Part shown: positions 1-61,578 of the stretch, piece after piece | Layout of the letters: each line of letters begins with the position of its first letter | Position numbering within the stretch: the first letter of the stretch is position 1 | From: Candidatus Saccharimonadota bacterium | GTDB lineage: Bacteria > Patescibacteriota > Saccharimonadia > Saccharimonadales > UBA4665 | Direction of reading: 5' to 3' | Length of the DNA stretch: 61,578 nt | Assembly (NCBI GenBank): GCA_029288425.1 | Contig: JARIHD010000094.1 | Location: forward strand, 1-61,578 | Translations under genes and position numbers: made by a program | Notes under the pieces: generated by a model | Seen by the model: only the letters and a program-made list of their open reading frames with translations | What the model was told of the DNA's origin: nothing | The model's database searches: none

Positions 1-52
1 CATACGAGATGTAGCTCCGTCTCGTGGGCTCGGAGATGTGTATAAGAGACAG
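1..52 (+). other. Illumina Nextera (Tn5) P7/read-2 adapter left at contig end
   Basis: Bases 1-10 are the tail of the P7 primer, 11-18 an i7 index (GTAGCTCC; from memory this is the oligo form of N718), 19-33 the Nextera read-2 segment and 34-52 the 19-base Tn5 mosaic end AGATGTGTATAAGAGACAG. Genomic sequence begins at 53. Translated in one frame the adapter gives the peptide MGSEMCIRDR, a recognisable contaminant N-terminus. This is a library artefact. Confidence 0.98.
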
Positions 53-53
53 G

Positions 54-320
54 TTTTGGCCCGGTCTCGTCATAGGCCTGTGCATTACGATGCTTATTTT
101 TCATTCCATGATCAAAACTTCTAAACCGAAAACGACGGAGCGGTCTAACAGCGACTCGGGCAGCTGGGGAGGAGTCGGCGCGGGGCTGGGAGTAATCATC
201 CTGGCAGTATTCAGGGACAATGATGCGCTTATGGTCAATATCGCGGGGGCAGCAATTTCGATGCTTATGGGCATAGGATTGGTCTGCATTATTATGGCCC
301 TAGTAAAAATAAGGAAGTAG
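54..320 (+). CDS. Membrane protein fragment, 5' end missing
   Basis: About 88 C-terminal residues survive. The true start lies outside the contig, and an apparent start at 24 is adapter. Two hydrophobic segments are visible, one near the new N-terminus (LVIGLCITMLIFH) and one at the C-terminus (AGAAISMLMGIGLVCIIMAL), separated by a polar Ser/Gly-rich stretch and a shorter Gly-rich hydrophobic stretch (GVGAGLGVIILAVF). The protein ends in a positively charged KIRK tail. This suggests a small integral membrane protein. No family is recognised and no function can be given. Confidence 0.55.
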   Translation, partial: FWPGLVIGLCITMLIFHSMIKTSKPKTTERSNSDSGSWGGVGAGLGVIILAVFRDNDALMVNIAGAAISMLMGIGLVCIIMALVKIRK

Positions 321-334
321 CGTACAAAAGACGC

Positions 335-363
335 TTGCAATCCCCATTACGTTCAGATAAAAC
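335..363 (+). promoter_or_regulatory. Promoter of the methyltransferase-like gene, leaderless type
   Basis: TTGCAA (335-340), a 17-base spacer and TAAAAC (358-363) sit 6 bases ahead of the ATG at 370. There is no Shine-Dalgarno, so the predicted transcript starts at or next to the start codon. Confidence 0.5.
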
Positions 364-369
364 TATTTC

Positions 370-1329
370 ATGCCAAAAAACCAAAATATTAGCGGCTCTA
401 TTGCCGAAGCCGTCTTAAATACTTCGGATGACAAAGATGTGTATGGATCGCTCGCGGCCGCGTATCAGGCGCTCGCCGGCGAACGCATCGGTCCGCTCCG
501 ACTTAGGCTGCGGGCCGCTCAGATTTGGGCACGCGCCCAGATTGAATCGCACTTCGTCGATTATTCGAGCGACCATTCACTCTACCAGGGAGATGTGGAT
601 TTTACCGAAAGACGCATTACCTCCATGGCCCTGCGCAATATCTTTGTGAGGCGCAGGCAAGCGCCCAACACAATGCTGAACACTTGGCCCCTCTTTGATC
701 ATTTACAGCGCCGACACGGGCGGAGATCTGAAACGCCCGTCTCACGGGCATTACTTATAGGTTCCCTGACACCGATCACTTCTCGGACATTTAATGTCAT
801 GGCCGGTGATGTATTCGGCGCCAATCAGACCTTCGTCGCAGACATTCGCAGCGGCAAAGACAAAGCGCGTCGCGAAAATGGAACACTCATCTACGGCAAC
901 GGACTGCAGTTGCCCTTCCGCAATGAAAGTATGAACACTGTCTGCACCAATTACTTGCTGCATATGATAATCGACGCGAATCAGACCGTTACGAACGCAT
1001 CATCAGAGCAGGGGATTGCCAACGATTTATTGGGCGAAGCATACCGTGTGTTGGTACCCGGCGGCCAACTGTTTATGCGCGAAGTCGTGCCCCGGCTTAA
1101 CTTTGAAGACAAAGATTGCCGCACAAAATACAACCGGACGCGCGTACAGGAATTCACAGATGAAATGCGAACAGGCCTTGTAGGGGCCGGTTTCAGCGAC
1201 TTTGCGCTCGAAGCAAGCTGGGAAAAGGATGGCGTAGACTATCTGTTTGATCCAGAGCGGGCGTTCAATACATACGATACAGTAGCCACCCCCACAAGCA
1301 TCGGCATATATGCCTTTAAAGCAGCGTAA
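370..1329 (+). CDS. Class I SAM-dependent methyltransferase-like protein
   Basis: 319 residues, with no signal peptide or membrane segment. The core of a class I methyltransferase fold is visible in the middle. RALLIGSL stands where motif I would be but lacks a clear GxGxG. It is followed by NGLQLPFRNESMNTVCTNYLLHM-type residues, corresponding to the LPF-x-D/E-x-S-x-D-x-V motif, and then by EAYRVLVPGGQLFMREV, the usual LKPGG motif. The N-terminal third is Arg-rich and unlike known relatives. The substrate cannot be told. The degenerate SAM loop means the protein could be inactive or atypical. It is monocistronic, with its own promoter just upstream. Confidence 0.6.
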   Translation: MPKNQNISGSIAEAVLNTSDDKDVYGSLAAAYQALAGERIGPLRLRLRAAQIWARAQIESHFVDYSSDHSLYQGDVDFTERRITSMALRNIFVRRRQAPNTMLNTWPLFDHLQRRHGRRSETPVSRALLIGSLTPITSRTFNVMAGDVFGANQTFVADIRSGKDKARRENGTLIYGNGLQLPFRNESMNTVCTNYLLHMIIDANQTVTNASSEQGIANDLLGEAYRVLVPGGQLFMREVVPRLNFEDKDCRTKYNRTRVQEFTDEMRTGLVGAGFSDFALEASWEKDGVDYLFDPERAFNTYDTVATPTSIGIYAFKAA

Positions 1330-1340
1330 CCTGGCGACCA

Positions 1341-2003
1341 CTAGGTGAGTAACTCGGCGCGTTTACGTGCCAAGAGGCTTTGCAGGTGAGTTGCCAGAAT
1401 TTGCAGCTGTTTACCACTGCTATTCGTTGCGTCATACTCCTCGCCATCGAATGCGGGGATTCCAGTGTCGGGGCGCATGCATGGCTCTTCGCGTATGGAC
1501 CGGTCGCGCTCTTGTCGCCAATGTAATCCCCGGTTTTCAACATAACAAATACCGCGGGTCACGGTTGGCACAATTCCGCCGTCAGCATCGGCTAGCTTGA
1601 GTTTGGCGCCGCAGTCTATTTCACGGGCGCCGCAGAGCAATTGGCGTACCGCCAGATTACCCTGTTTATCTCTGTAACTATCAGGATATTTCTTTACCCA
1701 ATCCACTTCACAAGATCCCGAAACCGAACAACTAGGGGCGGCTACATTGCCGCTCTCAAATAAAATTGCCCTGCCTTTGCAAACACCGCAAAAAACCGAC
1801 TGTTCATCAAACTTTGGGGCCACTTCATCATCCAGGTACGCACTGCCTTCGTACAGGTCAGCGCCAAGCTCTTGCAGTTCATCCGTCGCGTCCGCCGCTT
1901 CACTTTTAGCGGCTGCATTCATTTCGCGGTCCACAAACCGAATCAACACAGACGCTGCACACATCATATCTGCATCGACTACTGTTTCCGGCAGTACTTC
2001 CAT
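1341..2003 (-). CDS. Hypothetical protein with Cys-rich (zinc-binding-like) centre
   Basis: 220 residues, soluble. The N-terminal part is acidic and helical. Around residues 70-100 there is a FCGVCKGR motif followed by a CSVSGSC motif, a CxxC...CxxxxC arrangement that could bind zinc or form disulfides. Further Cys residues follow (LLCGAREIDCGAK, GICYVE). No known family is recognised. The start at 2003 is supported by a TATTAT box 7 bases upstream. It converges on the methyltransferase-like gene, with 11 bases between the two stop codons. Confidence 0.6.
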   Translation of the reverse strand: MEVLPETVVDADMMCAASVLIRFVDREMNAAAKSEAADATDELQELGADLYEGSAYLDDEVAPKFDEQSVFCGVCKGRAILFESGNVAAPSCSVSGSCEVDWVKKYPDSYRDKQGNLAVRQLLCGAREIDCGAKLKLADADGGIVPTVTRGICYVENRGLHWRQERDRSIREEPCMRPDTGIPAFDGEEYDATNSSGKQLQILATHLQSLLARKRAELLT

Positions 2004-2010
2004 GTACCTT

Positions 2011-2016
2011 ATAATA
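2011..2016 (-). promoter_or_regulatory. -10 box, leaderless type
   Basis: TATTAT on the minus strand ends 7 bases before the ATG at 2003. No Shine-Dalgarno is present. Confidence 0.4.
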
Positions 2017-2085
2017 TAACATAATCATGTAATCAATTTTACGAGTATACTTGCATATAGATACATAATATGTTTATATATAGTG

Positions 2086-2418
2086 ATGAGCACGCCCGAG
2101 TCTGGCCCTACTGAATTAATCGTAACAGGCAGTGAAAATGTCTGGGACGTCAGACAATCTACTGCTACAGAAATTACCGACCCGTTTGTGCGTGTCTACA
2201 TCATGGACCTTCCGCACTCTGGGCCTTCATACACGCGCATCCGCACCACAGGCGTGGCAGAATACGATGATTATGAAAGGCTAGGCGAAGATTCTCAAAG
2301 TACTGTAGGCCGGTCGGCTAAGATAGAGATCGAATCACGACTGCTCACTTCCGAAGAGCGGCCGATCATTGCGCAGCATATTGCGGCCCTGGCCTTTATG
2401 CTTTCTGGATCCGACTAA
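2086..2418 (+). CDS. Small hypothetical protein
   Basis: 110 residues, soluble and acidic, with no signal peptide, membrane segment or recognised motif. The start could be GTG at 2083 or ATG at 2086. The ATG is preferred because a TATATA box (2075-2080) lies 5 bases upstream and no Shine-Dalgarno is visible. The gene is short and isolated between a divergent hypothetical and a decayed CYTH gene. Coding is supported mainly by an uninterrupted frame filling the gap and by ordinary codon use. Confidence 0.5.
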   Translation: MSTPESGPTELIVTGSENVWDVRQSTATEITDPFVRVYIMDLPHSGPSYTRIRTTGVAEYDDYERLGEDSQSTVGRSAKIEIESRLLTSEERPIIAQHIAALAFMLSGSD

Positions 2419-2476
2419 CCCGTCCATCTGTCTGAAACGCATCCGAACCGTCTCATTTCGCAGCCTTGATTGCTGC

Positions 2477-2482
2477 TATAAT
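2477..2482 (+). promoter_or_regulatory. -10 box of the decayed CYTH gene
   Basis: Consensus TATAAT, 6 bases before the ATG at 2489. It is the same leaderless layout as intact genes in the window, so promoter and start codon survive although the reading frame is broken. Confidence 0.5.
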
Positions 2483-2488
2483 CTGCTC

Positions 2489-2791
2489 ATGGCCCATAAA
2501 GAAACCGAGGCGAAGTTCCTAGAAATTGATTTTCCGTCTTGAGGAAAAAACTGGGCTCCGTCGGGCCAAAACAACTTATGCCGATGACGCCGCTCAGACG
2601 AGTCATCCTTGAGACACCCGAAATGCGCGCCAAAGGCGCTTTTGTACGTGTTCGTGAAGAAGGTGATGGCCACTACATTTACTTATAAACAGCACGCCAA
2701 GCTGGAACTGGGCGGAGCAATTGAAGCATCGGTAAATGTCGACGATTTTAATAGGGCGGTTGAACATTATGCAAAACGACTGATTTCATGA
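2489..2791 (+). pseudogene. CYTH-domain protein remnant, frameshifted and truncated
   Basis: Frame 1 gives MAHKETEAKFLEIDF and stops near 2540. That start matches the ExExK signature of CYTH (triphosphate tunnel) proteins. A frame change continues as VLRKKLGSVGPKQ, then MTPLRRVILETPEMR, then FVRVREEGDG. A second shift near 2655 returns to the first frame with TTFTYKQHAKLELGG and ASVNVDDFNRAVE. Together these follow the order of the N-terminal half of a CYTH domain. The C-terminal half is missing: a terminator follows the last stop directly. CYTH proteins are phosphohydrolases or adenylate cyclases acting on triphosphates. Two frame errors plus a deletion argue for real decay, but base-calling errors could explain the shifts alone. 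Confidence 0.7.
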
Positions 2792-2799
2792 CAGCCCAA

Positions 2800-2829
2800 A
2801 AAAGAGCGCCCGGGTAGAGGCGCCCTTTT
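2800..2829. terminator. Bidirectional intrinsic terminator
   Basis: An 11-bp stem (2800-2810 with 2819-2829, one A-C mismatch) has an 8-base loop. The A-rich left arm and T-rich right arm give a U-tract on either strand. It serves the CYTH remnant on plus and the VOC gene on minus. Confidence 0.7.
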
Positions 2830-2846
2830 ATTCTTTTGATTTTTGT

Positions 2847-3212
2847 TTAGTATTTTGGCAATTCTTGGACGGCCCAGGTGTTTCCATCCGGGTCAGAAAA
2901 GAACACGAAGATACCCCAAGGCATTTCCTGCACTTCGCTTACTTCGATGCCGCGCTTGGTGAGTTCTTCGTGAGCCTTCCGGGCATCTTTGACAACTACC
3001 TGCAGGCCTTGCTGCGAACCTGGCTTCATTTGGGTCACGCCTTCGCCCAGTGTGATTGAACAAGCCGAGCCGGGAGGGGTGAACTGCACAAAGCGGAGGC
3101 CCGGTTTGACCTTGTGGTCGTGGTCAAGGTTAAAGCCGACTTTTTTGTAGAATTCGATTGCGCGGTCTACGTCGGTTACTGGCACTGGTACTAATTCGAG
3201 TTTCATTTCCAT
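2847..3212 (-). CDS. VOC-family (glyoxalase/bleomycin-resistance-like) protein
   Basis: 121 residues, the normal length for a single-module pair of vicinal-oxygen-chelate beta-alpha-beta-beta-beta units. Typical landmarks are the start KLELVPVPVTDVDRAIEFYK, then RFVQFTPPGSACSITLG in the middle, and the C-terminal GIFVFFSDPDGNTWAVQE, the hallmark DPDGN-x-W/I-x-Q/E strand. Members are metal-dependent lyases, isomerases or dioxygenases, or drug-binding proteins. The substrate cannot be inferred. A clear Shine-Dalgarno (AAGGAG) precedes the ATG, unlike the many leaderless genes nearby. It is monocistronic and ends at the shared terminator at 2800-2829. Confidence 0.85.
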   Translation of the reverse strand: MEMKLELVPVPVTDVDRAIEFYKKVGFNLDHDHKVKPGLRFVQFTPPGSACSITLGEGVTQMKPGSQQGLQVVVKDARKAHEELTKRGIEVSEVQEMPWGIFVFFSDPDGNTWAVQELPKY

Positions 3213-3337
3213 AATGATTTCTCCTTTGTTTAATTGATCGTACCCTTATTAAACCACTTCGGAATGCTTGGGTTTTGTAAAAAAACGACATAATTTTAAG
3301 GCTACTTTCAGCTTATTCAGGCCGATTAAAATATAGA

Positions 3338-4399
3338 CTAGACGATTTTCAAGGGCAGGCCAAGGAAGTCGGCGTATGTCTTGGCAGCTATTTCCAGCCT
3401 ACTGGCGTCGACTGTATATTCGGGAAATACCGCAAAACCAACATCGACGCTCGTCTTTTTGACGGCACGCGCCCATGTGCCGACAATGCGGCCGTCGAGC
3501 ACAATCATTGGCCGGAACACACCATTATTGCCGGGTACAATGTAGCGCATATGTTCCGGTTCCAACACGGCCGTACGGTCTTTGTAGCCCAGAATAAACT
3601 CGTCAAAACCGGGCAGTAAGTGCAACCCTTTAGGCGGGTGCAAATGCGCAGCTACCTCTTTTGACAGCCAATAGTCTTTATCGTCATGCCGCTCCACAGA
3701 CAATGCATCTTTGACAGCCTCAAGACCTTTTTTTGCTTCGGTAATCCCAAGTCCGGTCCAATTGGCGAAATCCTGGATAGTCGCCGGGCCGTGGCTTGTA
3801 AAATAACGCCTGGTGAGTACGGCAATGGCCTCGTCACGCTCCAGCTTTACTGGTTCCGTCCATTCATCTAACAAAACAAAGGTCTGCTGTTTGCCGTCCA
3901 GGGGTCCCTGGCATATAACGCCGGTTTCAGCCAAATACGAAAGATACAAATAGCCGCGCTGCTGCCCGGTTGGTAGATCGTTGCTTTCGAATAACGCCAT
4001 TAACTCCGGCCGGGATCGGCGGTTACCACCCTTTAGCTCGGCCGTCACAACTTCTCGGACCTTTGCCAGCATTGCCTCGTCGATTTCCAGTAGTTTCTGG
4101 TGCCAGCTCAGCTTACTGGCTTTTTTGTACGATAATGTTTCGACCATCCACTTGGCGTCTTCGGCCGGCACAAAGTGAATCGTGCCGCGCATTGGCCAGG
4201 TGAGAACGATCTTGCGGTCGGCGATTGCTTTTTCCACGGCAGCCAAGTTGGGCCTTTTCATGCGGACAGCCACCGCCCATACAGCTTGACCGTAATCCTG
4301 GGCCTGCACGGCGCCCATCCAGCGCACCACTTCTTCTGGAGTGTTACATTTTGGGCCGTCTATGCGGAGGCTTTGTAATCTTTGGGCTGCAATATTCAT
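3338..4399 (-). CDS. Winged-helix DNA glycosylase-like protein (HTH_42; AlkZ/YcaQ family)
   Basis: 353 residues, a usual length for the HTH_42 (PF06224) family of tandem winged-helix proteins. This family includes the interstrand-crosslink glycosylases AlkZ of Streptomyces and YcaQ/AlkX of E. coli. Near the N-terminus, GAVQAQDYGQAVWAVAVR carries Q32-A-Q34, the QxQ catalytic motif of the AlkZ branch (the YcaQ branch has QxD). TWPMRGTIHFV and the C-terminal LPGFDEFILGYKDR are further family landmarks. The expected role is excision of alkylated or crosslinked bases, inferred from the motif. It is monocistronic. A TACATA box (4407-4412, minus) lies 7 bases from the ATG, with no Shine-Dalgarno. 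Confidence 0.8.
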   Translation of the reverse strand: MNIAAQRLQSLRIDGPKCNTPEEVVRWMGAVQAQDYGQAVWAVAVRMKRPNLAAVEKAIADRKIVLTWPMRGTIHFVPAEDAKWMVETLSYKKASKLSWHQKLLEIDEAMLAKVREVVTAELKGGNRRSRPELMALFESNDLPTGQQRGYLYLSYLAETGVICQGPLDGKQQTFVLLDEWTEPVKLERDEAIAVLTRRYFTSHGPATIQDFANWTGLGITEAKKGLEAVKDALSVERHDDKDYWLSKEVAAHLHPPKGLHLLPGFDEFILGYKDRTAVLEPEHMRYIVPGNNGVFRPMIVLDGRIVGTWARAVKKTSVDVGFAVFPEYTVDASRLEIAAKTYADFLGLPLKIV

Positions 4400-4440
4400 G
4401 ATCTGTTATGTAGCTTACCACAGCTGGCCTGCTACTTTGA

Positions 4441-4446
4441 TATACT
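4441..4446 (+). promoter_or_regulatory. -10 box, leaderless type
   Basis: TATACT ends 6 bases before the ATG at 4453. There is no Shine-Dalgarno and no good -35 match. Confidence 0.5.
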
Positions 4447-4452
4447 AGCCTC

Positions 4453-4992
4453 ATGAACACACTCTTGGTCATAATTACCGGTCATCCTGGGTCAGGAAAA
4501 TCGACCCTCGCCCGGCAGCTCTCTGAAAATTATCAGATACCGTTCTTATCAAAAGACGCCATCAAAGAACGGATTTTTGACGATTTAGGCAGCAAAGACA
4601 AGGCCTGGTCACTAAAGGTGAGCGGCGCCAGTCACCGCATCATCGACGACATCGTAGCGAACCATCTGCACATCGGTCAATCTATCATTGTCGAGAGCAA
4701 TTTCAAACGCGGCGTGGACAGCACCCGTTTCCGTGAACTAGCCGAAAAGCACCAGGCAATCTGTGTACAGATTTTATGCAAGGCCGATGGCAAAGTGTTA
4801 TTTGACCGATGGAACGAACGTCTCCAAAATGGGCGGCGCCATGAAGGCCATGTAGAAGCAATAAGTTTGGAGCAGATCAAACAAGACCTTGCAGTACCTT
4901 ACGACGCCCTCGATTTACCTGGTAAACTCATCGAGATCGATACGACTGATCCCATCGCAATCGAGCTGCCTGACTTATATCACCAGTCTTAA
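4453..4992 (+). CDS. P-loop kinase / AAA_33-type ATPase
   Basis: 179 residues. The Walker A loop GHPGSGKST is at residues 10-18, immediately after a hydrophobic strand. The rest follows small-molecule or nucleoside kinases of the AAA_33/zeta-toxin-like group: a SKDAIKERIFDDLG stretch after the P-loop for substrate binding, SIIVESNF as second core strand, and FDRWNERLQNGRRHEGH as the lid region with Arg residues. The phosphate acceptor is unknown. It does not sit beside an antitoxin-like gene, so there is no reason to call it a toxin. It is monocistronic and leaderless (TATACT 6 bases upstream). Confidence 0.75.
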   Translation: MNTLLVIITGHPGSGKSTLARQLSENYQIPFLSKDAIKERIFDDLGSKDKAWSLKVSGASHRIIDDIVANHLHIGQSIIVESNFKRGVDSTRFRELAEKHQAICVQILCKADGKVLFDRWNERLQNGRRHEGHVEAISLEQIKQDLAVPYDALDLPGKLIEIDTTDPIAIELPDLYHQS

Positions 4993-4997
4993 ATGGA

Positions 4998-5026
4998 TTG
5001 CATTATAATCATAATTATTATATGAT
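4998..5026 (+). promoter_or_regulatory. Promoter of the 5034 lipoprotein gene, leaderless type
   Basis: TTGCAT (4998-5003), a 17-base spacer, TATGAT (5021-5026), then 7 bases to the ATG at 5034. Confidence 0.55.
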
Positions 5027-5033
5027 GTTTTAA

Positions 5034-5666
5034 ATGAAAAGACTTTCGCGCGGTTTAGCCATAACCGCGGCTTTGGTTAGTGGCTGTTCCAGCATAGAAC
5101 AGGGCAGCGCCATCCGCGAATCTTCACCATATTCCGCTGCTATCTGTCCCGCTATTCCAGAGGCTTTGGCTAATGCCACCAAGGATGAACTCATGAATCG
5201 CCTGGGCAGCGCCATCCTGGCCTGCGCCAAAGACACTAAAGGCACCGTAGACAATGATCGTAGGCTCGCTACTGTCCGCCTGAATATCAACAAAAGCGAG
5301 GTGACCTTTTTTGTTAGATCGAGCGCAAGCCCAAGCAATGCAGACGATTTCGCGCGGGGCACCTATCAGGTTAGCCTCACGAGACAAACGGGCCAGGATA
5401 TGATTTCCAGCGCCGGTCTAAATAACAACCTATGGCAAATCAAAAACCAAGACCATGCATTATACAGCGACCAAGAGAAACGCGGGGCAGGCCTCATGGA
5501 AGGCTCACTATATAAAGAATACTCAACCGAGCAACAAGTCATAGATTGTACCGAACAAAAGATCGTGCAAGAAGCCGCCGTACTTGCGGCCGCAGGAGTT
5601 TATGGCGGCGGCAGGGCCCACGTCGGCATACCCGAAACATTACCTAAAAACTGCGACGCAGTGTAG
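5034..5666 (+). CDS. Putative lipoprotein of unknown function
   Basis: 210 residues. The N-terminus is a lipoprotein signal peptide: KRLSR, a short hydrophobic stretch, and the lipobox LVSGC with Cys18 as the predicted lipidated residue. The mature part has several Cys (AICPAIPEA, ILACAKD, DCTEQK, KNCDAV) that could form disulfides outside the membrane. It ends in an Ala/Gly-rich segment (EAAVLAAAGVYGGG). No family is recognised. It has its own leaderless promoter and is followed by a separate promoter for the SanA-like gene. Confidence 0.65.
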   Translation: MKRLSRGLAITAALVSGCSSIEQGSAIRESSPYSAAICPAIPEALANATKDELMNRLGSAILACAKDTKGTVDNDRRLATVRLNINKSEVTFFVRSSASPSNADDFARGTYQVSLTRQTGQDMISSAGLNNNLWQIKNQDHALYSDQEKRGAGLMEGSLYKEYSTEQQVIDCTEQKIVQEAAVLAAAGVYGGGRAHVGIPETLPKNCDAV

Positions 5667-5693
5667 TCGCAAGTAGATATCACATATTTTTGC

Positions 5694-5699
5694 TATCAT
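5694..5699 (+). promoter_or_regulatory. -10 box, leaderless type, deciding a GTG start
   Basis: TATCAT ends 6 bases before GTG at 5706. The spacing matches the other leaderless genes and favours GTG 5706 over ATG 5715 as the start. Confidence 0.5.
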
Positions 5700-5705
5700 A
5701 AGCAC

Positions 5706-6368
5706 GTGCAAACCATGCAGCTTCTGACCAAATACAAAAAGCAGCTTATCGCCGCAGCGCTCCTTCTAGCGGCCGTACCTATTTTTTTAGCGGCGGCCAG
5801 CTTTTTTATTATCACTCCGGATAAAAAATATGTCGTGTCAGAACAGAACGCCAAACACATGCACGCTGGTCTGGTATTAGGCGCGGGCATAACTAAAGAT
5901 GGCAAGCCCTACAAAGAACTTCAGGCCCGGCTCGACACCGCTGCCGATGCGCTGAATGCGGGCGTGGTACAAAAACTTATTCTTTCGGGCGACAACCGGT
6001 TCGCTTACTATGATGAACCGACGGCCATGAAACGATATCTGACCGAAGACCGCGGTATTCCTGCCGAAAAGCTGGTGCCCGACTACGCCGGCCGCAGCAC
6101 TTACGAATCCTGCGAGCGCGCCGCCAAGATATTTGAAGTCAAAGAGGTTACACTTTTTAGCGCCGGCTCGCATTTGCCGCGCGCTATTTATCTGTGTCGT
6201 CATTTTGGCATAGAAGCCCAGGGGATCGCCAGCAATCTGGAAGCAAACAACAGCACACGCCGCGAACTTTTGGCGAGGGTCAAAGCCGTCTATAACGCCC
6301 ATCTTATAGGCGAACACACGGTCTTGGGCGAACCCTTACCATTACGACAATCCGAAGTTCCGTACTGA
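5706..6368 (+). CDS. SanA/YdcF-like DUF218 membrane-anchored protein
   Basis: 220 residues from a GTG start. One N-terminal membrane anchor (about residues 13-36) is followed by a DUF218 domain. Landmarks are LVLGAGITKDGKPYKELQAR (the GAG/RL substrate loop), ALNAGVVQKLILSGDN, a DEPTAMKRYLTEDRGIPAEKLVPDYAGRSTYESC-type segment, and VTLFSAGSHLPRAIYLCRHFGI. This order matches SanA, the envelope-barrier protein linked to vancomycin sensitivity in enterobacteria. Family members act at the outer face of the membrane in envelope maintenance. The exact reaction is unknown. Confidence 0.82.
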   Translation: MQTMQLLTKYKKQLIAAALLLAAVPIFLAAASFFIITPDKKYVVSEQNAKHMHAGLVLGAGITKDGKPYKELQARLDTAADALNAGVVQKLILSGDNRFAYYDEPTAMKRYLTEDRGIPAEKLVPDYAGRSTYESCERAAKIFEVKEVTLFSAGSHLPRAIYLCRHFGIEAQGIASNLEANNSTRRELLARVKAVYNAHLIGEHTVLGEPLPLRQSEVPY

Positions 6369-6373
6369 TCTGC

Positions 6374-6402
6374 TTGTTATTTGCCCCCACTCTTGATAAA
6401 AA
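6374..6402 (+). promoter_or_regulatory. Promoter of the 568-residue hypothetical, leaderless type
   Basis: TTGTTA (6374-6379), a 17-base spacer, TAAAAA (6397-6402), then 6 bases to the ATG at 6409. Confidence 0.4.
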
Positions 6403-6408
6403 GAATGG

Positions 6409-8115
6409 ATGACTAATCAAGCTGAACTCCAAATACCTTATCATGAGACAAATGTCGCCCATGCCGGGTACGATCCCGCCCTCGACCCAACACTCCATTT
6501 TTCAGTAGACTGCCTGCAACTAATCGGAGCATCCGAAGCAAGCGCCCTGATGCATGCCCGAAACGTAGTCGCAGCCAGCGACTACGAGGAGCTTAAGCCC
6601 AAAATAAGCGAACTGAACCTCCAAACATCAGCCGTTGGCCAGTTTTACCAAACCCGCCCGCATCTCGTCAACCTCGGAAATGAGTTCATATCATTAATTG
6701 AAAAACGGGCTGCACTGATATCTAAACACGAAGATCGCGTAGATGAAGCAAAGCTGGCCAAAATTACCCACCGCCTAAACAACTTATACCATGCCCACAA
6801 AAACAACTTCGACCCCATCTCGCCAGACATCATCCTGCAAGAATTAAGCCAGATGATAACAGAGGTAACGAGGCAACATCCTTTGGCAGACCGTATCGAA
6901 GGTTTATTTAACGACTACTCGACGGCCGGCAGCGAGATTCGGGATGACCTTATCCGTCAGATCGGTGATTTACTGCATAGCAGCACCGAACTAGATGGCG
7001 AACTTATAGGCTCCATATTCATGCACTCCCAGACCGAATTAGTAATGGGCAAGTTTGCCCATTTTGAAGCGCGTGGTTTGGATATACAGGATATAGAAAA
7101 CAGAATGAACGAGGAGGGTTTTCTGCCGCAACCCGTAGACAGGCTGCACGATGCAAATCCCGATCTTAAATTCCGCTCTCCGACGCAAGTCGTAGAACAA
7201 TGTAACCTTATCGTAAACGTAGGCAAGAAATCCGACCAGGCAGACGCGCGTATGGCTCCTCTGTACCGCAAATTCAATGAGATCCAGGCCGGCCGTCGCA
7301 TCCAGGACGCATGCCTTATGGCTACTGCGGCAGCGCGTGCCCTTGCTTCGGCGGAATATAACGTGGACCGTCGGCTCTACAATGACGAGGTAGAAATCAA
7401 CTTGGACGAGTTTCCGTTTACCATGGCCAAGCGGGATGCAGAAGGGCGGATCGATCCGAATGAGTATGCAGCGCTCATGGTCCTCACCAAAGAACTCATG
7501 CTGCGACAACCCCGTCAAGAGATAGCCGACTTTTTGAAAACCGTGCCGCTTGGCGTATCCATTGATTTCGAATCAACGCTAACCGCCATGTTTGAACAAG
7601 CCGGGCAAACGCCTCATTCGCGCGACCTCGCCGACTCTCTGGAAGCAGCCCAGCTCATGATTACGCGCCATCTCGACGCCGTGCATGCCGAGGCGCGAAT
7701 GGTCGACGATGTTCTGGCGGGCAAAAAACCGCGGGCAAAAAACAAAAATCCGAAGCCCGAAGAAGTTGAGGCTGCAGCATTGCACGGCAAACTTCACCGC
7801 GCAGGTTTTTCAACAAAACCGGAAAAAGCGCTCGTGACCGCCATCGCCACAGGCAAGTGGGAGCAGCTGCAAAATGCACATTCCAAACTAAGGGCTACTA
7901 TAGAAGCAGTGGCAGGGTTTTCGGATACGTTCGGACTGGACGTCACCCGCGACCATCCGGCACACAAAAGTGCAGGCGCTTCATTTGAACCCCTGCTAAA
8001 AGGAATAGCTACCGCACTTCGTAAAGACCGCGGCACCATCGGACGCGTGCTGACGGCCGGCCAATTATCACAGCTCAAATCAGCACTCGGCCAGGCCGGA
8101 TACGATACGGTATAG
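6409..8115 (+). CDS. Large soluble hypothetical protein, mostly helical
   Basis: 568 residues with no signal peptide, membrane segment or recognised motif. Composition (Leu, Ala, Glu, Gln, Arg; many amphipathic stretches such as EHDRVDEAKLAKITHRLNNL-like segments) predicts an almost entirely helical cytoplasmic protein. A Lys/Pro-rich linker (AGKKPRAKNKNPKPEEVE, about residues 440-458) separates a long N-terminal part from a roughly 110-residue C-terminal helical domain. No catalytic signature is visible. The gene stands alone and converges on the 8337 gene across a 221-base gap in which nothing recognisable was found. Confidence 0.65.
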   Translation: MTNQAELQIPYHETNVAHAGYDPALDPTLHFSVDCLQLIGASEASALMHARNVVAASDYEELKPKISELNLQTSAVGQFYQTRPHLVNLGNEFISLIEKRAALISKHEDRVDEAKLAKITHRLNNLYHAHKNNFDPISPDIILQELSQMITEVTRQHPLADRIEGLFNDYSTAGSEIRDDLIRQIGDLLHSSTELDGELIGSIFMHSQTELVMGKFAHFEARGLDIQDIENRMNEEGFLPQPVDRLHDANPDLKFRSPTQVVEQCNLIVNVGKKSDQADARMAPLYRKFNEIQAGRRIQDACLMATAAARALASAEYNVDRRLYNDEVEINLDEFPFTMAKRDAEGRIDPNEYAALMVLTKELMLRQPRQEIADFLKTVPLGVSIDFESTLTAMFEQAGQTPHSRDLADSLEAAQLMITRHLDAVHAEARMVDDVLAGKKPRAKNKNPKPEEVEAAALHGKLHRAGFSTKPEKALVTAIATGKWEQLQNAHSKLRATIEAVAGFSDTFGLDVTRDHPAHKSAGASFEPLLKGIATALRKDRGTIGRVLTAGQLSQLKSALGQAGYDTV

Positions 8116-8336
8116 AAGCTGGCATTATAGCGCGACAAGGAGCACAGACTCATTAATGATAAGTCCAGAGATAGATTTTTTCATCAACAGCACTAGAAAT
8201 TATAGGGCAGTGCGGCGCACCCCAAGACAGCCAAAATGATTGCCCACAACCTTATCGTTCCTCCCGGCCGCTTTTCGACTCTGATGCGTCTGACAAAATT
8301 ATCCATACACAAATAGCGCGCATTTCGGCTTGACGC

Positions 8337-9263
8337 TCAATAATCGAGGCGCAGGCGCAGACTTTCGTCGAGCGGATGCGCAATCAGCCGAACCGCATCA
8401 CATACCGTCAGGTTGCCGACCAACTGATTGGCGGGATGGGCGCGTAGCCGGTCCTCAAAAGCGTGAAGACTATCGGGAATTGCAGAATACGGTGTCATTT
8501 GACGGGCAGGCAATTCCCAGCCTAAATTATTCGGATTCTCCCCTCGATATTCAGAACCGAGACAGGGAGCGGAAAACGTACTGTCAAAACTATAGCATTT
8601 GGTTTGAGGCTCCATTACTGTTGGATCAACAAAATTTGAATACAATGACTGCCAATAATCAAAATGCCGTGTCCCGATCTGGACAGAACGCCCGAGTGCC
8701 AGCCGGCTGGCAACTTTTCTGCGTCCTGCGGCGAGGCTGATACCGCGCGTTAGCGACAGATGTATTGCATCTTTTTCCGCCTCGGGATCGTGACTGTTCG
8801 GGTCGTACGTTTTTTGAATATCCCGCGTTTCTACAAATTCGGCCCCATCAAAAAGTCTGACCGATTCGAGCACGTCTTCAGCATCGGTAAGCGCGGATAG
8901 ATTAAGCTGAAGAATTTTTTCGAGTATGTAATTCATGGCGCTGCGCTCTATATGCCTGTCAGATGTATAGCTGACATTCTGGCGGCCGGCACGCAGGGCA
9001 AGCATCGTACTGCCTTCGCGGTCACCAGTCCATGCAGTATGGTCTACTGCCAGAGTCGCGTCTGCGGCACGGTAATCATCAGGCAGGGCACAGCCCCGGG
9101 TATCGCAGCTGATCATGAATCTATAGCCCGAACTGCGATGCCAGAAAGACTGCCCGTTTGGCACATATGTCGATTCGGCACTATTAAATAGGCGTTCGAA
9201 CGCATATTGTTGTTGGGGGCTAAAAACGAGGCCCTTTTGGGCAGTTTGCTCGGCCAAATTCAT
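8337..9263 (-). CDS. Hypothetical protein
   Basis: 308 residues, soluble, with no recognised family. Three Cys lie in FMISCDTRGCALPDD-type and TKCYSF contexts. The middle is acidic (DIQKTYDPNSHDPEAEKDAI) and the C-terminus contains HAFEDRLRAHPANQLVGNLTV. In size and style it resembles the other lineage-specific soluble hypotheticals here (54412, 55208), but no significant similarity to them can be claimed by eye. The promoter is unclear: TATAAT lies 24 bases upstream and a GATAAA closer. Confidence 0.55.
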   Translation of the reverse strand: MNLAEQTAQKGLVFSPQQQYAFERLFNSAESTYVPNGQSFWHRSSGYRFMISCDTRGCALPDDYRAADATLAVDHTAWTGDREGSTMLALRAGRQNVSYTSDRHIERSAMNYILEKILQLNLSALTDAEDVLESVRLFDGAEFVETRDIQKTYDPNSHDPEAEKDAIHLSLTRGISLAAGRRKVASRLALGRSVQIGTRHFDYWQSLYSNFVDPTVMEPQTKCYSFDSTFSAPCLGSEYRGENPNNLGWELPARQMTPYSAIPDSLHAFEDRLRAHPANQLVGNLTVCDAVRLIAHPLDESLRLRLDY

Positions 9264-9336
9264 TAACCTACTTTTATCGTACGGTCAATTATATGACAAA
9301 GTAAAAATTTTACAGCATCGAAAAATTATCTGGCGA

Positions 9337-10476
9337 TTATACTAACGCCGGGCGATGCTCAACTTTGCGGGTCTGAGCGGCAGCTTGGCCGTATTTGATG
9401 ATAAATTTTTCGACCATGTCGCGGGCGGTACGGTCTTCGATTTGTTTTGGCGGATGTTTTTGGAAATAAGCGGCCGGCTCGATAATCGCGCCAGCAAGTT
9501 TATTGTCCAGCGCCAGTTTGAGACAGCGAATAGAATCGATGGCCACGCCAGCGGAGTTAGGCGAATCTTCGACAGATAAACGCAGTTCCAAGTTCATCGG
9601 TACATCGCCAAAATGCTTGCTTTCAATGCGTAAAAAACAAATCTTGTTGTCTTTTTGCCATGGTACGTAGTCGGAAGGCCCGACATGGATGTCTTCGTCG
9701 GCAATCTGCTGACCGCGGGCATCTATCTGCGACCGTACAGCTTCCGTTTTGGAAATCTTTTTGCTTGCCAAGCGTTCTCTTTCGAGCATATTCAGAAAGT
9801 CGGTATTGCCACCGGTGTTCAGCTGGTAGGTACGTTCTATTTTCATGCCGCGGTCCAGGAAAAGGTTAACCAGCGTGCGGTGGGTGATGGTAGCGCCGAC
9901 TTGGGCTTTGATATCGTCACCGATAACGGGTAGTCCGGCTTTTTGGAATTTGGCCGCCCAAACGGGATTGGAGGCGATAAAGACAGGAATGCAGTTTACA
10001 AAACCGCAGCCGGCATCAATAGCGGCCTGGGCGTAAAATTCGGTTGCTTTTTGGGAACCGACAGGGAGGTAATTGATCACGGCATCAACTTTAGCATCCT
10101 TTAGTACTTTGACGACGTCGACTGATTTTTGCTTTTCATCGACCGGCACGAGTTCGGCGGTATATTTGTTCATGCCATCCAGGACGGGACCGCGCAACAC
10201 TTTGACACCCAGCTTCGGCACTTTGGCAAAAACCGCAGTGTTGTTTGGCTCGGCATAAATTGCTTCGGCAACGTCTTTGCCCACCTTGTTGGTATTTACA
10301 TCAAAGGCCGCCACCACTTCGATGTCGCTAATGTGGTAGCCGCCAAAATTAACATGCATTACACCGGGTACAAATTCATCATCCCGCGCATCTTTATAAT
10401 AATGAATACCTTGCACCAGCGATGAAGCACAGTTGCCCACGCCAATAATAGCTATCCGGATCTTTTTACGCGCCAT
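9337..10476 (-). CDS. ino1: Myo-inositol-1-phosphate synthase
   Basis: 379 residues, as expected for the short bacterial/archaeal form. It converts glucose 6-phosphate to 1L-myo-inositol 1-phosphate through an NAD-dependent oxidation, aldol cyclisation and reduction in the cytosol. The N-terminal Rossmann loop is GVGNCAS (residues 12-18), the form seen in actinobacterial and archaeal enzymes. VINYLPVGSQKATEFYAQAA, FVNCIPVFIAS, GDDIKAQVGATITHR and QLNTGGNTDFLNM are family blocks. A leader of about 45 bases with a GGAGG Shine-Dalgarno precedes the ATG. It is divergent from a LysR gene, a likely local regulator. Inositol phosphate could feed a phosphoinositide or other inositol-containing envelope component, but no partner gene for this is in the window. 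Confidence 0.92.
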   Translation of the reverse strand: MARKKIRIAIIGVGNCASSLVQGIHYYKDARDDEFVPGVMHVNFGGYHISDIEVVAAFDVNTNKVGKDVAEAIYAEPNNTAVFAKVPKLGVKVLRGPVLDGMNKYTAELVPVDEKQKSVDVVKVLKDAKVDAVINYLPVGSQKATEFYAQAAIDAGCGFVNCIPVFIASNPVWAAKFQKAGLPVIGDDIKAQVGATITHRTLVNLFLDRGMKIERTYQLNTGGNTDFLNMLERERLASKKISKTEAVRSQIDARGQQIADEDIHVGPSDYVPWQKDNKICFLRIESKHFGDVPMNLELRLSVEDSPNSAGVAIDSIRCLKLALDNKLAGAIIEPAAYFQKHPPKQIEDRTARDMVEKFIIKYGQAAAQTRKVEHRPALV

Positions 10477-10527
10477 AAAATAGTTCCTCCCTAATGCTTG
10501 CTAAGGGTAATGGTAGCTGGCAGAAGC

Positions 10528-10564
10528 ATAATAAACAAATATAGATATGTTATGATGCTATAAT
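10528..10564. promoter_or_regulatory. Divergent ino1 / lysR promoter region with central dyad
   Basis: The minus-strand -10 for ino1 (TATTAT, 10528-10533) and the plus-strand -10 for the LysR gene (TATAAT, 10559-10564, 8 bases before its ATG) flank an imperfect 18-base dyad, AACAAATATAGATATGTT (10534-10551, 14 of 18 positions symmetric). This is a fitting place for a LysR-type operator. Confidence 0.4.
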
Positions 10565-10572
10565 AAATAATT

Positions 10573-11478
10573 ATGGAAGAACGTCTGGTAAAGTTTATCA
10601 AGATCGTTGACGCCGGCAGTTTTACTCGCGCCGCACGCCTGATGCACATTTCGCAGCCGGCACTGACGGTAGCCATGCAAAAACTGGAGCGGGAACTCGG
10701 AGCTGATCTGTTGGTCCGCGGCCGTCATGCATTGTCATTGACCGCAGCAGGAAAAGTAGCCTACAACGCCGGCAAAACACTACAAACTGAAACCCAAAAT
10801 CTACAATTGCACATCCGCGAAGCCGCCCAGCAGAAGATGGCCATAAACCTGGGGCTTATCGACAGCGTCGGCGAAATGCTATTTTCCAGTAATCAATATT
10901 TGCAGGAACTGGAGGAGCACGCGCGCCTGTCGCTGACCATCGATAACTCCAGCCGTCTGGAACAGCAAGTCGAGCACGACGAACTGGATGCGGCGTTTGT
11001 CGCAGCCTTTGACCGGTTGCCTTCGGCCCTGCAAGCAGAAACAATTGCGCCCGAACCGCTCATTTTTGTGACGCACCCCGAAGACGCCTCTGCTGTGCGG
11101 AAGTCTATAAAAATACAGGGCTGCGTGCAGGCATTTTTGAGCTACAACCAGGATTCGCGTACCGCCGAACACATTGCCCGTCACTTTGCAGAGCAGAACA
11201 TCACACTCGAAACCACCTTTCATTCCACCAGTCCCGAAATTATGCTGCAATTGATCTTGGCACGGCGGGGAAGCGCCGTATTGCCTTACCGTCTGGTGCG
11301 CGTAGGGCTAGAGAACGGCAGCCTGCATGCTATACATATCGGCAAAAATCCACTCGTGCTGCGTCCGATTGTCCGTATACACCGTAAAGGCCGAATGCTG
11401 CCGGCGCAGATTGAACGTTCGTCGCATCACATCCGCGAACAGCTGCAGGCTCTATACCGGTCGGCCCAGCAGATATGA
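10573..11478 (+). CDS. LysR-family transcriptional regulator
   Basis: 301 residues, normal for LysR regulators. The N-terminal winged helix-turn-helix is clear: FIKIVDAGSFTRAARLMHIS, then QPALTVAMQKLERELGADLL, then VRGRHALSLTAAG. It is followed by a helical linker and a two-lobed effector-binding domain (for example INLGLIDSVGEML and QLILARRGSAVLPYRLV, which end typical substrate-binding strands). It is transcribed away from ino1 with a dyad between the promoters, so it probably regulates ino1 and itself. The effector is unknown. LysR regulators are uncommon in reduced CPR genomes. A second promoter for the next gene lies just past its stop codon. Confidence 0.88.
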   Translation: MEERLVKFIKIVDAGSFTRAARLMHISQPALTVAMQKLERELGADLLVRGRHALSLTAAGKVAYNAGKTLQTETQNLQLHIREAAQQKMAINLGLIDSVGEMLFSSNQYLQELEEHARLSLTIDNSSRLEQQVEHDELDAAFVAAFDRLPSALQAETIAPEPLIFVTHPEDASAVRKSIKIQGCVQAFLSYNQDSRTAEHIARHFAEQNITLETTFHSTSPEIMLQLILARRGSAVLPYRLVRVGLENGSLHAIHIGKNPLVLRPIVRIHRKGRMLPAQIERSSHHIREQLQALYRSAQQI

Positions 11479-11491
11479 AGCTACATCATGC

Positions 11492-11497
11492 TATACT
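11492..11497 (+). promoter_or_regulatory. -10 box, leaderless type, deciding the DUF3152 start
   Basis: TATACT ends 7 bases before ATG 11505. The in-frame ATG at 11475 lies upstream of this box and has no Shine-Dalgarno, so 11505 is preferred. Confidence 0.5.
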
Positions 11498-11504
11498 AAA
11501 AACG

Positions 11505-12908
11505 ATGAAACGGCACAAAAAACACCGGCGATTTTCGCCGAGTGTGCGCAGGATCGCACTTGTAAGCGCCCTCGTTTTAGTAGGGCTTTTTGTAATTCTG
11601 AACGCTATTCTGTGGCTTATGTATCAGGGTCGTACCTATCCTGGAACGCGTGTTATGGGGCACCCTATCGGCAGCGTTGCGTACGCCGATCTGGGTAAAA
11701 AGGTAGACACCTTGCAGCTTCTACCGGAAAAAGTCATCTACACCTATGACGGCAAATTCATCGAACTGCCCGCTTCGGAAGTAGGCGTACGCAAAGATAT
11801 ATCCCGTACTACCAACAGCGGAGAAGCGCAAAAATTCTGGCTTCCCCTGGTGAATTTGTTTAAAAAACCGACACTACTGTCGCCGGTAACTATAGACGAC
11901 AAAAAACTGGCCGAAGCCAGCCAAAAAATCGCCCCGGCCTTGGGCAAAGAACCGATCAGCGCACGTCTGGTATTGAACGGCACCAACGTCAGTATTCAAA
12001 AAGAAGTATACGGATACGGCGTGGATAACAATTCGCTAAAACCCGCTCTTTTGGCCAGCCTCGACCAAGGCAAACATAAGGCAGCGGTCAAAGTTACGGT
12101 GTCGCGGCCGCAAATCCTGGCCAGTACGCTCGAAGACAAAAAGACCGACCTGGAGGCGCAAATCAAAACGCCCATTACCTTTGCTTTTGGCGGCAAAACC
12201 AAACAGGCGGGCGCGGCCGACATAGCCGGTTGGATGGTACAATCCGGGGAATCATACGTACCGTCACCTGAAAAAGTCCAAGCATACATAGTGGCTGCGG
12301 GCAAAGAATTAGGCATCCGCGTCAAAGACACACCCGGTACAGCAGCCAAGGCCGAACAAGCCGTCAAAAACCACCAAGCACTGACCGTAACACTCGTACA
12401 GCAGATGTCGCTCAAAACGTTTACCTATTGTACGGCTGTTCGCGGTGTGGATGCCGTACACTTAGTCAGCCTAAAGCCACGACTACAAGAGACATACAAC
12501 AGCCCCCGCGGCTGGTCGCTCGACGGACTGGTAGAATTCCGGGAAGTCAGCAGCGGCTGCGATTTTACCGTCTGGTTGTCGGCAGCCGCGCAAATGCCCA
12601 GTTTTGGCGCCATCTGCGATTCGCTCTGGAGTTGCCGCGTCGGACCAAACGTCGTTATCAACTTTGACCGCTGGCAAAACGCCAGTGAGGCCTGGAACGC
12701 CCGCGGCGGCAGTCTGGAAGATTACCGCCATATGGTCATCAATCACGAAACCGGCCACTGGTTCGGCTTCGGACACGCGTCTTGCCCGGGACCCGGCCAA
12801 CCGGCGCCGGTAATGCAGCAACAATCCATCGATTTGCAGGGCTGCACCTTCAATCCTTGGCCTACGGGCGGCGAACTCGGCATACTAAAACGTGATCTCG
12901 GCATATAA
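11505..12908 (+). CDS. Membrane-anchored DUF3152 metzincin-like protein
   Basis: 467 residues. A basic N-terminus (KRHKKHRR) and one membrane helix (about residues 18-43) anchor a large extracytoplasmic part. The first 300 residues resemble the repeated binding domains found in YoaR/VanW-type envelope proteins (TYPGTRVMGHPIG, then LPASEVGVRKD). The C-terminal part is a DUF3152 domain with HETGHWFGFGH (His at 414, 418 and 424 from the chosen start), the HExxHxxGxxH zinc motif of metzincin proteases. It continues as PGPGQPAPVMQQQS, matching actinobacterial DUF3152. An extracellular zinc protease acting on envelope or host protein is inferred. The substrate is unknown. Confidence 0.78.
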   Translation: MKRHKKHRRFSPSVRRIALVSALVLVGLFVILNAILWLMYQGRTYPGTRVMGHPIGSVAYADLGKKVDTLQLLPEKVIYTYDGKFIELPASEVGVRKDISRTTNSGEAQKFWLPLVNLFKKPTLLSPVTIDDKKLAEASQKIAPALGKEPISARLVLNGTNVSIQKEVYGYGVDNNSLKPALLASLDQGKHKAAVKVTVSRPQILASTLEDKKTDLEAQIKTPITFAFGGKTKQAGAADIAGWMVQSGESYVPSPEKVQAYIVAAGKELGIRVKDTPGTAAKAEQAVKNHQALTVTLVQQMSLKTFTYCTAVRGVDAVHLVSLKPRLQETYNSPRGWSLDGLVEFREVSSGCDFTVWLSAAAQMPSFGAICDSLWSCRVGPNVVINFDRWQNASEAWNARGGSLEDYRHMVINHETGHWFGFGHASCPGPGQPAPVMQQQSIDLQGCTFNPWPTGGELGILKRDLGI

Positions 12909-12934
12909 ATCCAGATAAAAACGCATAAATGCGC

Positions 12935-12940
12935 TATCAT
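12935..12940 (+). promoter_or_regulatory. -10 box of the Ldh_2 operon, leaderless type
   Basis: TATCAT ends 6 bases before ATG 12947. This favours that start over the in-frame upstream codon at 12929. Confidence 0.5.
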
Positions 12941-12946
12941 GGAACG

Positions 12947-13942
12947 ATGAAGCTAGCCATTTCCGACCTCCAGCACCAACTAAACGATTTTTTTGAATCC
13001 ATCGGCCTAAACCAGAAAGACGCACAGACCATGACAGATCTGGTGGTGGAACAAGAGTTGCTGGGCAATCAGTTCAGTGCCGTCGGCGAATTGGGCGGCA
13101 AACACGCACGGATGGTGGATCAGATCAAATCTAACGCCGAAGAAATTATTGTCGATAAACCAGCTGCGAAACTCGTCAAAGGCAACGGCCGACTAGCTCC
13201 CTTAATCACCGCGGATCACTTACCCGACGCCATCGACTGCGCCAAGCAACAGGGCATCTACGCCCTAGGCATCTATGACAGTACCTACAATGAATATTTT
13301 GATGTCTTTTGCCGCCGCATCGCGGCCGAAGATTGCATTGGCATTATCGTCGAAAACGGCGGCCCGCAAGGCGTGGTGCCTTTTGGTGGCCGCAGCGACG
13401 TAACGGGCACCAACCCCTTGGCATACGGTATTCCTACCAGTAAAAATCCGATTGTCTTTGACGCCGCCACCGCTATGCATGCGTATGGTCGGATCCGCCA
13501 AGCAAAAGAAAGGGGCGAACAGCTGCCTCAGAATGCGTACGTCGACAAAGAAGGGAACATGACCACCGATCCGCACAAAGCTTACGCAGTCTTACCATTC
13601 GGTGGCTTTAAAGGTTATGCCATTAATCTATTGGTCGAAGTCTTGACCACAAGCTTGGTCCGTAGCAAAGGCGGGCTAGACCAACCCACCGATAATCAGC
13701 GCCATATTGGAACTTTTATAATAGTCATCGACCCCGCGGCATTCGGCGATATCGACACATTCAAAAAATCTACCTCTAAATTGGCCGCAGATATTTTGTC
13801 CATAGAGCCGATCGATGCCGACCAGCCTGTCCGCGTACCCGGCTTTCGCGGTGCCGAACGCCGCCAGCGCTTTTTGCGATCCGGTGAAATAGAAATCGCC
13901 GACGTTGACTGGCAAAAATTTACCAAAGTACAGGAGAAATAG
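12947..13942 (+). CDS. Malate/L-lactate dehydrogenase family oxidoreductase (Ldh_2)
   Basis: 331 residues, normal for the Ldh_2 (PF02615) family of NAD(P)-dependent malate, sulfolactate, ureidoglycolate and delta-1-piperideine-2-carboxylate dehydrogenases. Family landmarks are GNQFSAVGELGGKHARM near the N-terminus, KGNGRLAPLITADHLPDAI, GRSDVTGTNPLAYGIPTSKNPIVFDAATA, LPFGGFKGYAINLLVEVL and the C-terminal RVPGFRGAERRQR. It interconverts a 2-oxo and a 2-hydroxy acid in the cytosol. The exact substrate cannot be told from sequence. It is first in an operon with a Nudix hydrolase 1 base downstream. Confidence 0.85.
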   Translation: MKLAISDLQHQLNDFFESIGLNQKDAQTMTDLVVEQELLGNQFSAVGELGGKHARMVDQIKSNAEEIIVDKPAAKLVKGNGRLAPLITADHLPDAIDCAKQQGIYALGIYDSTYNEYFDVFCRRIAAEDCIGIIVENGGPQGVVPFGGRSDVTGTNPLAYGIPTSKNPIVFDAATAMHAYGRIRQAKERGEQLPQNAYVDKEGNMTTDPHKAYAVLPFGGFKGYAINLLVEVLTTSLVRSKGGLDQPTDNQRHIGTFIIVIDPAAFGDIDTFKKSTSKLAADILSIEPIDADQPVRVPGFRGAERRQRFLRSGEIEIADVDWQKFTKVQEK

Positions 13943-13943
13943 T

Positions 13944-14378
13944 ATGGATATTGACCCCCGCCTTAATGACATTGATGACTGTCTGTACCGCGTCGCGGCT
14001 CGGGTATTGATCGTGCAAAATAATAAAGTGTTACTAGTCAAAGAATTACTAGGAGACGATTGGTGGGCGCTGCCCGGCGGCGGCATTGATCACGGCGAAA
14101 CAATTGAAGCCTCTATGCTGCGAGAGATCGAAGAGGAATTAGGCGTTCCCTCCCACAAAGTTTCCTCGGATTTCGAAATCGTTCATTATAATATCGGAAA
14201 TGTCGTCAACAACGTGCCGCGAATGAATCTGTATATCAAGGCAACAATATCCAAAGAATCCCTGGGAGCAACAAGCCATATCGCACAGTGGCAATGGTTC
14301 ACGAAAGATGAATTTTTCACAGCCCCGCTGCACGCCTCATTCGACAAACAAGCGCTGGCCGCAGTAATTTGGCAATAA
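13944..14378 (+). CDS. Nudix hydrolase
   Basis: 144 residues from the ATG at 13944, which follows AGGAG by 9 bases and the Ldh_2 stop by 1 base. The Nudix box is complete: G46-x5-E52-x7-R60-E61-x-E63-E64-E65-x-G67, within LPGGGIDHGETIEASMLREI and EEELGV. Members hydrolyse nucleoside diphosphates linked to another group, with Mg at the box Glu residues. The AARVLIVQNNKVLLVKE start is standard. The substrate is unknown, but a housecleaning role on an oxidised or alternative nucleotide is typical. Confidence 0.9.
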   Translation: MDIDPRLNDIDDCLYRVAARVLIVQNNKVLLVKELLGDDWWALPGGGIDHGETIEASMLREIEEELGVPSHKVSSDFEIVHYNIGNVVNNVPRMNLYIKATISKESLGATSHIAQWQWFTKDEFFTAPLHASFDKQALAAVIWQ

Positions 14379-14380
14379 AG

Positions 14381-14728
14381 ATGCAGTTTTCCCGCGTGAA
14401 GATCATTACCACCGTACCGCCCGCAGACGCCGATGCCCTACGCGAAGTTTTAGGAAAAGCCGGAGCAGGAAACATCGGCGAATACAGTTTTTGCAGTTTT
14501 TCATGCCAGGGCCAAGGCCGCTTTATACCTTCAGAAAATGCCAATCCCCACATCGGCAAAGCAAATAAACTTGAGATTGTCGAAGAAGAACGGATCGAGG
14601 TAATTTGCGATGGAGCAAACGCCAGGCAGGTTATAGCTGCCCTGCGACAAGCACACCCCTACGAGGAGCCGGCGATAGACATCGTGCCCTTACTCAGCGA
14701 AGAAGACCTAGAAAAACGACCATCATGA
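14381..14728 (+). CDS. YqfO/NIF3 insert-domain-like (CutA1-fold) small protein
   Basis: 115 residues from ATG 14381, two bases after the Nudix stop (an in-frame TTG at 14369 is less likely). It matches the stand-alone form of the dimeric ferredoxin-like domain inserted in YqfO/NIF3 proteins: KIITTVPPADADALREVLGKAGAGNIGEYSFCSFSCQGQGRF, then IGKANKLEIVEEERIEVICD and VIAALRQAHPYEEPAIDIVPL. The conserved AGAGxIGxYxxCSF and HPYEEPA blocks are very clear. The molecular role of the stand-alone form is not established. It may bind metal or a small ligand. Confidence 0.82.
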   Translation: MQFSRVKIITTVPPADADALREVLGKAGAGNIGEYSFCSFSCQGQGRFIPSENANPHIGKANKLEIVEEERIEVICDGANARQVIAALRQAHPYEEPAIDIVPLLSEEDLEKRPS

Positions 14729-15408
14729 AATCTTCATCCATCAAAAACGTCCGGTCTTATCCCGCGCGGAAACCAGGTCAAAAAACCGCGTTTGTGCTGT
14801 GTGGATTCGGCGGCAGCATTTGGCAGACCAAACGACTGCTCCGCGTGCTGCATAAAGCCGGATATGATGTCATGGCAATGGATTTTTCCAAAGAAGTACT
14901 CAGCAAAGGCGACCCGCAGCTATTGCTTGACCTCATGGATGAGGTCGTGGTATTCGCCGAAAAAGAAGCGCAGAAAACGAACAGGCCCATTCTGCTGGTT
15001 GGCATCAGCCTTGGCGCACTCGTGTCACTCAACATCCTGCGCCGTTCCAAATTATTCAACAAAGGCGTGCTCATAACCGGCGGTGACATAGTAAAGGTAG
15101 CACACAATATTTACGGGCGACGAGTCTGGCCACAGTCCTATAATGAACTGGCGACGAGCTGGAAAACTCTTAACATGTATAGTAACCCAAACGAGTTGCA
15201 CGAAAAACGAATCCTATTCGTGCTACCATCGCGTGACAAACTCATTAATCCCGCCGATGTGCGCGCCGAAACAAAAACTCAAAACAACGCCGGAAATACT
15301 CTCATCCTCGTCGAGCGTCATGCACTCGGTCATATCGGCACGATCATCGAGGAGACCATTCTGTTTCCCACAAGAATCCTCGGTTACATTCGGCGCATCG
15401 AAAACTAA
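14725..15408 (+). CDS. Alpha/beta hydrolase
   Basis: 227 residues. The ATG overlaps the preceding stop in ATGA, indicating translational coupling. The nucleophile elbow is GISLG (Ser95), after a predicted strand PILLV. Asp171 (LPSRDKLI) and His203 (ALGHIG) complete a plausible catalytic triad. FVLCGFGGS near the N-terminus would be the oxyanion-hole strand. No signal peptide is seen. The substrate is unknown. It is the last gene of the Ldh_2-Nudix-YqfO operon and ends in a 4-base convergent overlap with the minus-strand membrane protein. Confidence 0.75.
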   Translation: MKSSSIKNVRSYPARKPGQKTAFVLCGFGGSIWQTKRLLRVLHKAGYDVMAMDFSKEVLSKGDPQLLLDLMDEVVVFAEKEAQKTNRPILLVGISLGALVSLNILRRSKLFNKGVLITGGDIVKVAHNIYGRRVWPQSYNELATSWKTLNMYSNPNELHEKRILFVLPSRDKLINPADVRAETKTQNNAGNTLILVERHALGHIGTIIEETILFPTRILGYIRRIEN

Positions 15409-16349
15409 ACGTACCATTTACGCGTGACCATAAACGCCACGAAAGATGGCACGAGTGGCAACCAAAACGTAATCAGACGATACAAAAGCGCCACGGCAAC
15501 AGCCTGCATGGGATCAATCCCGTACACAATCAGGCCACCGGCCAAACCCGCTTCTACACCAACCAAACCACCGGGCAAGGGAATGGCCGCCCCGGTTACG
15601 ATACCCATGGTAAAAATAATGAAACACTGCGACCACGGTAACGCAATTTGAAGCGACTGGGCACTCAGATAAAACATCGCCACGTAGCAAAGAGTTAGTA
15701 CCGCCGCCATAATCAGGGCACCGCTCAGTTTGCCGGGGTGCTCGCGATACGTCGTCAAAGACCGCCCCGTCTCGTGCAAAAAATGTCCTATGCGCCGCCG
15801 AAGCTCCGGCAGTATCAGCCCAATTGCGGCAAGCAGACCCGCCGTCACAGCCGCACTCAATCCGATCGTCTGCCAGGGCAATGCAACCGCAGGCAAGGCA
15901 TCGGTGCCGACCAAGGACAAACCCAAAACAAGCAAAACGCCATGCGCCACCCATCCCAATACCGCGTTCGCTCCTACCATCGCCAGCGATTCCGGCAACC
16001 GAAAACCACTGCGATGCAAATACTGCACAATCAAAACCGGCCCGCCCACGCCCGCTGGCAAGACCCTGTTGGTGAATGCGCTGGACAGCTGCACTACAAA
16101 CATCCGGCCATAACTGATAGGCCGAAGCGCAAGAAGCCAGTAAATCGCACCGGACACTACGAATGTCAGCGCCAAAAAAACTCCTGCAGCAAAGAGCGGC
16201 AAGATCGTCGCATCAGTCAGTGCTGAAAAACTCTCACTAAAATTTCCCATCCGGGGCAGGGTCACATATAACAAAAGCAAAAATAACACCAAGACAATGA
16301 CGCGACCTCTGGAAATAGCAGCCAAACCAGAATGAGATTTTTTCTTCAT
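15405..16349 (-). CDS. Flippase-like membrane protein (UPF0104 / LPG-synthase TM region)
   Basis: 314 residues from the ATG at 16349, chosen because a TATACT box lies 7 bases upstream. The frame is open further upstream but without a start signal. About eight hydrophobic segments are visible. Family features of PF03706 include FVVQLSSAFTNRVLPAGVGG, LIVQYLHRSGFRLPESLAMV and the C-terminal IPLPGGLVGVEAGLAGGLIVYG, the conserved PGG-x-G-x-x-E block. It corresponds to the membrane half of lysylphosphatidylglycerol synthase (MprF), without the aminoacyl-transferase half. Movement of a lipid or lipid-linked precursor is the usual proposal. Confidence 0.82.
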   Translation of the reverse strand: MKKKSHSGLAAISRGRVIVLVLFLLLLYVTLPRMGNFSESFSALTDATILPLFAAGVFLALTFVVSGAIYWLLALRPISYGRMFVVQLSSAFTNRVLPAGVGGPVLIVQYLHRSGFRLPESLAMVGANAVLGWVAHGVLLVLGLSLVGTDALPAVALPWQTIGLSAAVTAGLLAAIGLILPELRRRIGHFLHETGRSLTTYREHPGKLSGALIMAAVLTLCYVAMFYLSAQSLQIALPWSQCFIIFTMGIVTGAAIPLPGGLVGVEAGLAGGLIVYGIDPMQAVAVALLYRLITFWLPLVPSFVAFMVTRKWYV

Positions 16350-16356
16350 AAGTATT

Positions 16357-16362
16357 AGTATA
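16357..16362 (-). promoter_or_regulatory. -10 box, leaderless type, deciding the UPF0104 start
   Basis: TATACT on the minus strand ends 7 bases before ATG 16349. It lies inside the longer open frame, so the extra upstream residues are not expected to be translated. Confidence 0.5.
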
Positions 16363-16412
16363 GCAACCCTGGGACGCACGGGGTTGCATTCCATATTTTT
16401 AACCATATGCGG

Positions 16413-16418
16413 TATCAT
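16413..16418 (+). promoter_or_regulatory. -10 box of the MscS-family gene
   Basis: TATCAT ends 8 bases before ATG 16427. No Shine-Dalgarno is present. Confidence 0.45.
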
Positions 16419-16426
16419 AGAGACAT

Positions 16427-17500
16427 ATGATTATGTGGTTTGCCCAAGACTCGCAGCTGGATCGAGCGCTTGATCAATCCAAAGAGATTTTTGAACGCTT
16501 CACCAGCACGTTCCTGAGCACCCGTTCGGTACTCGCGTTCATCGTGGCGCTGACCATCGCCATCGTGTTAGGACGATTACTCGCGGCCATTATGCGCCGT
16601 TTTACCCGCGCCGTCAGTCGTACCGCCGACAAAGTCCAGGATCTCAAAGAAGTAAATCGGCTACGGCGTATCGAAACGCTCACCATTCTGGGTGTAGCCC
16701 TGGCGCGTATGTTGCTCGTGGTGATCGCGCTGTACTTCTGGTGGATCTATGCTCATCCCTCACAACAGCCAACGGCGCTTATCGGGGCCAGCGCTCTCGT
16801 CGTGATCATTGCCAGCGCCACCGTGGGGCCTATTCTACGCGACCTGGCATACGGCGGCGTCATGATGGCTGAGCATTGGTACGGCGTAGGCGATCATGTC
16901 AAAGTCGAACCCTTTTCCGAGCTGCAAGGTGTTGTTGAGCGCGTGACACTACGATCGACCCGCATCCGCGGCCTGAACGGCGAAATCATTTGGATCAGCA
17001 ACCAAAACATCCAGGGCGTGCGGGTACTGACAAAAGGTGTACGCACCATTGCCATCGAAGTATTTGTAGGTGATCTGCGCCGCGGTTTGGACCTTATCGA
17101 AGAAACCAACTTACGCCTGCCGACCGGTTCGCTCATGGTCGTTCGCCCTTTGCACATTATGTCTAAAAATGAAGTGGGCGAAGGCATCTGGCACATAACC
17201 GCCATCGGCGAAACAGCCCCTGGACGTGAATGGCTGCTCAATGACTACGCCAAACAGATCATGCTGGAAATGGACGAAAAGAGTAAAAGGCCGATCCTTA
17301 AAACCGATCCAATATCACGCGACGCCGACAGCGATGCAGAGCGCCGCTTCGCGCGTACTGTTCAAAACGCCCGAAAATCCCCGCTGCAGCGTAAACGTCT
17401 GCCGCTGCCCGAAGCCATTTCCAAACAGATAGAACGTCCCATTGTTGGCGCCAAAAAGGCCGCCGAAGCACGGCGTAGGCGTCATAAAAAGATCCAATAA
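16427..17500 (+). CDS. MscS-family mechanosensitive ion channel
   Basis: 357 residues. Three hydrophobic segments lie at about residues 34-55, 86-108 and 114-135, followed by the MscS signature GVMMAEHWYGVGDHVKVE, then GVVERVTLRSTRIRGLNGEIIWISN, the beta-domain of the vestibule, and a mixed alpha-beta C-terminal domain. The pore-lining third helix is Ala/Gly-rich (GASALVVIIASATVGPILRD). A basic tail (ARRRRHKKIQ) ends the protein. The role is pressure release on osmotic downshock at the inner membrane. It is monocistronic, divergent from the UPF0104 gene and convergent with the cyo operon. Confidence 0.85.
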   Translation: MIMWFAQDSQLDRALDQSKEIFERFTSTFLSTRSVLAFIVALTIAIVLGRLLAAIMRRFTRAVSRTADKVQDLKEVNRLRRIETLTILGVALARMLLVVIALYFWWIYAHPSQQPTALIGASALVVIIASATVGPILRDLAYGGVMMAEHWYGVGDHVKVEPFSELQGVVERVTLRSTRIRGLNGEIIWISNQNIQGVRVLTKGVRTIAIEVFVGDLRRGLDLIEETNLRLPTGSLMVVRPLHIMSKNEVGEGIWHITAIGETAPGREWLLNDYAKQIMLEMDEKSKRPILKTDPISRDADSDAERRFARTVQNARKSPLQRKRLPLPEAISKQIERPIVGAKKAAEARRRRHKKIQ

Positions 17501-17558
17501 ATGCCCGTTAGTAGATTGAGTTGGTGTGGAGGCTCCAAATGGCAACGCCCAGGAGCTG

Positions 17559-18254
17559 CTATCGATTCACCGTAAAGCTGGCGGATAAGTCATGTTGCGT
17601 ATGATCGTGTAGCGTGTGCGTACCTAGCTCCGTAAGAGTTATTATCATATTTCGTCCCGGACGAATATTCTTGCCGTCCTCGCCGGCATACGGTATCAAC
17701 ATTTCATGCGATCCGAATCTTATATCATGCGGGGCTGCGTCCAGGTTTATGATAGTCAGCGTATCGCACTGTTTTGCCTCGACATGATCTGGAATGGCCC
17801 TGTTATCTTTGAGCTCAACCTTGTAATTCTCACCCGTTCCATTGGCGCACGTACCGGTTGGCGTGCCCTGAATTTGATAGACACCTTCGTCTGACGCTAC
17901 TTTATCCCGTACATCAGTCGCGGACATATTGTAGTGGAGGTGGTGCATAATCCACAGCGACCCGACAACCACCATCAGAATGATACCGACAGTAGCAAGG
18001 AGGAAAATCAAATTCCAATGCGGTTTTTTCTCTCTGCCCAGATGCAGAAAAAATACGACCTGCACTATGAGCTGGAGTACCGCAAACCCGATGATCGTCG
18101 TGACGAGCACATTTCCTTCGAGGATCTTTTGAACAACCAGATAGTACGGAACGAGAGTGAAAATAAGTGATAGCAAAAATCCGATAACATACGACGCCAC
18201 GGTGCCGTGGTGAGGCTTATGGTTAGGTGCGGGAGTATGTATCATTTCGCTCAT
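17559..18254 (-). CDS. cyoD: Cytochrome bo3 quinol oxidase subunit IV with C-terminal cupredoxin-like domain
   Basis: 231 residues, about twice the usual 110. Residues 1-110 are a normal CyoD: a His-rich start, then three membrane segments (about 18-41, 47-70, 80-105) with LQLIVQVVFFLHLG and VGSLWIMHHLHYNM as family blocks. The remaining 120 residues are extra. With an N-in topology they would face outwards. They look like a cupredoxin fold: DTLTIINLDAAPHDIRFG with His176, and a C-terminal GTHTLHDHTQHDLSASFTV with His213, 216, 218 and 221 in place of the usual C-x-H-x-M copper loop. Cys136 and Cys163 are also present. Copper binding is inferred. The ATG overlaps the cyoC stop in ATGA, setting the start at 18254. 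Confidence 0.85.
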   Translation of the reverse strand: MSEMIHTPAPNHKPHHGTVASYVIGFLLSLIFTLVPYYLVVQKILEGNVLVTTIIGFAVLQLIVQVVFFLHLGREKKPHWNLIFLLATVGIILMVVVGSLWIMHHLHYNMSATDVRDKVASDEGVYQIQGTPTGTCANGTGENYKVELKDNRAIPDHVEAKQCDTLTIINLDAAPHDIRFGSHEMLIPYAGEDGKNIRPGRNMIITLTELGTHTLHDHTQHDLSASFTVNR

Positions 18255-18850
18255 GCAAACGCCATTAAGTACACTATGGTAAATATAAAGACCCAAACGA
18301 CGTCAAGGAAGTGCCAGAAAAGGCTGAGCAAGGTCAGTTTCCGCACCAGTGGTGCGTTGAGGCCGCGCTTCCAAATGAACACCAGGGCAGTCCCCATCCA
18401 TAATAGTCCCGATGTAATGTGTAATCCATGCGTGCCCACCAAGGTAAAGAAAGCAGAGAGGGAGGCATTGCTTCGCCAAGTGTAACCCTCGTGGATAAAT
18501 TCGGAGAATTCTTTTAGCTCTAGCCCGAGGAATGTTAGGCCAAGCAAAAATGTAATGCCAAACCACGTCAGTACCTGAACCTTGTCACCGCGCCCCGCCG
18601 CAAGCATACCCAAGCCGGCAGTAAAGCTGCTCGTCAGTAGGATAAGTGTTTCGGCTAAAGCAAGGGGCAGGCTAAAAAGCTCGTGGTATTCCGGGGTACC
18701 GAAGGTATTACTCCGGAGCACTGCAAATGTAGCGAACAGCACCGCGAACATCAGCAGGTCCGTCATCAGATATACCCAAAAACCAAAGCCTATCCTATCA
18801 TTGGCCTGGGCCTCGTGACTTTCAGCGACATGTCCTTGCTCAGTTGCCAT
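18251..18850 (-). CDS. cyoC: Cytochrome bo3 quinol oxidase subunit III
   Basis: 199 residues from ATG 18850, the usual length. Five membrane segments are visible, starting with GFWVYLMTDLLMFAVLFATF. Landmarks of heme-copper oxidase subunit III are LALAETLILLTSSFTAG, GLTFLGLELKEFSEFIHEG, SAFFTLVGTHGLHITSGLLWM and LFWHFLDVVWVFIFT, the closing WHFxDxVW motif. It stabilises subunit I at the membrane. It overlaps the end of cyoB by 11 bases and the start of cyoD by 4, so the operon is translationally coupled. Confidence 0.93.
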   Translation of the reverse strand: MATEQGHVAESHEAQANDRIGFGFWVYLMTDLLMFAVLFATFAVLRSNTFGTPEYHELFSLPLALAETLILLTSSFTAGLGMLAAGRGDKVQVLTWFGITFLLGLTFLGLELKEFSEFIHEGYTWRSNASLSAFFTLVGTHGLHITSGLLWMGTALVFIWKRGLNAPLVRKLTLLSLFWHFLDVVWVFIFTIVYLMAFA

Positions 18851-20933
18851 GCGACCTCCGTCTAATCCCAATGAGTCCCAATGCCCACGTTACAACGATC
18901 TTTATGAACTCCCAGAGGCCCATATCCTCGTCATCGTCACGGCCCTGCCGGGGCTCACTCCGAACATCTTTCAGCCGGTTCTTTTCAATCTTTTCCACTT
19001 CGGCCGCGCTAAGCGTATATTCCAGATCATCATTAAAAGTCCGGGCGATAAAGCATACTATTATACCGACAATACCGACCACGATCAGCCAGGTAATATG
19101 CCAGACGAACGCAAAGCTAGCCAGAAACGCGAATGCCGATATGTAGATGCCGGCCGCGGTATTTTTGGGCATATGAATAGCCTCGTATTTTGCGCGTGGC
19201 AGTCCACCACGCTGTTTAAATTCGAAAAAGGCGTCACGGGAAGTAATTTCTGGAATCACGGCCAGGTTATAGGGCGGAGGCGGACTTGAGGTGGCCCATT
19301 CCAGCGTCCGTCCGTCCCAGGGATCGCCAGTCGTATCCCGCAGCCGCTGTTTTTGCATAATGCTCGCAATAATCTGCACCAGCTGCAAAGCCACGCCAAT
19401 CATAATAATAATGCCGCCAATCAACATCAGCACATAAAATGGCTGCCAACCCGTCGAAGCGTCATAGTGGTCAAGCCGCCGTGTCGCGCCCATAATACCC
19501 AGCGTGTACATAGGAATAAACGACATCATAAAACCCACGATCCAGCACCAAAACGCATAGCGGCCAATGCGCTCGTTCAGTCTAAAACCGGCAATTTTGG
19601 GAAACCAGTAATTGATGCCGGCAAAAATACCGAACAGTACACCGCCGATAACCATAGTATGGAAATGCGCCACCAAAAACAGGCTATTGTGCAGCTGGAA
19701 GTCCGCAGGCGGTACAGCCAACAGAACGCCCGCCAAACCGCCCACTGAAAATACGCCAATAAACCCAAGAAACCACAGCATCGGCACACCAAACCGTATG
19801 CGCCCTTTATACATCGTAGCGATCCAGGTAAACACCAGCACCGACGTCGGTATGGCAATGATCATGGTCATAACCCCAAAGAACGCATTAACATTCGCGC
19901 CCGCACCCATCGTAAAGAAGTGATGCAGCCACACCGAAAGGGCAAACGCCGAAACGCCAAGCATGCCCAGGATATTTGACTTGTAGTAGGCCATGCGTTT
20001 TCTACTGAACGTAGAAACAATTTCCGAAAACACACCAAAAGCTGGCAGCATCAGAATATATACCTCCGGATGGCCCCACATCCAAATGAGATTAGTGTAC
20101 ATCATGGCGTTGCCGCCAAGATCGGTCGTAAAGAAATGCATGCCGAGATAGCGGTCAAAAAAGAGCAGAAAGAGCGTTGCGGTAAGCAACGGGAAAACCG
20201 TGACGGCCATAATCATACTGCACAGCGAGCCCCAGGTAAACAGCGGCATTTTCCAGAGTGTCATGCCCGGCGCGCGCATTTTTAGGATAGTCATAATAAA
20301 GTTGATCGCCCCCAGTGTGGTACCGATACCAGATACCTGCAAGCTCCATATCCAATAATCCACCCCGACTCCCGGACTAAATTGTGTCCCGGAAAGCGGA
20401 GCAATGGCTAGCCAGCCTGTCGCCGCGTACTCCCCCCCGAGGGCAAAGAACATGTTAACCATCACAACTCCGGCCACATACAGCCAAAAGCCCAAAGTAT
20501 TCAAAAACGGTGAAGCCAGGTCACGCGCGCCGATCTGCAGGGGAACGATGTAGTTTATGAGTCCAAAAATAAAAGCCATGGCCACAAAAAAGACCATAAT
20601 ATTGCCATGCGCCGTAAATATCTGCTGAAAGTGATCGGCAGAAAGATATCCGTACGAATCACCAGAGGAAAGCGCTTGCTGCAGCCAAATCATTATGGCA
20701 TCGAGGCCCCCGCGCAGCAGCATAAATCCGGCCACAATAAAATACATGATCCCAATCTTTTTGGGGTCTACCGAGGTAAGCCATTCTTTCCAGAGCCATG
20801 TCCAGCGTTTTTTCCAGGTAATCAAGCCAATGATCAGAGCTGCACCCAGAATAAATGCCGCTGTACCCCCGATAGTAAACCATTCGTGCGGCAGTGCGTG
20901 TGCGTCCAATTTACCTAAAAGAAATTCTTTCAT
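18840..20933 (-). CDS. cyoB: Cytochrome bo3 quinol oxidase subunit I (catalytic)
   Basis: 697 residues, co-linear with E. coli CyoB apart from small offsets. It reduces O2 to water with quinol electrons and pumps protons at the plasma membrane. Visible ligands are His109 and His425 (low-spin heme), His423 (heme O3), and His288, His337 and His338 (CuB), with the His288-Tyr292 pair in GHPEVY. Quinol-site residues Arg74, Asp78, His101 and Gln104 are kept. D-channel residues Asp138, Asn127, Asn145 and Glu290 are kept. The K-channel lysine is not: E. coli IPTGVK reads IPTSVL here, with Leu366 (codon CTG) at the Lys362 position. The acidic C-terminal extension ends in RRRSHGN. The start overlaps the end of cyoA. 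Confidence 0.95.
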   Translation of the reverse strand: MKEFLLGKLDAHALPHEWFTIGGTAAFILGAALIIGLITWKKRWTWLWKEWLTSVDPKKIGIMYFIVAGFMLLRGGLDAIMIWLQQALSSGDSYGYLSADHFQQIFTAHGNIMVFFVAMAFIFGLINYIVPLQIGARDLASPFLNTLGFWLYVAGVVMVNMFFALGGEYAATGWLAIAPLSGTQFSPGVGVDYWIWSLQVSGIGTTLGAINFIMTILKMRAPGMTLWKMPLFTWGSLCSMIMAVTVFPLLTATLFLLFFDRYLGMHFFTTDLGGNAMMYTNLIWMWGHPEVYILMLPAFGVFSEIVSTFSRKRMAYYKSNILGMLGVSAFALSVWLHHFFTMGAGANVNAFFGVMTMIIAIPTSVLVFTWIATMYKGRIRFGVPMLWFLGFIGVFSVGGLAGVLLAVPPADFQLHNSLFLVAHFHTMVIGGVLFGIFAGINYWFPKIAGFRLNERIGRYAFWCWIVGFMMSFIPMYTLGIMGATRRLDHYDASTGWQPFYVLMLIGGIIIMIGVALQLVQIIASIMQKQRLRDTTGDPWDGRTLEWATSSPPPPYNLAVIPEITSRDAFFEFKQRGGLPRAKYEAIHMPKNTAAGIYISAFAFLASFAFVWHITWLIVVGIVGIIVCFIARTFNDDLEYTLSAAEVEKIEKNRLKDVRSEPRQGRDDDEDMGLWEFIKIVVTWALGLIGIRRRSHGN

Positions 20934-21853
20934 TCGTGATGCGCCCCGTGATGCATATGACCCTCGGACCCGGACGGATCCATGTATTTCATAAGTACTT
21001 TATCATACATACCCGTTTCCGCGGCAGAGTAGAGTGCGCCTGGGTGGTTTTCACTCGGTTTTAAAAGCTTTTCATATTCGGCTGCGTCGAGCGGCCGCCC
21101 GGACGCCCGCACGGTATCTATCCAGCGACTAAAATCTTCACTGGAGCCGACCCGTGCCGTAAACTTCATGCCCGCGAATCCGGCACCGTTGATTTCTGCC
21201 GAACTGCCGGGGTAATCTCCAGGAGTATTCGCAATAAGATGTAATGTATTGCTATGACCGGTCATTGCATACAGCATGCCCGCCAGATTGGGCACCCAAA
21301 ACGAACTCATCGGCATTTCGTCGGCCGTCAACTGCAACCGGACCGGCGTGTCGACGGGAAGCTGCAAATGATTTATGGTTGCGATGTTTTGATCAGGATA
21401 GATAAAGAGCCACTTCCAGGGCAGTGACACGACTTGGACGGTGAGAGGCTTAACATCGGCCGCGATTGGTTTTTGCGGCTCTAGTTTATGAGTGGCAGGC
21501 CACATTATGAACGCAAGCAAGGCCATAAAAGTACTCGGGATCAGCCACATGCCCACAGCAAGCAACTTGCTATAGCGAACGTGAGGATCATGCATTGACC
21601 TGTGGTTCGACTCACGGTATTTCCATGCCGTCGAAAAAAGCAGGACAAGTGTTGGGACAGCAACGACTAGCAATAGCCCGCCCGTGACAAGCATCAGACG
21701 GAGCTGCTCGTGTGCAATCATTCCTCTGGGATGAAACAGGGCGACATTTTTGCCCTGCAGCAGAAACGCAACCAATAGCGCCAACCCCGCCAGCACCAGG
21801 ACGATGCTTCCTATCATCTTAACGTGGGTGTGTGTTTCTCTTTTTTTTGACAT
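20930..21853 (-). CDS. cyoA: Cytochrome bo3 quinol oxidase subunit II
   Basis: 307 residues from ATG 21853, preceded by GGGGG at 7 bases. An in-frame ATG at 21883 is an alternative. It has an N-terminal anchor, a second membrane helix and an outward cupredoxin domain. The CuA ligands of cytochrome c oxidases are absent: the loop reads EINGAGFAGMKF instead of CSxxCGxxHSxM, as in quinol oxidases. WKWLFIYPDQNIATIN and LQLTADEMPMSSFWVPNLAGMLYAM are CyoA blocks. There is no lipobox, unlike E. coli CyoA. The tail HMHHGAHHE is unusually His-rich and could bind metal. It is first in the operon cyoABCD; cyoE is separate, on the other strand. Confidence 0.92.
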   Translation of the reverse strand: MSKKRETHTHVKMIGSIVLVLAGLALLVAFLLQGKNVALFHPRGMIAHEQLRLMLVTGGLLLVVAVPTLVLLFSTAWKYRESNHRSMHDPHVRYSKLLAVGMWLIPSTFMALLAFIMWPATHKLEPQKPIAADVKPLTVQVVSLPWKWLFIYPDQNIATINHLQLPVDTPVRLQLTADEMPMSSFWVPNLAGMLYAMTGHSNTLHLIANTPGDYPGSSAEINGAGFAGMKFTARVGSSEDFSRWIDTVRASGRPLDAAEYEKLLKPSENHPGALYSAAETGMYDKVLMKYMDPSGSEGHMHHGAHHE

Positions 21854-21894
21854 CGGCCTGCCCCCAGCAGGAAATAAATGCATGCAATACTCAT

Positions 21895-21922
21895 ACTATA
21901 CACGACCGTCCCGCCGGGCGGG
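21895..21922 (-). promoter_or_regulatory. Candidate cyo operon promoter with GC-rich palindrome
   Basis: TATAGT (21895-21900, minus strand) lies 41 bases from the cyoA ATG. A perfect palindrome CCCGCC-G-GGCGGG (21910-21922) covers the expected -35 zone, where no consensus -35 is seen. It could be an operator, but the assignment rests on position alone. Confidence 0.3.
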
Positions 21923-22079
21923 AAGCAATAACAGCTCGCCGTCCCCATAAATAAACCGGATGGGCTCATCAAAAGTTAACGTGATTTTAAATACGTCAGG
22001 CTCGTGAGAAACTTTACAGTTGGCCTTCAGCTTCAAGTTCTACTATGAAAGGGCTGGTAACAGTAAGGGGGATTCTAAA

Positions 22080-22226
22080 ATGAAGAAAATTAAAATCCTG
22101 TCACATCCAACACAAATCTCAACCATCCAGTTGGATGACCTCGACTACAACACAAACCAACCCGAGGATAAAATAGCAAAGATGCAAATCCGCAAGTGGC
22201 GCCGCCTTCGCCAGCAAGCAATATAG
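22080..22226 (+). CDS. 48-residue hypothetical protein
   Basis: A short frame from ATG 22080, preceded by a strong AAGGGGG Shine-Dalgarno. The protein begins KKIKILSHPTQISTIQLDDL and ends in a basic helix (MQIRKWRRLRQQAI). It is followed after 47 bases by a good intrinsic terminator, which supports a real transcript. It lies between the divergent cyoA and cyoE genes. The basic tail might bind nucleic acid or membrane. No family is recognised. The frame is open upstream to 22020, but the ribosome site favours 22080. Confidence 0.55.
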   Translation: MKKIKILSHPTQISTIQLDDLDYNTNQPEDKIAKMQIRKWRRLRQQAI

Positions 22227-22273
22227 ACCGCCGCCGGACAGCATAATTCGCTACAATACAACTCGAAAACACC

Positions 22274-22309
22274 GAACGGACTTCCCTGAAAAGGGATCCG
22301 TTCTTTTTT
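22274..22309 (+). terminator. Intrinsic terminator after the 48-residue ORF
   Basis: The stem pairs 22274-22280 with 22297-22303 and 22283-22286 with 22293-22296, with a 2-base bulge, loop TGAAAA and a following run of six T. Confidence 0.82.
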
Positions 22310-22353
22310 AGGTGTCCTGGCCCCCGACATAGCAAATACAGACGGGCGTATGG

Positions 22354-22359
22354 TATATT
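22354..22359 (+). promoter_or_regulatory. -10 box of the cyoE leader ORF
   Basis: TATATT ends 8 bases before the ATG at 22368, placing the predicted transcript start at or beside a 12-codon ORF. Confidence 0.4.
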
Positions 22360-22367
22360 CGAAGTAG

Positions 22368-22406
22368 ATGCTTGAGCTTCCCGAAAAAGAAGAAAATTAC
22401 CGCTAA
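22368..22406 (+). CDS. Putative 12-residue leader peptide ahead of cyoE
   Basis: The frame reads MLELPEKEENYR then TAA, and cyoE starts 3 bases later. The ATG sits 8 bases past a -10 box, the same geometry as the leaderless genes in this window. cyoE itself has only a weak GAAGAA-type ribosome site. Translation of the leader could therefore deliver ribosomes to cyoE by reinitiation. No run of one amino acid or attenuator hairpin is visible, so a regulatory role is not shown. Confidence 0.4.
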   Translation: MLELPEKEENYR

Positions 22407-22409
22407 ACC

Positions 22410-23270
22410 ATGGAAACACTACGGACGTATTACTACCTGACCAAACCCGGCATTGTCTATGGGAATACGTTGACCGTGATCGGCGGCTTTTTATTCGCTT
22501 CAGCTGGCCGCATAGATTTTTCGCGGCTACTCAGCGTGGTGATTGGCACGGCCCTAGTGATCGGAAGCGGCTGCGTTTGCAATAACTATATCGACCGCGA
22601 ACTTGATAAAAAAATGGCCCGCACAAAAAAACGGGCGCTCGTAACGGGAGTAGTCTCGGGACAGAGTGCACTCCTTTATTCAGCAATCCTCGGCGTATTG
22701 GGTGTTGTGACACTATATCTATTGGCAGGCGCGCGTACAGCAGGCTTGGCCGTATTCGCCTGGTTTATGTATGTCGTCGTATACGGTATCGCCAAGCGCC
22801 GCAGCGTTTATGGCACACTCGTTGGCAGCATTTCCGGAGCTATGCCAGTGGTTATTGGTTATAGCGCTGGAGCGGCCGCCCTGGGTACCCCGGCCGGATT
22901 ACTTTTCCTGATTATGGCCTTATGGCAGATGCCGCACTTCTATGCCATCGCCCTGTACCGTCGGAATGAGTATGCGGCTGCAAATCTGCCCGTATTATCG
23001 GTTAAAGCCGGCGCGCTGACCAGCAAGGTCAATATCGTGGGCTACGTGCTGCTGTTTATCGCGGCCAATTTTTTGCTCTTCAGCGAAGGGTATGCGGGCC
23101 TGACATACGGTATTATCATGACAACTCTCGGACTCGTATGGTTGTGGCAGGGTAAACAAGGCTTTGGCGGGAAAGATGACGCGGCATGGGCTAAAGACAT
23201 ATTTTTCTTTTCGCTTATCGTACTGATGGGGTTCAGCGTACTGATTTCACTTAATCCATGGCTGCCTTAG
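22410..23270 (+). CDS. cyoE: Protoheme IX farnesyltransferase (heme O synthase)
   Basis: 286 residues, a UbiA-superfamily prenyltransferase that adds farnesyl to heme B to make the heme O needed by the bo3 oxidase. It begins YYYLTKPGIVYGNTLTVIGG. The first Asp-rich motif is NNYIDRELDKKMARTKKRALVTG (N-x-x-x-D-x-x-x-D) and the second region is MPHFYAIALYRRNEYAAANLPVLSV. Eight or nine membrane segments are visible. It is on the strand opposite cyoABCD, rather than last in the same operon as in E. coli. It is preceded by a possible leader peptide 3 bases away. Confidence 0.92.
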   Translation: METLRTYYYLTKPGIVYGNTLTVIGGFLFASAGRIDFSRLLSVVIGTALVIGSGCVCNNYIDRELDKKMARTKKRALVTGVVSGQSALLYSAILGVLGVVTLYLLAGARTAGLAVFAWFMYVVVYGIAKRRSVYGTLVGSISGAMPVVIGYSAGAAALGTPAGLLFLIMALWQMPHFYAIALYRRNEYAAANLPVLSVKAGALTSKVNIVGYVLLFIAANFLLFSEGYAGLTYGIIMTTLGLVWLWQGKQGFGGKDDAAWAKDIFFFSLIVLMGFSVLISLNPWLP

Positions 23271-23280
23271 CGTAAAGTGC

Positions 23281-23286
23281 TATACT
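23281..23286 (+). promoter_or_regulatory. -10 box, leaderless type
   Basis: TATACT ends 6 bases before ATG 23293 and follows the cyoE stop by 10 bases, so the next gene has its own start site. Confidence 0.5.
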
Positions 23287-23292
23287 ATTGAC

Positions 23293-23550
23293 ATGTTAAT
23301 ACTCCACATTTTGATCGCCTTGACCAGCGTCGGCCTAACAACCCACGTTTTCTTTAATCCATCTCGTAGGATGCTTCGAGGGGCTTATGCGCTTGTGGGC
23401 GCAACGCTCGCAACCGGCACGATACTCGTTATGAGCAGCCCGGCGCACATGGTGCAAGCCTGTCTGACAGGAATAGTGTACACGACGGGCGTCAGCTACG
23501 GTCTGGTCATGACGCAGCGCAAATTGGCAACCGAATCTGTCAAAAAATAG
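23293..23550 (+). CDS. Small membrane protein
   Basis: 85 residues with three short hydrophobic segments (about 2-20, 30-49 and 55-72) joined by basic turns (NPSRRMLRG, TQRKLA). The topology is probably three helices. No family is recognised. It directly follows cyoE, but a -10 box before its ATG suggests separate transcription. Its position beside respiratory genes is suggestive only. Confidence 0.55.
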   Translation: MLILHILIALTSVGLTTHVFFNPSRRMLRGAYALVGATLATGTILVMSSPAHMVQACLTGIVYTTGVSYGLVMTQRKLATESVKK

Positions 23551-23582
23551 CAGCCATTCCATACGGTCAGCATCATCGCGGT

Positions 23583-25232
23583 CTAAAAGTGCTCGCGGAT
23601 GTGCTTGTAGCTATAATCCCAATCGGCGTCAGATTTTTTGTGCGGGTTGAAGATATTCTGCGGATCAAAAATATGTTTGGCCTGGCGGAATATAAATACG
23701 ATGTCTTCGCCGAACTGCTCTTTCAGCCACGGGCCGCGCACCAAACCGTCGTTGTGCTCGCCGGATAGCGAACCTTTGTAATGCAGCACCAGATCGTCAA
23801 CTTCCTCCATAGCCGGCAAGATTTTGGCTTTTTCGGCAGGGTCTTCGATTTTCATGAGCGGAATAATATGAAAGTTGCCGTCACCCATGTGTCCGGCGAT
23901 GGTCGCGTTCAGCTTATATTTTTTGATAATGGCACGCAGCCGAGGTAAAAATTCAGGCAAATGCGGGGGATTAACCACCAGATCATCAATAAACGGCGCA
24001 GTGTGTTTGTCCTTGACTTTGCTCCGGAGCAGGTTAAAGCTTTGGCGGCGCATAATCCAGAACTTTTGGCTTTTAGCCGCGGTTTCGTCGCGCTCCATGG
24101 CCATGCCGTACGGCTTGAGGTCGGCACGCAGGGCATCGATCTTTTGGCTCACTTCTTCTTGGGTAGTGCCATTGAATTCAACCATCAGAATCAACTTTGG
24201 AATGCCGCGAAGCAGCATCAAGCCGTCCGGGATCAGACTGAACATGAGCTTTATGAGCCCCCATGTCCCCAAATATTTGCGAAACGACGGCATAAAACGA
24301 ATGGATAAATACAAGGTGGCGTCATCGAACGATTCGAATGTTGCGGGTTTATGGGTCAGCACCTTATTAATTACGTCGCCCAGTTGTGTAATGTCGGTCA
24401 TAAAACTCACCAGCAGCCCAGAATAGGGGCGCACCGGTACTAGCCGAAATTTGATGTCAGTCACAAATCCGAGCGTACCCTGTGATCCGACAATCAGTTT
24501 CGTCAGATCAAAAATGCCAGTATCACGGTCCCACACATCCCAAAGATTGTAGCCCATGGAATTTTTGCTGACGTTCGGTTTGGCGGCCTTGATTACATCG
24601 TAATGCTCCTCAATCAGGTCAAATAGGTTCTTGTAGATACCCCCTTCATAGTCACCCTGGGCCATTTTTTTGACAAGTTCTGGTTTTTTGAGGGGTCGCA
24701 CCGTGTATTCTTTGCCATCGGCAAACACTACACGCAGTTCGTTCACAAAATCAATAGTTTTGCCATATTCCAGCGACTTTTCGCCCCCAGAATTGTTCGC
24801 CACCATACCACCGACAGTACACAGATCACGCGAAGCAGGATAAGAGGGCATCAGCGCCTTGTATTCCAGTGTTGCTTTTTCGAAATCACGATAAAAAACG
24901 CCGGGCTGGGCGTGCGCTTCGCCCGCATCCACATTAATGATTTTAGTAAAATGTTTATTAAAATCTACGATAACGGATTCGTTGATAGCACCGCCGGACA
25001 TATCCGTACCGGCCGACCGCGCGGTCACCGACAAATTCGGCATCTTAGCCTTATGTTTAGCAGTCAAAGCTACCAAACGCTGCACGTCATCACTGTCTTT
25101 AGGGCATACGATCAGCTGTGGCCGCACTTCAAATAAACTGGCGTCGTGACTATAAAATTCCTTGCTCGTGGCATCATCCAAAATCTCGCCGGCAAAACCG
25201 GCCTTTTGCAAGGCTTTTTTAAAGTCATCCAT
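23583..25232 (-). CDS. FAD-linked 2-hydroxyacid dehydrogenase (D-lactate/glycolate oxidase GlcD type)
   Basis: 549 residues. The N-terminal half is an FAD-binding PCMH domain (PF01565) with VTARSAGTDMSGGAINESVIVD and SRDLCTVGGMVANNSGGEKSLEYGKT. The C-terminal half is FAD-oxidase_C (PF02913) with FIDDLVVNPPHLPEFLP, the metal-binding HMGDGNFH (residues 448-455) and SGEHNDGLVRG. No signal peptide or Fe-S domain is present. Such enzymes oxidise D-lactate, glycolate or D-2-hydroxyglutarate and pass electrons to quinone or another acceptor. Next to cyo genes, a quinone-reducing role is likely, but the substrate is not fixed by sequence. Confidence 0.85.
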   Translation of the reverse strand: MDDFKKALQKAGFAGEILDDATSKEFYSHDASLFEVRPQLIVCPKDSDDVQRLVALTAKHKAKMPNLSVTARSAGTDMSGGAINESVIVDFNKHFTKIINVDAGEAHAQPGVFYRDFEKATLEYKALMPSYPASRDLCTVGGMVANNSGGEKSLEYGKTIDFVNELRVVFADGKEYTVRPLKKPELVKKMAQGDYEGGIYKNLFDLIEEHYDVIKAAKPNVSKNSMGYNLWDVWDRDTGIFDLTKLIVGSQGTLGFVTDIKFRLVPVRPYSGLLVSFMTDITQLGDVINKVLTHKPATFESFDDATLYLSIRFMPSFRKYLGTWGLIKLMFSLIPDGLMLLRGIPKLILMVEFNGTTQEEVSQKIDALRADLKPYGMAMERDETAAKSQKFWIMRRQSFNLLRSKVKDKHTAPFIDDLVVNPPHLPEFLPRLRAIIKKYKLNATIAGHMGDGNFHIIPLMKIEDPAEKAKILPAMEEVDDLVLHYKGSLSGEHNDGLVRGPWLKEQFGEDIVFIFRQAKHIFDPQNIFNPHKKSDADWDYSYKHIREHF

Positions 25233-25352
25233 AAAATAAGCTTAATCGGAATGGTCGCATCCCGCAAGTTACATATGCTATAGTGGGGGCTGCTGCTTTC
25301 GCTTATGAAGTTGCGAGAAATATCACAGGTGTAATACTAAGAATGTGTGAGA

Positions 25353-25358
25353 TAATAT
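25353..25358 (+). promoter_or_regulatory. -10 box, leaderless type
   Basis: TAATAT ends 7 bases before ATG 25366. Confidence 0.4.
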
Positions 25359-25365
25359 ACATAGT

Positions 25366-25992
25366 ATGAGTGAGAGAGTCCGACATACCGTCCTGATGTC
25401 CCTGACGGGAAGCAAACGAATCATTGTTGCTGCCTGTGCGGCGATTGCCATGTTCCTGGGTGCCGTCAGCGCTGGTGCTTCGGTTTTTGTATATGACAAG
25501 CCGTCGTCTCAGTCCACCGACATGAGTGCCGTCTTTAATCCTACAACAGCCGAAGATTCCAAGGTCCGTTCCCGGACCAAAGACACCAGTGCCGATAACC
25601 TCAGCACGCAAAGCACGTTCCAGGACGAACATATAACTCTCGGTGGCCCAATATACTCAACCCCGTCCGTAGCCCAAGTCAAAAATCCGGCCAAAAAGAA
25701 TCTTGTGGCTGATGTACTGCGCACTGCAACCAACTCCGGCATCTTTCAAGCCCAAGCCGATCTTTTGGATCAGCTCCAAGGCAAAACCAACGAAACACTC
25801 AACAGCGTCACAGCTCCGATTGATATTCCGGGCGTAAATCTACCCGTACCTTCGATCCCGATTATTACCGATGGGGCTGCTGGCAGCGAACAAACGGCAC
25901 CCCCGACAACCGACACCCCACCAGCGGAGCCCCCAGCCAATCCAACAACAAATTCCCTGAACGCATCACCAATTACCGATCCAGAGAACTAA
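25366..25992 (+). CDS. Secreted or membrane-anchored hypothetical protein
   Basis: 208 residues. A positively charged N-terminus and one hydrophobic segment (about 18-44, IIVAACAAIAMFLGAVSAGA) form a signal peptide or anchor. The remainder is polar, low in Cys and probably extended. The C-terminal 60 residues are rich in Pro, Thr and Ala (PPTTDTPPAEPPANPTT), like a wall-spanning linker. No domain is recognised. It starts a two-gene unit, with a lipoprotein 13 bases downstream. Confidence 0.6.
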   Translation: MSERVRHTVLMSLTGSKRIIVAACAAIAMFLGAVSAGASVFVYDKPSSQSTDMSAVFNPTTAEDSKVRSRTKDTSADNLSTQSTFQDEHITLGGPIYSTPSVAQVKNPAKKNLVADVLRTATNSGIFQAQADLLDQLQGKTNETLNSVTAPIDIPGVNLPVPSIPIITDGAAGSEQTAPPTTDTPPAEPPANPTTNSLNASPITDPEN

Positions 25993-26005
25993 TCAAGGCC
26001 TTACC

Positions 26006-27157
26006 ATGAATCGACGGATCTTAGGGGTAAGTGCTGGATTGGTTTTACTAAGCGGCTGCGGCGAACCAGTGCCAGCGGAAGTCATACCTACTCCGCCAAC
26101 CATTGAAACACTCGACCAAGCGCCACTTCTAGATAAGCCGCTCCTGGAGATCGGCGGCGTCACCGTAATCTGCGCCGGTATCGAGGGCCTCAATCGGCCG
26201 TACACCGATGCAGGCTGCGCCGAAGCCGCCAAGAATGTTTCCGAAGGTTTCCGGCGTATAGCCGAGGCGACGGAGGGAGCAATACCAGTCCCCGCCATTA
26301 CAACGATCAACATTAAAGACGTAGTAGCCGTAGACAGCACCAAAGACCGTTGTAGCCAAAATGAATTTATTGCCAGCGGCTTTGCATATAGAGTATTACA
26401 GGCCACACTGGCGGCTCCGTCCGCTCAAGACGCCCTCAGGCAACAACCCCCGGGCAATGTATTGCATGTTGTCAGTGAATCGCCCGCAACAAAAGCATGC
26501 CACGACACAAAACGCCCCCTTCAGGCCAGATATATGCGGGGTCAACCGCAGCATCCGGTTGTTCAGTTTACCGGCGAAGGAAAGAACACTGACGCCAATA
26601 CGGCGGCGCGTGAACATCTACACCGACGGATAGGCGACATTGTACGCCTCACTTATACTAATAATGCGTATTATGCCGGGGAAGATTTGGATGGTACCGA
26701 AGCGTTCAAAGAATCCATACCTCCGGCGCCCCCGCTTATGGATGACCACGCCGAACCATATATAAATGCATTCCAGCAGTTACAGCTAGGCATAATCGAA
26801 CCAGGTAACATTGCAATGCCTACCGCATCCGGCGAAATAATATTAGAATCCCCGCAGTCAAAAAACGAAGGCCAGCGTCTGCTAACATTGCCGCTCAACC
26901 ATCCAAAACTATTGAGCAGATCGTCATTCCTGGGCGTTGGGCGCCCACGGTACTGGCTGGAACACACGGGCGGCAACGAGATATCAATTTTGGTTGTGGG
27001 GGAGAGTGCGGAGGGCAGACAGCCCGAAAAGCCAGCCCTCATGGCACAGTTACATGCTGGCCAGCCGCGATTCACCGACAAATCTTCCAGATTTAGTCTA
27101 GAACTTGAACAGATCAATGAAGCCCAAGCCAAATTAAAGCTTACGGTTTTAAAGTAG
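26006..27157 (+). CDS. Putative lipoprotein of unknown function
   Basis: 383 residues. The N-terminus is a clean lipoprotein signal: MNRR, a hydrophobic core and the lipobox LLSGC (Cys18). A Pro-rich linker (GEPVPAEVIPTPPTIETLD) leads to a soluble domain. It contains GVTVICAGIEGLNRPYTDAGCAEAA and DRCSQNEFIASGFAYRV, with Cys that may pair. No active-site motif is recognised, although the Cys/His pattern in the middle (TKACHDTKRP) is notable. It sits 13 bases after the secreted 25366 protein and is probably co-transcribed. Confidence 0.62.
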   Translation: MNRRILGVSAGLVLLSGCGEPVPAEVIPTPPTIETLDQAPLLDKPLLEIGGVTVICAGIEGLNRPYTDAGCAEAAKNVSEGFRRIAEATEGAIPVPAITTINIKDVVAVDSTKDRCSQNEFIASGFAYRVLQATLAAPSAQDALRQQPPGNVLHVVSESPATKACHDTKRPLQARYMRGQPQHPVVQFTGEGKNTDANTAAREHLHRRIGDIVRLTYTNNAYYAGEDLDGTEAFKESIPPAPPLMDDHAEPYINAFQQLQLGIIEPGNIAMPTASGEIILESPQSKNEGQRLLTLPLNHPKLLSRSSFLGVGRPRYWLEHTGGNEISILVVGESAEGRQPEKPALMAQLHAGQPRFTDKSSRFSLELEQINEAQAKLKLTVLK

Positions 27158-27245
27158 TCATTAGACGAGGTGCCATTACAGAGGCTGGTAGCAATGGTCT
27201 GTTAAAAAACCGACAGCCCCATTACACTAAAACTGAGAAAATACT

Positions 27246-28658
27246 ATGCGAATCAACAAGCGACAAAGGAGTGAGGGAGTGCCGTCCGAACCACAGGGGA
27301 TTAAAAAGCTAGTGGCCGGCATCGTGGGCGCCGTGGTAGTCTTTACCGGCGTCGCCTTTTTGGCGCTGTCGCCAGCTTCTCCATTTGTGGCGCCAAAACC
27401 ACCTCTGGGACCCGCCATAACTGTCGGTCGGCATTCATATGTGTATGCCTGCGGGGTATTTGACGCCGCGGAAGCGGCCTCAATTTTGGGCATTAACCCC
27501 GACAAAAATAAACAGGCGACCGAAGAATCTTTTGCTCTTGCCCCCGACAACACCAAAGACAAGCAAATTGACCTGACGAAACTTACCGGATACAAAGCAG
27601 CAGCAAGCAGTTGCCAGCTCAAGTACGATAAACGAACGAACCCCGGAGAAACCGGAAAAACGACAACGACATTCGACAGCGCAACCCTTACCCTCAATCA
27701 ATTCGGCAGCGAAGACGACGCCAAAGCCTACTTTAATGCGATCAAGAGCCAAATAGGTGAAAACGGCAAGGCCCTGAAATCCTACGCGGACAGTGTATAC
27801 AGCCCACCCGCCGCACCGACATCAGACGGCGGCGCCTTTATCCGTCCCAACATTTGGCACAAAAATATGGTTATAAATGTCGCGGCGCCGCTTATCAGCA
27901 AAGATACGACAGGTAATCGGACAGCCGAAGCAGTGGACAAAGTCGTAAATGGTGTCATCAAACACATCGACAATGGCGAGGGTTTGCGACCAAAAAACTT
28001 CAATGGCATTTCGAAACTGGCCGGCCATCCCTTTGTCGACACGTGTCACTCCGTCAACTACGTCACATTTGCCAAGGATATGGGCGACCAGACAGAATTC
28101 GACCCCAGTTACATTTCTGCCTCACAGTCATTCTCGCCAATAGAAAACAGCGGCAAAATACCACCCATGCTGAACTCAAGCTGTTCGCTCAGCTACCGCA
28201 CCAAAACAGAGATTGATTCCCAAAAGTCCATGCAATCCGGCCAAGACGAATTTTCAAGCAAATTTCCACACTATCTTATTTTACAAACCTACGTCGCCGA
28301 AAACAGCGAACAAGCAAAGAAATTTTTGGCCGCCACAAAAGAAAGCGCCAAAACACAGCAAGCCAAAGATCCTAAAATGCAATATAATGATATTGACCTG
28401 GGCGACGGTGGCCTGAAGATCGCCACCTCAACCGAAGGCGCGCCGAAAGAAGGTAAAATGACTGCACAAAAGGCCGCCTATGAAGTTCAGATATATTACA
28501 TGATAAAAGGCCCGTACATTTACGCGCTCACCAACTCCATGACGCGTTCCGGAGCACCTTATAAAACAACTGACAAAAAGTTTACCGACGATAACGCCCG
28601 GACGGCGCTGAGAGCAATACATAAAGGCCGGCTTTTTGCCGAACGCACCACAAAATAA
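27246..28658 (+). CDS. Membrane-anchored protein with two tandem Cys-paired ectodomain repeats
   Basis: 470 residues. One membrane helix (about 21-42) is followed by an extracytoplasmic region that appears duplicated. Repeat 1 (about 65-240) has Cys69 and SSC123QLKY, then LTLNQFGSEDDAKAYFNAIKS. Repeat 2 (about 262-465) has Cys267 and SSC313SLSY, then LILQTYVAENSEQAKKFLAA. Each repeat later has a strand ending in a hydrophobic run (KNMVINVAAPL; YEVQIYYMIKG). The pattern suggests two copies of one domain, each with a disulfide. Function is unknown. A ligand-binding or surface-interaction role is a guess. A small membrane protein follows 14 bases downstream. Confidence 0.65.
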   Translation: MRINKRQRSEGVPSEPQGIKKLVAGIVGAVVVFTGVAFLALSPASPFVAPKPPLGPAITVGRHSYVYACGVFDAAEAASILGINPDKNKQATEESFALAPDNTKDKQIDLTKLTGYKAAASSCQLKYDKRTNPGETGKTTTTFDSATLTLNQFGSEDDAKAYFNAIKSQIGENGKALKSYADSVYSPPAAPTSDGGAFIRPNIWHKNMVINVAAPLISKDTTGNRTAEAVDKVVNGVIKHIDNGEGLRPKNFNGISKLAGHPFVDTCHSVNYVTFAKDMGDQTEFDPSYISASQSFSPIENSGKIPPMLNSSCSLSYRTKTEIDSQKSMQSGQDEFSSKFPHYLILQTYVAENSEQAKKFLAATKESAKTQQAKDPKMQYNDIDLGDGGLKIATSTEGAPKEGKMTAQKAAYEVQIYYMIKGPYIYALTNSMTRSGAPYKTTDKKFTDDNARTALRAIHKGRLFAERTTK

Positions 28659-28672
28659 AGTAAGGGGGAAGT

Positions 28673-28891
28673 ATGGAATTACAAGAAGTTTTTTACACGA
28701 TGGGCATCATCTACATGGCAATTATGTTTGTACTGATGATTGTTGTTATCGCGGCTGTATTGGTCATCAAACACAAGATTCATCTGATCCAGCGCAGCAT
28801 CGAAGAAAAGCTGCAGGCTATTTCAACGGCAGTCCACGTAGGTGAAGCCATTGTCGACAAAGCAAAGTCGGCATTCAGTCATAAAAAATAA
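28673..28891 (+). CDS. Small single-pass membrane protein
   Basis: 72 residues. Strong Shine-Dalgarno (AAGGGGGAAG) 5-6 bases before the ATG. One long membrane helix (about 9-33, IIYMAIMFVLMIVVIAAVLVI) is followed by an amphipathic helix (HKIHLIQRSIEEKLQAIS) and a Lys-rich tail. It resembles small accessory membrane proteins in layout only. It is co-transcribed with the 470-residue gene (14-base gap), so the two may work together. Confidence 0.6.
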   Translation: MELQEVFYTMGIIYMAIMFVLMIVVIAAVLVIKHKIHLIQRSIEEKLQAISTAVHVGEAIVDKAKSAFSHKK

Positions 28892-28927
28892 TAGTAGGCC
28901 CTTCGCTTCGGCTGACGTACACTACAT

Positions 28928-28933
28928 TATTAT
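28928..28933 (+). promoter_or_regulatory. -10 box, leaderless type, deciding the DUF2177 start
   Basis: TATTAT ends 6 bases before ATG 28940. The in-frame ATG at 28934 directly abuts the box and is less likely. Confidence 0.45.
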
Positions 28934-28939
28934 ATGGTT

Positions 28940-29335
28940 ATGTTTTTAAAACTCGCGCTTGCATCGTCACTTATTTTTGTGGCCATCGATGCAGTATGGC
29001 TGGGCGTTATAGCGCGGAATATGTACCGATCTACGCTGGGTACTATGCTGCGCGAACAGCCACAGATATTGGCCGCCACAGGATTTTATATTCTCTATAT
29101 CTTGGCGCTCGTATTTTTCGTAGTCCAGCCGGCCATTGATAAATCTTCGTGGCAATATGCGCTGTTCGCCGGAGCGTTTTTCGGCCTGGTGGCATATGCG
29201 ACATACGACCTAACGAATCTGGCGACGCTTAAAGATTGGCCGTTTAAAATAACGCTCATCGACATGGCATGGGGCGCATTCATCAGCGGCATCACGGCTG
29301 CGGCAGCGTATCATATAGGAAAATGGTGGGCATGA
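28940..29335 (+). CDS. DUF2177 family membrane protein
   Basis: 131 residues with four membrane segments, the standard size and layout for DUF2177. Landmarks are [20 protein letters not shown] near the start, [21 protein letters not shown], and the closing [17 protein letters not shown]. The conserved polar residues inside membrane helices (Asp in [20 protein letters not shown]) suggest a substrate or cofactor site. Function is not established for the family. The stop overlaps the next start in ATGA. Confidence 0.8.
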
Positions 29336-30108
29336 TCGAATTGTGGGCCGCCCTCACGGTATCCGTCGTCCTGTATATGACTGTTTGGTTTGTGATTTCG
29401 ATTGCCTTGAAGCGTAGTGATGTGGCTGATACCGCCTGGGGACTTGGATTTATCGTTGTTGCCTGGGGTGCGTACGTACTGGCGCATTCGCCCGGCGGGG
29501 TTGCGCTGCTTATCAATATCCTGGTGACGATTTGGGGCCTACGCCTCAGTATCCATATCTTTTTGCGTAATCGTCACAAAACAGAAGACCGACGCTATGC
29601 CGAAATGCGCGCCAAATGGGGAAAGGCCGTTATTATCCGTACATACGTCAGCGTTTTTCTGACTCAGGGCCTGTTACTGCTACTTATTTCCACGCCCTTA
29701 ATTCTGGCGAACGGACTTGAACAGTCCGAGCACCTTTGGCAGTATCTTGGTCTGATAATATGGGTTGTCGGGTTCATTTTTGAGACCGTCGGCGACTGGC
29801 AGCTCACATGCTTTATCCAGGATCCGGCCAACAAAGGAAAGCTCATGACCACCGGTTTATGGCACTACACGCGTCACCCGAACTATTTTGGTGAAGTAAC
29901 GCAGTGGTGGGGAATTTTTGTTTTGTCACTAGGCAGCTGGCCGGCGTACTTGGGGATTCTCGGTCCGGTTGTTATTACGGTGCTCATCCTAAAAATCTCT
30001 GGCATACCGTTGCTGGAGCGTAAAATGCAGGAAAACCCAGCCTTTGCCGCTTATGCCGCCAAAACCAGCAAATTTATACCGTTGCCGCCCCATACGCAAC
30101 GCCACTAA
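29332..30108 (+). CDS. DUF1295 / steroid 5-alpha-reductase-like membrane protein
   Basis: 258 residues from ATG 29332. Six or seven membrane segments are visible. Family blocks are [41 protein letters not shown], and the C-terminal [22 protein letters not shown], the RHPNYFGE motif of the isoprenylcysteine-methyltransferase/5-alpha-reductase fold that binds a nucleotide cofactor near the membrane surface. It is probably an NADPH-dependent reductase of a lipid-like substrate, unknown in detail. It is translationally coupled to the DUF2177 gene, a pairing that may reflect a common lipid pathway. Confidence 0.85.
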
Positions 30109-30132
30109 CAGGGGCGAGAAGGGCGTCCCGGA

Positions 30133-30161
30133 TTGTCCGGCGATGCTGCTTGTGGTATACT
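30133..30161 (+). promoter_or_regulatory. Promoter of the Ig-like anchored protein gene (with leader)
   Basis: TTGTCC (30133-30138), a 17-base spacer and TATACT (30156-30161). The leader is about 20 bases and contains GAGG 4 bases before ATG 30189, in contrast with the leaderless genes. Confidence 0.5.
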
Positions 30162-30188
30162 TAAATTAGATAAGAGTTATGAGGTAAA

Positions 30189-30809
30189 ATGCTCGTAAAA
30201 TTCCTTAGCTACGTGGTCTCGATAATCGGGGCACGCCGGTACAAGCCAATCTTCATCTCGTTGGCCGTTTTAACCCTGACCGTCACCGGCGTTACCATGA
30301 TTGCAAGCGCGCTCTCAAACGGATCTTATGACGCTTCCAGCTCGGAACAGAGCAAAACCACACAGGAACCAGCAAGCCAGCCGTCATCATCCGACCTTAA
30401 AGGCCTCAGCAGACAGCAGGCCAAAGACGAATCCCGGCAGTCTGTTCCAAAAGCAGAGGCAACCACTCCATCCGACACTCCAAAGCCACCACAGACTCCG
30501 GATAAACAGCCGGGGACTCCGGTTGCACCGGAACTCACTTTGTCCGGTAATTCAGTCTCTATACAGTCAAACGGCACGCATACTTTAACGGCAACCACCA
30601 CCAGCAACAGCACGTCGCTCATATGGGCCATTAACAGCGACAATATTCCCGGTCTTTCAGCAGTAGTGGACCAAAAGGATCAGAGCGCTACCATTCGTCT
30701 AAAGGCCGAAAACGCCACCCACGGCGTCTATCAGGTCATGATCACCCTCAAAGATAGCGCAACCGGCCTCAGCACTCAAAAAACGCTGCAAGTAACCATC
30801 GCTCAGTAG
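30189..30809 (+). CDS. Membrane-anchored protein with Ser/Pro linker and Ig-like domain
   Basis: 206 residues. An N-terminal anchor (about 20-42) is followed by a low-complexity Ser/Gln/Pro-rich linker (about 48-118) and a C-terminal domain of about 85 residues (LTLSGNSVSIQSNGTHTLTA to STQKTLQVTIAQ) with alternating strands that looks like a bacterial Ig/PKD-type beta sandwich. This layout fits a surface-displayed adhesive or spacer module. No partner gene is evident. It is monocistronic, with its own promoter. Confidence 0.65.
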   Translation: MLVKFLSYVVSIIGARRYKPIFISLAVLTLTVTGVTMIASALSNGSYDASSSEQSKTTQEPASQPSSSDLKGLSRQQAKDESRQSVPKAEATTPSDTPKPPQTPDKQPGTPVAPELTLSGNSVSIQSNGTHTLTATTTSNSTSLIWAINSDNIPGLSAVVDQKDQSATIRLKAENATHGVYQVMITLKDSATGLSTQKTLQVTIAQ

Positions 30810-30851
30810 CAATTAACACCGTAAAAGACTGTACGAACAGCCGTGCTTCTG

Positions 30852-30857
30852 TATAAT
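30852..30857 (+). promoter_or_regulatory. -10 box of ndh, leaderless type
   Basis: Consensus TATAAT ends 7 bases before ATG 30865. No Shine-Dalgarno is present. Confidence 0.55.
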
Positions 30858-30864
30858 CATAAGC

Positions 30865-32064
30865 ATGACAAAAGACAAAACACGCGTATTAGTCGTGGGT
30901 GGTGGATTTGGCGGCATAAAGGCAGCGCTCGAACTGGCCGGCAATGACCGAATCAACCTGACGCTGCTTTCGGATCACGATAGTTTTTATTACTATCCGA
31001 CGCTATACCATACGGCCACCGGCGGCGCAGAAGCCCAGTCCAAATTGCCGTTATCGCGCATTTTTGAAGGTAAAGACCTGACGATTATCCACGGCAAAGC
31101 ATCACACCTCGACCGCAAAAAGAAAGCCATCCTGACCGAGGACGGCAAGGCCTATCCTTATGATATTCTCATTTTATCACTCGGCTCCAAACCCAACTAT
31201 TTCGGCATTGAAGGCATTGAAAAATATTCATACAACATCGTAACACCCGATAACGCACTGCGTTTCAAAAACCATCTGCACGAACAGTTGACGAGCAAAC
31301 GTCAGCCCGACTTAAATTACCTGATTGTAGGCGGCGGCCCCACCGGCATTGAACTGGCAGGCGCGCTTACCGGCTACTTGGAAGAAATCATGCACGCCCA
31401 CGGCATGCCAAAGCGCAAAGTGCACGTTGACTTGATCGAAGCCGCTCCCAAGCTGGTTCCACGCATGCCTGACCGCATGTCCCGTGCCATCGCCGGCCGG
31501 CTAAAGCGCCTGGGAGTTCGCCTGTACTGTGGCCGGATGGTCGAAGGCATGACTGCCGATACGCTCACCGTTAACGGCAAACCCATCCAAAGCCATACGG
31601 TCGTTTGGAACGCCGGCACCACTACTAGTTCATTCTATAAAGAGAACGATTTTGTCATGGGTGAGCGGGGCAAGGTAGCTGTCGATGAATATTTACAAGC
31701 CGAACCGGACGTCTACGTCATTGGTGACAATGCTGCTACCGAATACAGCGGAATGGCGCAGACTGCACTGTACGATGGTCACTATGTTGCAGCTAACATT
31801 GAGCGGCATATCGAAGGCCGGCTGATGAAACGCTACACACCCAAGCGCCCCATCTATGTTATCCCCGTAGGGCACAACTGGGCCGCGGTACTCTGGGGCA
31901 ACATGCAAATATACGGTTTACCGGGCTGGCTGCTGCGCCTGGCCGCCGATATGGTGGGATTCAAAGACTACGAACCCTGGTGGCGCGCTACCAAACAATG
32001 GATGACTGAATTCCAGACCGAAGAAAGCTGTTCCACCTGTGCAAAACATCTGCAAAAACCCTAA
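30865..32064 (+). CDS. ndh: Type II NADH:quinone dehydrogenase
   Basis: 399 residues with two Rossmann folds: FAD-binding GGGFGG at residues 12-17 and NADH-binding VGGGPTG at about 155-161. The second FAD block is VYVIGDNA. DSFYYYPTLYHTATGG and the EYSGMAQTALYDGHYVAANI region are typical of NDH-2. It oxidises NADH and reduces membrane quinone without pumping protons, as a peripheral membrane protein. The C-terminus ends in an amphipathic stretch plus a CSTCAKHL tail whose CxxC is unusual. It supplies quinol for the bo3 oxidase in this window. It is leaderless, with a TATAAT box 7 bases upstream. Confidence 0.9.
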   Translation: MTKDKTRVLVVGGGFGGIKAALELAGNDRINLTLLSDHDSFYYYPTLYHTATGGAEAQSKLPLSRIFEGKDLTIIHGKASHLDRKKKAILTEDGKAYPYDILILSLGSKPNYFGIEGIEKYSYNIVTPDNALRFKNHLHEQLTSKRQPDLNYLIVGGGPTGIELAGALTGYLEEIMHAHGMPKRKVHVDLIEAAPKLVPRMPDRMSRAIAGRLKRLGVRLYCGRMVEGMTADTLTVNGKPIQSHTVVWNAGTTTSSFYKENDFVMGERGKVAVDEYLQAEPDVYVIGDNAATEYSGMAQTALYDGHYVAANIERHIEGRLMKRYTPKRPIYVIPVGHNWAAVLWGNMQIYGLPGWLLRLAADMVGFKDYEPWWRATKQWMTEFQTEESCSTCAKHLQKP

Positions 32065-32072
32065 ACTTGCCG

Positions 32073-32078
32073 TATAAT
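32073..32078 (+). promoter_or_regulatory. -10 box of the helicase gene, leaderless type
   Basis: Consensus TATAAT ends 7 bases before ATG 32086 and starts 8 bases after the ndh stop. Confidence 0.55.
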
Positions 32079-32085
32079 AAAAGTA

Positions 32086-35000
32086 ATGGGGAAGTATGAG
32101 GATGCGTTACAGCGGCTAAATGACGCCCAAAAACAAGCCGTCATTACCACCGAAGGACCGGTGCTGGTTATCGCCGGGCCGGGCACGGGCAAAACGCAAC
32201 TGCTCACCACGCGCATCGCACATATTTTAGCTACGACCGATACGCTGCCTCAAAATATACTCTGCCTGACGTTTACCGATTCGGCAGCGCATACGATGCG
32301 GGAACGCTTAGCATCAATGATCGGCCAGGCGGCGTATGACGTCACGATCAGCACCTACCATGCCTTTGGCAGTGACCTCATCCGCCGTTTTCCGGATTAT
32401 TTTTTGCATGACAGCGACCTGCAGCCGGCCGATGACCTAGGCATTGACCAGATCTACCGCGAAATTATTACCGCGCTGCCGTTTAGTAATCCGCTTAAAT
32501 ATTCCGATGCGTATTTGGGCGATATTCGGTCACTCGTGAGCGATGCCAAGCGTAGTCTGCTGACGCCCGCCGATCTCCGGACCGTTGCCAGCCACAACCT
32601 GGCCTTTATTGCCCAGGCAAGTCCTGCCGTCGCCCATGAACTCGGTACTATGCTGCGCGTCACCAAAAAAGATATACCGGCATTCAGTCGTCTTCAGGAA
32701 AAATTGCAGGGAATAGCGGCAGATCGTCCGGTATCCGCCATTCTGCCGCTAGCCCAGCTATTTCTTAATGAACTGAGTGAGGTCATTGCCGAAGCCGCAC
32801 GCACCGACAAAACCACGCCGCTCACTAAATGGAAAAATGCTTGGCTCGCCAAAGACGAGCAAGGGCAGTTCGTGGTCGATGGCCTGAAAGCCAATCAAAA
32901 ATTATTGGCCGCCGCCGATGTATATGAACGATACCTGCAGGAGCTCAAAGCCCGCAACCTATTCGACTATGACGACATGATTTTGCGGGCCGTACATGCC
33001 TTGGAAACAAACGATGATCTGCGGTTTACCCTGCAAGAACGCTATTTGTATATTCTGCTCGACGAGTTTCAGGATACGAACGGCGCGCAGCTGCGTATCG
33101 TGGAACTGCTCGCCAACAATCCCGTCAATGAGGGCCGTCCCAACGTGCTCGCCGTGGGCGACGATGATCAGGCGATCTATGCCTTTCAGGGCGCAAATTA
33201 TTCGCACATGTTGCAATTTAATCAGCTGTACCGCGATGTTTTGCCCGTGCCGCTGACGCAAAATTATCGTTCGCATGCCGGCATTTTACATACCGCACGC
33301 GGCATTGCCGAGCAAATAGAAGAGCGTCTGCACCACCATTTTCCACAGATCGAAAAAACGCTGACTGCAGAGAATAAGGCGCTTCGCAGGCAGGCCAGGG
33401 TAGAGCGTCATGAAGCCGCCAGCGACGTCATGCAGTTTGCCTGGACCGCCCAGCGCATCAAAAAACTGATCGACGACGGCATGCCACCGAGCGAAATTGC
33501 CGTGCTTGCGCCGCAGCATAAATACCTGGAACCGCTGGTGCCGTTTTTGCAAAAACTGGACATCCCGGTGCGCTATGAAAAGCGTGAAAACATTCTGGAT
33601 GATCCGGCGATTACGCAGCTTTTGCGCATGGCGGAACTCGTGATCGCTCTGCAAAAGGGCGACGTAGTGCGGAGCAATGCGCTGTGGGCCGAGGTGCTCA
33701 GTTTTGATTTCTGGCACTTGGCTACCAGCACCATTTGGCGTCTGTCGTGGCAGACCACCGACGACGATGTCGCATGGACCGAAGCACTTCTGGACAATGA
33801 GGCGCTCAAGCCCATAGCCTTGTTTTTCATTCGGCTTAGCCAATTGACGGCCACCGAAACGCTCGAAACGATGGTTGATTACCTGGTCGGCAGCATACCG
33901 CTCAATCTGGGAGAGCCAGGTTTTGAAGATTATGGTTCGCCGTATTACGAGTATTATTTTGGCGGCATCGAAGCGCAGATGAGTTTATTTGACCGTACTG
34001 CAAACAACACCGGACAAGGCAAATTCTGGGATCTCTTAAACAGTCTGATCGTGTTGCGTGCCCGTCTCTGCGACTACAAACGGGGCAGCGACGAACCGTT
34101 ATATTTGCAGGATCTGATAGATTTTGTCGACGCCCACCGTGCCGCCGAACTCAAAATTCTAAATACCAGTCCGTACGCGACGGCCACGGATGCAGTGCAG
34201 CTTATGACGGCGTTTAAATCCAAGGGGATGGAGTTCGAGGCCGTTTTTGTGCTCGCCGTAAATGAGGAAGCGTGGGGCAGCAAAGCCCACGGTGCCGGCA
34301 ACCGCATCAGCCTGCCCGCAAACCTGCGATTCATTCGATACGCCGGGGCCACCAACGACGAGCGTTTGCGCCTGTTTTATGTAGCCGTCACTCGCGCCAA
34401 AACACAGTTGTATTTGGTCAATTACACACAAAACTATGCCGGCAAGGACCAGACACGGCTGCGCTATCTGAGCGAACAGACCGATGGGCAGGTGGTACTC
34501 AGCCCGCTTTTGCCAGAGGGGCAGCAAGTGGTCAAACCTATCGAAGACGGCACGGTCGCCGCGCCGACCACTGAACTTGCGGCCTATTGGCAGCACCGTC
34601 ACGAGACGGCACTCACCGCCGACGACATGCGTGCTTTATTGAATGAACGACTGGCGCAGTTTCAGCTAAGTCCCACACATGTGAACGACTTTACTGATGT
34701 AGTGCACGGTGGGCCGGCCGCGTTCTTTATAAAAACCGTGCTGCGCTTTCCCGTTACGCCGCAGCCGGTAATGCACTACGGCAACGCCGTTCATGAAACA
34801 CTGGAATGGATGCATAAAGTTACCGCCGCTGAAGGGTTGCTGCCCAGCGAAAAGGCTATGCACCGCACCTTTGAACAGCGGCTTAAACTCAAGCGGCTCA
34901 GCGTGTCCGATACAGCGCTTTATCTGGAACGCGGCCGAGCGGCGCTCAGCATTTATTTGGCGCAGCGGGCACACACCTTCGGACCGGACAATATGGCTGA

Positions 35001-35439
35001 ATACAGTTTCCGGCATGAGGGCGTGTTCCTGGGTGACGCGCATTTGACGGGCAAAATTGACAAATTGATCATTAATAAAGAGGCGAAAACGATCACTATC
35101 GTCGACTATAAAACGGGCAAGGGATTCACCGGCTGGAAGCGCGAGCTTAAATTGCACAAATACCGCCAGCAATTATATATGTATAAAGCGCTCGTCGAAG
35201 GGTCACATACTTTCGGCGGGTACACAGTGACTGACGGCTATTTGGAGTTCGTCGAACCGGATGAAAATGGTCGGATCTGCGAGCTGCATATTGTATTTAA
35301 AGACGACGAATATGAACGTGCACGGCAGTTGGCCGGGGCGGTCTGGCGGCGGATCAAAGCTTTGGATTTACCGGACATTAGCAATTATCCTGCCGATCTT
35401 GTGGGCGTCGAATTGTTTGAAAATGATCTCCTAAAATAG
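32086..35439 (+). CDS. UvrD/PcrA-type helicase fused to a RecB-family nuclease
   Basis: 1117 residues. SF1A helicase motifs are present in order: Walker A AGPGTGKT (30-37), motif II DEFQD (326-330), motif III VGDDDQAIYAFQGAN, motif IV NYRSHAGIL, motif V TAFKSKGMEFEAVFVLAV and motif VI RLFYVAVTRAKTQLYL. The C-terminal 230 residues form a PD-(D/E)xK nuclease of the RecB/AddB type: VHETLEWMH (His903), GKIDKL (Asp992) and VDYKTGK (Asp1007, Lys1009). It is ATP-driven and moves 3'-5' by family. The likely role is double-strand-break end processing or nucleotide-excision-like repair, as an AddA-like single-chain enzyme. No partner subunit or iron-sulfur Cys cluster is obvious. Confidence 0.88.
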   Translation: MGKYEDALQRLNDAQKQAVITTEGPVLVIAGPGTGKTQLLTTRIAHILATTDTLPQNILCLTFTDSAAHTMRERLASMIGQAAYDVTISTYHAFGSDLIRRFPDYFLHDSDLQPADDLGIDQIYREIITALPFSNPLKYSDAYLGDIRSLVSDAKRSLLTPADLRTVASHNLAFIAQASPAVAHELGTMLRVTKKDIPAFSRLQEKLQGIAADRPVSAILPLAQLFLNELSEVIAEAARTDKTTPLTKWKNAWLAKDEQGQFVVDGLKANQKLLAAADVYERYLQELKARNLFDYDDMILRAVHALETNDDLRFTLQERYLYILLDEFQDTNGAQLRIVELLANNPVNEGRPNVLAVGDDDQAIYAFQGANYSHMLQFNQLYRDVLPVPLTQNYRSHAGILHTARGIAEQIEERLHHHFPQIEKTLTAENKALRRQARVERHEAASDVMQFAWTAQRIKKLIDDGMPPSEIAVLAPQHKYLEPLVPFLQKLDIPVRYEKRENILDDPAITQLLRMAELVIALQKGDVVRSNALWAEVLSFDFWHLATSTIWRLSWQTTDDDVAWTEALLDNEALKPIALFFIRLSQLTATETLETMVDYLVGSIPLNLGEPGFEDYGSPYYEYYFGGIEAQMSLFDRTANNTGQGKFWDLLNSLIVLRARLCDYKRGSDEPLYLQDLIDFVDAHRAAELKILNTSPYATATDAVQLMTAFKSKGMEFEAVFVLAVNEEAWGSKAHGAGNRISLPANLRFIRYAGATNDERLRLFYVAVTRAKTQLYLVNYTQNYAGKDQTRLRYLSEQTDGQVVLSPLLPEGQQVVKPIEDGTVAAPTTELAAYWQHRHETALTADDMRALLNERLAQFQLSPTHVNDFTDVVHGGPAAFFIKTVLRFPVTPQPVMHYGNAVHETLEWMHKVTAAEGLLPSEKAMHRTFEQRLKLKRLSVSDTALYLERGRAALSIYLAQRAHTFGPDNMAEYSFRHEGVFLGDAHLTGKIDKLIINKEAKTITIVDYKTGKGFTGWKRELKLHKYRQQLYMYKALVEGSHTFGGYTVTDGYLEFVEPDENGRICELHIVFKDDEYERARQLAGAVWRRIKALDLPDISNYPADLVGVELFENDLLK

Positions 35440-35450
35440 AAAATTACAAC

Positions 35451-35472
35451 ACGCCTATCTGTTACGAGGCGT
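35451..35472. repeat. Small hairpin between helicase and beta-helix genes
   Basis: A 6-bp stem ACGCCT/AGGCGT (35451-35456 with 35467-35472) with a 10-base loop. The U-tract is poor (TTGACTTT), so a terminator role is weak. The TTGACT overlapping its 3' end could equally be a -35 element. Confidence 0.3.
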
Positions 35473-35553
35473 TGACTTTAGATGGTAACTATTCTTATGC
35501 TTCTGAAGCAATAAAATAACCCCTTGGCAGAGGGAGAGCGGGTTCTATATACT

Positions 35554-38448
35554 ATGGTTCGACTTCCAAAACCTGGCGGCGATAACAATCAATGGGGCGA
35601 TATTTTAAACGAATACTTGCAGGTTGAGCATGCCGCCGACGGGAGCCTAAAGCTTCGTCAGCGCATTATGGAATCCGAAACAACACAGAACAAAGGCCAG
35701 CCCGGCGGATATGCAAGCCTCGATACGTCGGGAGTCTTACCAGTTGGTCAGCTGCCGAAAATACCGGCAGTGGCGTTGGAAAGTTCGGCGCAAAATGCCT
35801 TGGCGCGCGCCGAAACTTCACTGCAGCAAGGAGCAGATTTCATAAGCGTGAAGGACGCACCGTTCAATGCCAAAGGCGACGGTACGACGGACGACACGAA
35901 TGCTATTAAAAACGCATTTGATACTGCCAATTCGTTGCGTAAGCCGCTCTTCTTTCCGCCCGGACAGTATGTTTGCTCTTGGTTTTACAAAGCATATCCG
36001 CCGCGTGTTTGGGCGCAGCCGGGCACAGTCACTATACTTGCCAGCAATACCGGTGACGCGACATGGAACTTCGGGGCGACATCTTATGGGACGGCTGTTA
36101 ATTTGACTGCAAATTTTATGGCCGGTTCGCAAACGCTGCAAGTGACGTCAACTGCCGGTCTTGCACCGGATGATCTGATCGTTGTACGCGACAACACCAC
36201 CGACAACGGCGCAGCACAAGCGCAAACCATCCGTATCAACAGCATTGATTCAGCCACGCAGATTACTACCACCGAACCGGCCTATACCACCTTCACTTTG
36301 GCGGCCAATGCGCGCATGCAGCCCCTGCCGAAAAATCAGCAAAGCTGCTATGTGCGGGGTTTTACTTTTAAATCGATCGCATCAAATACAGCCACGGCCA
36401 GTTTCCTCAGGCTTTGGTATTGCCGCGACATTGACATTGACATCGAGGGGGAAGGGGCATCGAACCCGGGCATCATATTAGAAGGCTGCTATCAATTCAG
36501 AGTCAAGGCAGTGGCGCGCAAATACCTAGATCAAACAATAACCGGTCTGCCGCAATTCGGATATGGCGTAAATATTTCAGGTGCTAGCGCGCATGGAGAG
36601 GTAAATGTGATAGCCGACCAAGTGCGACATGCCGTTTCATTTAATGGCACGGGCTATGATGTGCGCGTAAGTGGTATCGCGCACGGAACCACCAGCACCG
36701 CCTGGGATGCCCATACTGGCAGTACCAATATCGTGTTCGAAAACTGTCAAGCTATCGGCTGTAACGGGTTTGGTTTTGCACTGCGGGGCAAAAAACAGCA
36801 TGTCATGGGCGGCCTTGTTGATGGTTGTTACGGCGGGGTCTTCGTCTTTGACAGTCCGGGCGACAATCAAATTAGCAACATGTATATTTCCAACCTACGT
36901 AACCCTGGCAGTGACGGAAACCGCGGCAATGGCATTCTCGTCAGTAATCCATCTTCAGGACTCACCATCCAGCACAACGAGATCACCAATTGTCCGCGAA
37001 ATGGCATCTCGTTTCGGGCGGTAGGCATCAACAAAAATCTAGTAATCAACAATAATATTATCCGCAATGTGGGCCAGGCCATGATTGCCAACGACCGCTG
37101 CGGCATCCAGCAGTTGGCCAGCGCGACATTCGAAAACGCACGCATTACTCACAACCTCTTCGAAGACACCCAGCTTTCTAAAACCAGTCAGTTCGGCGTG
37201 CAGCTTATTGCGAGCGGTACCGATATTAGCATCTTTAATAATGAGTTCTATAACAGTATTACGCCATTTAATGGCGGCGGCGTGATGGGTGTAGCCAAAA
37301 TCGGCTCGAATGTCACCAATAACGCCGCCGTGGGCAATCGCATTGACATACCTTTTTCGCCAACGCCTGTTTTTAATGCGGCGCTTGGCAATATTCTGCG
37401 CATTATGATGACCGGCAACGTTACTAGTTCCACACTTACAAATGCGACCGATGGTCAGATCATCCACCTCATAATCAACCAGGATTCGGTGGGCGGAAGA
37501 ACATTCGCTTGGCCGACCAATATAACATGGCAAGGACCGGTACCCAGTGTTGATACCTCACCCGATCATACCAGCGCAGTCAGCCTGGTGTTTGTGGCCG
37601 CGACCGGCAGCTGGATATCGCTCAGCACGGCAACAACAGGAAGTGGCAACATTACCGAGATAGGAACGCTTGCAAATCGTCCGGCCGCCAATGTGGTTAT
37701 TCCTGGGACGCGCTATTTTGCAACCGATTCCGGAACCGAAGCAATTTCAGATGGCACAAACTGGTTTACCACTTCCGGCGCGACCCCTACTACGACAGGG
37801 CTACTGGCTACACGGCCAGCCGCATCGGGCGCGAATGCCGGCACAAAATTCTTTGCAACCGATTATGGGCGGGAGTACTATTCGGACGGCTCGGCATGGT
37901 ATCTTATAGGTATGGATGAGTCAGTTTTATTTGGCGGGCATACACTGACAACGGGCGAGGCGATTATGCAGCGCACGGGAGCGTCAGGAAGTGTTACGCT
38001 TTCAAACACACTACTTCGGTTCACATACTTTACGGCGCGGATTACCGAAACAGTAACGCAGATACGGTTTTTCGTGGCTACCGCCTCGAGCGGCACGCCG
38101 CCAAATCTGTGCCGCGTCGGCATCTATCAGGTGGACAATTCCGGAAATCTAGCCCAACTGGTTGCCCTCAGTAATGACCCCACGCTTTTTAGCGCAACAG
38201 GCGGAATCACCAAAACACTTCCAATACCCTTCAATAAGGTCCGGGGGCAGCGGTATGCCGTCGGCTTCCTCTGCGTAACGACGGGTACGCAGCCAGCGCT
38301 CAGCGGCATCAATCTTAATAGTCCGGTTGAAGCCAGCTTTGCGCCCCGTATTTCGGGTAGCGTGGGGGCAACCGATTTGGCAGTAAGCTACACCGGAGCG
38401 GCCATCGGCAACTCTGGTGCCATGCTGCAGACCCACCTGTTACCCTAG
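35554..38448 (+). CDS. Right-handed beta-helix, tailspike/pectate-lyase-3-like protein
   Basis: 964 residues from ATG 35554 (TTG 35524, 6 bases after TAAAAT, is an alternative). The N-terminal MVRLPKPGGDNNQWGDILNE and EYLQVEHAADGSLK form a head seen in phage-tail-like and CPR surface proteins. Next come DAPFNAKGDGTTDDTNAI and LFFPPGQYV, the Pectate_lyase_3 signature. Residues about 270-600 are beta-helix coils with many NN/ITNN turns. Two short repeats follow, each with YFATD/FFATD then G...DGT/SAW, as in tail fibres, and then a C-terminal beta domain. No signal peptide is visible. Binding or cleavage of a polysaccharide is inferred. Neighbours are glycan genes, with no phage genes. Confidence 0.72.
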   Translation: MVRLPKPGGDNNQWGDILNEYLQVEHAADGSLKLRQRIMESETTQNKGQPGGYASLDTSGVLPVGQLPKIPAVALESSAQNALARAETSLQQGADFISVKDAPFNAKGDGTTDDTNAIKNAFDTANSLRKPLFFPPGQYVCSWFYKAYPPRVWAQPGTVTILASNTGDATWNFGATSYGTAVNLTANFMAGSQTLQVTSTAGLAPDDLIVVRDNTTDNGAAQAQTIRINSIDSATQITTTEPAYTTFTLAANARMQPLPKNQQSCYVRGFTFKSIASNTATASFLRLWYCRDIDIDIEGEGASNPGIILEGCYQFRVKAVARKYLDQTITGLPQFGYGVNISGASAHGEVNVIADQVRHAVSFNGTGYDVRVSGIAHGTTSTAWDAHTGSTNIVFENCQAIGCNGFGFALRGKKQHVMGGLVDGCYGGVFVFDSPGDNQISNMYISNLRNPGSDGNRGNGILVSNPSSGLTIQHNEITNCPRNGISFRAVGINKNLVINNNIIRNVGQAMIANDRCGIQQLASATFENARITHNLFEDTQLSKTSQFGVQLIASGTDISIFNNEFYNSITPFNGGGVMGVAKIGSNVTNNAAVGNRIDIPFSPTPVFNAALGNILRIMMTGNVTSSTLTNATDGQIIHLIINQDSVGGRTFAWPTNITWQGPVPSVDTSPDHTSAVSLVFVAATGSWISLSTATTGSGNITEIGTLANRPAANVVIPGTRYFATDSGTEAISDGTNWFTTSGATPTTTGLLATRPAASGANAGTKFFATDYGREYYSDGSAWYLIGMDESVLFGGHTLTTGEAIMQRTGASGSVTLSNTLLRFTYFTARITETVTQIRFFVATASSGTPPNLCRVGIYQVDNSGNLAQLVALSNDPTLFSATGGITKTLPIPFNKVRGQRYAVGFLCVTTGTQPALSGINLNSPVEASFAPRISGSVGATDLAVSYTGAAIGNSGAMLQTHLLP

Positions 38449-38518
38449 TTTGCAATCTGTTAATCCGAATGGTATGCTGGTTGAGTATTTGACTCTTTTC
38501 TGTTGGATTATTTAATTT

Positions 38519-39406
38519 ATGTCTACAACCTTACCGTCGATTGATCTTGTCGTCGTAATGCCGCTCGGGCCGAACGATGATCCATTAGACACCCTTCAAA
38601 GTGTTTTGACATACGCAACAACCTCACGCGCCATTATAGTCGTCGACGACACTCATAAACCGGAAACACCCTCACTCATCCACGAACTTGACAAAGATAT
38701 CGTGGTTATTCCGGCCGGTAATTATCCTGGCGGCTGGGGCGGCCTCTGGGTCAAACTGACGCAGGGCTACCGCTACGCACTCGAGCATTATGATTTTAAA
38801 ATCCTGCTTAGACTTGATGCCGATGCGCTTATTATCGCTCCGGGAACAGAGCGGGAAGCAATTGCATATTTCGACCGTCATCCCGCAGTAGGGTTATTAG
38901 GATCATATAAAATTGACTGCAACGGCGAGCCCCGAATTTTTGACCATCCAGCCAAGACACTCCGCTTTGAAGCCAGTATCTTGGGGCTGCGACATCCGCG
39001 TGTTCGCAGTACACTCCGTAGCGCCCTCGCCGCCGCCAAACAACACGGCTACGAAGATGGTGAACATTGCCTGGGCGGTGCATACATCCATAGCCGCAGC
39101 TGCATTGACGCCATGGATGAACGTGGCTGGCTGAATCATCCCGAGCTTAACGACTCCAACCTGGGCGAGGACCAGCTATTCGCGCTCTTTACCGTGGCGA
39201 GCGGTTTTGAAATAGGTGACTTTGCTACCGGCAATCTACCCCTAGGAATCCGATGGAGAGGCCTGCCTTGTTCGCCGCAGGAATTACTGGACCGTGGCAA
39301 AAAAATCACGCATTCGGTACGTTTTTGGCAGGACATGGACGAACAGGCTATCCGCGGGTTCTTTGCCGCAAAACGGCAATATACAACAAAAACCAGCAAA
39401 AACTAG
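38519..39406 (+). CDS. GT-A glycosyltransferase-like protein
   Basis: 295 residues, soluble. It begins IDLVVVMPLGPNDDPLDTLQSV and VDDTHKP, a GT2-like nucleotide-binding start. LLRLDADALIIAPG carries the D-x-D metal/UDP-sugar motif. GGAYIHSRSCIDAMDERGWLNHP and LGEDQLFALFTVASGF cover the acceptor-side region with an acidic ED pair. No membrane helix is present. The donor and acceptor sugars are unknown. The family assignment is by motif order. It shares a 4-base convergent overlap with the MazG_C-like gene. Confidence 0.7.
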   Translation: MSTTLPSIDLVVVMPLGPNDDPLDTLQSVLTYATTSRAIIVVDDTHKPETPSLIHELDKDIVVIPAGNYPGGWGGLWVKLTQGYRYALEHYDFKILLRLDADALIIAPGTEREAIAYFDRHPAVGLLGSYKIDCNGEPRIFDHPAKTLRFEASILGLRHPRVRSTLRSALAAAKQHGYEDGEHCLGGAYIHSRSCIDAMDERGWLNHPELNDSNLGEDQLFALFTVASGFEIGDFATGNLPLGIRWRGLPCSPQELLDRGKKITHSVRFWQDMDEQAIRGFFAAKRQYTTKTSKN

Positions 39407-40302
39407 CTGGCGTACATCTGACCATCTGCAAAAAATAGTTTTGTATTAGGCAGCAGCGGGTCCGCTTCTTTTGCGGCTTCCGCGCCGTCCAGCGAAAAAC
39501 GTACCGCTCGTTCGTCCAAATTCAAGTGCACCCAGGCGCTATATTTTTTGTTATTCGGGTTGATGAAGAGCGAATAATCGCGCGCCCTGATCATTCCGAT
39601 GGTATTCGCCAGGGAACACAGTAGCCGTACTCCTATCAGCAAGGCCCGCTCATTGTCGCGCAGGGGAATACCTTCGCCCGGCGGTACAACCTTTTTGATA
39701 TTCCAGCCCTCCTCAAAGGCGAACTCAACACGAAGCGAATTAGGCATGACTATGCCACTCACATGGCGTCCCATACCCAGCCTATTGAACATACTTTCTT
39801 CCTGAGAAATCGCGCGTGGACCATCGTCAATTTTATATTTCTGCCGATTGCTCCGCCGACGCACATTCAGGAGAGAACGTGTATTCGGGGAGTAGCACAA
39901 AAGCGCCATATATGTCAGGTGAAGCGCATCATGAAAACGATACCCATCAGGAATATACGATCTATCCGTCAATGGATCACCGAGCTGTCCAAACCGGAAA
40001 CCTTGCGTCTTGCCCGTGCCACGGTAATTTTGGATGGGTCCATCAGGGAACAGATTCGGTTCGGCATCCAACAAAAACATGCGGCATTCCGGGTCATAAG
40101 GATCACGGTGATCATCAACGAATTGCAAGGTTAGCTGACGCGGAAAGCGTTCTTCGGGGAGCGAATCTTCGTCCGTTGGCAGCCGTAATGGATGAAAAGG
40201 GGGATCCTCCTGAGCAACCCATTCTTGGAGCAGCCTTTCGCCCTCGGCGAACACAGCCTCAGGACCATCCAATGCTCCTGCTTGACCATGCGTTTTGCTC
40301 AT
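39403..40302 (-). CDS. Stand-alone MazG C-terminal-like domain protein
   Basis: 299 residues from ATG 40302. It matches the C-terminal domain found behind the MazG pyrophosphohydrolase: EERFPRQLTLQFVDD, QLGDPLTDRSYIPDGYRFHD, ALHLTYMALLCYSPNTRSLL and IDDGPRAISQEES. The YRFHD...H and R-x-x-x-x-EE residues are conserved in that family. The N-terminal MazG nucleotide-hydrolase helices are not recognisable, so this looks like an orphan of the partner domain. The rest of the C-terminus is unknown. Its role is unknown; a link to nucleotide surveillance or defence is a guess from the family. Confidence 0.6.
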   Translation of the reverse strand: MSKTHGQAGALDGPEAVFAEGERLLQEWVAQEDPPFHPLRLPTDEDSLPEERFPRQLTLQFVDDHRDPYDPECRMFLLDAEPNLFPDGPIQNYRGTGKTQGFRFGQLGDPLTDRSYIPDGYRFHDALHLTYMALLCYSPNTRSLLNVRRRSNRQKYKIDDGPRAISQEESMFNRLGMGRHVSGIVMPNSLRVEFAFEEGWNIKKVVPPGEGIPLRDNERALLIGVRLLCSLANTIGMIRARDYSLFINPNNKKYSAWVHLNLDERAVRFSLDGAEAAKEADPLLPNTKLFFADGQMYAS

Positions 40303-40311
40303 AGTCAACTT

Positions 40312-40317
40312 ATTATA
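40312..40317 (-). promoter_or_regulatory. -10 box of the MazG_C-like gene
   Basis: Consensus TATAAT on the minus strand, 9 bases before ATG 40302. Confidence 0.45.
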
Positions 40318-40324
40318 CTATATT

Positions 40325-40999
40325 CTAGGCTTCATAGTCGCCGTCGGCGTTCGCGTAGGCTTCGGACGCCTCGCGCAGCTCCTTATAGAAATCGGCCACG
40401 AACTGGCGGCAGGGTTCGGCTAGCTTTTGACCCGTTGGTGTTTCCAGGGTCAGATTAAACACCTGCGTTTCGCGGTCCAATGCAGTTTGCAGAGGATAAT
40501 TAAATTCGGAATAAGTACGCAGTCCGCTATATACGCCGAACGGCCCGAACTTTTCCAGCAGATCGGCGTCGGCAACAACTTTCGCCTCGAGGGTTTCTGG
40601 CTTTTCATCGTGCATACTGCCTTTGTGCGTGCAAATACAGCCGGCCATCCGCTCAATCATTTCTACCGGATAGTCGATACCGGCGTCTTGCAAAAATTCG
40701 GCCAGCTTTTCAGCGCCGACTGCCCCATGCGTTTTTCCGGTCGCGCCGTACAAAAACCCGATGTCGTGCATAGTTATGGCAGGCAGCACAATATTCATAT
40801 CTGCGTTTTCCGCCTCACCAATAACAATGGCGTTCAGCGTATCACGGTAGGCGTGCTCCCAGTTGTGCGCACCCAGATGGCTCGCTTCGTGAAATCGCTG
40901 TTTTGTATATATAAAAACCGCTGCATAACGAGCGTCTTTTGCTAGGTAATCCGCGAGTTTTGCCGATAGTTCGCCCGGAGCGTAGGGAAGTAGTTTCAT
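40325..40999 (-). CDS. HD-domain phosphohydrolase
   Basis: 224 residues from ATG 40999, chosen for a TATGAT box 6 bases upstream. The HD metal-binding pattern is complete: His49 (NWEHAYR), His78-Asp79 (TMHDIG), His125 (ICTHKG) and Asp144 or Asp146 (VVADADLLEK). Members hydrolyse phosphoesters of nucleotides or cyclic nucleotides with one or two metals. The length and single domain fit the small YedJ/YpgQ-like group. The substrate is unknown. Its promoter overlaps the stop codon of the upstream alpha/beta hydrolase gene. Confidence 0.85.
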   Translation of the reverse strand: MKLLPYAPGELSAKLADYLAKDARYAAVFIYTKQRFHEASHLGAHNWEHAYRDTLNAIVIGEAENADMNIVLPAITMHDIGFLYGATGKTHGAVGAEKLAEFLQDAGIDYPVEMIERMAGCICTHKGSMHDEKPETLEAKVVADADLLEKFGPFGVYSGLRTYSEFNYPLQTALDRETQVFNLTLETPTGQKLAEPCRQFVADFYKELREASEAYANADGDYEA

Positions 41000-41005
41000 G
41001 CACCC

Positions 41006-41011
41006 ATCATA
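41006..41011 (-). promoter_or_regulatory. -10 box of the HD gene, inside the end of the upstream gene
   Basis: TATGAT on the minus strand ends 6 bases before ATG 40999 and overlaps the stop codon of the hydrolase gene (stop at 41007-41009). Confidence 0.5.
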
Positions 41012-41795
41012 CAAGATTCTTGACGATTTCGGCATAAAAAGTGGCTCGCGCTTGTTTTTCGTACCAAGGGTAATGACCACATTTTTGCAGCAGAATGAAC
41101 CGGAAATCTTTGACGTGTTTGTCGAGTGAATGCTGGATTGCCGATGCAGATCGGGGGTCGTAAGCGCCGTGAATGACTAAAACGGGGCATTTGATACCCC
41201 TGCCATACGCTGCCAGTTCGCCTGAATCACGCAGCGACAACACGTCCTTCCATACTGATTCGTACAGCGCAGGGCGGACGACCTCCAGGTCGTTCGGGTG
41301 TGGCAAAGGATCATATGCATCGGCCTGTTGCACAAGGGTAAAAAGATTGGCAAACGCCAGATTTTTAGCCTTGCCGATGGCCGACTGATACTCATCACGC
41401 GCTTTCCGCAGCTCCTTTTTCCCCGCATCGGACAACCGCGACATGCGTAGTTTATTAATACGCGCTACGCCATTTTTCTCTAAAAGTCCGCTGCTGATCA
41501 TGATAAGTTTTTCAACCAGCTCCGGAAAACGAGCCGCAAACATATAGCATAGCATCGCGCCATATGAATGACCGATCAGTGTCACTGGCGCGTCGGCGTA
41601 ACGCCCAATTGCAGTACGCAGGTCATCAATCTGACCTTCCAAGGATTCACTTAAAAGATACGGCTCAACCACACCGAATTCTTTGCTAAGTTCTTCGGCG
41701 AAGGGACGTGCTTCGCCTACGCCGCCCGGTCCGCCATGCACCGCTACTAACGTAAAGGGCGCTTGTCCGTGTAACCTAACATTGTTCAGCATCAT
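41007..41795 (-). CDS. Alpha/beta hydrolase, proline-iminopeptidase-like
   Basis: 262 residues. HGGPG (20-24) is the oxyanion-hole motif typical of prolyl iminopeptidases and related hydrolases. The nucleophile elbow is GHSYG (Ser77). Asp213 (HGAYDPR) and His241 (KCGHYPW) complete the triad. The helical lid lies at about 100-195. It is cytoplasmic, with no signal peptide. It could be a peptidase or an ester hydrolase; peptide scavenging would suit a host-dependent organism, but this is inference. It is leaderless, with a TATACT box 8 bases upstream. Confidence 0.82.
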   Translation of the reverse strand: MMLNNVRLHGQAPFTLVAVHGGPGGVGEARPFAEELSKEFGVVEPYLLSESLEGQIDDLRTAIGRYADAPVTLIGHSYGAMLCYMFAARFPELVEKLIMISSGLLEKNGVARINKLRMSRLSDAGKKELRKARDEYQSAIGKAKNLAFANLFTLVQQADAYDPLPHPNDLEVVRPALYESVWKDVLSLRDSGELAAYGRGIKCPVLVIHGAYDPRSASAIQHSLDKHVKDFRFILLQKCGHYPWYEKQARATFYAEIVKNLV

Positions 41796-41803
41796 ATAAC
41801 CTC

Positions 41804-41809
41804 AGTATA
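41804..41809 (-). promoter_or_regulatory. -10 box of the alpha/beta hydrolase gene
   Basis: TATACT on the minus strand ends 8 bases before ATG 41795. Confidence 0.45.
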
Positions 41810-41817
41810 CCTCTTAA

Positions 41818-41846
41818 TTGAAACGAAGCGCCACATATGGTATCGT
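41818..41846 (+). promoter_or_regulatory. Promoter of the GT2 gene at 41853, leaderless type
   Basis: TTGAAA (41818-41823), a 17-base spacer, TATCGT (41841-41846), then 6 bases to ATG 41853. It is back to back with the hydrolase promoter. Confidence 0.5.
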
Positions 41847-41852
41847 ACCGAA

Positions 41853-42776
41853 ATGCCAAGAGGTAATAAGACACAAAAAAAGCCGCTTATTTGCGCCATA
41901 ATCGTCGCCTGGAAAAGTGCCGACTGTATTGGGCGCTGCATTGAATCGCTGCAGAAGTCCGAAGTGCCGCTCGATATAATAGCCGTTGACAACGCCTCTA
42001 CCGACAATGTAGCCGAAGTAATTGCCGGGTATCCGGATGTGACCTACCACAATAGTGGTGACAATATAGGTTATGCCGCAGGCAACAACGAGGGCCTCAA
42101 AATCGCCGCTACTCGTGGAGCGGACTACGTTTTTATTATCAATCCTGATGCCTATATTGCCCCTGATACCATCGCCAAGCTTCTGGCCGCGGTAGCGGAA
42201 AGTCCCGATATCGGCATGGCTTGCCCCAAAACGTACTACGCCGATTCTGATACCATTTGGTTCGCCGGTGCAACGCTCAATATGAAAACCGGCACCTCCC
42301 CGCACATCGGCCAGGGCCAACAGGATGGCCCGAAATTTTCGAAGGACAGTGACCTGCCGCGCGCGAATGGCTGCGCCATGTTTATCACCAAAGAAGCCTT
42401 GCAGAAAGTTGGTCCCATGGAAGGCAAATACTTTCTGTACTTCGAAGAAATCGATTGGTCACTGCGATTTCGGCAGGCCGGATATCGTATGCGTTACGTC
42501 GCGGACGCCCACGTCTGGCATACCGCGTCAACATCGACGGGCGGCTTCTTTGCGCCGCTCTATCAGTACTATACAACGCGCAACAGTCTGGATCTTATCC
42601 GGCGGTTTGGCACCGGATCTTGGCCGGCGTTTGTCCTGCGCCACATAACGCAAAGTTTCAAGCGCTTGATCAACGTAGCCAAAAACCATCCCAAGAATAT
42701 TCCGTCAGTGGCCAGTGCTATAGCGCTTGGTTATCTCGACTATAGCCGCGGACGGTTCGGTCGCCACGATTTTTAG
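41853..42776 (+). CDS. GT2 family glycosyltransferase (rhamnosyltransferase-like)
   Basis: 307 residues. It has a GT-A fold of the WbbL/rhamnosyltransferase type: ICAIIVAWKSADCIGRCIESL, VPLDIIAVDNASTDNVAEVI, HNSGDNIGYAAGNNEGLKIA and VFIINPDAYIAPDTIAKLL, where NPDA is the D-x-D-like metal site. RANGCAMFITKEALQKVGPM and YFEEIDWSLRFRQAGYRM carry the catalytic Glu-Asp region. A C-terminal helical tail is likely membrane-peripheral. It transfers a sugar to a growing surface glycan. Its 3' end overlaps the convergent GT2 gene by 59 bases. Confidence 0.85.
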   Translation: MPRGNKTQKKPLICAIIVAWKSADCIGRCIESLQKSEVPLDIIAVDNASTDNVAEVIAGYPDVTYHNSGDNIGYAAGNNEGLKIAATRGADYVFIINPDAYIAPDTIAKLLAAVAESPDIGMACPKTYYADSDTIWFAGATLNMKTGTSPHIGQGQQDGPKFSKDSDLPRANGCAMFITKEALQKVGPMEGKYFLYFEEIDWSLRFRQAGYRMRYVADAHVWHTASTSTGGFFAPLYQYYTTRNSLDLIRRFGTGSWPAFVLRHITQSFKRLINVAKNHPKNIPSVASAIALGYLDYSRGRFGRHDF

Positions 42777-43503
42777 CCAATTCCTTTACAAGCCACACAC
42801 TGAAACGGAGCGTTTCCATGGCGCCGTACAATCGCCAGTGCTTAAAACGTAAAAGTCCAAGTATCCGGACCTTGCGACGTTCGCCAAAATTATCAAGCAT
42901 ACTTTTTTGATCGGCATGTTTGCGGTACAAAACCAAGGGATGGTTCAGTCGCACGCCATACAAACCGGCCTCTGCAAGTGTTAAATAAAAATCCCAATCT
43001 TCCCAAGACGTAAAACGGCTATCATACTCAAATCGCTGCAAAACATCGGCACGGATCAGTGTACAGGCCGGAATAAAATTGCGTTCTTTGAGTGTTTCCA
43101 GGCTATACACAGGGAACCGCGTGACTTCGTGCGAGGCCTCAAAATATTGCTGCTGCGTGTACACAAACGCAGCGTCGGGATGCGCCATGGCCACCTGCAA
43201 TGTAGCTTCTATATAATCCGGCGCAAGCTTGTCGTCGGCATCTATAAAAACCACAAAACTGCCGGACGCTTTGCGAAAACCAGCATTCCGCGCAGCCGAT
43301 AGTCCGCGGTTAGATTGATAATAATAGCTAATACGGCCAGCATACGATGCGGCCACTTCGGCCGTATGGTCCGTTGAGCCATCGTCGATGACGATCACCT
43401 CCACGTTCGGATAGCTCTGATTCAGCGCACTATCAATCGTCGCCGCCATATAAGCGGCATAGTTATAACAGGGAATAATCACCGATACAAGCGGCTGCAT
43501 CAT
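42718..43503 (-). CDS. GT2 family glycosyltransferase
   Basis: 261 residues. Clear GT2 blocks are VSVIIPCYNYAAYMAATIDSAL, PNVEVIVIDDGSTDHTAEVA and NRGLSAARNAGFRKASGSFVVFIDADDKLAPDYIEA, in which D-A-D-D is the metal site. WEDWDFYLTLAEAG is the acceptor-side acidic motif. It is the last gene of the eight-gene envelope operon, 15 bases after the flippase gene. Its C-terminal 20 codons overlap the end of the plus-strand GT2 gene, an unusually long convergent overlap. Confidence 0.87.
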   Translation of the reverse strand: MMQPLVSVIIPCYNYAAYMAATIDSALNQSYPNVEVIVIDDGSTDHTAEVAASYAGRISYYYQSNRGLSAARNAGFRKASGSFVVFIDADDKLAPDYIEATLQVAMAHPDAAFVYTQQQYFEASHEVTRFPVYSLETLKERNFIPACTLIRADVLQRFEYDSRFTSWEDWDFYLTLAEAGLYGVRLNHPLVLYRKHADQKSMLDNFGERRKVRILGLLRFKHWRLYGAMETLRFSVWLVKELAKNRGDRTVRGYSRDNQAL

Positions 43504-43518
43504 AATATATAACCTTTA

Positions 43519-44976
43519 TTATTTTCGCGGAATTAGTCTTTGTAAAATGGGCTGCAAATCGGTCGGAATGCCACGGAACAGCGCCACGGTGACAAAGTAT
43601 ACCGCGGCGATACCTGCGCCGACTGTTAGAAAATGCGCAAAAAATGGCAAATGCAGCCGGTCAACAGCCAGTTTAACGGGAATCATGGCGAGCGCGGCGA
43701 CAGCCATTTTCCAAATGAGGGTAAAATGTACCGAAATACCGGTTTGACTCCTGAACACCAGATATACGCCTATACAAGCAATTATTTCAGTAATCAGTGT
43801 GGCCGTCGCCGCGCCCGCCACGCCGTAATGCGGAATCGCAACCAGATTGATTAACACGTTAAGAATAATCGTCATGATTGAAATCTTGAGCAAGCGGCTT
43901 TGTTTGTTGACCGCCACCGACGCAAATCCGAATACTGAATTCAAATACGAAAACGCGGCGCCAATCATCAGGATAGCAAACGGCACGGCAGCGCCCACAA
44001 ACTCATTACTCGAAATCAGCAGCACAATTTCGTGCGCGAGCAGCATGCCGCCAACGGCAATCGGCAGGGCAAAGAACGCCAAAATATCAAACGCGCGGTT
44101 CACCAGCCGACGTAAAGTCTCTTTATCGGCCGTGGCCAGCGACGGCATCAGCGACGTCATAAACATACTGGGAACCGACATTACTACGTCGATGATGCCG
44201 TAGGCAATCATATATAAACCAACCTCTTTGGGCGACCGCATTACCGACAGCATGACGCTGTCGATTTTGTAATACAGCATATTTATAATCTGGATAATGC
44301 CGAGCGGGATTGAAGTACGCATCATATATTTCCAGTGATCAATATGAAACATCGGACGCAGCCGGATATGTTTTGCAGCCCAAATCGCACCAAGGAGCGC
44401 ACTCAAAAAGGCCGTACATATCGCCGCATAAATAAAGCCGTAGTAACCAAGACCCAAAGCGCCGGCCGCCAAAATGCAGACCAGATATGCGGCCTTGTTA
44501 ATTACGCCGAGGAGTGCCGGTACGTCATTGCGGTGCCTGGCCGTAAACAACGCAGACGTGACCGACTGCACGCTACCAAAGACGAGTGTGAGCACCATGA
44601 GTGCGATTCCCATTTTGACCTGACCTGGTTTGGCGGCGTACAAAAACCAGCCGCCCACGGCAATCAGCGGTGAAATAATCACGGAAAGAATGACGCGCAT
44701 CGCCAGGCTGTTGCCGATAATCTTTTCGGCCTCTTCGGGCCGGCGCGCGATTTCACGGCTGCTAATGGCGGTTAAACCCAGGTCGGTCAGTAGCGTAAAA
44801 ATGGTTACATAGGCGATGACTGTCGAATATTGACCATATACCTCAGCGCCTAGATACTGCGTCGAATAGCGCAGTGTAAAAATGGACAAAACTGCAACTG
44901 CGACCTTGCTCGCGATCTGACTGAGCGTGCCAAGGGCGATCTTTGATTTTATCGAAAGTGCGTCGATGCGTTTCAT
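43519..44976 (-). CDS. Polysaccharide flippase (Wzx/MOP superfamily)
   Basis: 485 residues with about 14 hydrophobic segments. The N-terminal LSIKSKIALGTLSQIASKVA and FTLRYSTQYLGAEVYGQYS start is typical of O-antigen flippases, as are LGLTAISSREIARRPEEAEKIIGN and the central LLYYKIDSVMLSVMRSPKEVGLYMIAY. It would flip lipid-linked oligosaccharide units across the membrane for assembly outside. It is embedded in the glycosyltransferase operon and its ATG overlaps the preceding stop in ATGA. No Wzy-type polymerase is clearly identified nearby, unless the 1092-residue protein takes that role. Confidence 0.87.
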   Translation of the reverse strand: MKRIDALSIKSKIALGTLSQIASKVAVAVLSIFTLRYSTQYLGAEVYGQYSTVIAYVTIFTLLTDLGLTAISSREIARRPEEAEKIIGNSLAMRVILSVIISPLIAVGGWFLYAAKPGQVKMGIALMVLTLVFGSVQSVTSALFTARHRNDVPALLGVINKAAYLVCILAAGALGLGYYGFIYAAICTAFLSALLGAIWAAKHIRLRPMFHIDHWKYMMRTSIPLGIIQIINMLYYKIDSVMLSVMRSPKEVGLYMIAYGIIDVVMSVPSMFMTSLMPSLATADKETLRRLVNRAFDILAFFALPIAVGGMLLAHEIVLLISSNEFVGAAVPFAILMIGAAFSYLNSVFGFASVAVNKQSRLLKISIMTIILNVLINLVAIPHYGVAGAATATLITEIIACIGVYLVFRSQTGISVHFTLIWKMAVAALAMIPVKLAVDRLHLPFFAHFLTVGAGIAAVYFVTVALFRGIPTDLQPILQRLIPRK

Positions 44977-46040
44977 GATGTCGACTCCAAAAAGGCAATT
45001 GTGTCGGCAGCTACGTTATCCCATGACAAGCTTTCCGCATACTGGCGAGCGGCCGCACTTTTAGCCTCCTGATCGACCGTCGATACGAATGCCCCATACC
45101 GGAGCGCATCTGCGAGCCCGCCTGGCGCAAACGAAATCCGTGCCGCGTCCGGGATGTCGGCGAAGGCAGCCTGATCCGGCACAATAAGCGGGCAGGCGAA
45201 TGATGCGGCAAGCAGCGCCACACCGCTGGTCGTCGACTTTTCATAGGGCAGGACAGTAAAGTCAGCGGCGCAGAACAGATACTGTAATTGGTCGTCAGCA
45301 ACGCGTTCAAGCCTCAAAAGCAAGCGATTGTCCTTTTTGGAAGCTGATTCGATAATGGCGCGCAAATCTTCTTGCTGCACCTCACCGGCAATTATCAAAA
45401 CTGCATTCGGGTCTTTTAGGCTGGCGAACGCCGCCAGTAATTGTTCGATACCCTTGTAGGCCCGGATCAGCCCGAAAAATAAAAATACATGCGCATCCGC
45501 GGCAATATTCAAATGTTTCCTGGAAGCCATGCGTGTCGCACCATCCGGATACGCACCAATGTAGTTACCGTGGGGGATAACTTTCAGACGCGTATTCCGC
45601 ACACCAATTTCACGCAGCTGGGCTTCGGCGGCAGGCGAATGTACAATCACGTGGTCCGCCAAATTTCCCAAGAAACGGTGTGCCCGGCGGTCGTTCAAAA
45701 ACACTGGTTCATGCGGCCTGACATTGTGCGCGGTCCAAACCAATTTCATGCCCAATAGTTTTGTCAGCAACCAAATCACCGCGGCCCAGAACTCCAAAAA
45801 ACCCCGCGCGGTGCGACCGCTGCCAAATGGCAGGTAAAACAAATACGTCCAATGCACATGCAACACATCGAACCCCTGCAAGCGTTTCGCAATGAGCCGA
45901 AACGGCATCATTAACAAGTTAAGCGTATGCGAACTGCTCATTCCCTCCAAATACACAACCCGAGCACCAGCCTTACGCATTGGCCGGTACAATAATTCCT
46001 GATAAGGATTTTCATCACGTGGGAAAGCTAGTATTCTCAT
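44973..46040 (-). CDS. GT4 family glycosyltransferase
   Basis: 355 residues in two Rossmann-like lobes (GT-B). The N-terminal lobe has FDVLHVHWTYLFYLPFG and LVWTAHNVRPHEPVF. The C-terminal lobe has NTRLKVIPHGNYIGAYPD, VFLFFGLIRAYKGIEQLLAAF and DFTVLPYEKSTTSGVALLAA, in the place of the usual E-x7-E motif. This places it in the GT4 group acting on NDP-sugars at the cytoplasmic face. It overlaps both neighbours by 4 bases (ATGA), so it is translationally coupled in the operon. Confidence 0.82.
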   Translation of the reverse strand: MRILAFPRDENPYQELLYRPMRKAGARVVYLEGMSSSHTLNLLMMPFRLIAKRLQGFDVLHVHWTYLFYLPFGSGRTARGFLEFWAAVIWLLTKLLGMKLVWTAHNVRPHEPVFLNDRRAHRFLGNLADHVIVHSPAAEAQLREIGVRNTRLKVIPHGNYIGAYPDGATRMASRKHLNIAADAHVFLFFGLIRAYKGIEQLLAAFASLKDPNAVLIIAGEVQQEDLRAIIESASKKDNRLLLRLERVADDQLQYLFCAADFTVLPYEKSTTSGVALLAASFACPLIVPDQAAFADIPDAARISFAPGGLADALRYGAFVSTVDQEAKSAAARQYAESLSWDNVAADTIAFLESTS

Positions 46041-46912
46041 AAACGGACAAGTTCGCGCAGCACGCCTGCGCCATAAATAAAATGCTTTTTCAAAACTTTA
46101 AACGGTGCTTTCCTGATATTCTTTGCAAACGGTATCAAAATCAGCAGCGGATAGGGCCAGAACCAAATAGTCAGCGGCAAACCAAGCATGTACACGGGAT
46201 AAATGACAGCCGTGATATCATTCGTAAATAGCTGCCTCCAGCGCCGCGGATGTTTTTTGTATAGCCGAGCGCGCGCAACACCGTAGCGGTACGAACGCTT
46301 GGCATCATCACCGGCCGAACCCCAGTCATGAGCTACAACAGCCGCTGGCACGTAGCGAACTTTTAGTCCCAGATCATTCGCGCGCCAGCTGAAATCAACG
46401 TCCGATCCGTAATCAAACCGTTCGTCAAAACCGCCGATTTTTTGAAAGATCTCTTTACGGAACGCCAGGTTGATTGTGGGGCATTCACGTATATATTTTT
46501 GTCCGCGGCGGTGGTCGTGGTCTTGGTCGTAGATCGAACTTTGACCGCGCGAAACGGTAGAACCGGCTACCAGTTGCTCGCCTTCGTTCAAAATAGGCGA
46601 AATCAGCAGCTCTAACCAGTCAGAATTCGGTACGCAATTGGCATCAGTGAACACTATAATGCTGCCGTGAGCTTCGGCCACACCGGTGTTGCGCTGTTCA
46701 GGAATGGTAAATTTGCGGCCCGTGCGCGATGCAAATGAAATCCACCGCACTTCCGGGAAATCGGCCGCGATGTCATCCAATTTGCCGGCTGAAGCGTCGA
46801 TCACCACAACCTCAAAGGGCAAGGGACATCGCACAACTTGCAACGCTTTCAAAGTATCGGCAATACCGCGGTCATTTTTATTGATAATCACTACCGAAAC
46901 GAGTTTGTCCAT
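46037..46912 (-). CDS. GT2 family glycosyltransferase
   Basis: 291 residues. Blocks are SVVIINKNDRGIADTLKALQ, FEVVVIDASAGKLDDIAADF, IPEQRNTGVAEAHGSIIVFTDANCVPNSDW (D-A-N metal site) and NLAFRKEIFQKIGGFDERFDYGSDVDFSWRAND. A hydrophobic segment near the C-terminus (PVYMLGLPLTIWFWPYPLLILIPFAK) may anchor it to the membrane. It is coupled to neighbours: its start codon shares a base with the stop of the 1092-residue gene (TAATG), and its stop overlaps the GT4 start. Confidence 0.85.
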   Translation of the reverse strand: MDKLVSVVIINKNDRGIADTLKALQVVRCPLPFEVVVIDASAGKLDDIAADFPEVRWISFASRTGRKFTIPEQRNTGVAEAHGSIIVFTDANCVPNSDWLELLISPILNEGEQLVAGSTVSRGQSSIYDQDHDHRRGQKYIRECPTINLAFRKEIFQKIGGFDERFDYGSDVDFSWRANDLGLKVRYVPAAVVAHDWGSAGDDAKRSYRYGVARARLYKKHPRRWRQLFTNDITAVIYPVYMLGLPLTIWFWPYPLLILIPFAKNIRKAPFKVLKKHFIYGAGVLRELVRL

Positions 46913-49900
46913 TATTTGTATACCCTTGTAAAGTCGTTAGCGTACAGCGTATTTTTGTGCGCCTCGATAAACCTGCGCGGGAATTGTACCGTAACCGTCG
47001 AGCCCTTATAGCCGGCCATGGTCGCGCCATCAACTATGTTGGTCTGACCGGCGTACACGTAAGCATGGTCGGCCAAGCTTTCAGGGGTAATGTCGGACAT
47101 GACATGCCCGTTAATGTTGGTCGGCACGCCTAATCGTAAATTTGCATAGCGGTCGGCGTAAATTACGTCAGCGCGTCCGGCGCGGTTTTCTTCAAGCCAT
47201 TCCGCAGCCGCCACTTCGCTATCATGAATGTAAAAATGCTGATAATCAACTCCCGCGTTATTCAAGTTCGCATGCAGGCCGCCTCCGATTGTTTGCGGCA
47301 GAATTCCCGTGGCAATGGCGAACGCCAGCACCAGTGGAGTAATAACCGCAAGCCGCCGCAACGACCGCAGGTACTTGCTAAACAGCCACGCCAAAACCAG
47401 GATGGCAGGCAAAGCTACAAACATCAGCGCCTGCTGATTGAGCCGTGGAATATTGTAATACTGGCCGATCTCGGGTATGGCATGGATGAACGCAAACGCA
47501 ATCAGCGCGATACCCACCAGCATACCGGCTTCGGCCTGACGGAATGTCCGCTGACGCCAAGCCCGCAGCACAAGCCAAAACATTCCCACGCCCCCTAGGA
47601 CCCACCATAGCGACCGCAACACTGTATCGGCCAGCTTCGCCATTGCCGACGCGCCCACAAATTTGTCGGGAATCACCGCGGCACTTATCGGCTGGATATC
47701 GGTGTTATGGGCGTCCGGATAATAACTCAGATAAGGACGGTCGACACGGTATTCCTGACCGATATTCTGCAAATATGTCGCAGTGTCAGCAGGGCCCTCG
47801 GGGGCCTTTTTGTCTGTCAATTTATCTGTGATACTGCCCTTGATCGTCGTAAAAATACTTTCCTGTTTATCTGCGGATTGGTTGTTGACCTGTTCAAATG
47901 AAGCGCTCGAATGCGTCGCCGGACCATACCATGCCCAGGCTCCCGCAAAAATTGCCAGTACGACCCATAGCGGCACCAAACGAGCCTTAAAACCCTTGAG
48001 GCTCCACCGGCCGCGCACCAGCCAAAACAATTTCATCAACACAAATGCGCCGCCCAGCAAGCCGATGGCCATATAGGTCGTACTATAATGCGACACCACC
48101 ATGCCAGCCACCAGCATCAAAATCAAAGCAATACGCCGCTTATCTTGCAGTCGCCGCTGCACCAACAGATACACGAGCCCCGCGAAAAATAAAAACGCAA
48201 TTTGCTGCCGAGCCAGTGCTGCAAACTCTTGTAAATAATAAAACTGCGATATAAACAAGCCAGCCGCCACAAATGCAATCCAGCGTTTCGCCCACAACCG
48301 GTAAATATAATACAGCAGCACCGGCACAAAACTGAACAGCGCCGGGAAGACGAGCTTAAATATTGCCAGCCCGGGTAGGCCGGATAAACCGCTGAGCACC
48401 GTCGGCAGGACCGTCAGGCTCAGCATCGCATCATAGGGGTTGTGCACCTGGCCGATTCTCCAGCCAGCAACATTTTGGGTGTACAAAAAGACTTCGAATT
48501 CCTGCTGGATGTCCCAGCCAAATAGATAGCTGCTGCGTATTGTGTACGAAAGCAGTGCCGCCAAACTGACCGAAAATAGAACCATCGGCATCGTCGAAGC
48601 GGGCAACCGATCCGCGCGCCACGCCGTTACGGCAAGCAATACAGCGCCTACGGCCAATGCACCATAAGCCAGTGCCCAACTACCCCCACGGTTCAGAAGA
48701 TTGGCGCCCGCAACCGCAGCAAAGGGAAGGGCGGCAGCCAATAGCCAAACGATGACAGCATCGGTGGTTATACTCCACGTTCGCACATGCTCTGCTTCAC
48801 TACGGCGCATCGTAGCGGCAAGCGTCAAAAGCGCCATGCCGATACCGTATACACCCAACACAGCCTGACTTTCCAACGGCCGATTATCGCCATGGAGCGG
48901 CAATAAGGTAGCAGCAGCCAGACCAATAAATATATTCCAGAGCACACCCAGCATAGCCATAAAAGCCAGTCGCTTAAATGGCGCGCTTAACCAGTTACGT
49001 GCACCCACTATATGAATCAGCAAATAGCCGGGCACTAATATTACCCCAAAGATAACTGGCAATTGCAGCCATCCCATATGTAGACCATGCACACCAAAAA
49101 GTCCGGCCGCCAGCAATGCAACCGCCAGCAAGATATGCGGGAAGGGCCGCATTGATCCGCGTAAAATGGCCAGTGCCAAGCCAGCATCACGGACTAACTC
49201 TTCGGCAAATTGCATGTAGGCATAGGCCAAATATTCAAGACTGCGGCGTTTGAATGCGGCAACCAGCCACCAACTATAGGCCAAAAGGGGCAGTACCAAA
49301 AGCGCCGCTAGTCCCAGCCACGGCCGCACCAGCGCGCCGAGCACCGTTCCCAAGATAACACCGACTGGAAACGGAAATACCGGCGGTGTTTTTTGCAACA
49401 TCCGATAATAAACCAGATTATCCGCTTGCCGGTGAAAAATTTTGCGCAGATAGTCACCAAAAGATGCATCAAAAGCATGTTCAACCTTGGCAGCAGGTGT
49501 AAAACGGATAGCCTCTTCCGGGAATTTGCCAGTTATACGCTGGCAGATGGCCGCATCTTCGCAAGCCCGCAGGCCCGGCGGAAAACCTTTGACCGCTTGC
49601 AACTTTGCACGTTCAAATGCGGCATTCGCGCCGTAGACTTCACAAACTACGCCAGCTTCCAGGATCGGCTCGCTTGCTTGCGAAAACTTATCCATCACAT
49701 ACGCCTTGAGGCGCTGCCATGGTGTTTTGGCCTGGCCGAGCTGCAGTACCGCGGGCCGGCCATAACCCGAACGCACCAGATACCGCTGCGCAATATATTT
49801 TTGCTGAAACGGCGCAATCCGGCCTCCGGCCGCCATGGTACCGGGCAGTTCTAAAGCTTTTTCCAATTCAGTCAGCCATGCCGGATCGGCAATACAGTCG

Positions 49901-50190
49901 GCGTCGATATACGCAACGTATTTGCCGCGGGCCGCTTCGAATCCACTATTGCGGGCGGCGCTGTGCCCGCGGTTTTTATCATGCGTAACAACCCGGATAT
50001 TTTTGGATGCTGCCAATACGTCAGCCGTGGCATCAGTCGAACCGTCGTCTACAACAACCACTTCGAAATCAGTTTTTGCGTACTTCTGCCCCCGTAAAGA
50101 CTCCAGTGTTTTACCCACCGAATCGGCGCCGTTATACACGCAGACCACCACACTAAAAACCAATTTCGGATCTTTCACTATTTTCTCCAC
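46912..50190 (-). CDS. Giant GT2 glycosyltransferase fused to polytopic GT-C-like membrane domain
   Basis: 1092 residues. Residues 1-270 are a GT2 domain: FSVVVCVYNGADSVGKTLES, DFEVVVVDDGSTDATADVLA, RGKYVAYIDADCIADPAW with D-A-D, and a CEDAAICQRITGKF acidic motif. From about 275 to 945 there are roughly 18-20 hydrophobic segments, including LFGWDIQQEFEVFLYTQNVAG and LVAGMVVSHYSTTYMAIGLLGG, with an acidic outward loop. The last 110 residues form a soluble domain (DSEVAAAEWLEENRAGRADV). The membrane half resembles DUF2206/GT-C proteins that use lipid-linked sugars. A single chain may thus add a sugar inside and transfer or polymerise outside. It overlaps the next upstream gene by 13 bases. Confidence 0.8.
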   Translation of the reverse strand: MEKIVKDPKLVFSVVVCVYNGADSVGKTLESLRGQKYAKTDFEVVVVDDGSTDATADVLAASKNIRVVTHDKNRGHSAARNSGFEAARGKYVAYIDADCIADPAWLTELEKALELPGTMAAGGRIAPFQQKYIAQRYLVRSGYGRPAVLQLGQAKTPWQRLKAYVMDKFSQASEPILEAGVVCEVYGANAAFERAKLQAVKGFPPGLRACEDAAICQRITGKFPEEAIRFTPAAKVEHAFDASFGDYLRKIFHRQADNLVYYRMLQKTPPVFPFPVGVILGTVLGALVRPWLGLAALLVLPLLAYSWWLVAAFKRRSLEYLAYAYMQFAEELVRDAGLALAILRGSMRPFPHILLAVALLAAGLFGVHGLHMGWLQLPVIFGVILVPGYLLIHIVGARNWLSAPFKRLAFMAMLGVLWNIFIGLAAATLLPLHGDNRPLESQAVLGVYGIGMALLTLAATMRRSEAEHVRTWSITTDAVIVWLLAAALPFAAVAGANLLNRGGSWALAYGALAVGAVLLAVTAWRADRLPASTMPMVLFSVSLAALLSYTIRSSYLFGWDIQQEFEVFLYTQNVAGWRIGQVHNPYDAMLSLTVLPTVLSGLSGLPGLAIFKLVFPALFSFVPVLLYYIYRLWAKRWIAFVAAGLFISQFYYLQEFAALARQQIAFLFFAGLVYLLVQRRLQDKRRIALILMLVAGMVVSHYSTTYMAIGLLGGAFVLMKLFWLVRGRWSLKGFKARLVPLWVVLAIFAGAWAWYGPATHSSASFEQVNNQSADKQESIFTTIKGSITDKLTDKKAPEGPADTATYLQNIGQEYRVDRPYLSYYPDAHNTDIQPISAAVIPDKFVGASAMAKLADTVLRSLWWVLGGVGMFWLVLRAWRQRTFRQAEAGMLVGIALIAFAFIHAIPEIGQYYNIPRLNQQALMFVALPAILVLAWLFSKYLRSLRRLAVITPLVLAFAIATGILPQTIGGGLHANLNNAGVDYQHFYIHDSEVAAAEWLEENRAGRADVIYADRYANLRLGVPTNINGHVMSDITPESLADHAYVYAGQTNIVDGATMAGYKGSTVTVQFPRRFIEAHKNTLYANDFTRVYK

Positions 50191-51110
50191 TCAGTCAAAA
50201 GACCTATTGCACGGCCAAGGTAATACGCCGTAATCAGCGTGTCGTTAATGAGTAGCCCTGCGATACTCCGAAGCGGCGTTCGTTCCAAAAAAAACTTGCC
50301 CATCAAATGCATGAGACTGCTAGCTGAAACATACAAAAACAACACGACCAATCCAATCCACCAAGGCAGGGAAGTCACCAAAGGCACCAGCACCGTCAAC
50401 AGTAACAACCCGATAAATCCAGCGAACGCCAGGTCGGGCAAGCGAATTTGGCGGTGTTCATAAAACTGGCGACTGGCGCCGATACCGCTTTCAAACAGCC
50501 AGCTCAGCGACTCGCTATACGATTTGGTTTCGCGGTGGTCAACCACCAAATCGGGCAGGCAAATTGCCTTCAGCCCTGCGGCCTGCATGGCGTAACCCAG
50601 CGCCACATCTTCGCCGTTCTTTTTAGCCTCATTGTAAGAAACTTTGTCAAAAACAGAACGCTTGAATAGGCCGTTGTTGCCGGTAATGGTCGTGGTTTGC
50701 GCCGCGACTTTGGGCTGCAAATCGCAAACGCGGTATACAAATGTCGCATCACCGTCGGGCACGGCAATGCCTCCAGCGGCGTCATATTCGGTCATTTGCG
50801 CCATACAGCGCGTCAGCCAGTCGGCGGGTAAAACGATATCGGCGTCGATAAATGCCAGGTAATCACCTTTGGCGGCCTGCACGCCAGCGGCACGAGCCGC
50901 ACCGCGCCCGCTATTCGGCTGGTCTACCACGCGAATGTGGGGATTTTCTGTGGCCAAACGCTGCACGATCTGGAGCGTACTGTCCCGCGAACCATCGTTA
51001 ACGACAATCAATTCAAATTCCGGCACGTCTTCAAGCGCCAATATTGAACGCAGCGTACGTTCGATATTCCGCTCCTCGTTATAAGCAATTACTACAAATG
51101 ATACGGTCAT
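50178..51110 (-). CDS. GT2 family membrane-associated glycosyltransferase
   Basis: 310 residues. Blocks are TVSFVVIAYNEERNIERTLRS, FELIVVNDGSRDSTLQIVQ, PNSGRGAARAAGVQAAKGDYLAFIDADIVLPADW (D-A-D) and KKNGEDVALGYAMQAAGL. Three hydrophobic segments close the protein (about 222-300), anchoring the GT domain to the membrane, as in processive or polyprenyl-linked GT2 enzymes. The donor sugar is unknown. Its stop overlaps the giant GT gene by 13 bases, and its start shares a base with the stop of the GT2-GT4 fusion gene (TAATG). Confidence 0.85.
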   Translation of the reverse strand: MTVSFVVIAYNEERNIERTLRSILALEDVPEFELIVVNDGSRDSTLQIVQRLATENPHIRVVDQPNSGRGAARAAGVQAAKGDYLAFIDADIVLPADWLTRCMAQMTEYDAAGGIAVPDGDATFVYRVCDLQPKVAAQTTTITGNNGLFKRSVFDKVSYNEAKKNGEDVALGYAMQAAGLKAICLPDLVVDHRETKSYSESLSWLFESGIGASRQFYEHRQIRLPDLAFAGFIGLLLLTVLVPLVTSLPWWIGLVVLFLYVSASSLMHLMGKFFLERTPLRSIAGLLINDTLITAYYLGRAIGLLTEWRK

Positions 51111-52948
51111 TACTGTCTAACCAAAACCCTTTCAACTTCTTCGGCGGCGTGATGCCAGCGGTGTTTGCTAAATTTCTCTTCCAGTGTCTTTACTGGCTGT
51201 AACTGGGATTCGTATTTCAGGACCTTCAAAATCTGCTCGGCCAGATCGACTTCGTTTGGCTCGGCCAAATAACCATTTTTGCCCTCTGCTATAAGATCCC
51301 GCGCGGCGTTGAGTGTATGTGTCGTGGTAATAACAGGAATGCCGCAGGCGTTGGCTTCAACCACTACCAACCCGAAACCTTCGCGGACCGACGGCAGGAC
51401 AAACATCTTGGACGCTTTCATCAGGCTAAACAATTCATTGTGGTCTTCGAGAAAATTAAAGAACGTCACATTATTTTCCAGATCCAGCTCTGCTGTCAGC
51501 CGCTCCAGCTTTTTGCGTTCCGGCCCGACCCCGATCACCAGACAGCGCACATCCGGTTTGCTGCGCTTGACACGGGCTACCGCACGCACCAGCAGGTCGA
51601 CATTTTTGTTCTCAAGCAACCGACCGGCAAAGATAATATCACTTTCCAGATCATGCACCGGCAGCATCAGGATATTATCAATGTCCACACCCAGCGGCAC
51701 GGTCACGATCTGTTTCCGCATGCCGGCAGCCTGCAGCCGCTTGGTCGTGTGATCGGAATTCGAAATCACCACATGCGGCATTTTCATGGCCGCCCATTCG
51801 GTCACAGCTCCCAGCAAACCCGCAGCGCCGCCCATATAAGCCCGCCAATAGTCCTTGCCCCAAACTTCATGCCATGTAGCGTACATTTTTTTGCGGCGCA
51901 GGCTCGCAACCATACGCACCGTAAACAATGGGAAGAACGGCATGCTGTCGACATCGATCACGTCAAACTTTTTAAACAGCAGCTTGAGGCAGCCCAGAGC
52001 AAACAGAATTGCCTGCGAAATAGACCGGCGCTCGCCCTTGTATAAATTGAACCGGGACGTGATGCCATGCAGGTGAATACCCTCCTTCGTAACGATGCGC
52101 TTTGGTCCATCCCACCACCTCATAGTGTAAATATCTACCTGGCGGCCTTCTTTAACCAAACGACGGGTGATTTCGTGCAGGCGCTTTTCTTTGCCGCCTT
52201 TATTGTATGGCCAAATAGAATCCGACACGAAAGCAATGCGTTCCATTTGTGGCCGCCAGCGCAGCTGCCGTACAAATTCACGCAAAATCCGTGAACCGTC
52301 ATAAATGGGCCTGAGGCTCGATTCACCGAGGCGCGGTTCGTACGTGATGGGTACGGAGTAAATATCGTAGCCCAGGCGCGCCATTTTGGTGATCATTTCC
52401 ATTTCGATAGCAAAACCGGTCGACTGTAAATGCTGACGCAGCTTTACGATCACGTCGCGTTTCCACGCAAAATAACCAGTCAGTGTGTCGGTAACATTTA
52501 CCTTGTAAATGGCGCGCACCAAGAAAGAAAAGCCCCAGTTGCCAAGGCGGTTAAAGCCCCTCATCGAACCTTCGCGCATTTTGCCGCCCATGCGCGAGCC
52601 AATAACCACGTCGCCAAAACCACTGTCCAGCACCTCTACCAGACGCAAGATTTCGTGCGCTTTGTAGGTGTCATCGCCGTCGCACATTACCACATAGTCA
52701 GTGTCTTCACTGACATTATAAAAAGCGGCTCGGATAGCGTTGCCCTTACCTTGCTTGGGCTCATGCAATACGCGGGCGCCAGCGGCGCGTGCCACTTCGG
52801 CCGTACGGTCTTTGGAGTTATTGTCAACAACGAGCACTTCCAGCTTAAACCCGTGCGCCAACAGTTTCTCGCGCGGAAAACCTTTGATAACGGCGGTAAT
52901 GCCTTTTTCTTCGTTATAACAGGGAATGACAACGGTTATCTTTTTCAT
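51110..52948 (-). CDS. GT2-GT4 fusion glycosyltransferase
   Basis: 612 residues containing two complete enzymes. Residues 1-235 are a GT2 of the dolichyl-phosphate-sugar synthase type: VVIPCYNEEKGITAVI, EPKQGKGNAIRAAF, DYVVMCDGDDTY with D90-G-D92, and GYFAWKRDVI. Residues 240-612 are a GT4: IWPYNKGGKEKRLHEITRRL, IVTVPLGVDID, FAGRLLENKNVDLLVRA and PSVREGFGLVVVEANACGIPVI with the E-x7-E motif. The fusion implies two consecutive sugar steps, perhaps priming a polyprenyl phosphate and then extending it. It is the second gene of the operon. No membrane helix is seen in either half. Confidence 0.87.
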   Translation of the reverse strand: MKKITVVIPCYNEEKGITAVIKGFPREKLLAHGFKLEVLVVDNNSKDRTAEVARAAGARVLHEPKQGKGNAIRAAFYNVSEDTDYVVMCDGDDTYKAHEILRLVEVLDSGFGDVVIGSRMGGKMREGSMRGFNRLGNWGFSFLVRAIYKVNVTDTLTGYFAWKRDVIVKLRQHLQSTGFAIEMEMITKMARLGYDIYSVPITYEPRLGESSLRPIYDGSRILREFVRQLRWRPQMERIAFVSDSIWPYNKGGKEKRLHEITRRLVKEGRQVDIYTMRWWDGPKRIVTKEGIHLHGITSRFNLYKGERRSISQAILFALGCLKLLFKKFDVIDVDSMPFFPLFTVRMVASLRRKKMYATWHEVWGKDYWRAYMGGAAGLLGAVTEWAAMKMPHVVISNSDHTTKRLQAAGMRKQIVTVPLGVDIDNILMLPVHDLESDIIFAGRLLENKNVDLLVRAVARVKRSKPDVRCLVIGVGPERKKLERLTAELDLENNVTFFNFLEDHNELFSLMKASKMFVLPSVREGFGLVVVEANACGIPVITTTHTLNAARDLIAEGKNGYLAEPNEVDLAEQILKVLKYESQLQPVKTLEEKFSKHRWHHAAEEVERVLVRQ

Positions 52949-53400
52949 TGTGGAATCCTAAATGTTATAGTTTGCTGTTTACTTGCGAGCTCGATAGAAA
53001 CTTTGAGAGGCTGGGTGGCATCTCGCGGCGAAAATCGCACGGTGCGGATAGCGCGTTCGCCCCGAGCCAGGGTAACGGACTGCGACTCGGTAATTGTCTG
53101 ATCGCCCTCAGAAACATGGGTACGGTAGGTATACGTTCGTTCGTTCGATTCACGGTTAACAATAGCGAAGGGTATGCTATAGCGCCGGTCACTCTCCAGA
53201 TGCAGCGGAATGGCTTTTGTGTCGGTAAAATACAGTTCGGTAAAATGCTGATTATTTTTGGCGGGCACAGCAAACAGACCTTGGTGTTTTGCCCATCCCA
53301 GCAGCAGTGTAACTGCAACCGCCAGCATAATGGCACACAAAAAAACCAGCCGCCTGCGGCTGACTACATCACTAGACAAACTAAAAGAGGGGAGGGTCAT
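52945..53400 (-). CDS. Small anchored protein with DUF1616-like ectodomain
   Basis: 151 residues. One membrane helix (about 18-40, LVFLCAIMLAVAVTLLLG) is followed by an outward beta-rich domain. FTELYFTDTKAIPLHLESDRRYSIPFAIVNRESNERTYTYR matches the pattern of DUF1616-type ectodomains, in which TELYF, an N-x-E turn and a Y-x-Y strand recur. These are often encoded beside glycosyltransferases in archaea and bacteria. It leads the eight-gene envelope operon, with GGAG 6 bases before the ATG and a good promoter upstream. Its exact role is unknown. Confidence 0.65.
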   Translation of the reverse strand: MTLPSFSLSSDVVSRRRLVFLCAIMLAVAVTLLLGWAKHQGLFAVPAKNNQHFTELYFTDTKAIPLHLESDRRYSIPFAIVNRESNERTYTYRTHVSEGDQTITESQSVTLARGERAIRTVRFSPRDATQPLKVSIELASKQQTITFRIPQ

Positions 53401-53449
53401 GCAACTCCAGATCTTTTATGAAAATATTTGTTACTTACGATCGGTCTAA

Positions 53450-53478
53450 GTTATACCATGAAAACATAGAACGATCAA
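53450..53478 (-). promoter_or_regulatory. Promoter of the eight-gene envelope glycan operon
   Basis: On the minus strand TTGATC (53473-53478), a 17-base spacer and TATAAC (53450-53455). The leader is about 43 bases with GGAG before ATG 53400. The operon then runs without a gap larger than 15 bases to 42718. Confidence 0.6.
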
Positions 53479-53582
53479 CGTAAAATGAACTTATTACGAA
53501 CTACGGCAGAATTACCCTATGGAACTATAGTACGCAAAGAAGTTACAAATGTTTGTAAAATTTTCGACTTTTAAGATATGGA

Positions 53583-53613
53583 AACCGACCCCCCTGAGAA
53601 GGCCGGTTCTTTT
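53583..53613. terminator. Hairpin after the aquaporin gene
   Basis: An 8-bp stem (53583-53590 with 53601-53608, one mismatch) and a 10-base loop. TCTTTT follows on plus; the minus-strand tail is only TTTCC. It lies 23 bases past the aquaporin stop, so it probably ends that transcript, weakly. Confidence 0.5.
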
Positions 53614-53631
53614 AAAACGTTGCGGCAGTGT

Positions 53632-54303
53632 TTATTTCTTGCGGGCAGGAGTGACCGCTTTGACCGGCCTTTCGACCAGTGAGGCGGCAGGCGCAAAGAG
53701 CAAGCTGTACAGGTTAAACCCAATGATACCACCAAGGATCGGACCGAGCACAAATGTACCCCACACCCATGACTGTGCACCCAAGGCGACGGCCGGGTTA
53801 ACGATTCCACCGGCGCCAGCAGCTGACACGAGCACACCGAGCATCAGTGACATACCAACGGTTGCGGCAGCGCGTCCACCTTCCAGTTTCTGGAAGACAG
53901 TGGCAGCCCAGCCAAGGCTAAAGATAAAAGCACCGACGGCTTCGGCAACCAAAACGCGGGCTTCAAAACTACTGTGAGTGTTGCTCCAGGTTTGACCTAC
54001 AAAATAGGTAAAGAGCCAGTAGGCGGCAATACCGCCAAGGAACTGGGCGGCCAGGTACACAATAGCAGGCAATATTTTAATGCGACGAACTGTCCAGAGG
54101 CCAATGGTTACCAATGGATTGAGGTGCGCGCCGGAAACGGCGCCGAGCGTCAGGGTGACCGTCGCCACAACCAACCCGGCCGCAATGGCCACAAAGTAAG
54201 GAATACCGATAGTCGACTTACTGACGGCCAGCACAGCCAGCGTCAAAAGTGCGGTTCCCAAAAACTCCGCCAGTATCATGGCGACTTTTTTTCTTGTTAG
54301 CAT
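53632..54303 (-). CDS. Aquaporin/MIP-family channel with altered filter
   Basis: 223 residues with six membrane helices and two half-helices, as in aquaporins. The first half-helix motif is SGAHLNPLVT (NPL rather than NPA). The second is GIVNPAVALG, where the Arg that normally follows NPA (NPAR) and forms the selectivity filter is Val (codon GTC). LAEFLGTALLTLAV and AQFLGGIAAYWLF are standard blocks. Loss of the Arg suggests passage of something other than water, such as a small neutral solute. The Shine-Dalgarno GGAGG precedes the ATG. It is monocistronic. The C-terminus is basic (VTPARKK). Confidence 0.88.
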   Translation of the reverse strand: MLTRKKVAMILAEFLGTALLTLAVLAVSKSTIGIPYFVAIAAGLVVATVTLTLGAVSGAHLNPLVTIGLWTVRRIKILPAIVYLAAQFLGGIAAYWLFTYFVGQTWSNTHSSFEARVLVAEAVGAFIFSLGWAATVFQKLEGGRAAATVGMSLMLGVLVSAAGAGGIVNPAVALGAQSWVWGTFVLGPILGGIIGFNLYSLLFAPAASLVERPVKAVTPARKK

Positions 54304-54397
54304 ATTCCCTCCAAAAGATAGTTACGTATACCTGAAGCGTATCCCAAGTTCCTTATTTTGTAAATAGTGCATAGCGTGCAACTAATTAGTTTACGCA

Positions 54398-54427
54398 CAA
54401 GAACTGGCCGCCTATCGCCAGTTCTTG
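54398..54427. repeat. 11-bp perfect hairpin spanning a stop codon
   Basis: CAAGAACTGGC (54398-54408) pairs perfectly with GCCAGTTCTTG (54417-54427), with an 8-base loop. It contains the stop codon of the 54412 gene. No T-run follows on either strand, so it may protect the 3' end or aid termination rather than act as a classic terminator. Confidence 0.6.
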
Positions 54428-55098
54428 ATGGCATCATACAATAATTTATTGAGTTCTATGAGCGGAGGAGCATCCTCATTTGTTCTCAGGGACATAACAG
54501 ATCGGCCATCATTTCCATTATTCAGCATCTGTGTCATCCACAGGGAATCTTCTTCTTCGCCCACCATATATTCAGCCCATGCCGTATGCGGCTCGTCAGT
54601 CAAAGCAATCTCATATGTGGGGCCGCCATATGGTTCAAAACTCAAGGCTTCGGCTTCGGTCAAGGCTCGAGGCTTGCTAAAGGCAGGTTTTTCCCAGGAT
54701 TCAGTACTTAGTTGTATGTGGAAGCGGCGCTCCAGTAAGCTCGGCACACCTTGTTCAAAATCAGGAGTATATGGCGCAACATCTGTCCGTGCAATCCGCA
54801 GACGCTGACACGCGCGCCCTGCTGCTTCACCCAAGGAAATCATGGGAGGCAGCCGCCCATCAACTGCATGAGGAGAATAAGCGATTAAAGCATACCTTGC
54901 GGGCACAATACGCGTAAAACTAGCATTGGTGTGACGCATAAGAAGATTAGGGTTAGGTGTATACGGTCCCTCATCACCCATGGGGCTCCAGTCAGATGTC
55001 ACACTCTTTTTCAGTGCCAGCCCCGTCATATGAAAGAAAGCGCTCGTAGCTTTTTCAAGCGCACTACTATCTTCAACTTGGCGTTCGATGCTTGGCAT
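54412..55098 (-). CDS. Hypothetical protein
   Basis: 228 residues, soluble, acidic at the C-terminal half (EPHTAWAEYMVGEEEDSLWMTQ). No Cys-rich, catalytic or membrane motif is recognised. It has predicted mixed alpha-beta character (ARYALIAYSPHAVDGRLPPM; TYEIALTDEPHTAWAEYM). It lies between the aquaporin gene and another lineage-specific hypothetical, 109 bases from the latter. A perfect hairpin spans its stop codon. Coding is supported by length and codon use. Confidence 0.58.
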   Translation of the reverse strand: MPSIERQVEDSSALEKATSAFFHMTGLALKKSVTSDWSPMGDEGPYTPNPNLLMRHTNASFTRIVPARYALIAYSPHAVDGRLPPMISLGEAAGRACQRLRIARTDVAPYTPDFEQGVPSLLERRFHIQLSTESWEKPAFSKPRALTEAEALSFEPYGGPTYEIALTDEPHTAWAEYMVGEEEDSLWMTQMLNNGNDGRSVMSLRTNEDAPPLIELNKLLYDAIKNWR

Positions 55099-55207
55099 TT
55101 TATGTAAAATCTACTACTATGCACTATAAATCAATGACATTTGAGAGGTCAAATCGGCAAACGCCGTAAAGGAAGTGCATAAACCGCCCTTTGATCGACA
55201 CTAATAG

Positions 55208-56074
55208 CTAGAAATAGCTTTCTTCGACTTGGGTGCCGTGAGCCGTTGGCACGACATGCAAGAATTTTATCTCTTTGCCTGTGCATACCACAGTCCTGGT
55301 GGCTGCCGAACGCAGGAGCAGTGCGGCAAGGCGCAATTCTTTAACCTCTCGGGACATGCCGCGCATATCACTCAAATTGTGCACCGATGCATACACATTG
55401 TCATGATAGGCGTGAATTTGTAGCTTTTGCTCGCCGCGATGTACTTCCTGACGCTTAAGGCCGATGCGAGGATGATGATTCAAGATATAGAATCCTGCCT
55501 GGTTTTCACCGACCATCGGCGCTACATTGTCCTGATGGGGGTAAAGTTTATCTGCGTAGGCCAGAAAAGCATCCGGATCATAGTTTGGTTTACTGTCGCG
55601 TATTCTCTTGGCCGCATCCTGAATCTGCTTTATAAGCGATCTGACGCGAGCATCCTCAAGACCATAGCGCCCTATGAAATCTCGAAGAATATCCATTGTC
55701 TGGTCCCTGGGATTAATGATTTCACCGTCGACCGCAGACATCCCTTCATTATATAAACAGCTGGGGTGAGCGCCATCGGATTGTGTCGAGCTTTGCAGCC
55801 TGCTGTGGTATTCCATGCCTTCTTCGACGGTATAGATCCGACCATCTTCGTCATTGGCTGTCAGGGCAAGGCTCGCGTCTTTGCCCTTACCGATAAGCGC
55901 CCCCGGCGTTTGGCATATAACTTTTAATTGCAGACGCTCTTCATCACGAGGGTCAATACATCCTATTGGCAGCTGATGCTCGGAGGTAAGCTCAAAGGCC
56001 GCATACGAGTGCGGGTTCATAAAGAAGTCATAGCTGCGGCCCATTTCTACGGTATCAGATAGAACATTACTCAT
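55208..56074 (-). CDS. Protein with beta-carbonic-anhydrase-type metal motif
   Basis: 288 residues, soluble. Residues 38-43 read GCIDPR, giving Cys39-x-Asp41-x-Arg43, and residues 103-106 read HPSC, giving His103-x-x-Cys106. The C-x-D-x-R and H-x-x-C pair is the zinc site of beta-carbonic anhydrases (E. coli Can uses Cys42, Asp44, Arg46, His98, Cys101), and the spacing is close (64 against 56 residues). Other conserved blocks of that family are not evident, so it may be a distant homologue with another function. The C-terminal half (GFYILNHHPRIGLKRQEVH) is not recognised. It lies next to the atp operon, separated by 44 bases from atpC, but has its own TATAGT box 10 bases upstream. Confidence 0.5.
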   Translation of the reverse strand: MSNVLSDTVEMGRSYDFFMNPHSYAAFELTSEHQLPIGCIDPRDEERLQLKVICQTPGALIGKGKDASLALTANDEDGRIYTVEEGMEYHSRLQSSTQSDGAHPSCLYNEGMSAVDGEIINPRDQTMDILRDFIGRYGLEDARVRSLIKQIQDAAKRIRDSKPNYDPDAFLAYADKLYPHQDNVAPMVGENQAGFYILNHHPRIGLKRQEVHRGEQKLQIHAYHDNVYASVHNLSDMRGMSREVKELRLAALLLRSAATRTVVCTGKEIKFLHVVPTAHGTQVEESYF

Positions 56075-56118
56075 ATGGCCGTCTACTATACAAGGTACAA
56101 GCTATAGATGCAAGAAGA

Positions 56119-56541
56119 TTATCGGCGGTGGCGACGGCGCAAGCCGGCAACCTGTAAACGCACGGTGGTGCGGTCGACCAAAGCCTGGGCTTTGTCCAGT
56201 TCGACCTGGTCCTTGGCGTTTTTGCGGAGCTCCAGAGCGGCCTGGTGGGCCTTTTCAGCTTCGGCTTCGTTAATTTCGTCGCCATGCGTGGCTTCGTCTA
56301 CCAATACGCGGACGCCTTCTTTACCCACTTCGAGCACGCCGCCATTTGTCGCGTAATGCTCAAGGTGCGTGTCAAGATCACTTTTTTCGCGTCGGACTAC
56401 AATAACGCCGGGAATTACCACCCCTAAAAGAGGTTCGTGTCCCGGCATAATCGTCACCTGGCCGGCAGCGGTCGGCAGTACGATCGAGTATGCGTCGGCG
56501 CTAAATTTTACGCCGTCTAGCGAAACTAGTTGGAAATTCAT
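56119..56541 (-). CDS. atpC: ATP synthase F1 subunit epsilon
   Basis: 140 residues. The N-terminal beta-barrel domain has FQLVSLDGVKFSADAYSIVLPTAAGQVTIMPGHEPLLGVV and HYATNGGVLEVGKEGVRVLVDEA. The C-terminal helical hairpin (INEAEAEKAHQAALELRKNA) is present and ends in a basic RRRHRR. It couples the rotor to the gamma subunit and can inhibit ATP hydrolysis. It is last in the operon. The ATG overlaps the stop of a small ORF of unknown function (ATGA), not atpD as usual. Confidence 0.93.
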   Translation of the reverse strand: MNFQLVSLDGVKFSADAYSIVLPTAAGQVTIMPGHEPLLGVVIPGVIVVRREKSDLDTHLEHYATNGGVLEVGKEGVRVLVDEATHGDEINEAEAEKAHQAALELRKNAKDQVELDKAQALVDRTTVRLQVAGLRRRHRR

Positions 56542-56834
56542 GTGTTATATACCTCATCATCGGGTTGATGTATCTCGGGAAGCGACCGCAATTCTTCGGC
56601 GGCCCAAAAGTCATCGGGATCTACCGTCTCAACGGGGCGGCCGCCCAAGTCGAATGACTCGGATATTGCTACCATTGCTGCGGCCCTACCTCGGCTCATA
56701 GAACTACTGTTGAGTGCTGAGATATCGGACGATGCCTGCTCACGAGTGATGTGGGTGCGGGACGTATCTGGCGTACACTTAAATCCGTCTGCCTGCGTAA
56801 TCCCCACATTGGGATCGTTTAGCCACCGCTCCAT
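56538..56834 (-). CDS. 98-residue unknown protein between atpD and atpC
   Basis: Starts one base after the atpD stop and overlaps the atpC start in ATGA, so translation of atpC probably depends on it. The protein is soluble and acidic, and its C-terminus (DFWAAEELRSLPEIHQPDDE) is strongly acidic. A central Ser-rich and Ala-rich helix (SRGRAAAMVAISES) is possible. It contains one Cys. No known ATP synthase accessory (AtpI, AtpZ) has this shape. Coding status is well supported by the tight overlaps. Function is unknown. Confidence 0.65.
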   Translation of the reverse strand: MERWLNDPNVGITQADGFKCTPDTSRTHITREQASSDISALNSSSMSRGRAAAMVAISESFDLGGRPVETVDPDDFWAAEELRSLPEIHQPDDEVYNT

Positions 56835-56835
56835 A

Positions 56836-58369
<1,534 letters not shown>

Positions 58370-58373
<4 letters not shown>

Positions 58374-58723
58374 TTTGTGTCCTCCACTGGGATTATCTCT
58401 GCGAAAGGATACCTCTCTATGATTACTCCGCCGCCAAAACGGGCAACGCGCTGATCAAAACCCACAGGGATCGACAACTCCCGTACATCAAGTACTTCGT
58501 CTGGTTCTCGACATACCGTGTTCTTGGTGGAAAAATCTACCGCAACCTCCGCGCTTAGAACGGCGGCGGCAAGCCCTCCTCGGTCAGGGTAGCCTCCCAG
58601 GCCATTAAAGTTTGAACCGTGCAGGGCATCGCCCGCGCTCGTGTTACGCATTTCCTGGAGTGGATTAAATCCCGTAAACCTTTGCTTGTTTCCTGGTAAG
58701 GGTCTCCAACTGGTATTACTCAT
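58370..58723 (-). CDS. 117-residue unknown protein after atpG
   Basis: Its ATG shares a base with the atpG stop (TAATG) and its stop overlaps the next small ORF (ATGA). The N-terminal half is polar and Gly/Asn-rich (GDALHGSNFNGLGGYPDRGG). The C-terminal half has strand-like stretches (LDVRELSIPVGFDQRVARFGG, GVIIERYPFAEIIPV). One Cys is present, and there is no membrane helix. No family is recognised. The tight coupling on both sides argues for real translation. Confidence 0.62.
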
Positions 58724-59598
58724 TATTTTATTGCCTCCGCGCCACCGCTGATTTCAGCCAGTTCCTGGGTAATGGCCGCCTGGCGGGCATTATTAAATTC
58801 GAGCGTCAGGTCGTCGACGATATCACTGGCGTTGTCGGTCGCGTTTTTCATGGCCAGCATACGCATGGAATGCTCGCTGGCGGCCGCTTCTAGCAGGGCT
58901 TGGTAAATCTGGGCGTCCAAAAGGCGCATGGTGGTTGATTTCAGGAGCGCCTCCACCGATGGCTCAACAGTCGCTTCGCCGTCCTCGATTTTTTCTTCAG
59001 TCGGTTCTTGGTCCAGACCGGCGGGCAGCAAGCGCTTAACCTGCACCTCTTGGTTAACGGTCGAAATGAACTTGGTATAAATAAGGTCAACGGCATCTGC
59101 TTTGCGGTCAGCGAACAGACCGACGGCGGTGGACAGGATAGGGCGCAGCGTATCGGCGTCAGGTCTGTCGGGCAGGCCTTGATAGGCGGCATGGATGTCC
59201 AGGCCGGCAATGCGTCCCGCAGCGTGTGCTGCCTGGCGGCCGATCACGATCACTGATGTTGCAATGCCTTTGTCGCGGTCGTTTTTAAGTTCGTTCAGCA
59301 TACGGCGGATGACATTAGAGTTATACGCCCCGGCGAGGCCGCGGTCGCTCGTAACGACCATAAGCAAACGATTCTTGACTGGCCGATCGGTAAACAAATA
59401 CGATTCGCTTTCGCCTCCGGCGATGTGGCGCAGACGAGCCAAAATGCCGCGGGCCAGTTCGGCATATGCCCGCGGGCCGGCGGCCGCTTCTTGGGCGCGG
59501 CGCAGTTTGCTGGCCGCAACCAGTTGCATTGCCTTGGTGATCTGCTTGGTGCTTTTGACCGAACCGATCCGCTGTTTAATTTGCTGTCGACTAGCCAT
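58723..59598 (-). CDS. atpG: ATP synthase F1 subunit gamma
   Basis: 291 residues, normal length. The N-terminal coiled-coil helix is RQQIKQRIGSVKSTKQITKA then MQLVAASKLRRAQEAA. The central fold has LLMVVTSDRGLAGAYNSNVIRR, and the C-terminal helix is MLAMKNATDNASDIVDDLTLEFNNARQAAITQELAEI, all standard. It is the central stalk that turns inside the alpha-beta ring. It follows an unknown 95-residue ORF by 2 bases and precedes another with a 1-base overlap. Confidence 0.96.
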   Translation of the reverse strand: MASRQQIKQRIGSVKSTKQITKAMQLVAASKLRRAQEAAAGPRAYAELARGILARLRHIAGGESESYLFTDRPVKNRLLMVVTSDRGLAGAYNSNVIRRMLNELKNDRDKGIATSVIVIGRQAAHAAGRIAGLDIHAAYQGLPDRPDADTLRPILSTAVGLFADRKADAVDLIYTKFISTVNQEVQVKRLLPAGLDQEPTEEKIEDGEATVEPSVEALLKSTTMRLLDAQIYQALLEAAASEHSMRMLAMKNATDNASDIVDDLTLEFNNARQAAITQELAEISGGAEAIK

Positions 59599-59600
59599 AG

Positions 59601-59888
59601 CTATTGACCTTGGCTTTCATTAAACAGAAAATCCGAAGAAAGCCCGAGGTGACCAACAGCACGACGCACTAATTCAGCCTGGGCCGCGCGGTAGCGGTCC
59701 CATGACTCTGGGCTTGGATCTAGGTCACAAACGTCAGGATCACGGTCGCATATCAAATCCATTAATGCACCATCAGCCTCATTTCGGTAGCCAGCTTCAC
59801 TGCCCACCAGAACCATAACCAGCTCATTGTCGGAAAGGTCCTGAAGTTGTTGGCCGGAGAATTCGCCGCTACCTAGTTGTCCGGTCAT
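59601..59888 (-). CDS. 95-residue unknown acidic protein between atpA and atpG
   Basis: Starts at ATG 59888, 9 bases after an AGGAG site. The frame is open upstream but has no ribosome site there. It overlaps the preceding small ORF by 20 bases and ends 2 bases before atpG. The middle is acidic, with paired Cys in LMDLICDRDPDVCDLDPSPE. The N-terminal helix is QLQDLSDNELVMVLVGSEAG. No known family is recognised. It is probably cytoplasmic. Confidence 0.62.
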   Translation of the reverse strand: MTGQLGSGEFSGQQLQDLSDNELVMVLVGSEAGYRNEADGALMDLICDRDPDVCDLDPSPESWDRYRAAQAELVRRAVGHLGLSSDFLFNESQGQ

Positions 59889-60225
59889 CCGTCTGCTCCT
59901 TTGCCTTCGCTGATCCCCGAAATTTGCCCGGATCGAAGCTGTTGATAGGTAATTCAGGGGGTTGAGGAAATTCGCCGGTGTTAGCATCGACCATTTGCTT
60001 GCCCAAAGCAGCAAAAGCGGCACGCATATTCGGATCAGCCTGGGCCTGAGTGAGCGCCCTTAAAAGCATGGTCGTATTCTCAAACCAATCAGGGAATGCC
60101 TCCCCCTGTACGTTCTGCTGGCGTCCAAGTTCATAGGCAACGGCCGGTAAAACCTGGTCGGGATTCTGTTCATACATATCTTTGGGAGTCGGTGTCGGCC
60201 CTCCCCTTTCTATTTCGAACTTCAC
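59869..60225 (-). CDS. 118-residue unknown protein directly after atpA, GTG start
   Basis: GTG at 60225 starts 3 bases after the atpA stop. The ribosome site GGAG is inside the last codons of atpA. The protein is soluble, with helical stretches (AVAYELGRQQNVQGEAF; NTTMLLRALTQAQADPNMRA; AAFAALGKQMVDA) and a Pro-rich then charged tail (FPQPPELPINSFDPGKFRG, then KAKEQTDDRTTR). There is no membrane segment and no recognised family. It is first of two unknown ORFs between atpA and atpG. Confidence 0.65.
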   Translation of the reverse strand: MKFEIERGGPTPTPKDMYEQNPDQVLPAVAYELGRQQNVQGEAFPDWFENTTMLLRALTQAQADPNMRAAFAALGKQMVDANTGEFPQPPELPINSFDPGKFRGSAKAKEQTDDRTTR

Positions 60226-60228
60226 AGC

Positions 60229-61578
60229 TTACTTCTCCTTCTTTACTGCAGCAAAGGTTTTGGCGACTTTTTCAGCTGCAGCCAAAATGGTTTTTTCCAG
60301 TTCTTCGGTGGGCTTGTCGCCTTTGTTCAACGACTTCATCACGTCAGCGTGCTTGTCTTCGAGTAGCGAAATGAGTTCGGCCTGGGCATCCTTGACCTTT
60401 TCAGTTGGAACCTCATCGAATGCGCCTTTGGTGGCGGCCATCACACTTACGGCTTGTTCCGCAATGCTAAGCGGGCTGTATTGCTTTTGCTTCAACAGCT
60501 CGGTCAGGCGCTGGCCGCGTTCGATGGTCTTTTTGGTGTCGGCATCCAGGTCGCTACTAAACTGGGCAAATGAAGCCAGTTCGCGGAACTGCGCCAGAGA
60601 AAGCTTCAGACCACCAGAAACGGTCTTGATTGCTTTGGTCTGAGCGGCGCCACCCACACGCGAAACCGACAGACCAACCGAAATAGCCGGACGGATACCT
60701 TGGTAAAACAGGTTGGTTTCCAGGAAGATCTGACCATCGGTAATGGAAATAACATTGGTTGGGATGTAGGCAGAAATGTCACCGGCCTGCGTTTCGATGA
60801 TCGGCAGGGCGGTCAATGAACCAGCACCCAGTTCATCGTTTAATTTAGCGGCGCGCTCCAAGAGGCGGGAGTGCAGATAAAAAACGTCACCAGGGTAAGC
60901 TTCGCGGCCGGGAGGACGGCGGAGTAGCAGGGACATCTGGCGGTAGGCCACGGCGTGCTTGGTCAGATCATCGTAAATAATCAGGGCGTGACCCTTGTTA
61001 TCGCGGAAGTATTCGCCCATGGCGCAACCGGCATAGGGAGCTAAGTAGAGTAACGGGGCTGGGTCAGCGGGACTGGTAGCAACCACAATGGTCTGGTCCA
61101 TCACGCCTTCGCGCTTTAAGCGCTCAATAAGAGCAGCAACCTTGGAGCGTTTTTGACCGACGGCCACATACACGTTAATAATGCCTGATTTCTGCTTGGC
61201 CTGGTTGATCATCGTATCGACGGCAATGGCGGTCTTACCGGTTTGGCGGTCACCAATGATAAGCTCACGCTGGCCGCGGCCGATCGGAACCATAGTGTCG
61301 ATAGCCACAAGACCGGTCATTACTGGTTCGGAAACGGATTGGCGGTCCATCACGCCGGGAGCGCGGCGTTCGATGGGGTTACGCTGCTTGGTTTTGATCG
61401 GACCTTTGCCGTCGAGGGGACGACCCAGCGGGTCAACCACGCGGCCGACCAATTCAGGACCGACGGGAACATCGAGAACTTTACCGGTCAGCGTAACTTT
61501 ACTTCCGGCAACAACTTGAGAGTCGTCGCCCAAGATCACCGCGCCAATCTCGTCTTCGAGCAGGTTAAGGGCGAAAGC
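60229..61578 (-). CDS. atpA: ATP synthase F1 subunit alpha, 5' end cut by the contig edge
   Basis: 449 residues are visible. The frame stays open to the last base of the window ([14 protein letters not shown] before the first in-frame GTG), so roughly the first 60-65 residues lie outside. The P-loop GDRQTGKT is intact. [20 protein letters not shown]-like and [32 protein letters not shown] blocks and [17 protein letters not shown] are classic alpha-subunit signatures. It is the non-catalytic nucleotide-binding partner of beta. The Fo genes and delta subunit are expected upstream, beyond the window. Confidence 0.97.

Follow-up and report, generated by a model that had tools for sequence, protein, structure and literature searches.

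A divergent zeta-carbonic-anhydrase-like protein encoded close to an aquaporin-family channel gene in Saccharibacteria

Saccharibacteria are small (ultrasmall) bacteria of a mostly uncultivated lineage, and a contig from one of them raises the question of whether a protein without any database name could be a carbonic anhydrase, and if so, of which class. The stretch analysed, referred to here as the window, comprises 61,578 nucleotides. On its minus strand (55208..56074) lies a reading frame, P0001, that starts with ATG and is open throughout its 288 codons. It has no Pfam match up to E 10, and NCBIfam likewise names nothing. An earlier note, written from the DNA letters alone, had pointed to two short motifs that recall beta carbonic anhydrases, and both are found exactly where they had been placed. 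The codons C39-I-D41-P-R43 (55946..55960, minus strand) would provide a first metal ligand and an Asp-Arg dyad, and H103-P-S-C106 (55757..55768, minus strand) presumably the second and third ligands. As had also been said correctly, the same residues stand at 42/44/46 and 98/101 in Escherichia coli Can, with a distance from cysteine to histidine of 64 residues in P0001 and 56 in Can.

Short motifs of this kind can be accidental. HPSC is the sole HxxC within P0001, and among 300,000 shuffles of the protein 72 contained a CxDxR followed 45-80 residues later by an HxxC. At this rate (about 2.4e-4 per protein), a bacterial proteome of about 1000 proteins could contain one such pair by luck. The pair is thus uncommon by composition yet not impossible, and it proves little alone. 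That the motif is real follows from the conservation of the ligands across family members: C39, R43, H103 and C106 are found in all seven homologues and D41 in six of the seven, so this check, which the earlier note had called for, speaks for its proposal. A chance motif in an unrelated protein, which the shuffling rate alone would have allowed, was rejected on this conservation; as homology to other proteins also persists with the motifs masked (see below), we give it next to no chance.

The seven members of the P0001 family come from the genome of the window (G000) and from G031, G148, G430, G428, G007 and G036. Whole-genome searches found the family in 6 of the 93 genomes of the window's own taxonomic family, and G036 is one further genome from the same order. 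A search of 392 genomes gave six matching genomes; the match in G210 is a gene of the CDCA-like family described below and was excluded from the count of seven. Among 379 genomes sampled across the phylum, the window's own was the single one to match the P0001 family. The member of G007 is split over two contig-end pieces; it was counted once and omitted from the tree. Relatives were absent from the viral contigs, plasmids and phages searched, and carriage of the family by phages or plasmids was rejected on this ground. P0001 shares 23-38% identity with the other rows, and judged by this alignment the family evolves fast. Invariant in all seven aligned rows are C39, P42, R43, G58, G62, D66, H103, C106, N199, G205 and R208, and the one exception at D41 is a glutamate in G036. 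The strict HxxC spacing is kept in only four of the seven members: G007 and G428 have HxxxC, and in G036 a long insertion breaks the spacing and makes the placement of the histidine ambiguous. A family-specific motif, Y223-H224-D225 (55400..55408, minus strand), is invariant in the four full-length members (alignments A5/A7) and is present in G036 and G428 too.

The most obvious candidates for kinship are the beta carbonic anhydrases (E. coli Can and CynT; PF00484), which have the ligand set, the Asp-Arg dyad and the HxxC spacing in common with P0001. P0001 is longer and presumably two-lobed, and no profile similarity to these enzymes could be detected. The comparison with beta-carbonic-anhydrase profiles that the earlier note had proposed went against a beta assignment: the P0001 family scored 18.6 against eight beta enzymes, which lies inside the range of 60 shuffles (top 21.3), and P0001 carries the CxDxR and HxxC motifs without a Pro_CA profile match. 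Membership in the beta class was rejected, as the profile comparison stays within shuffle noise. A beta-type enzyme was found in 0 of the 93 genomes of the group, where the search control was positive in 9 of 14 genomes, and the window's own genome gave no Pro_CA match either. One could still argue that P0001 is a true beta enzyme that has diverged past recognition, considering that both motifs and a cysteine-to-histidine spacing near that of Can are present. Given the lack of a Pfam match, the score within the shuffles, the HxxC spacing in only four of seven members and the strong homology to a different family, we consider this very improbable.

This different family is a second, commoner one of Saccharibacteria, which usually adjoins the relatives of P0001 and has the motifs C-x-D-G-R, H and CG. 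With a four-row profile (A4) it was found in 38 of the 93 genomes, a number that is a lower bound, and later HMM checks revealed divergent genes at L016, L064, L069, L074, L077 and L084 that this census had missed. An alignment of 22 of 30 loci (A9), which leaves out L026, L031, L032, L034, L035, L039, L043 and the broken frame of L033, shows the residues Cys, Asp, Gly, Arg, His and Cys to be invariant. Nineteen of these 22 proteins match Pfam CDCA at E <= 0.1 (best 4.1e-12), and a PDB search with the family profile, up to E 1, gave nothing but three CDCA sequences from diatoms (best 4e-6). This second family therefore consists of bacterial proteins related to zeta carbonic anhydrase, and we call it CDCA-like. 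Against the eight beta enzymes its profile scored 22.5, slightly more than the highest of its own shuffles (21.5). In some databases, bacterial proteins of this kind already bear the label cadmium carbonic anhydrase. Of the 379 genomes sampled from the phylum, 8 were matched by the 22-row profile, six of them from the same order and two with weak partial matches elsewhere, and a CDCA-like query found no relatives in viral contigs. Up to E 10, the 22-row profile found nothing in the genome of the window, and the four-row profile found nothing in G031; a search of the window genome with Pfam CDCA was also without a match, but as its control was likewise unmatched this carries no weight. Two members deserve mention for their state: in G259 an in-frame stop divides the gene (L033:1483-2493) into two ORFs, and the very divergent neighbor in G428 (L016:339-1391), missed by the four-row profile and found by the 22-row HMM, has an HxxC.

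Several comparisons connect the P0001 family with the CDCA-like proteins. When it was aligned to the 22 CDCA-like proteins with hhalign, the probability was 97.4 and the E value 9.1e-12, with the C, D, R, H and C residues in register and a homology that spans about 240 residues. The profile-profile score of 90.1 compares with a maximum of 22.2 in 100 column shuffles and with 11.7 for the reversed alignment. With both motifs masked the score was still 58.1 (E 1.2e-7), and the homology is therefore independent of the motifs. Single sequences were also recognized across the family border, as the P0001-family HMM picked up L020's CDCA-like ORF at 5.3e-9 and, conversely, the G036 member of the P0001 family was picked up by the CDCA-like HMM at 8.6e-7. 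In an unguided MAFFT alignment of six sequences from both families, C39, D41, R43, G58, G62, H103, C106, G189 and N199 were invariant. The earlier view that the remainder of the protein does not resemble a carbonic anhydrase was thus mistaken, given this homology to a zeta-type family. Its broader proposal, a divergent metal enzyme of the carbonic-anhydrase type, is well supported, with the correction that the kinship is to zeta and not to beta enzymes.

The homology includes a presumed second-lobe motif, G189-ENQAGFYILNHHPRIGLK-R208 (55451..55510, minus strand), in which N199, G205 and R208 are kept in all seven members. In the hhalign alignment this segment pairs with the G-x-H-x-E...N-x-x-P segment of the CDCA-like family, which itself matches CDCA structures. 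The length of 288 residues fits the two-lobe CDCA repeat, which is described as a mimic of the beta-carbonic-anhydrase dimer (PMC4413181).

How close P0001 stands to the zeta enzymes proper can be stated more precisely. Neither P0001 nor the family profile directly matches Pfam CDCA, and the family profile finds no CDCA chain in the PDB up to E 10, so that, at the level of profiles, the link to zeta CDCA runs through the intermediate CDCA-like family. Compared with CDCA1 of Thalassiosira weissflogii, the Cd/Zn zeta enzyme (PF18484), P0001 has two cysteines, one histidine and Asp-x-Arg in the same Cys...Asp-x-Arg...His...Cys order, and via the CDCA-like family also a PGG-like loop and the second-lobe segment. 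It differs in that it lacks a direct profile or structure match, comprises a single domain where CDCA1 has three repeats, reads DPR in place of DGR, and has a histidine-to-cysteine gap of 3 instead of the 10 in the CDCA chain compared. To the CDCA-like proteins of A9 it is linked by the homology described, by ligands in register and by the same locus next to a MIP gene, but it has CxDPR and HxxCL where these have CxDGR, the CGA/CGG motifs and a long His-to-Cys loop, and it falls on a separate branch. In a 30-row tree the P0001 family (six members) is split from the 24 CDCA-like rows with a branch support of 100/100; the branches between them are long (1.77 and 1.54 changes per column), as are several rows. 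The family of P0001 thus constitutes a divergent branch on the zeta side and does not belong to the beta enzymes. Structure prediction added little to this picture: AlphaFold models built with 4 and 6 alignment rows were poor (mean pLDDT 52.6 and 42.2), the ligand residues fall in stretches of pLDDT < 50, and a fold search with the first of these models (mean pLDDT 52.6) gave no hit at E <= 0.001.

What would such a protein do? Zeta and beta enzymes are described (PMC4413181, PMC13144422) as holding their metal with two cysteines and one histidine, next to an Asp-Arg dyad. By this chemistry P0001 should bind zinc or cadmium and hydrate CO2, and a metal-dependent CO2-hydrating enzyme is most likely, where we infer metal, ligand geometry and activity from the conserved residues. 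In the proposed mechanism, a single Zn(II) or Cd(II) ion would be coordinated by C39, H103 and C106, D41 in its pair with R43 would orient and deprotonate the metal-bound water, and the resulting hydroxide would attack CO2 to give bicarbonate. We think it probable that P0001 acts as a soluble metalloenzyme of this zeta/beta type with two lobes, that it hydrates CO2, and that it belongs to a fast-evolving branch apart from the ordinary CDCA-like proteins. A site like the one presumed for P0001 is found in DabA2 of the vectorial CO2-hydration complex DAB2, where an Asp-Arg dyad accompanies a zinc bound by Cys2His (PMC13144422); DabA2 also shows that having the complete site does not guarantee free hydration of CO2. 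Its partner is a subunit of the proton-antiporter type, whereas P0001 has no such neighbor in the window. Among the relatives inspected, G031 has a complex-I/hydrogenase-4-like operon (L050:7082-12604) downstream of its family member, whose other neighbor is atpC; this operon encodes NuoB-, NuoH- and proton-antiporter-type subunits, and the MIP gene is found farther along.

A relative of P0001 directly adjoins a CDCA-like ORF in five of the seven genomes (G148, G430, G036, G007 and G428), and with such a neighbor present the P0001 family could have another role. One such role would be that of a former zeta-carbonic-anhydrase duplicate that has kept its metal but has a different small electrophile as its substrate, such as COS or CS2, with the CDCA-like neighbor remaining the carbonic anhydrase. 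The side-by-side genes, the fully supported separation by long branches, the proline that replaces the glycine beside the dyad (CxDPR versus CxDGR) and the YHD motif would all suit a change of substrate. On the other hand, the window genome and G031 lack a CDCA-like match, which would leave them without a detected carbonic anhydrase (the searches covered the beta and zeta classes), and no sulfur or cyanate genes were recognized by eye near P0001 in the window. We regard this duplicate as unlikely. The tandem arrangement could also mean that P0001 is a non-catalytic or regulatory subunit that forms a heteromer with the CDCA-like protein. This is decidedly improbable, because all the metal ligands are kept in all seven members, which would be unusual for a dead partner, and because two genomes have a member of the family without a detected partner. 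A CO2-hydrating enzyme thus remains our preferred reading of P0001.

In the window, the minus strand carries, in this order, atpC, P0001, P0002 and the gene of a MIP channel. The gene atpC (56119..56541), named by eye from its ORF, encodes the ATP synthase epsilon subunit as the last gene of the upstream operon and stands at the same place in relatives. P0002 (54412..55098) is an orphan ORF of 228 codons that occupies the spot beside P0001 where relatives carry their CDCA-like neighbor. It has no Pfam, NCBIfam or CDCA-like similarity, and the idea that it is a degenerate CDCA-like gene was rejected for that reason; in the 93 genomes only its own copy and one match of E 9.7e-4 with internal stops were found. 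The channel (53632..54303; PF00230, E 2.4e-23) belongs to the aquaporin family and has the motifs NPL/NPA, with a selectivity filter read as A-V-G-V and hence without arginine. Each of the 30 distinct MIP proteins from loci L018-L047 has V, I or L directly behind the second NPA, which in one of them reads NPG, and of a wider set of 62 MIP rows, some of them duplicates, only four have the filter arginine, namely E. coli AqpZ, GlpF and the GlpF-type extra copies of L061 and L062. Among the 30 loci around the best CDCA-like matches (L018-L047), some of which stop at contig ends, MIP is present in 28 and atpC in 18 within about 1.5 kb. The MIP family is nearly universal (86 of 93 genomes), and at least nine loci (L065, L070, L072, L075, L080, L081, L083, L089 and L090) have atpC and MIP with no carbonic-anhydrase-like gene detected in between. 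The association therefore reflects a shared slot and does not prove a functional pair.

Aquaporins and carbonic anhydrases have reportedly been studied in frog oocytes for a synergy in CO2 diffusion (PMC12871926), and from its position the arginine-less channel may supply or release the CO2 for P0001. As a tentative and somewhat doubtful extension, Saccharibacteria might possess zeta-type carbonic anhydrases of their own, encoded in a fixed slot beside a MIP channel that passes CO2 and not water, with the P0001 family as a new, faster-evolving sub-class with a beta-like HxxC that is paired with the channel for CO2 capture or release. If these proteins are active, the pairing of an odd aquaporin with a carbonic anhydrase becomes directly testable.

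Searches of the open-licence PubMed Central literature found no title or abstract that deals with a zeta enzyme of Saccharibacteria, and the word "anhydrase" is absent from the main text of the Saccharibacteria/CPR genome papers PMC6031116, PMC8407418 and PMC12592800. A minireview counts zeta among the classes scored by Pfam in prokaryote genomes and finds it less abundant in Archaea (PMC10880623), so that bacterial zeta-type genes as such appear not to be unheard of. A 2026 survey reports many genomes without a recognized carbonic anhydrase, and zeta and other rare classes mainly in diatoms and protozoa (PMC13098186). Saccharibacteria, with a beta enzyme found in none of the 93 genomes, have a zeta-like family and in addition the more divergent P0001 branch. 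Active proteins of these two kinds would fill part of the carbonic anhydrase gap and carry the range of the zeta class far into the bacteria, and if the reading of an own zeta type is true, surveys would score Saccharibacteria as lacking the common carbonic anhydrases.

Some minor observations concern the remainder of the window. A scan for promoters and terminators gave results near chance level. By eye, a cytochrome bo3-type oxidase operon (17559-23270) and an NDH-2-like ORF (30865-32064) were recognized, both as described for soil Saccharibacteria.
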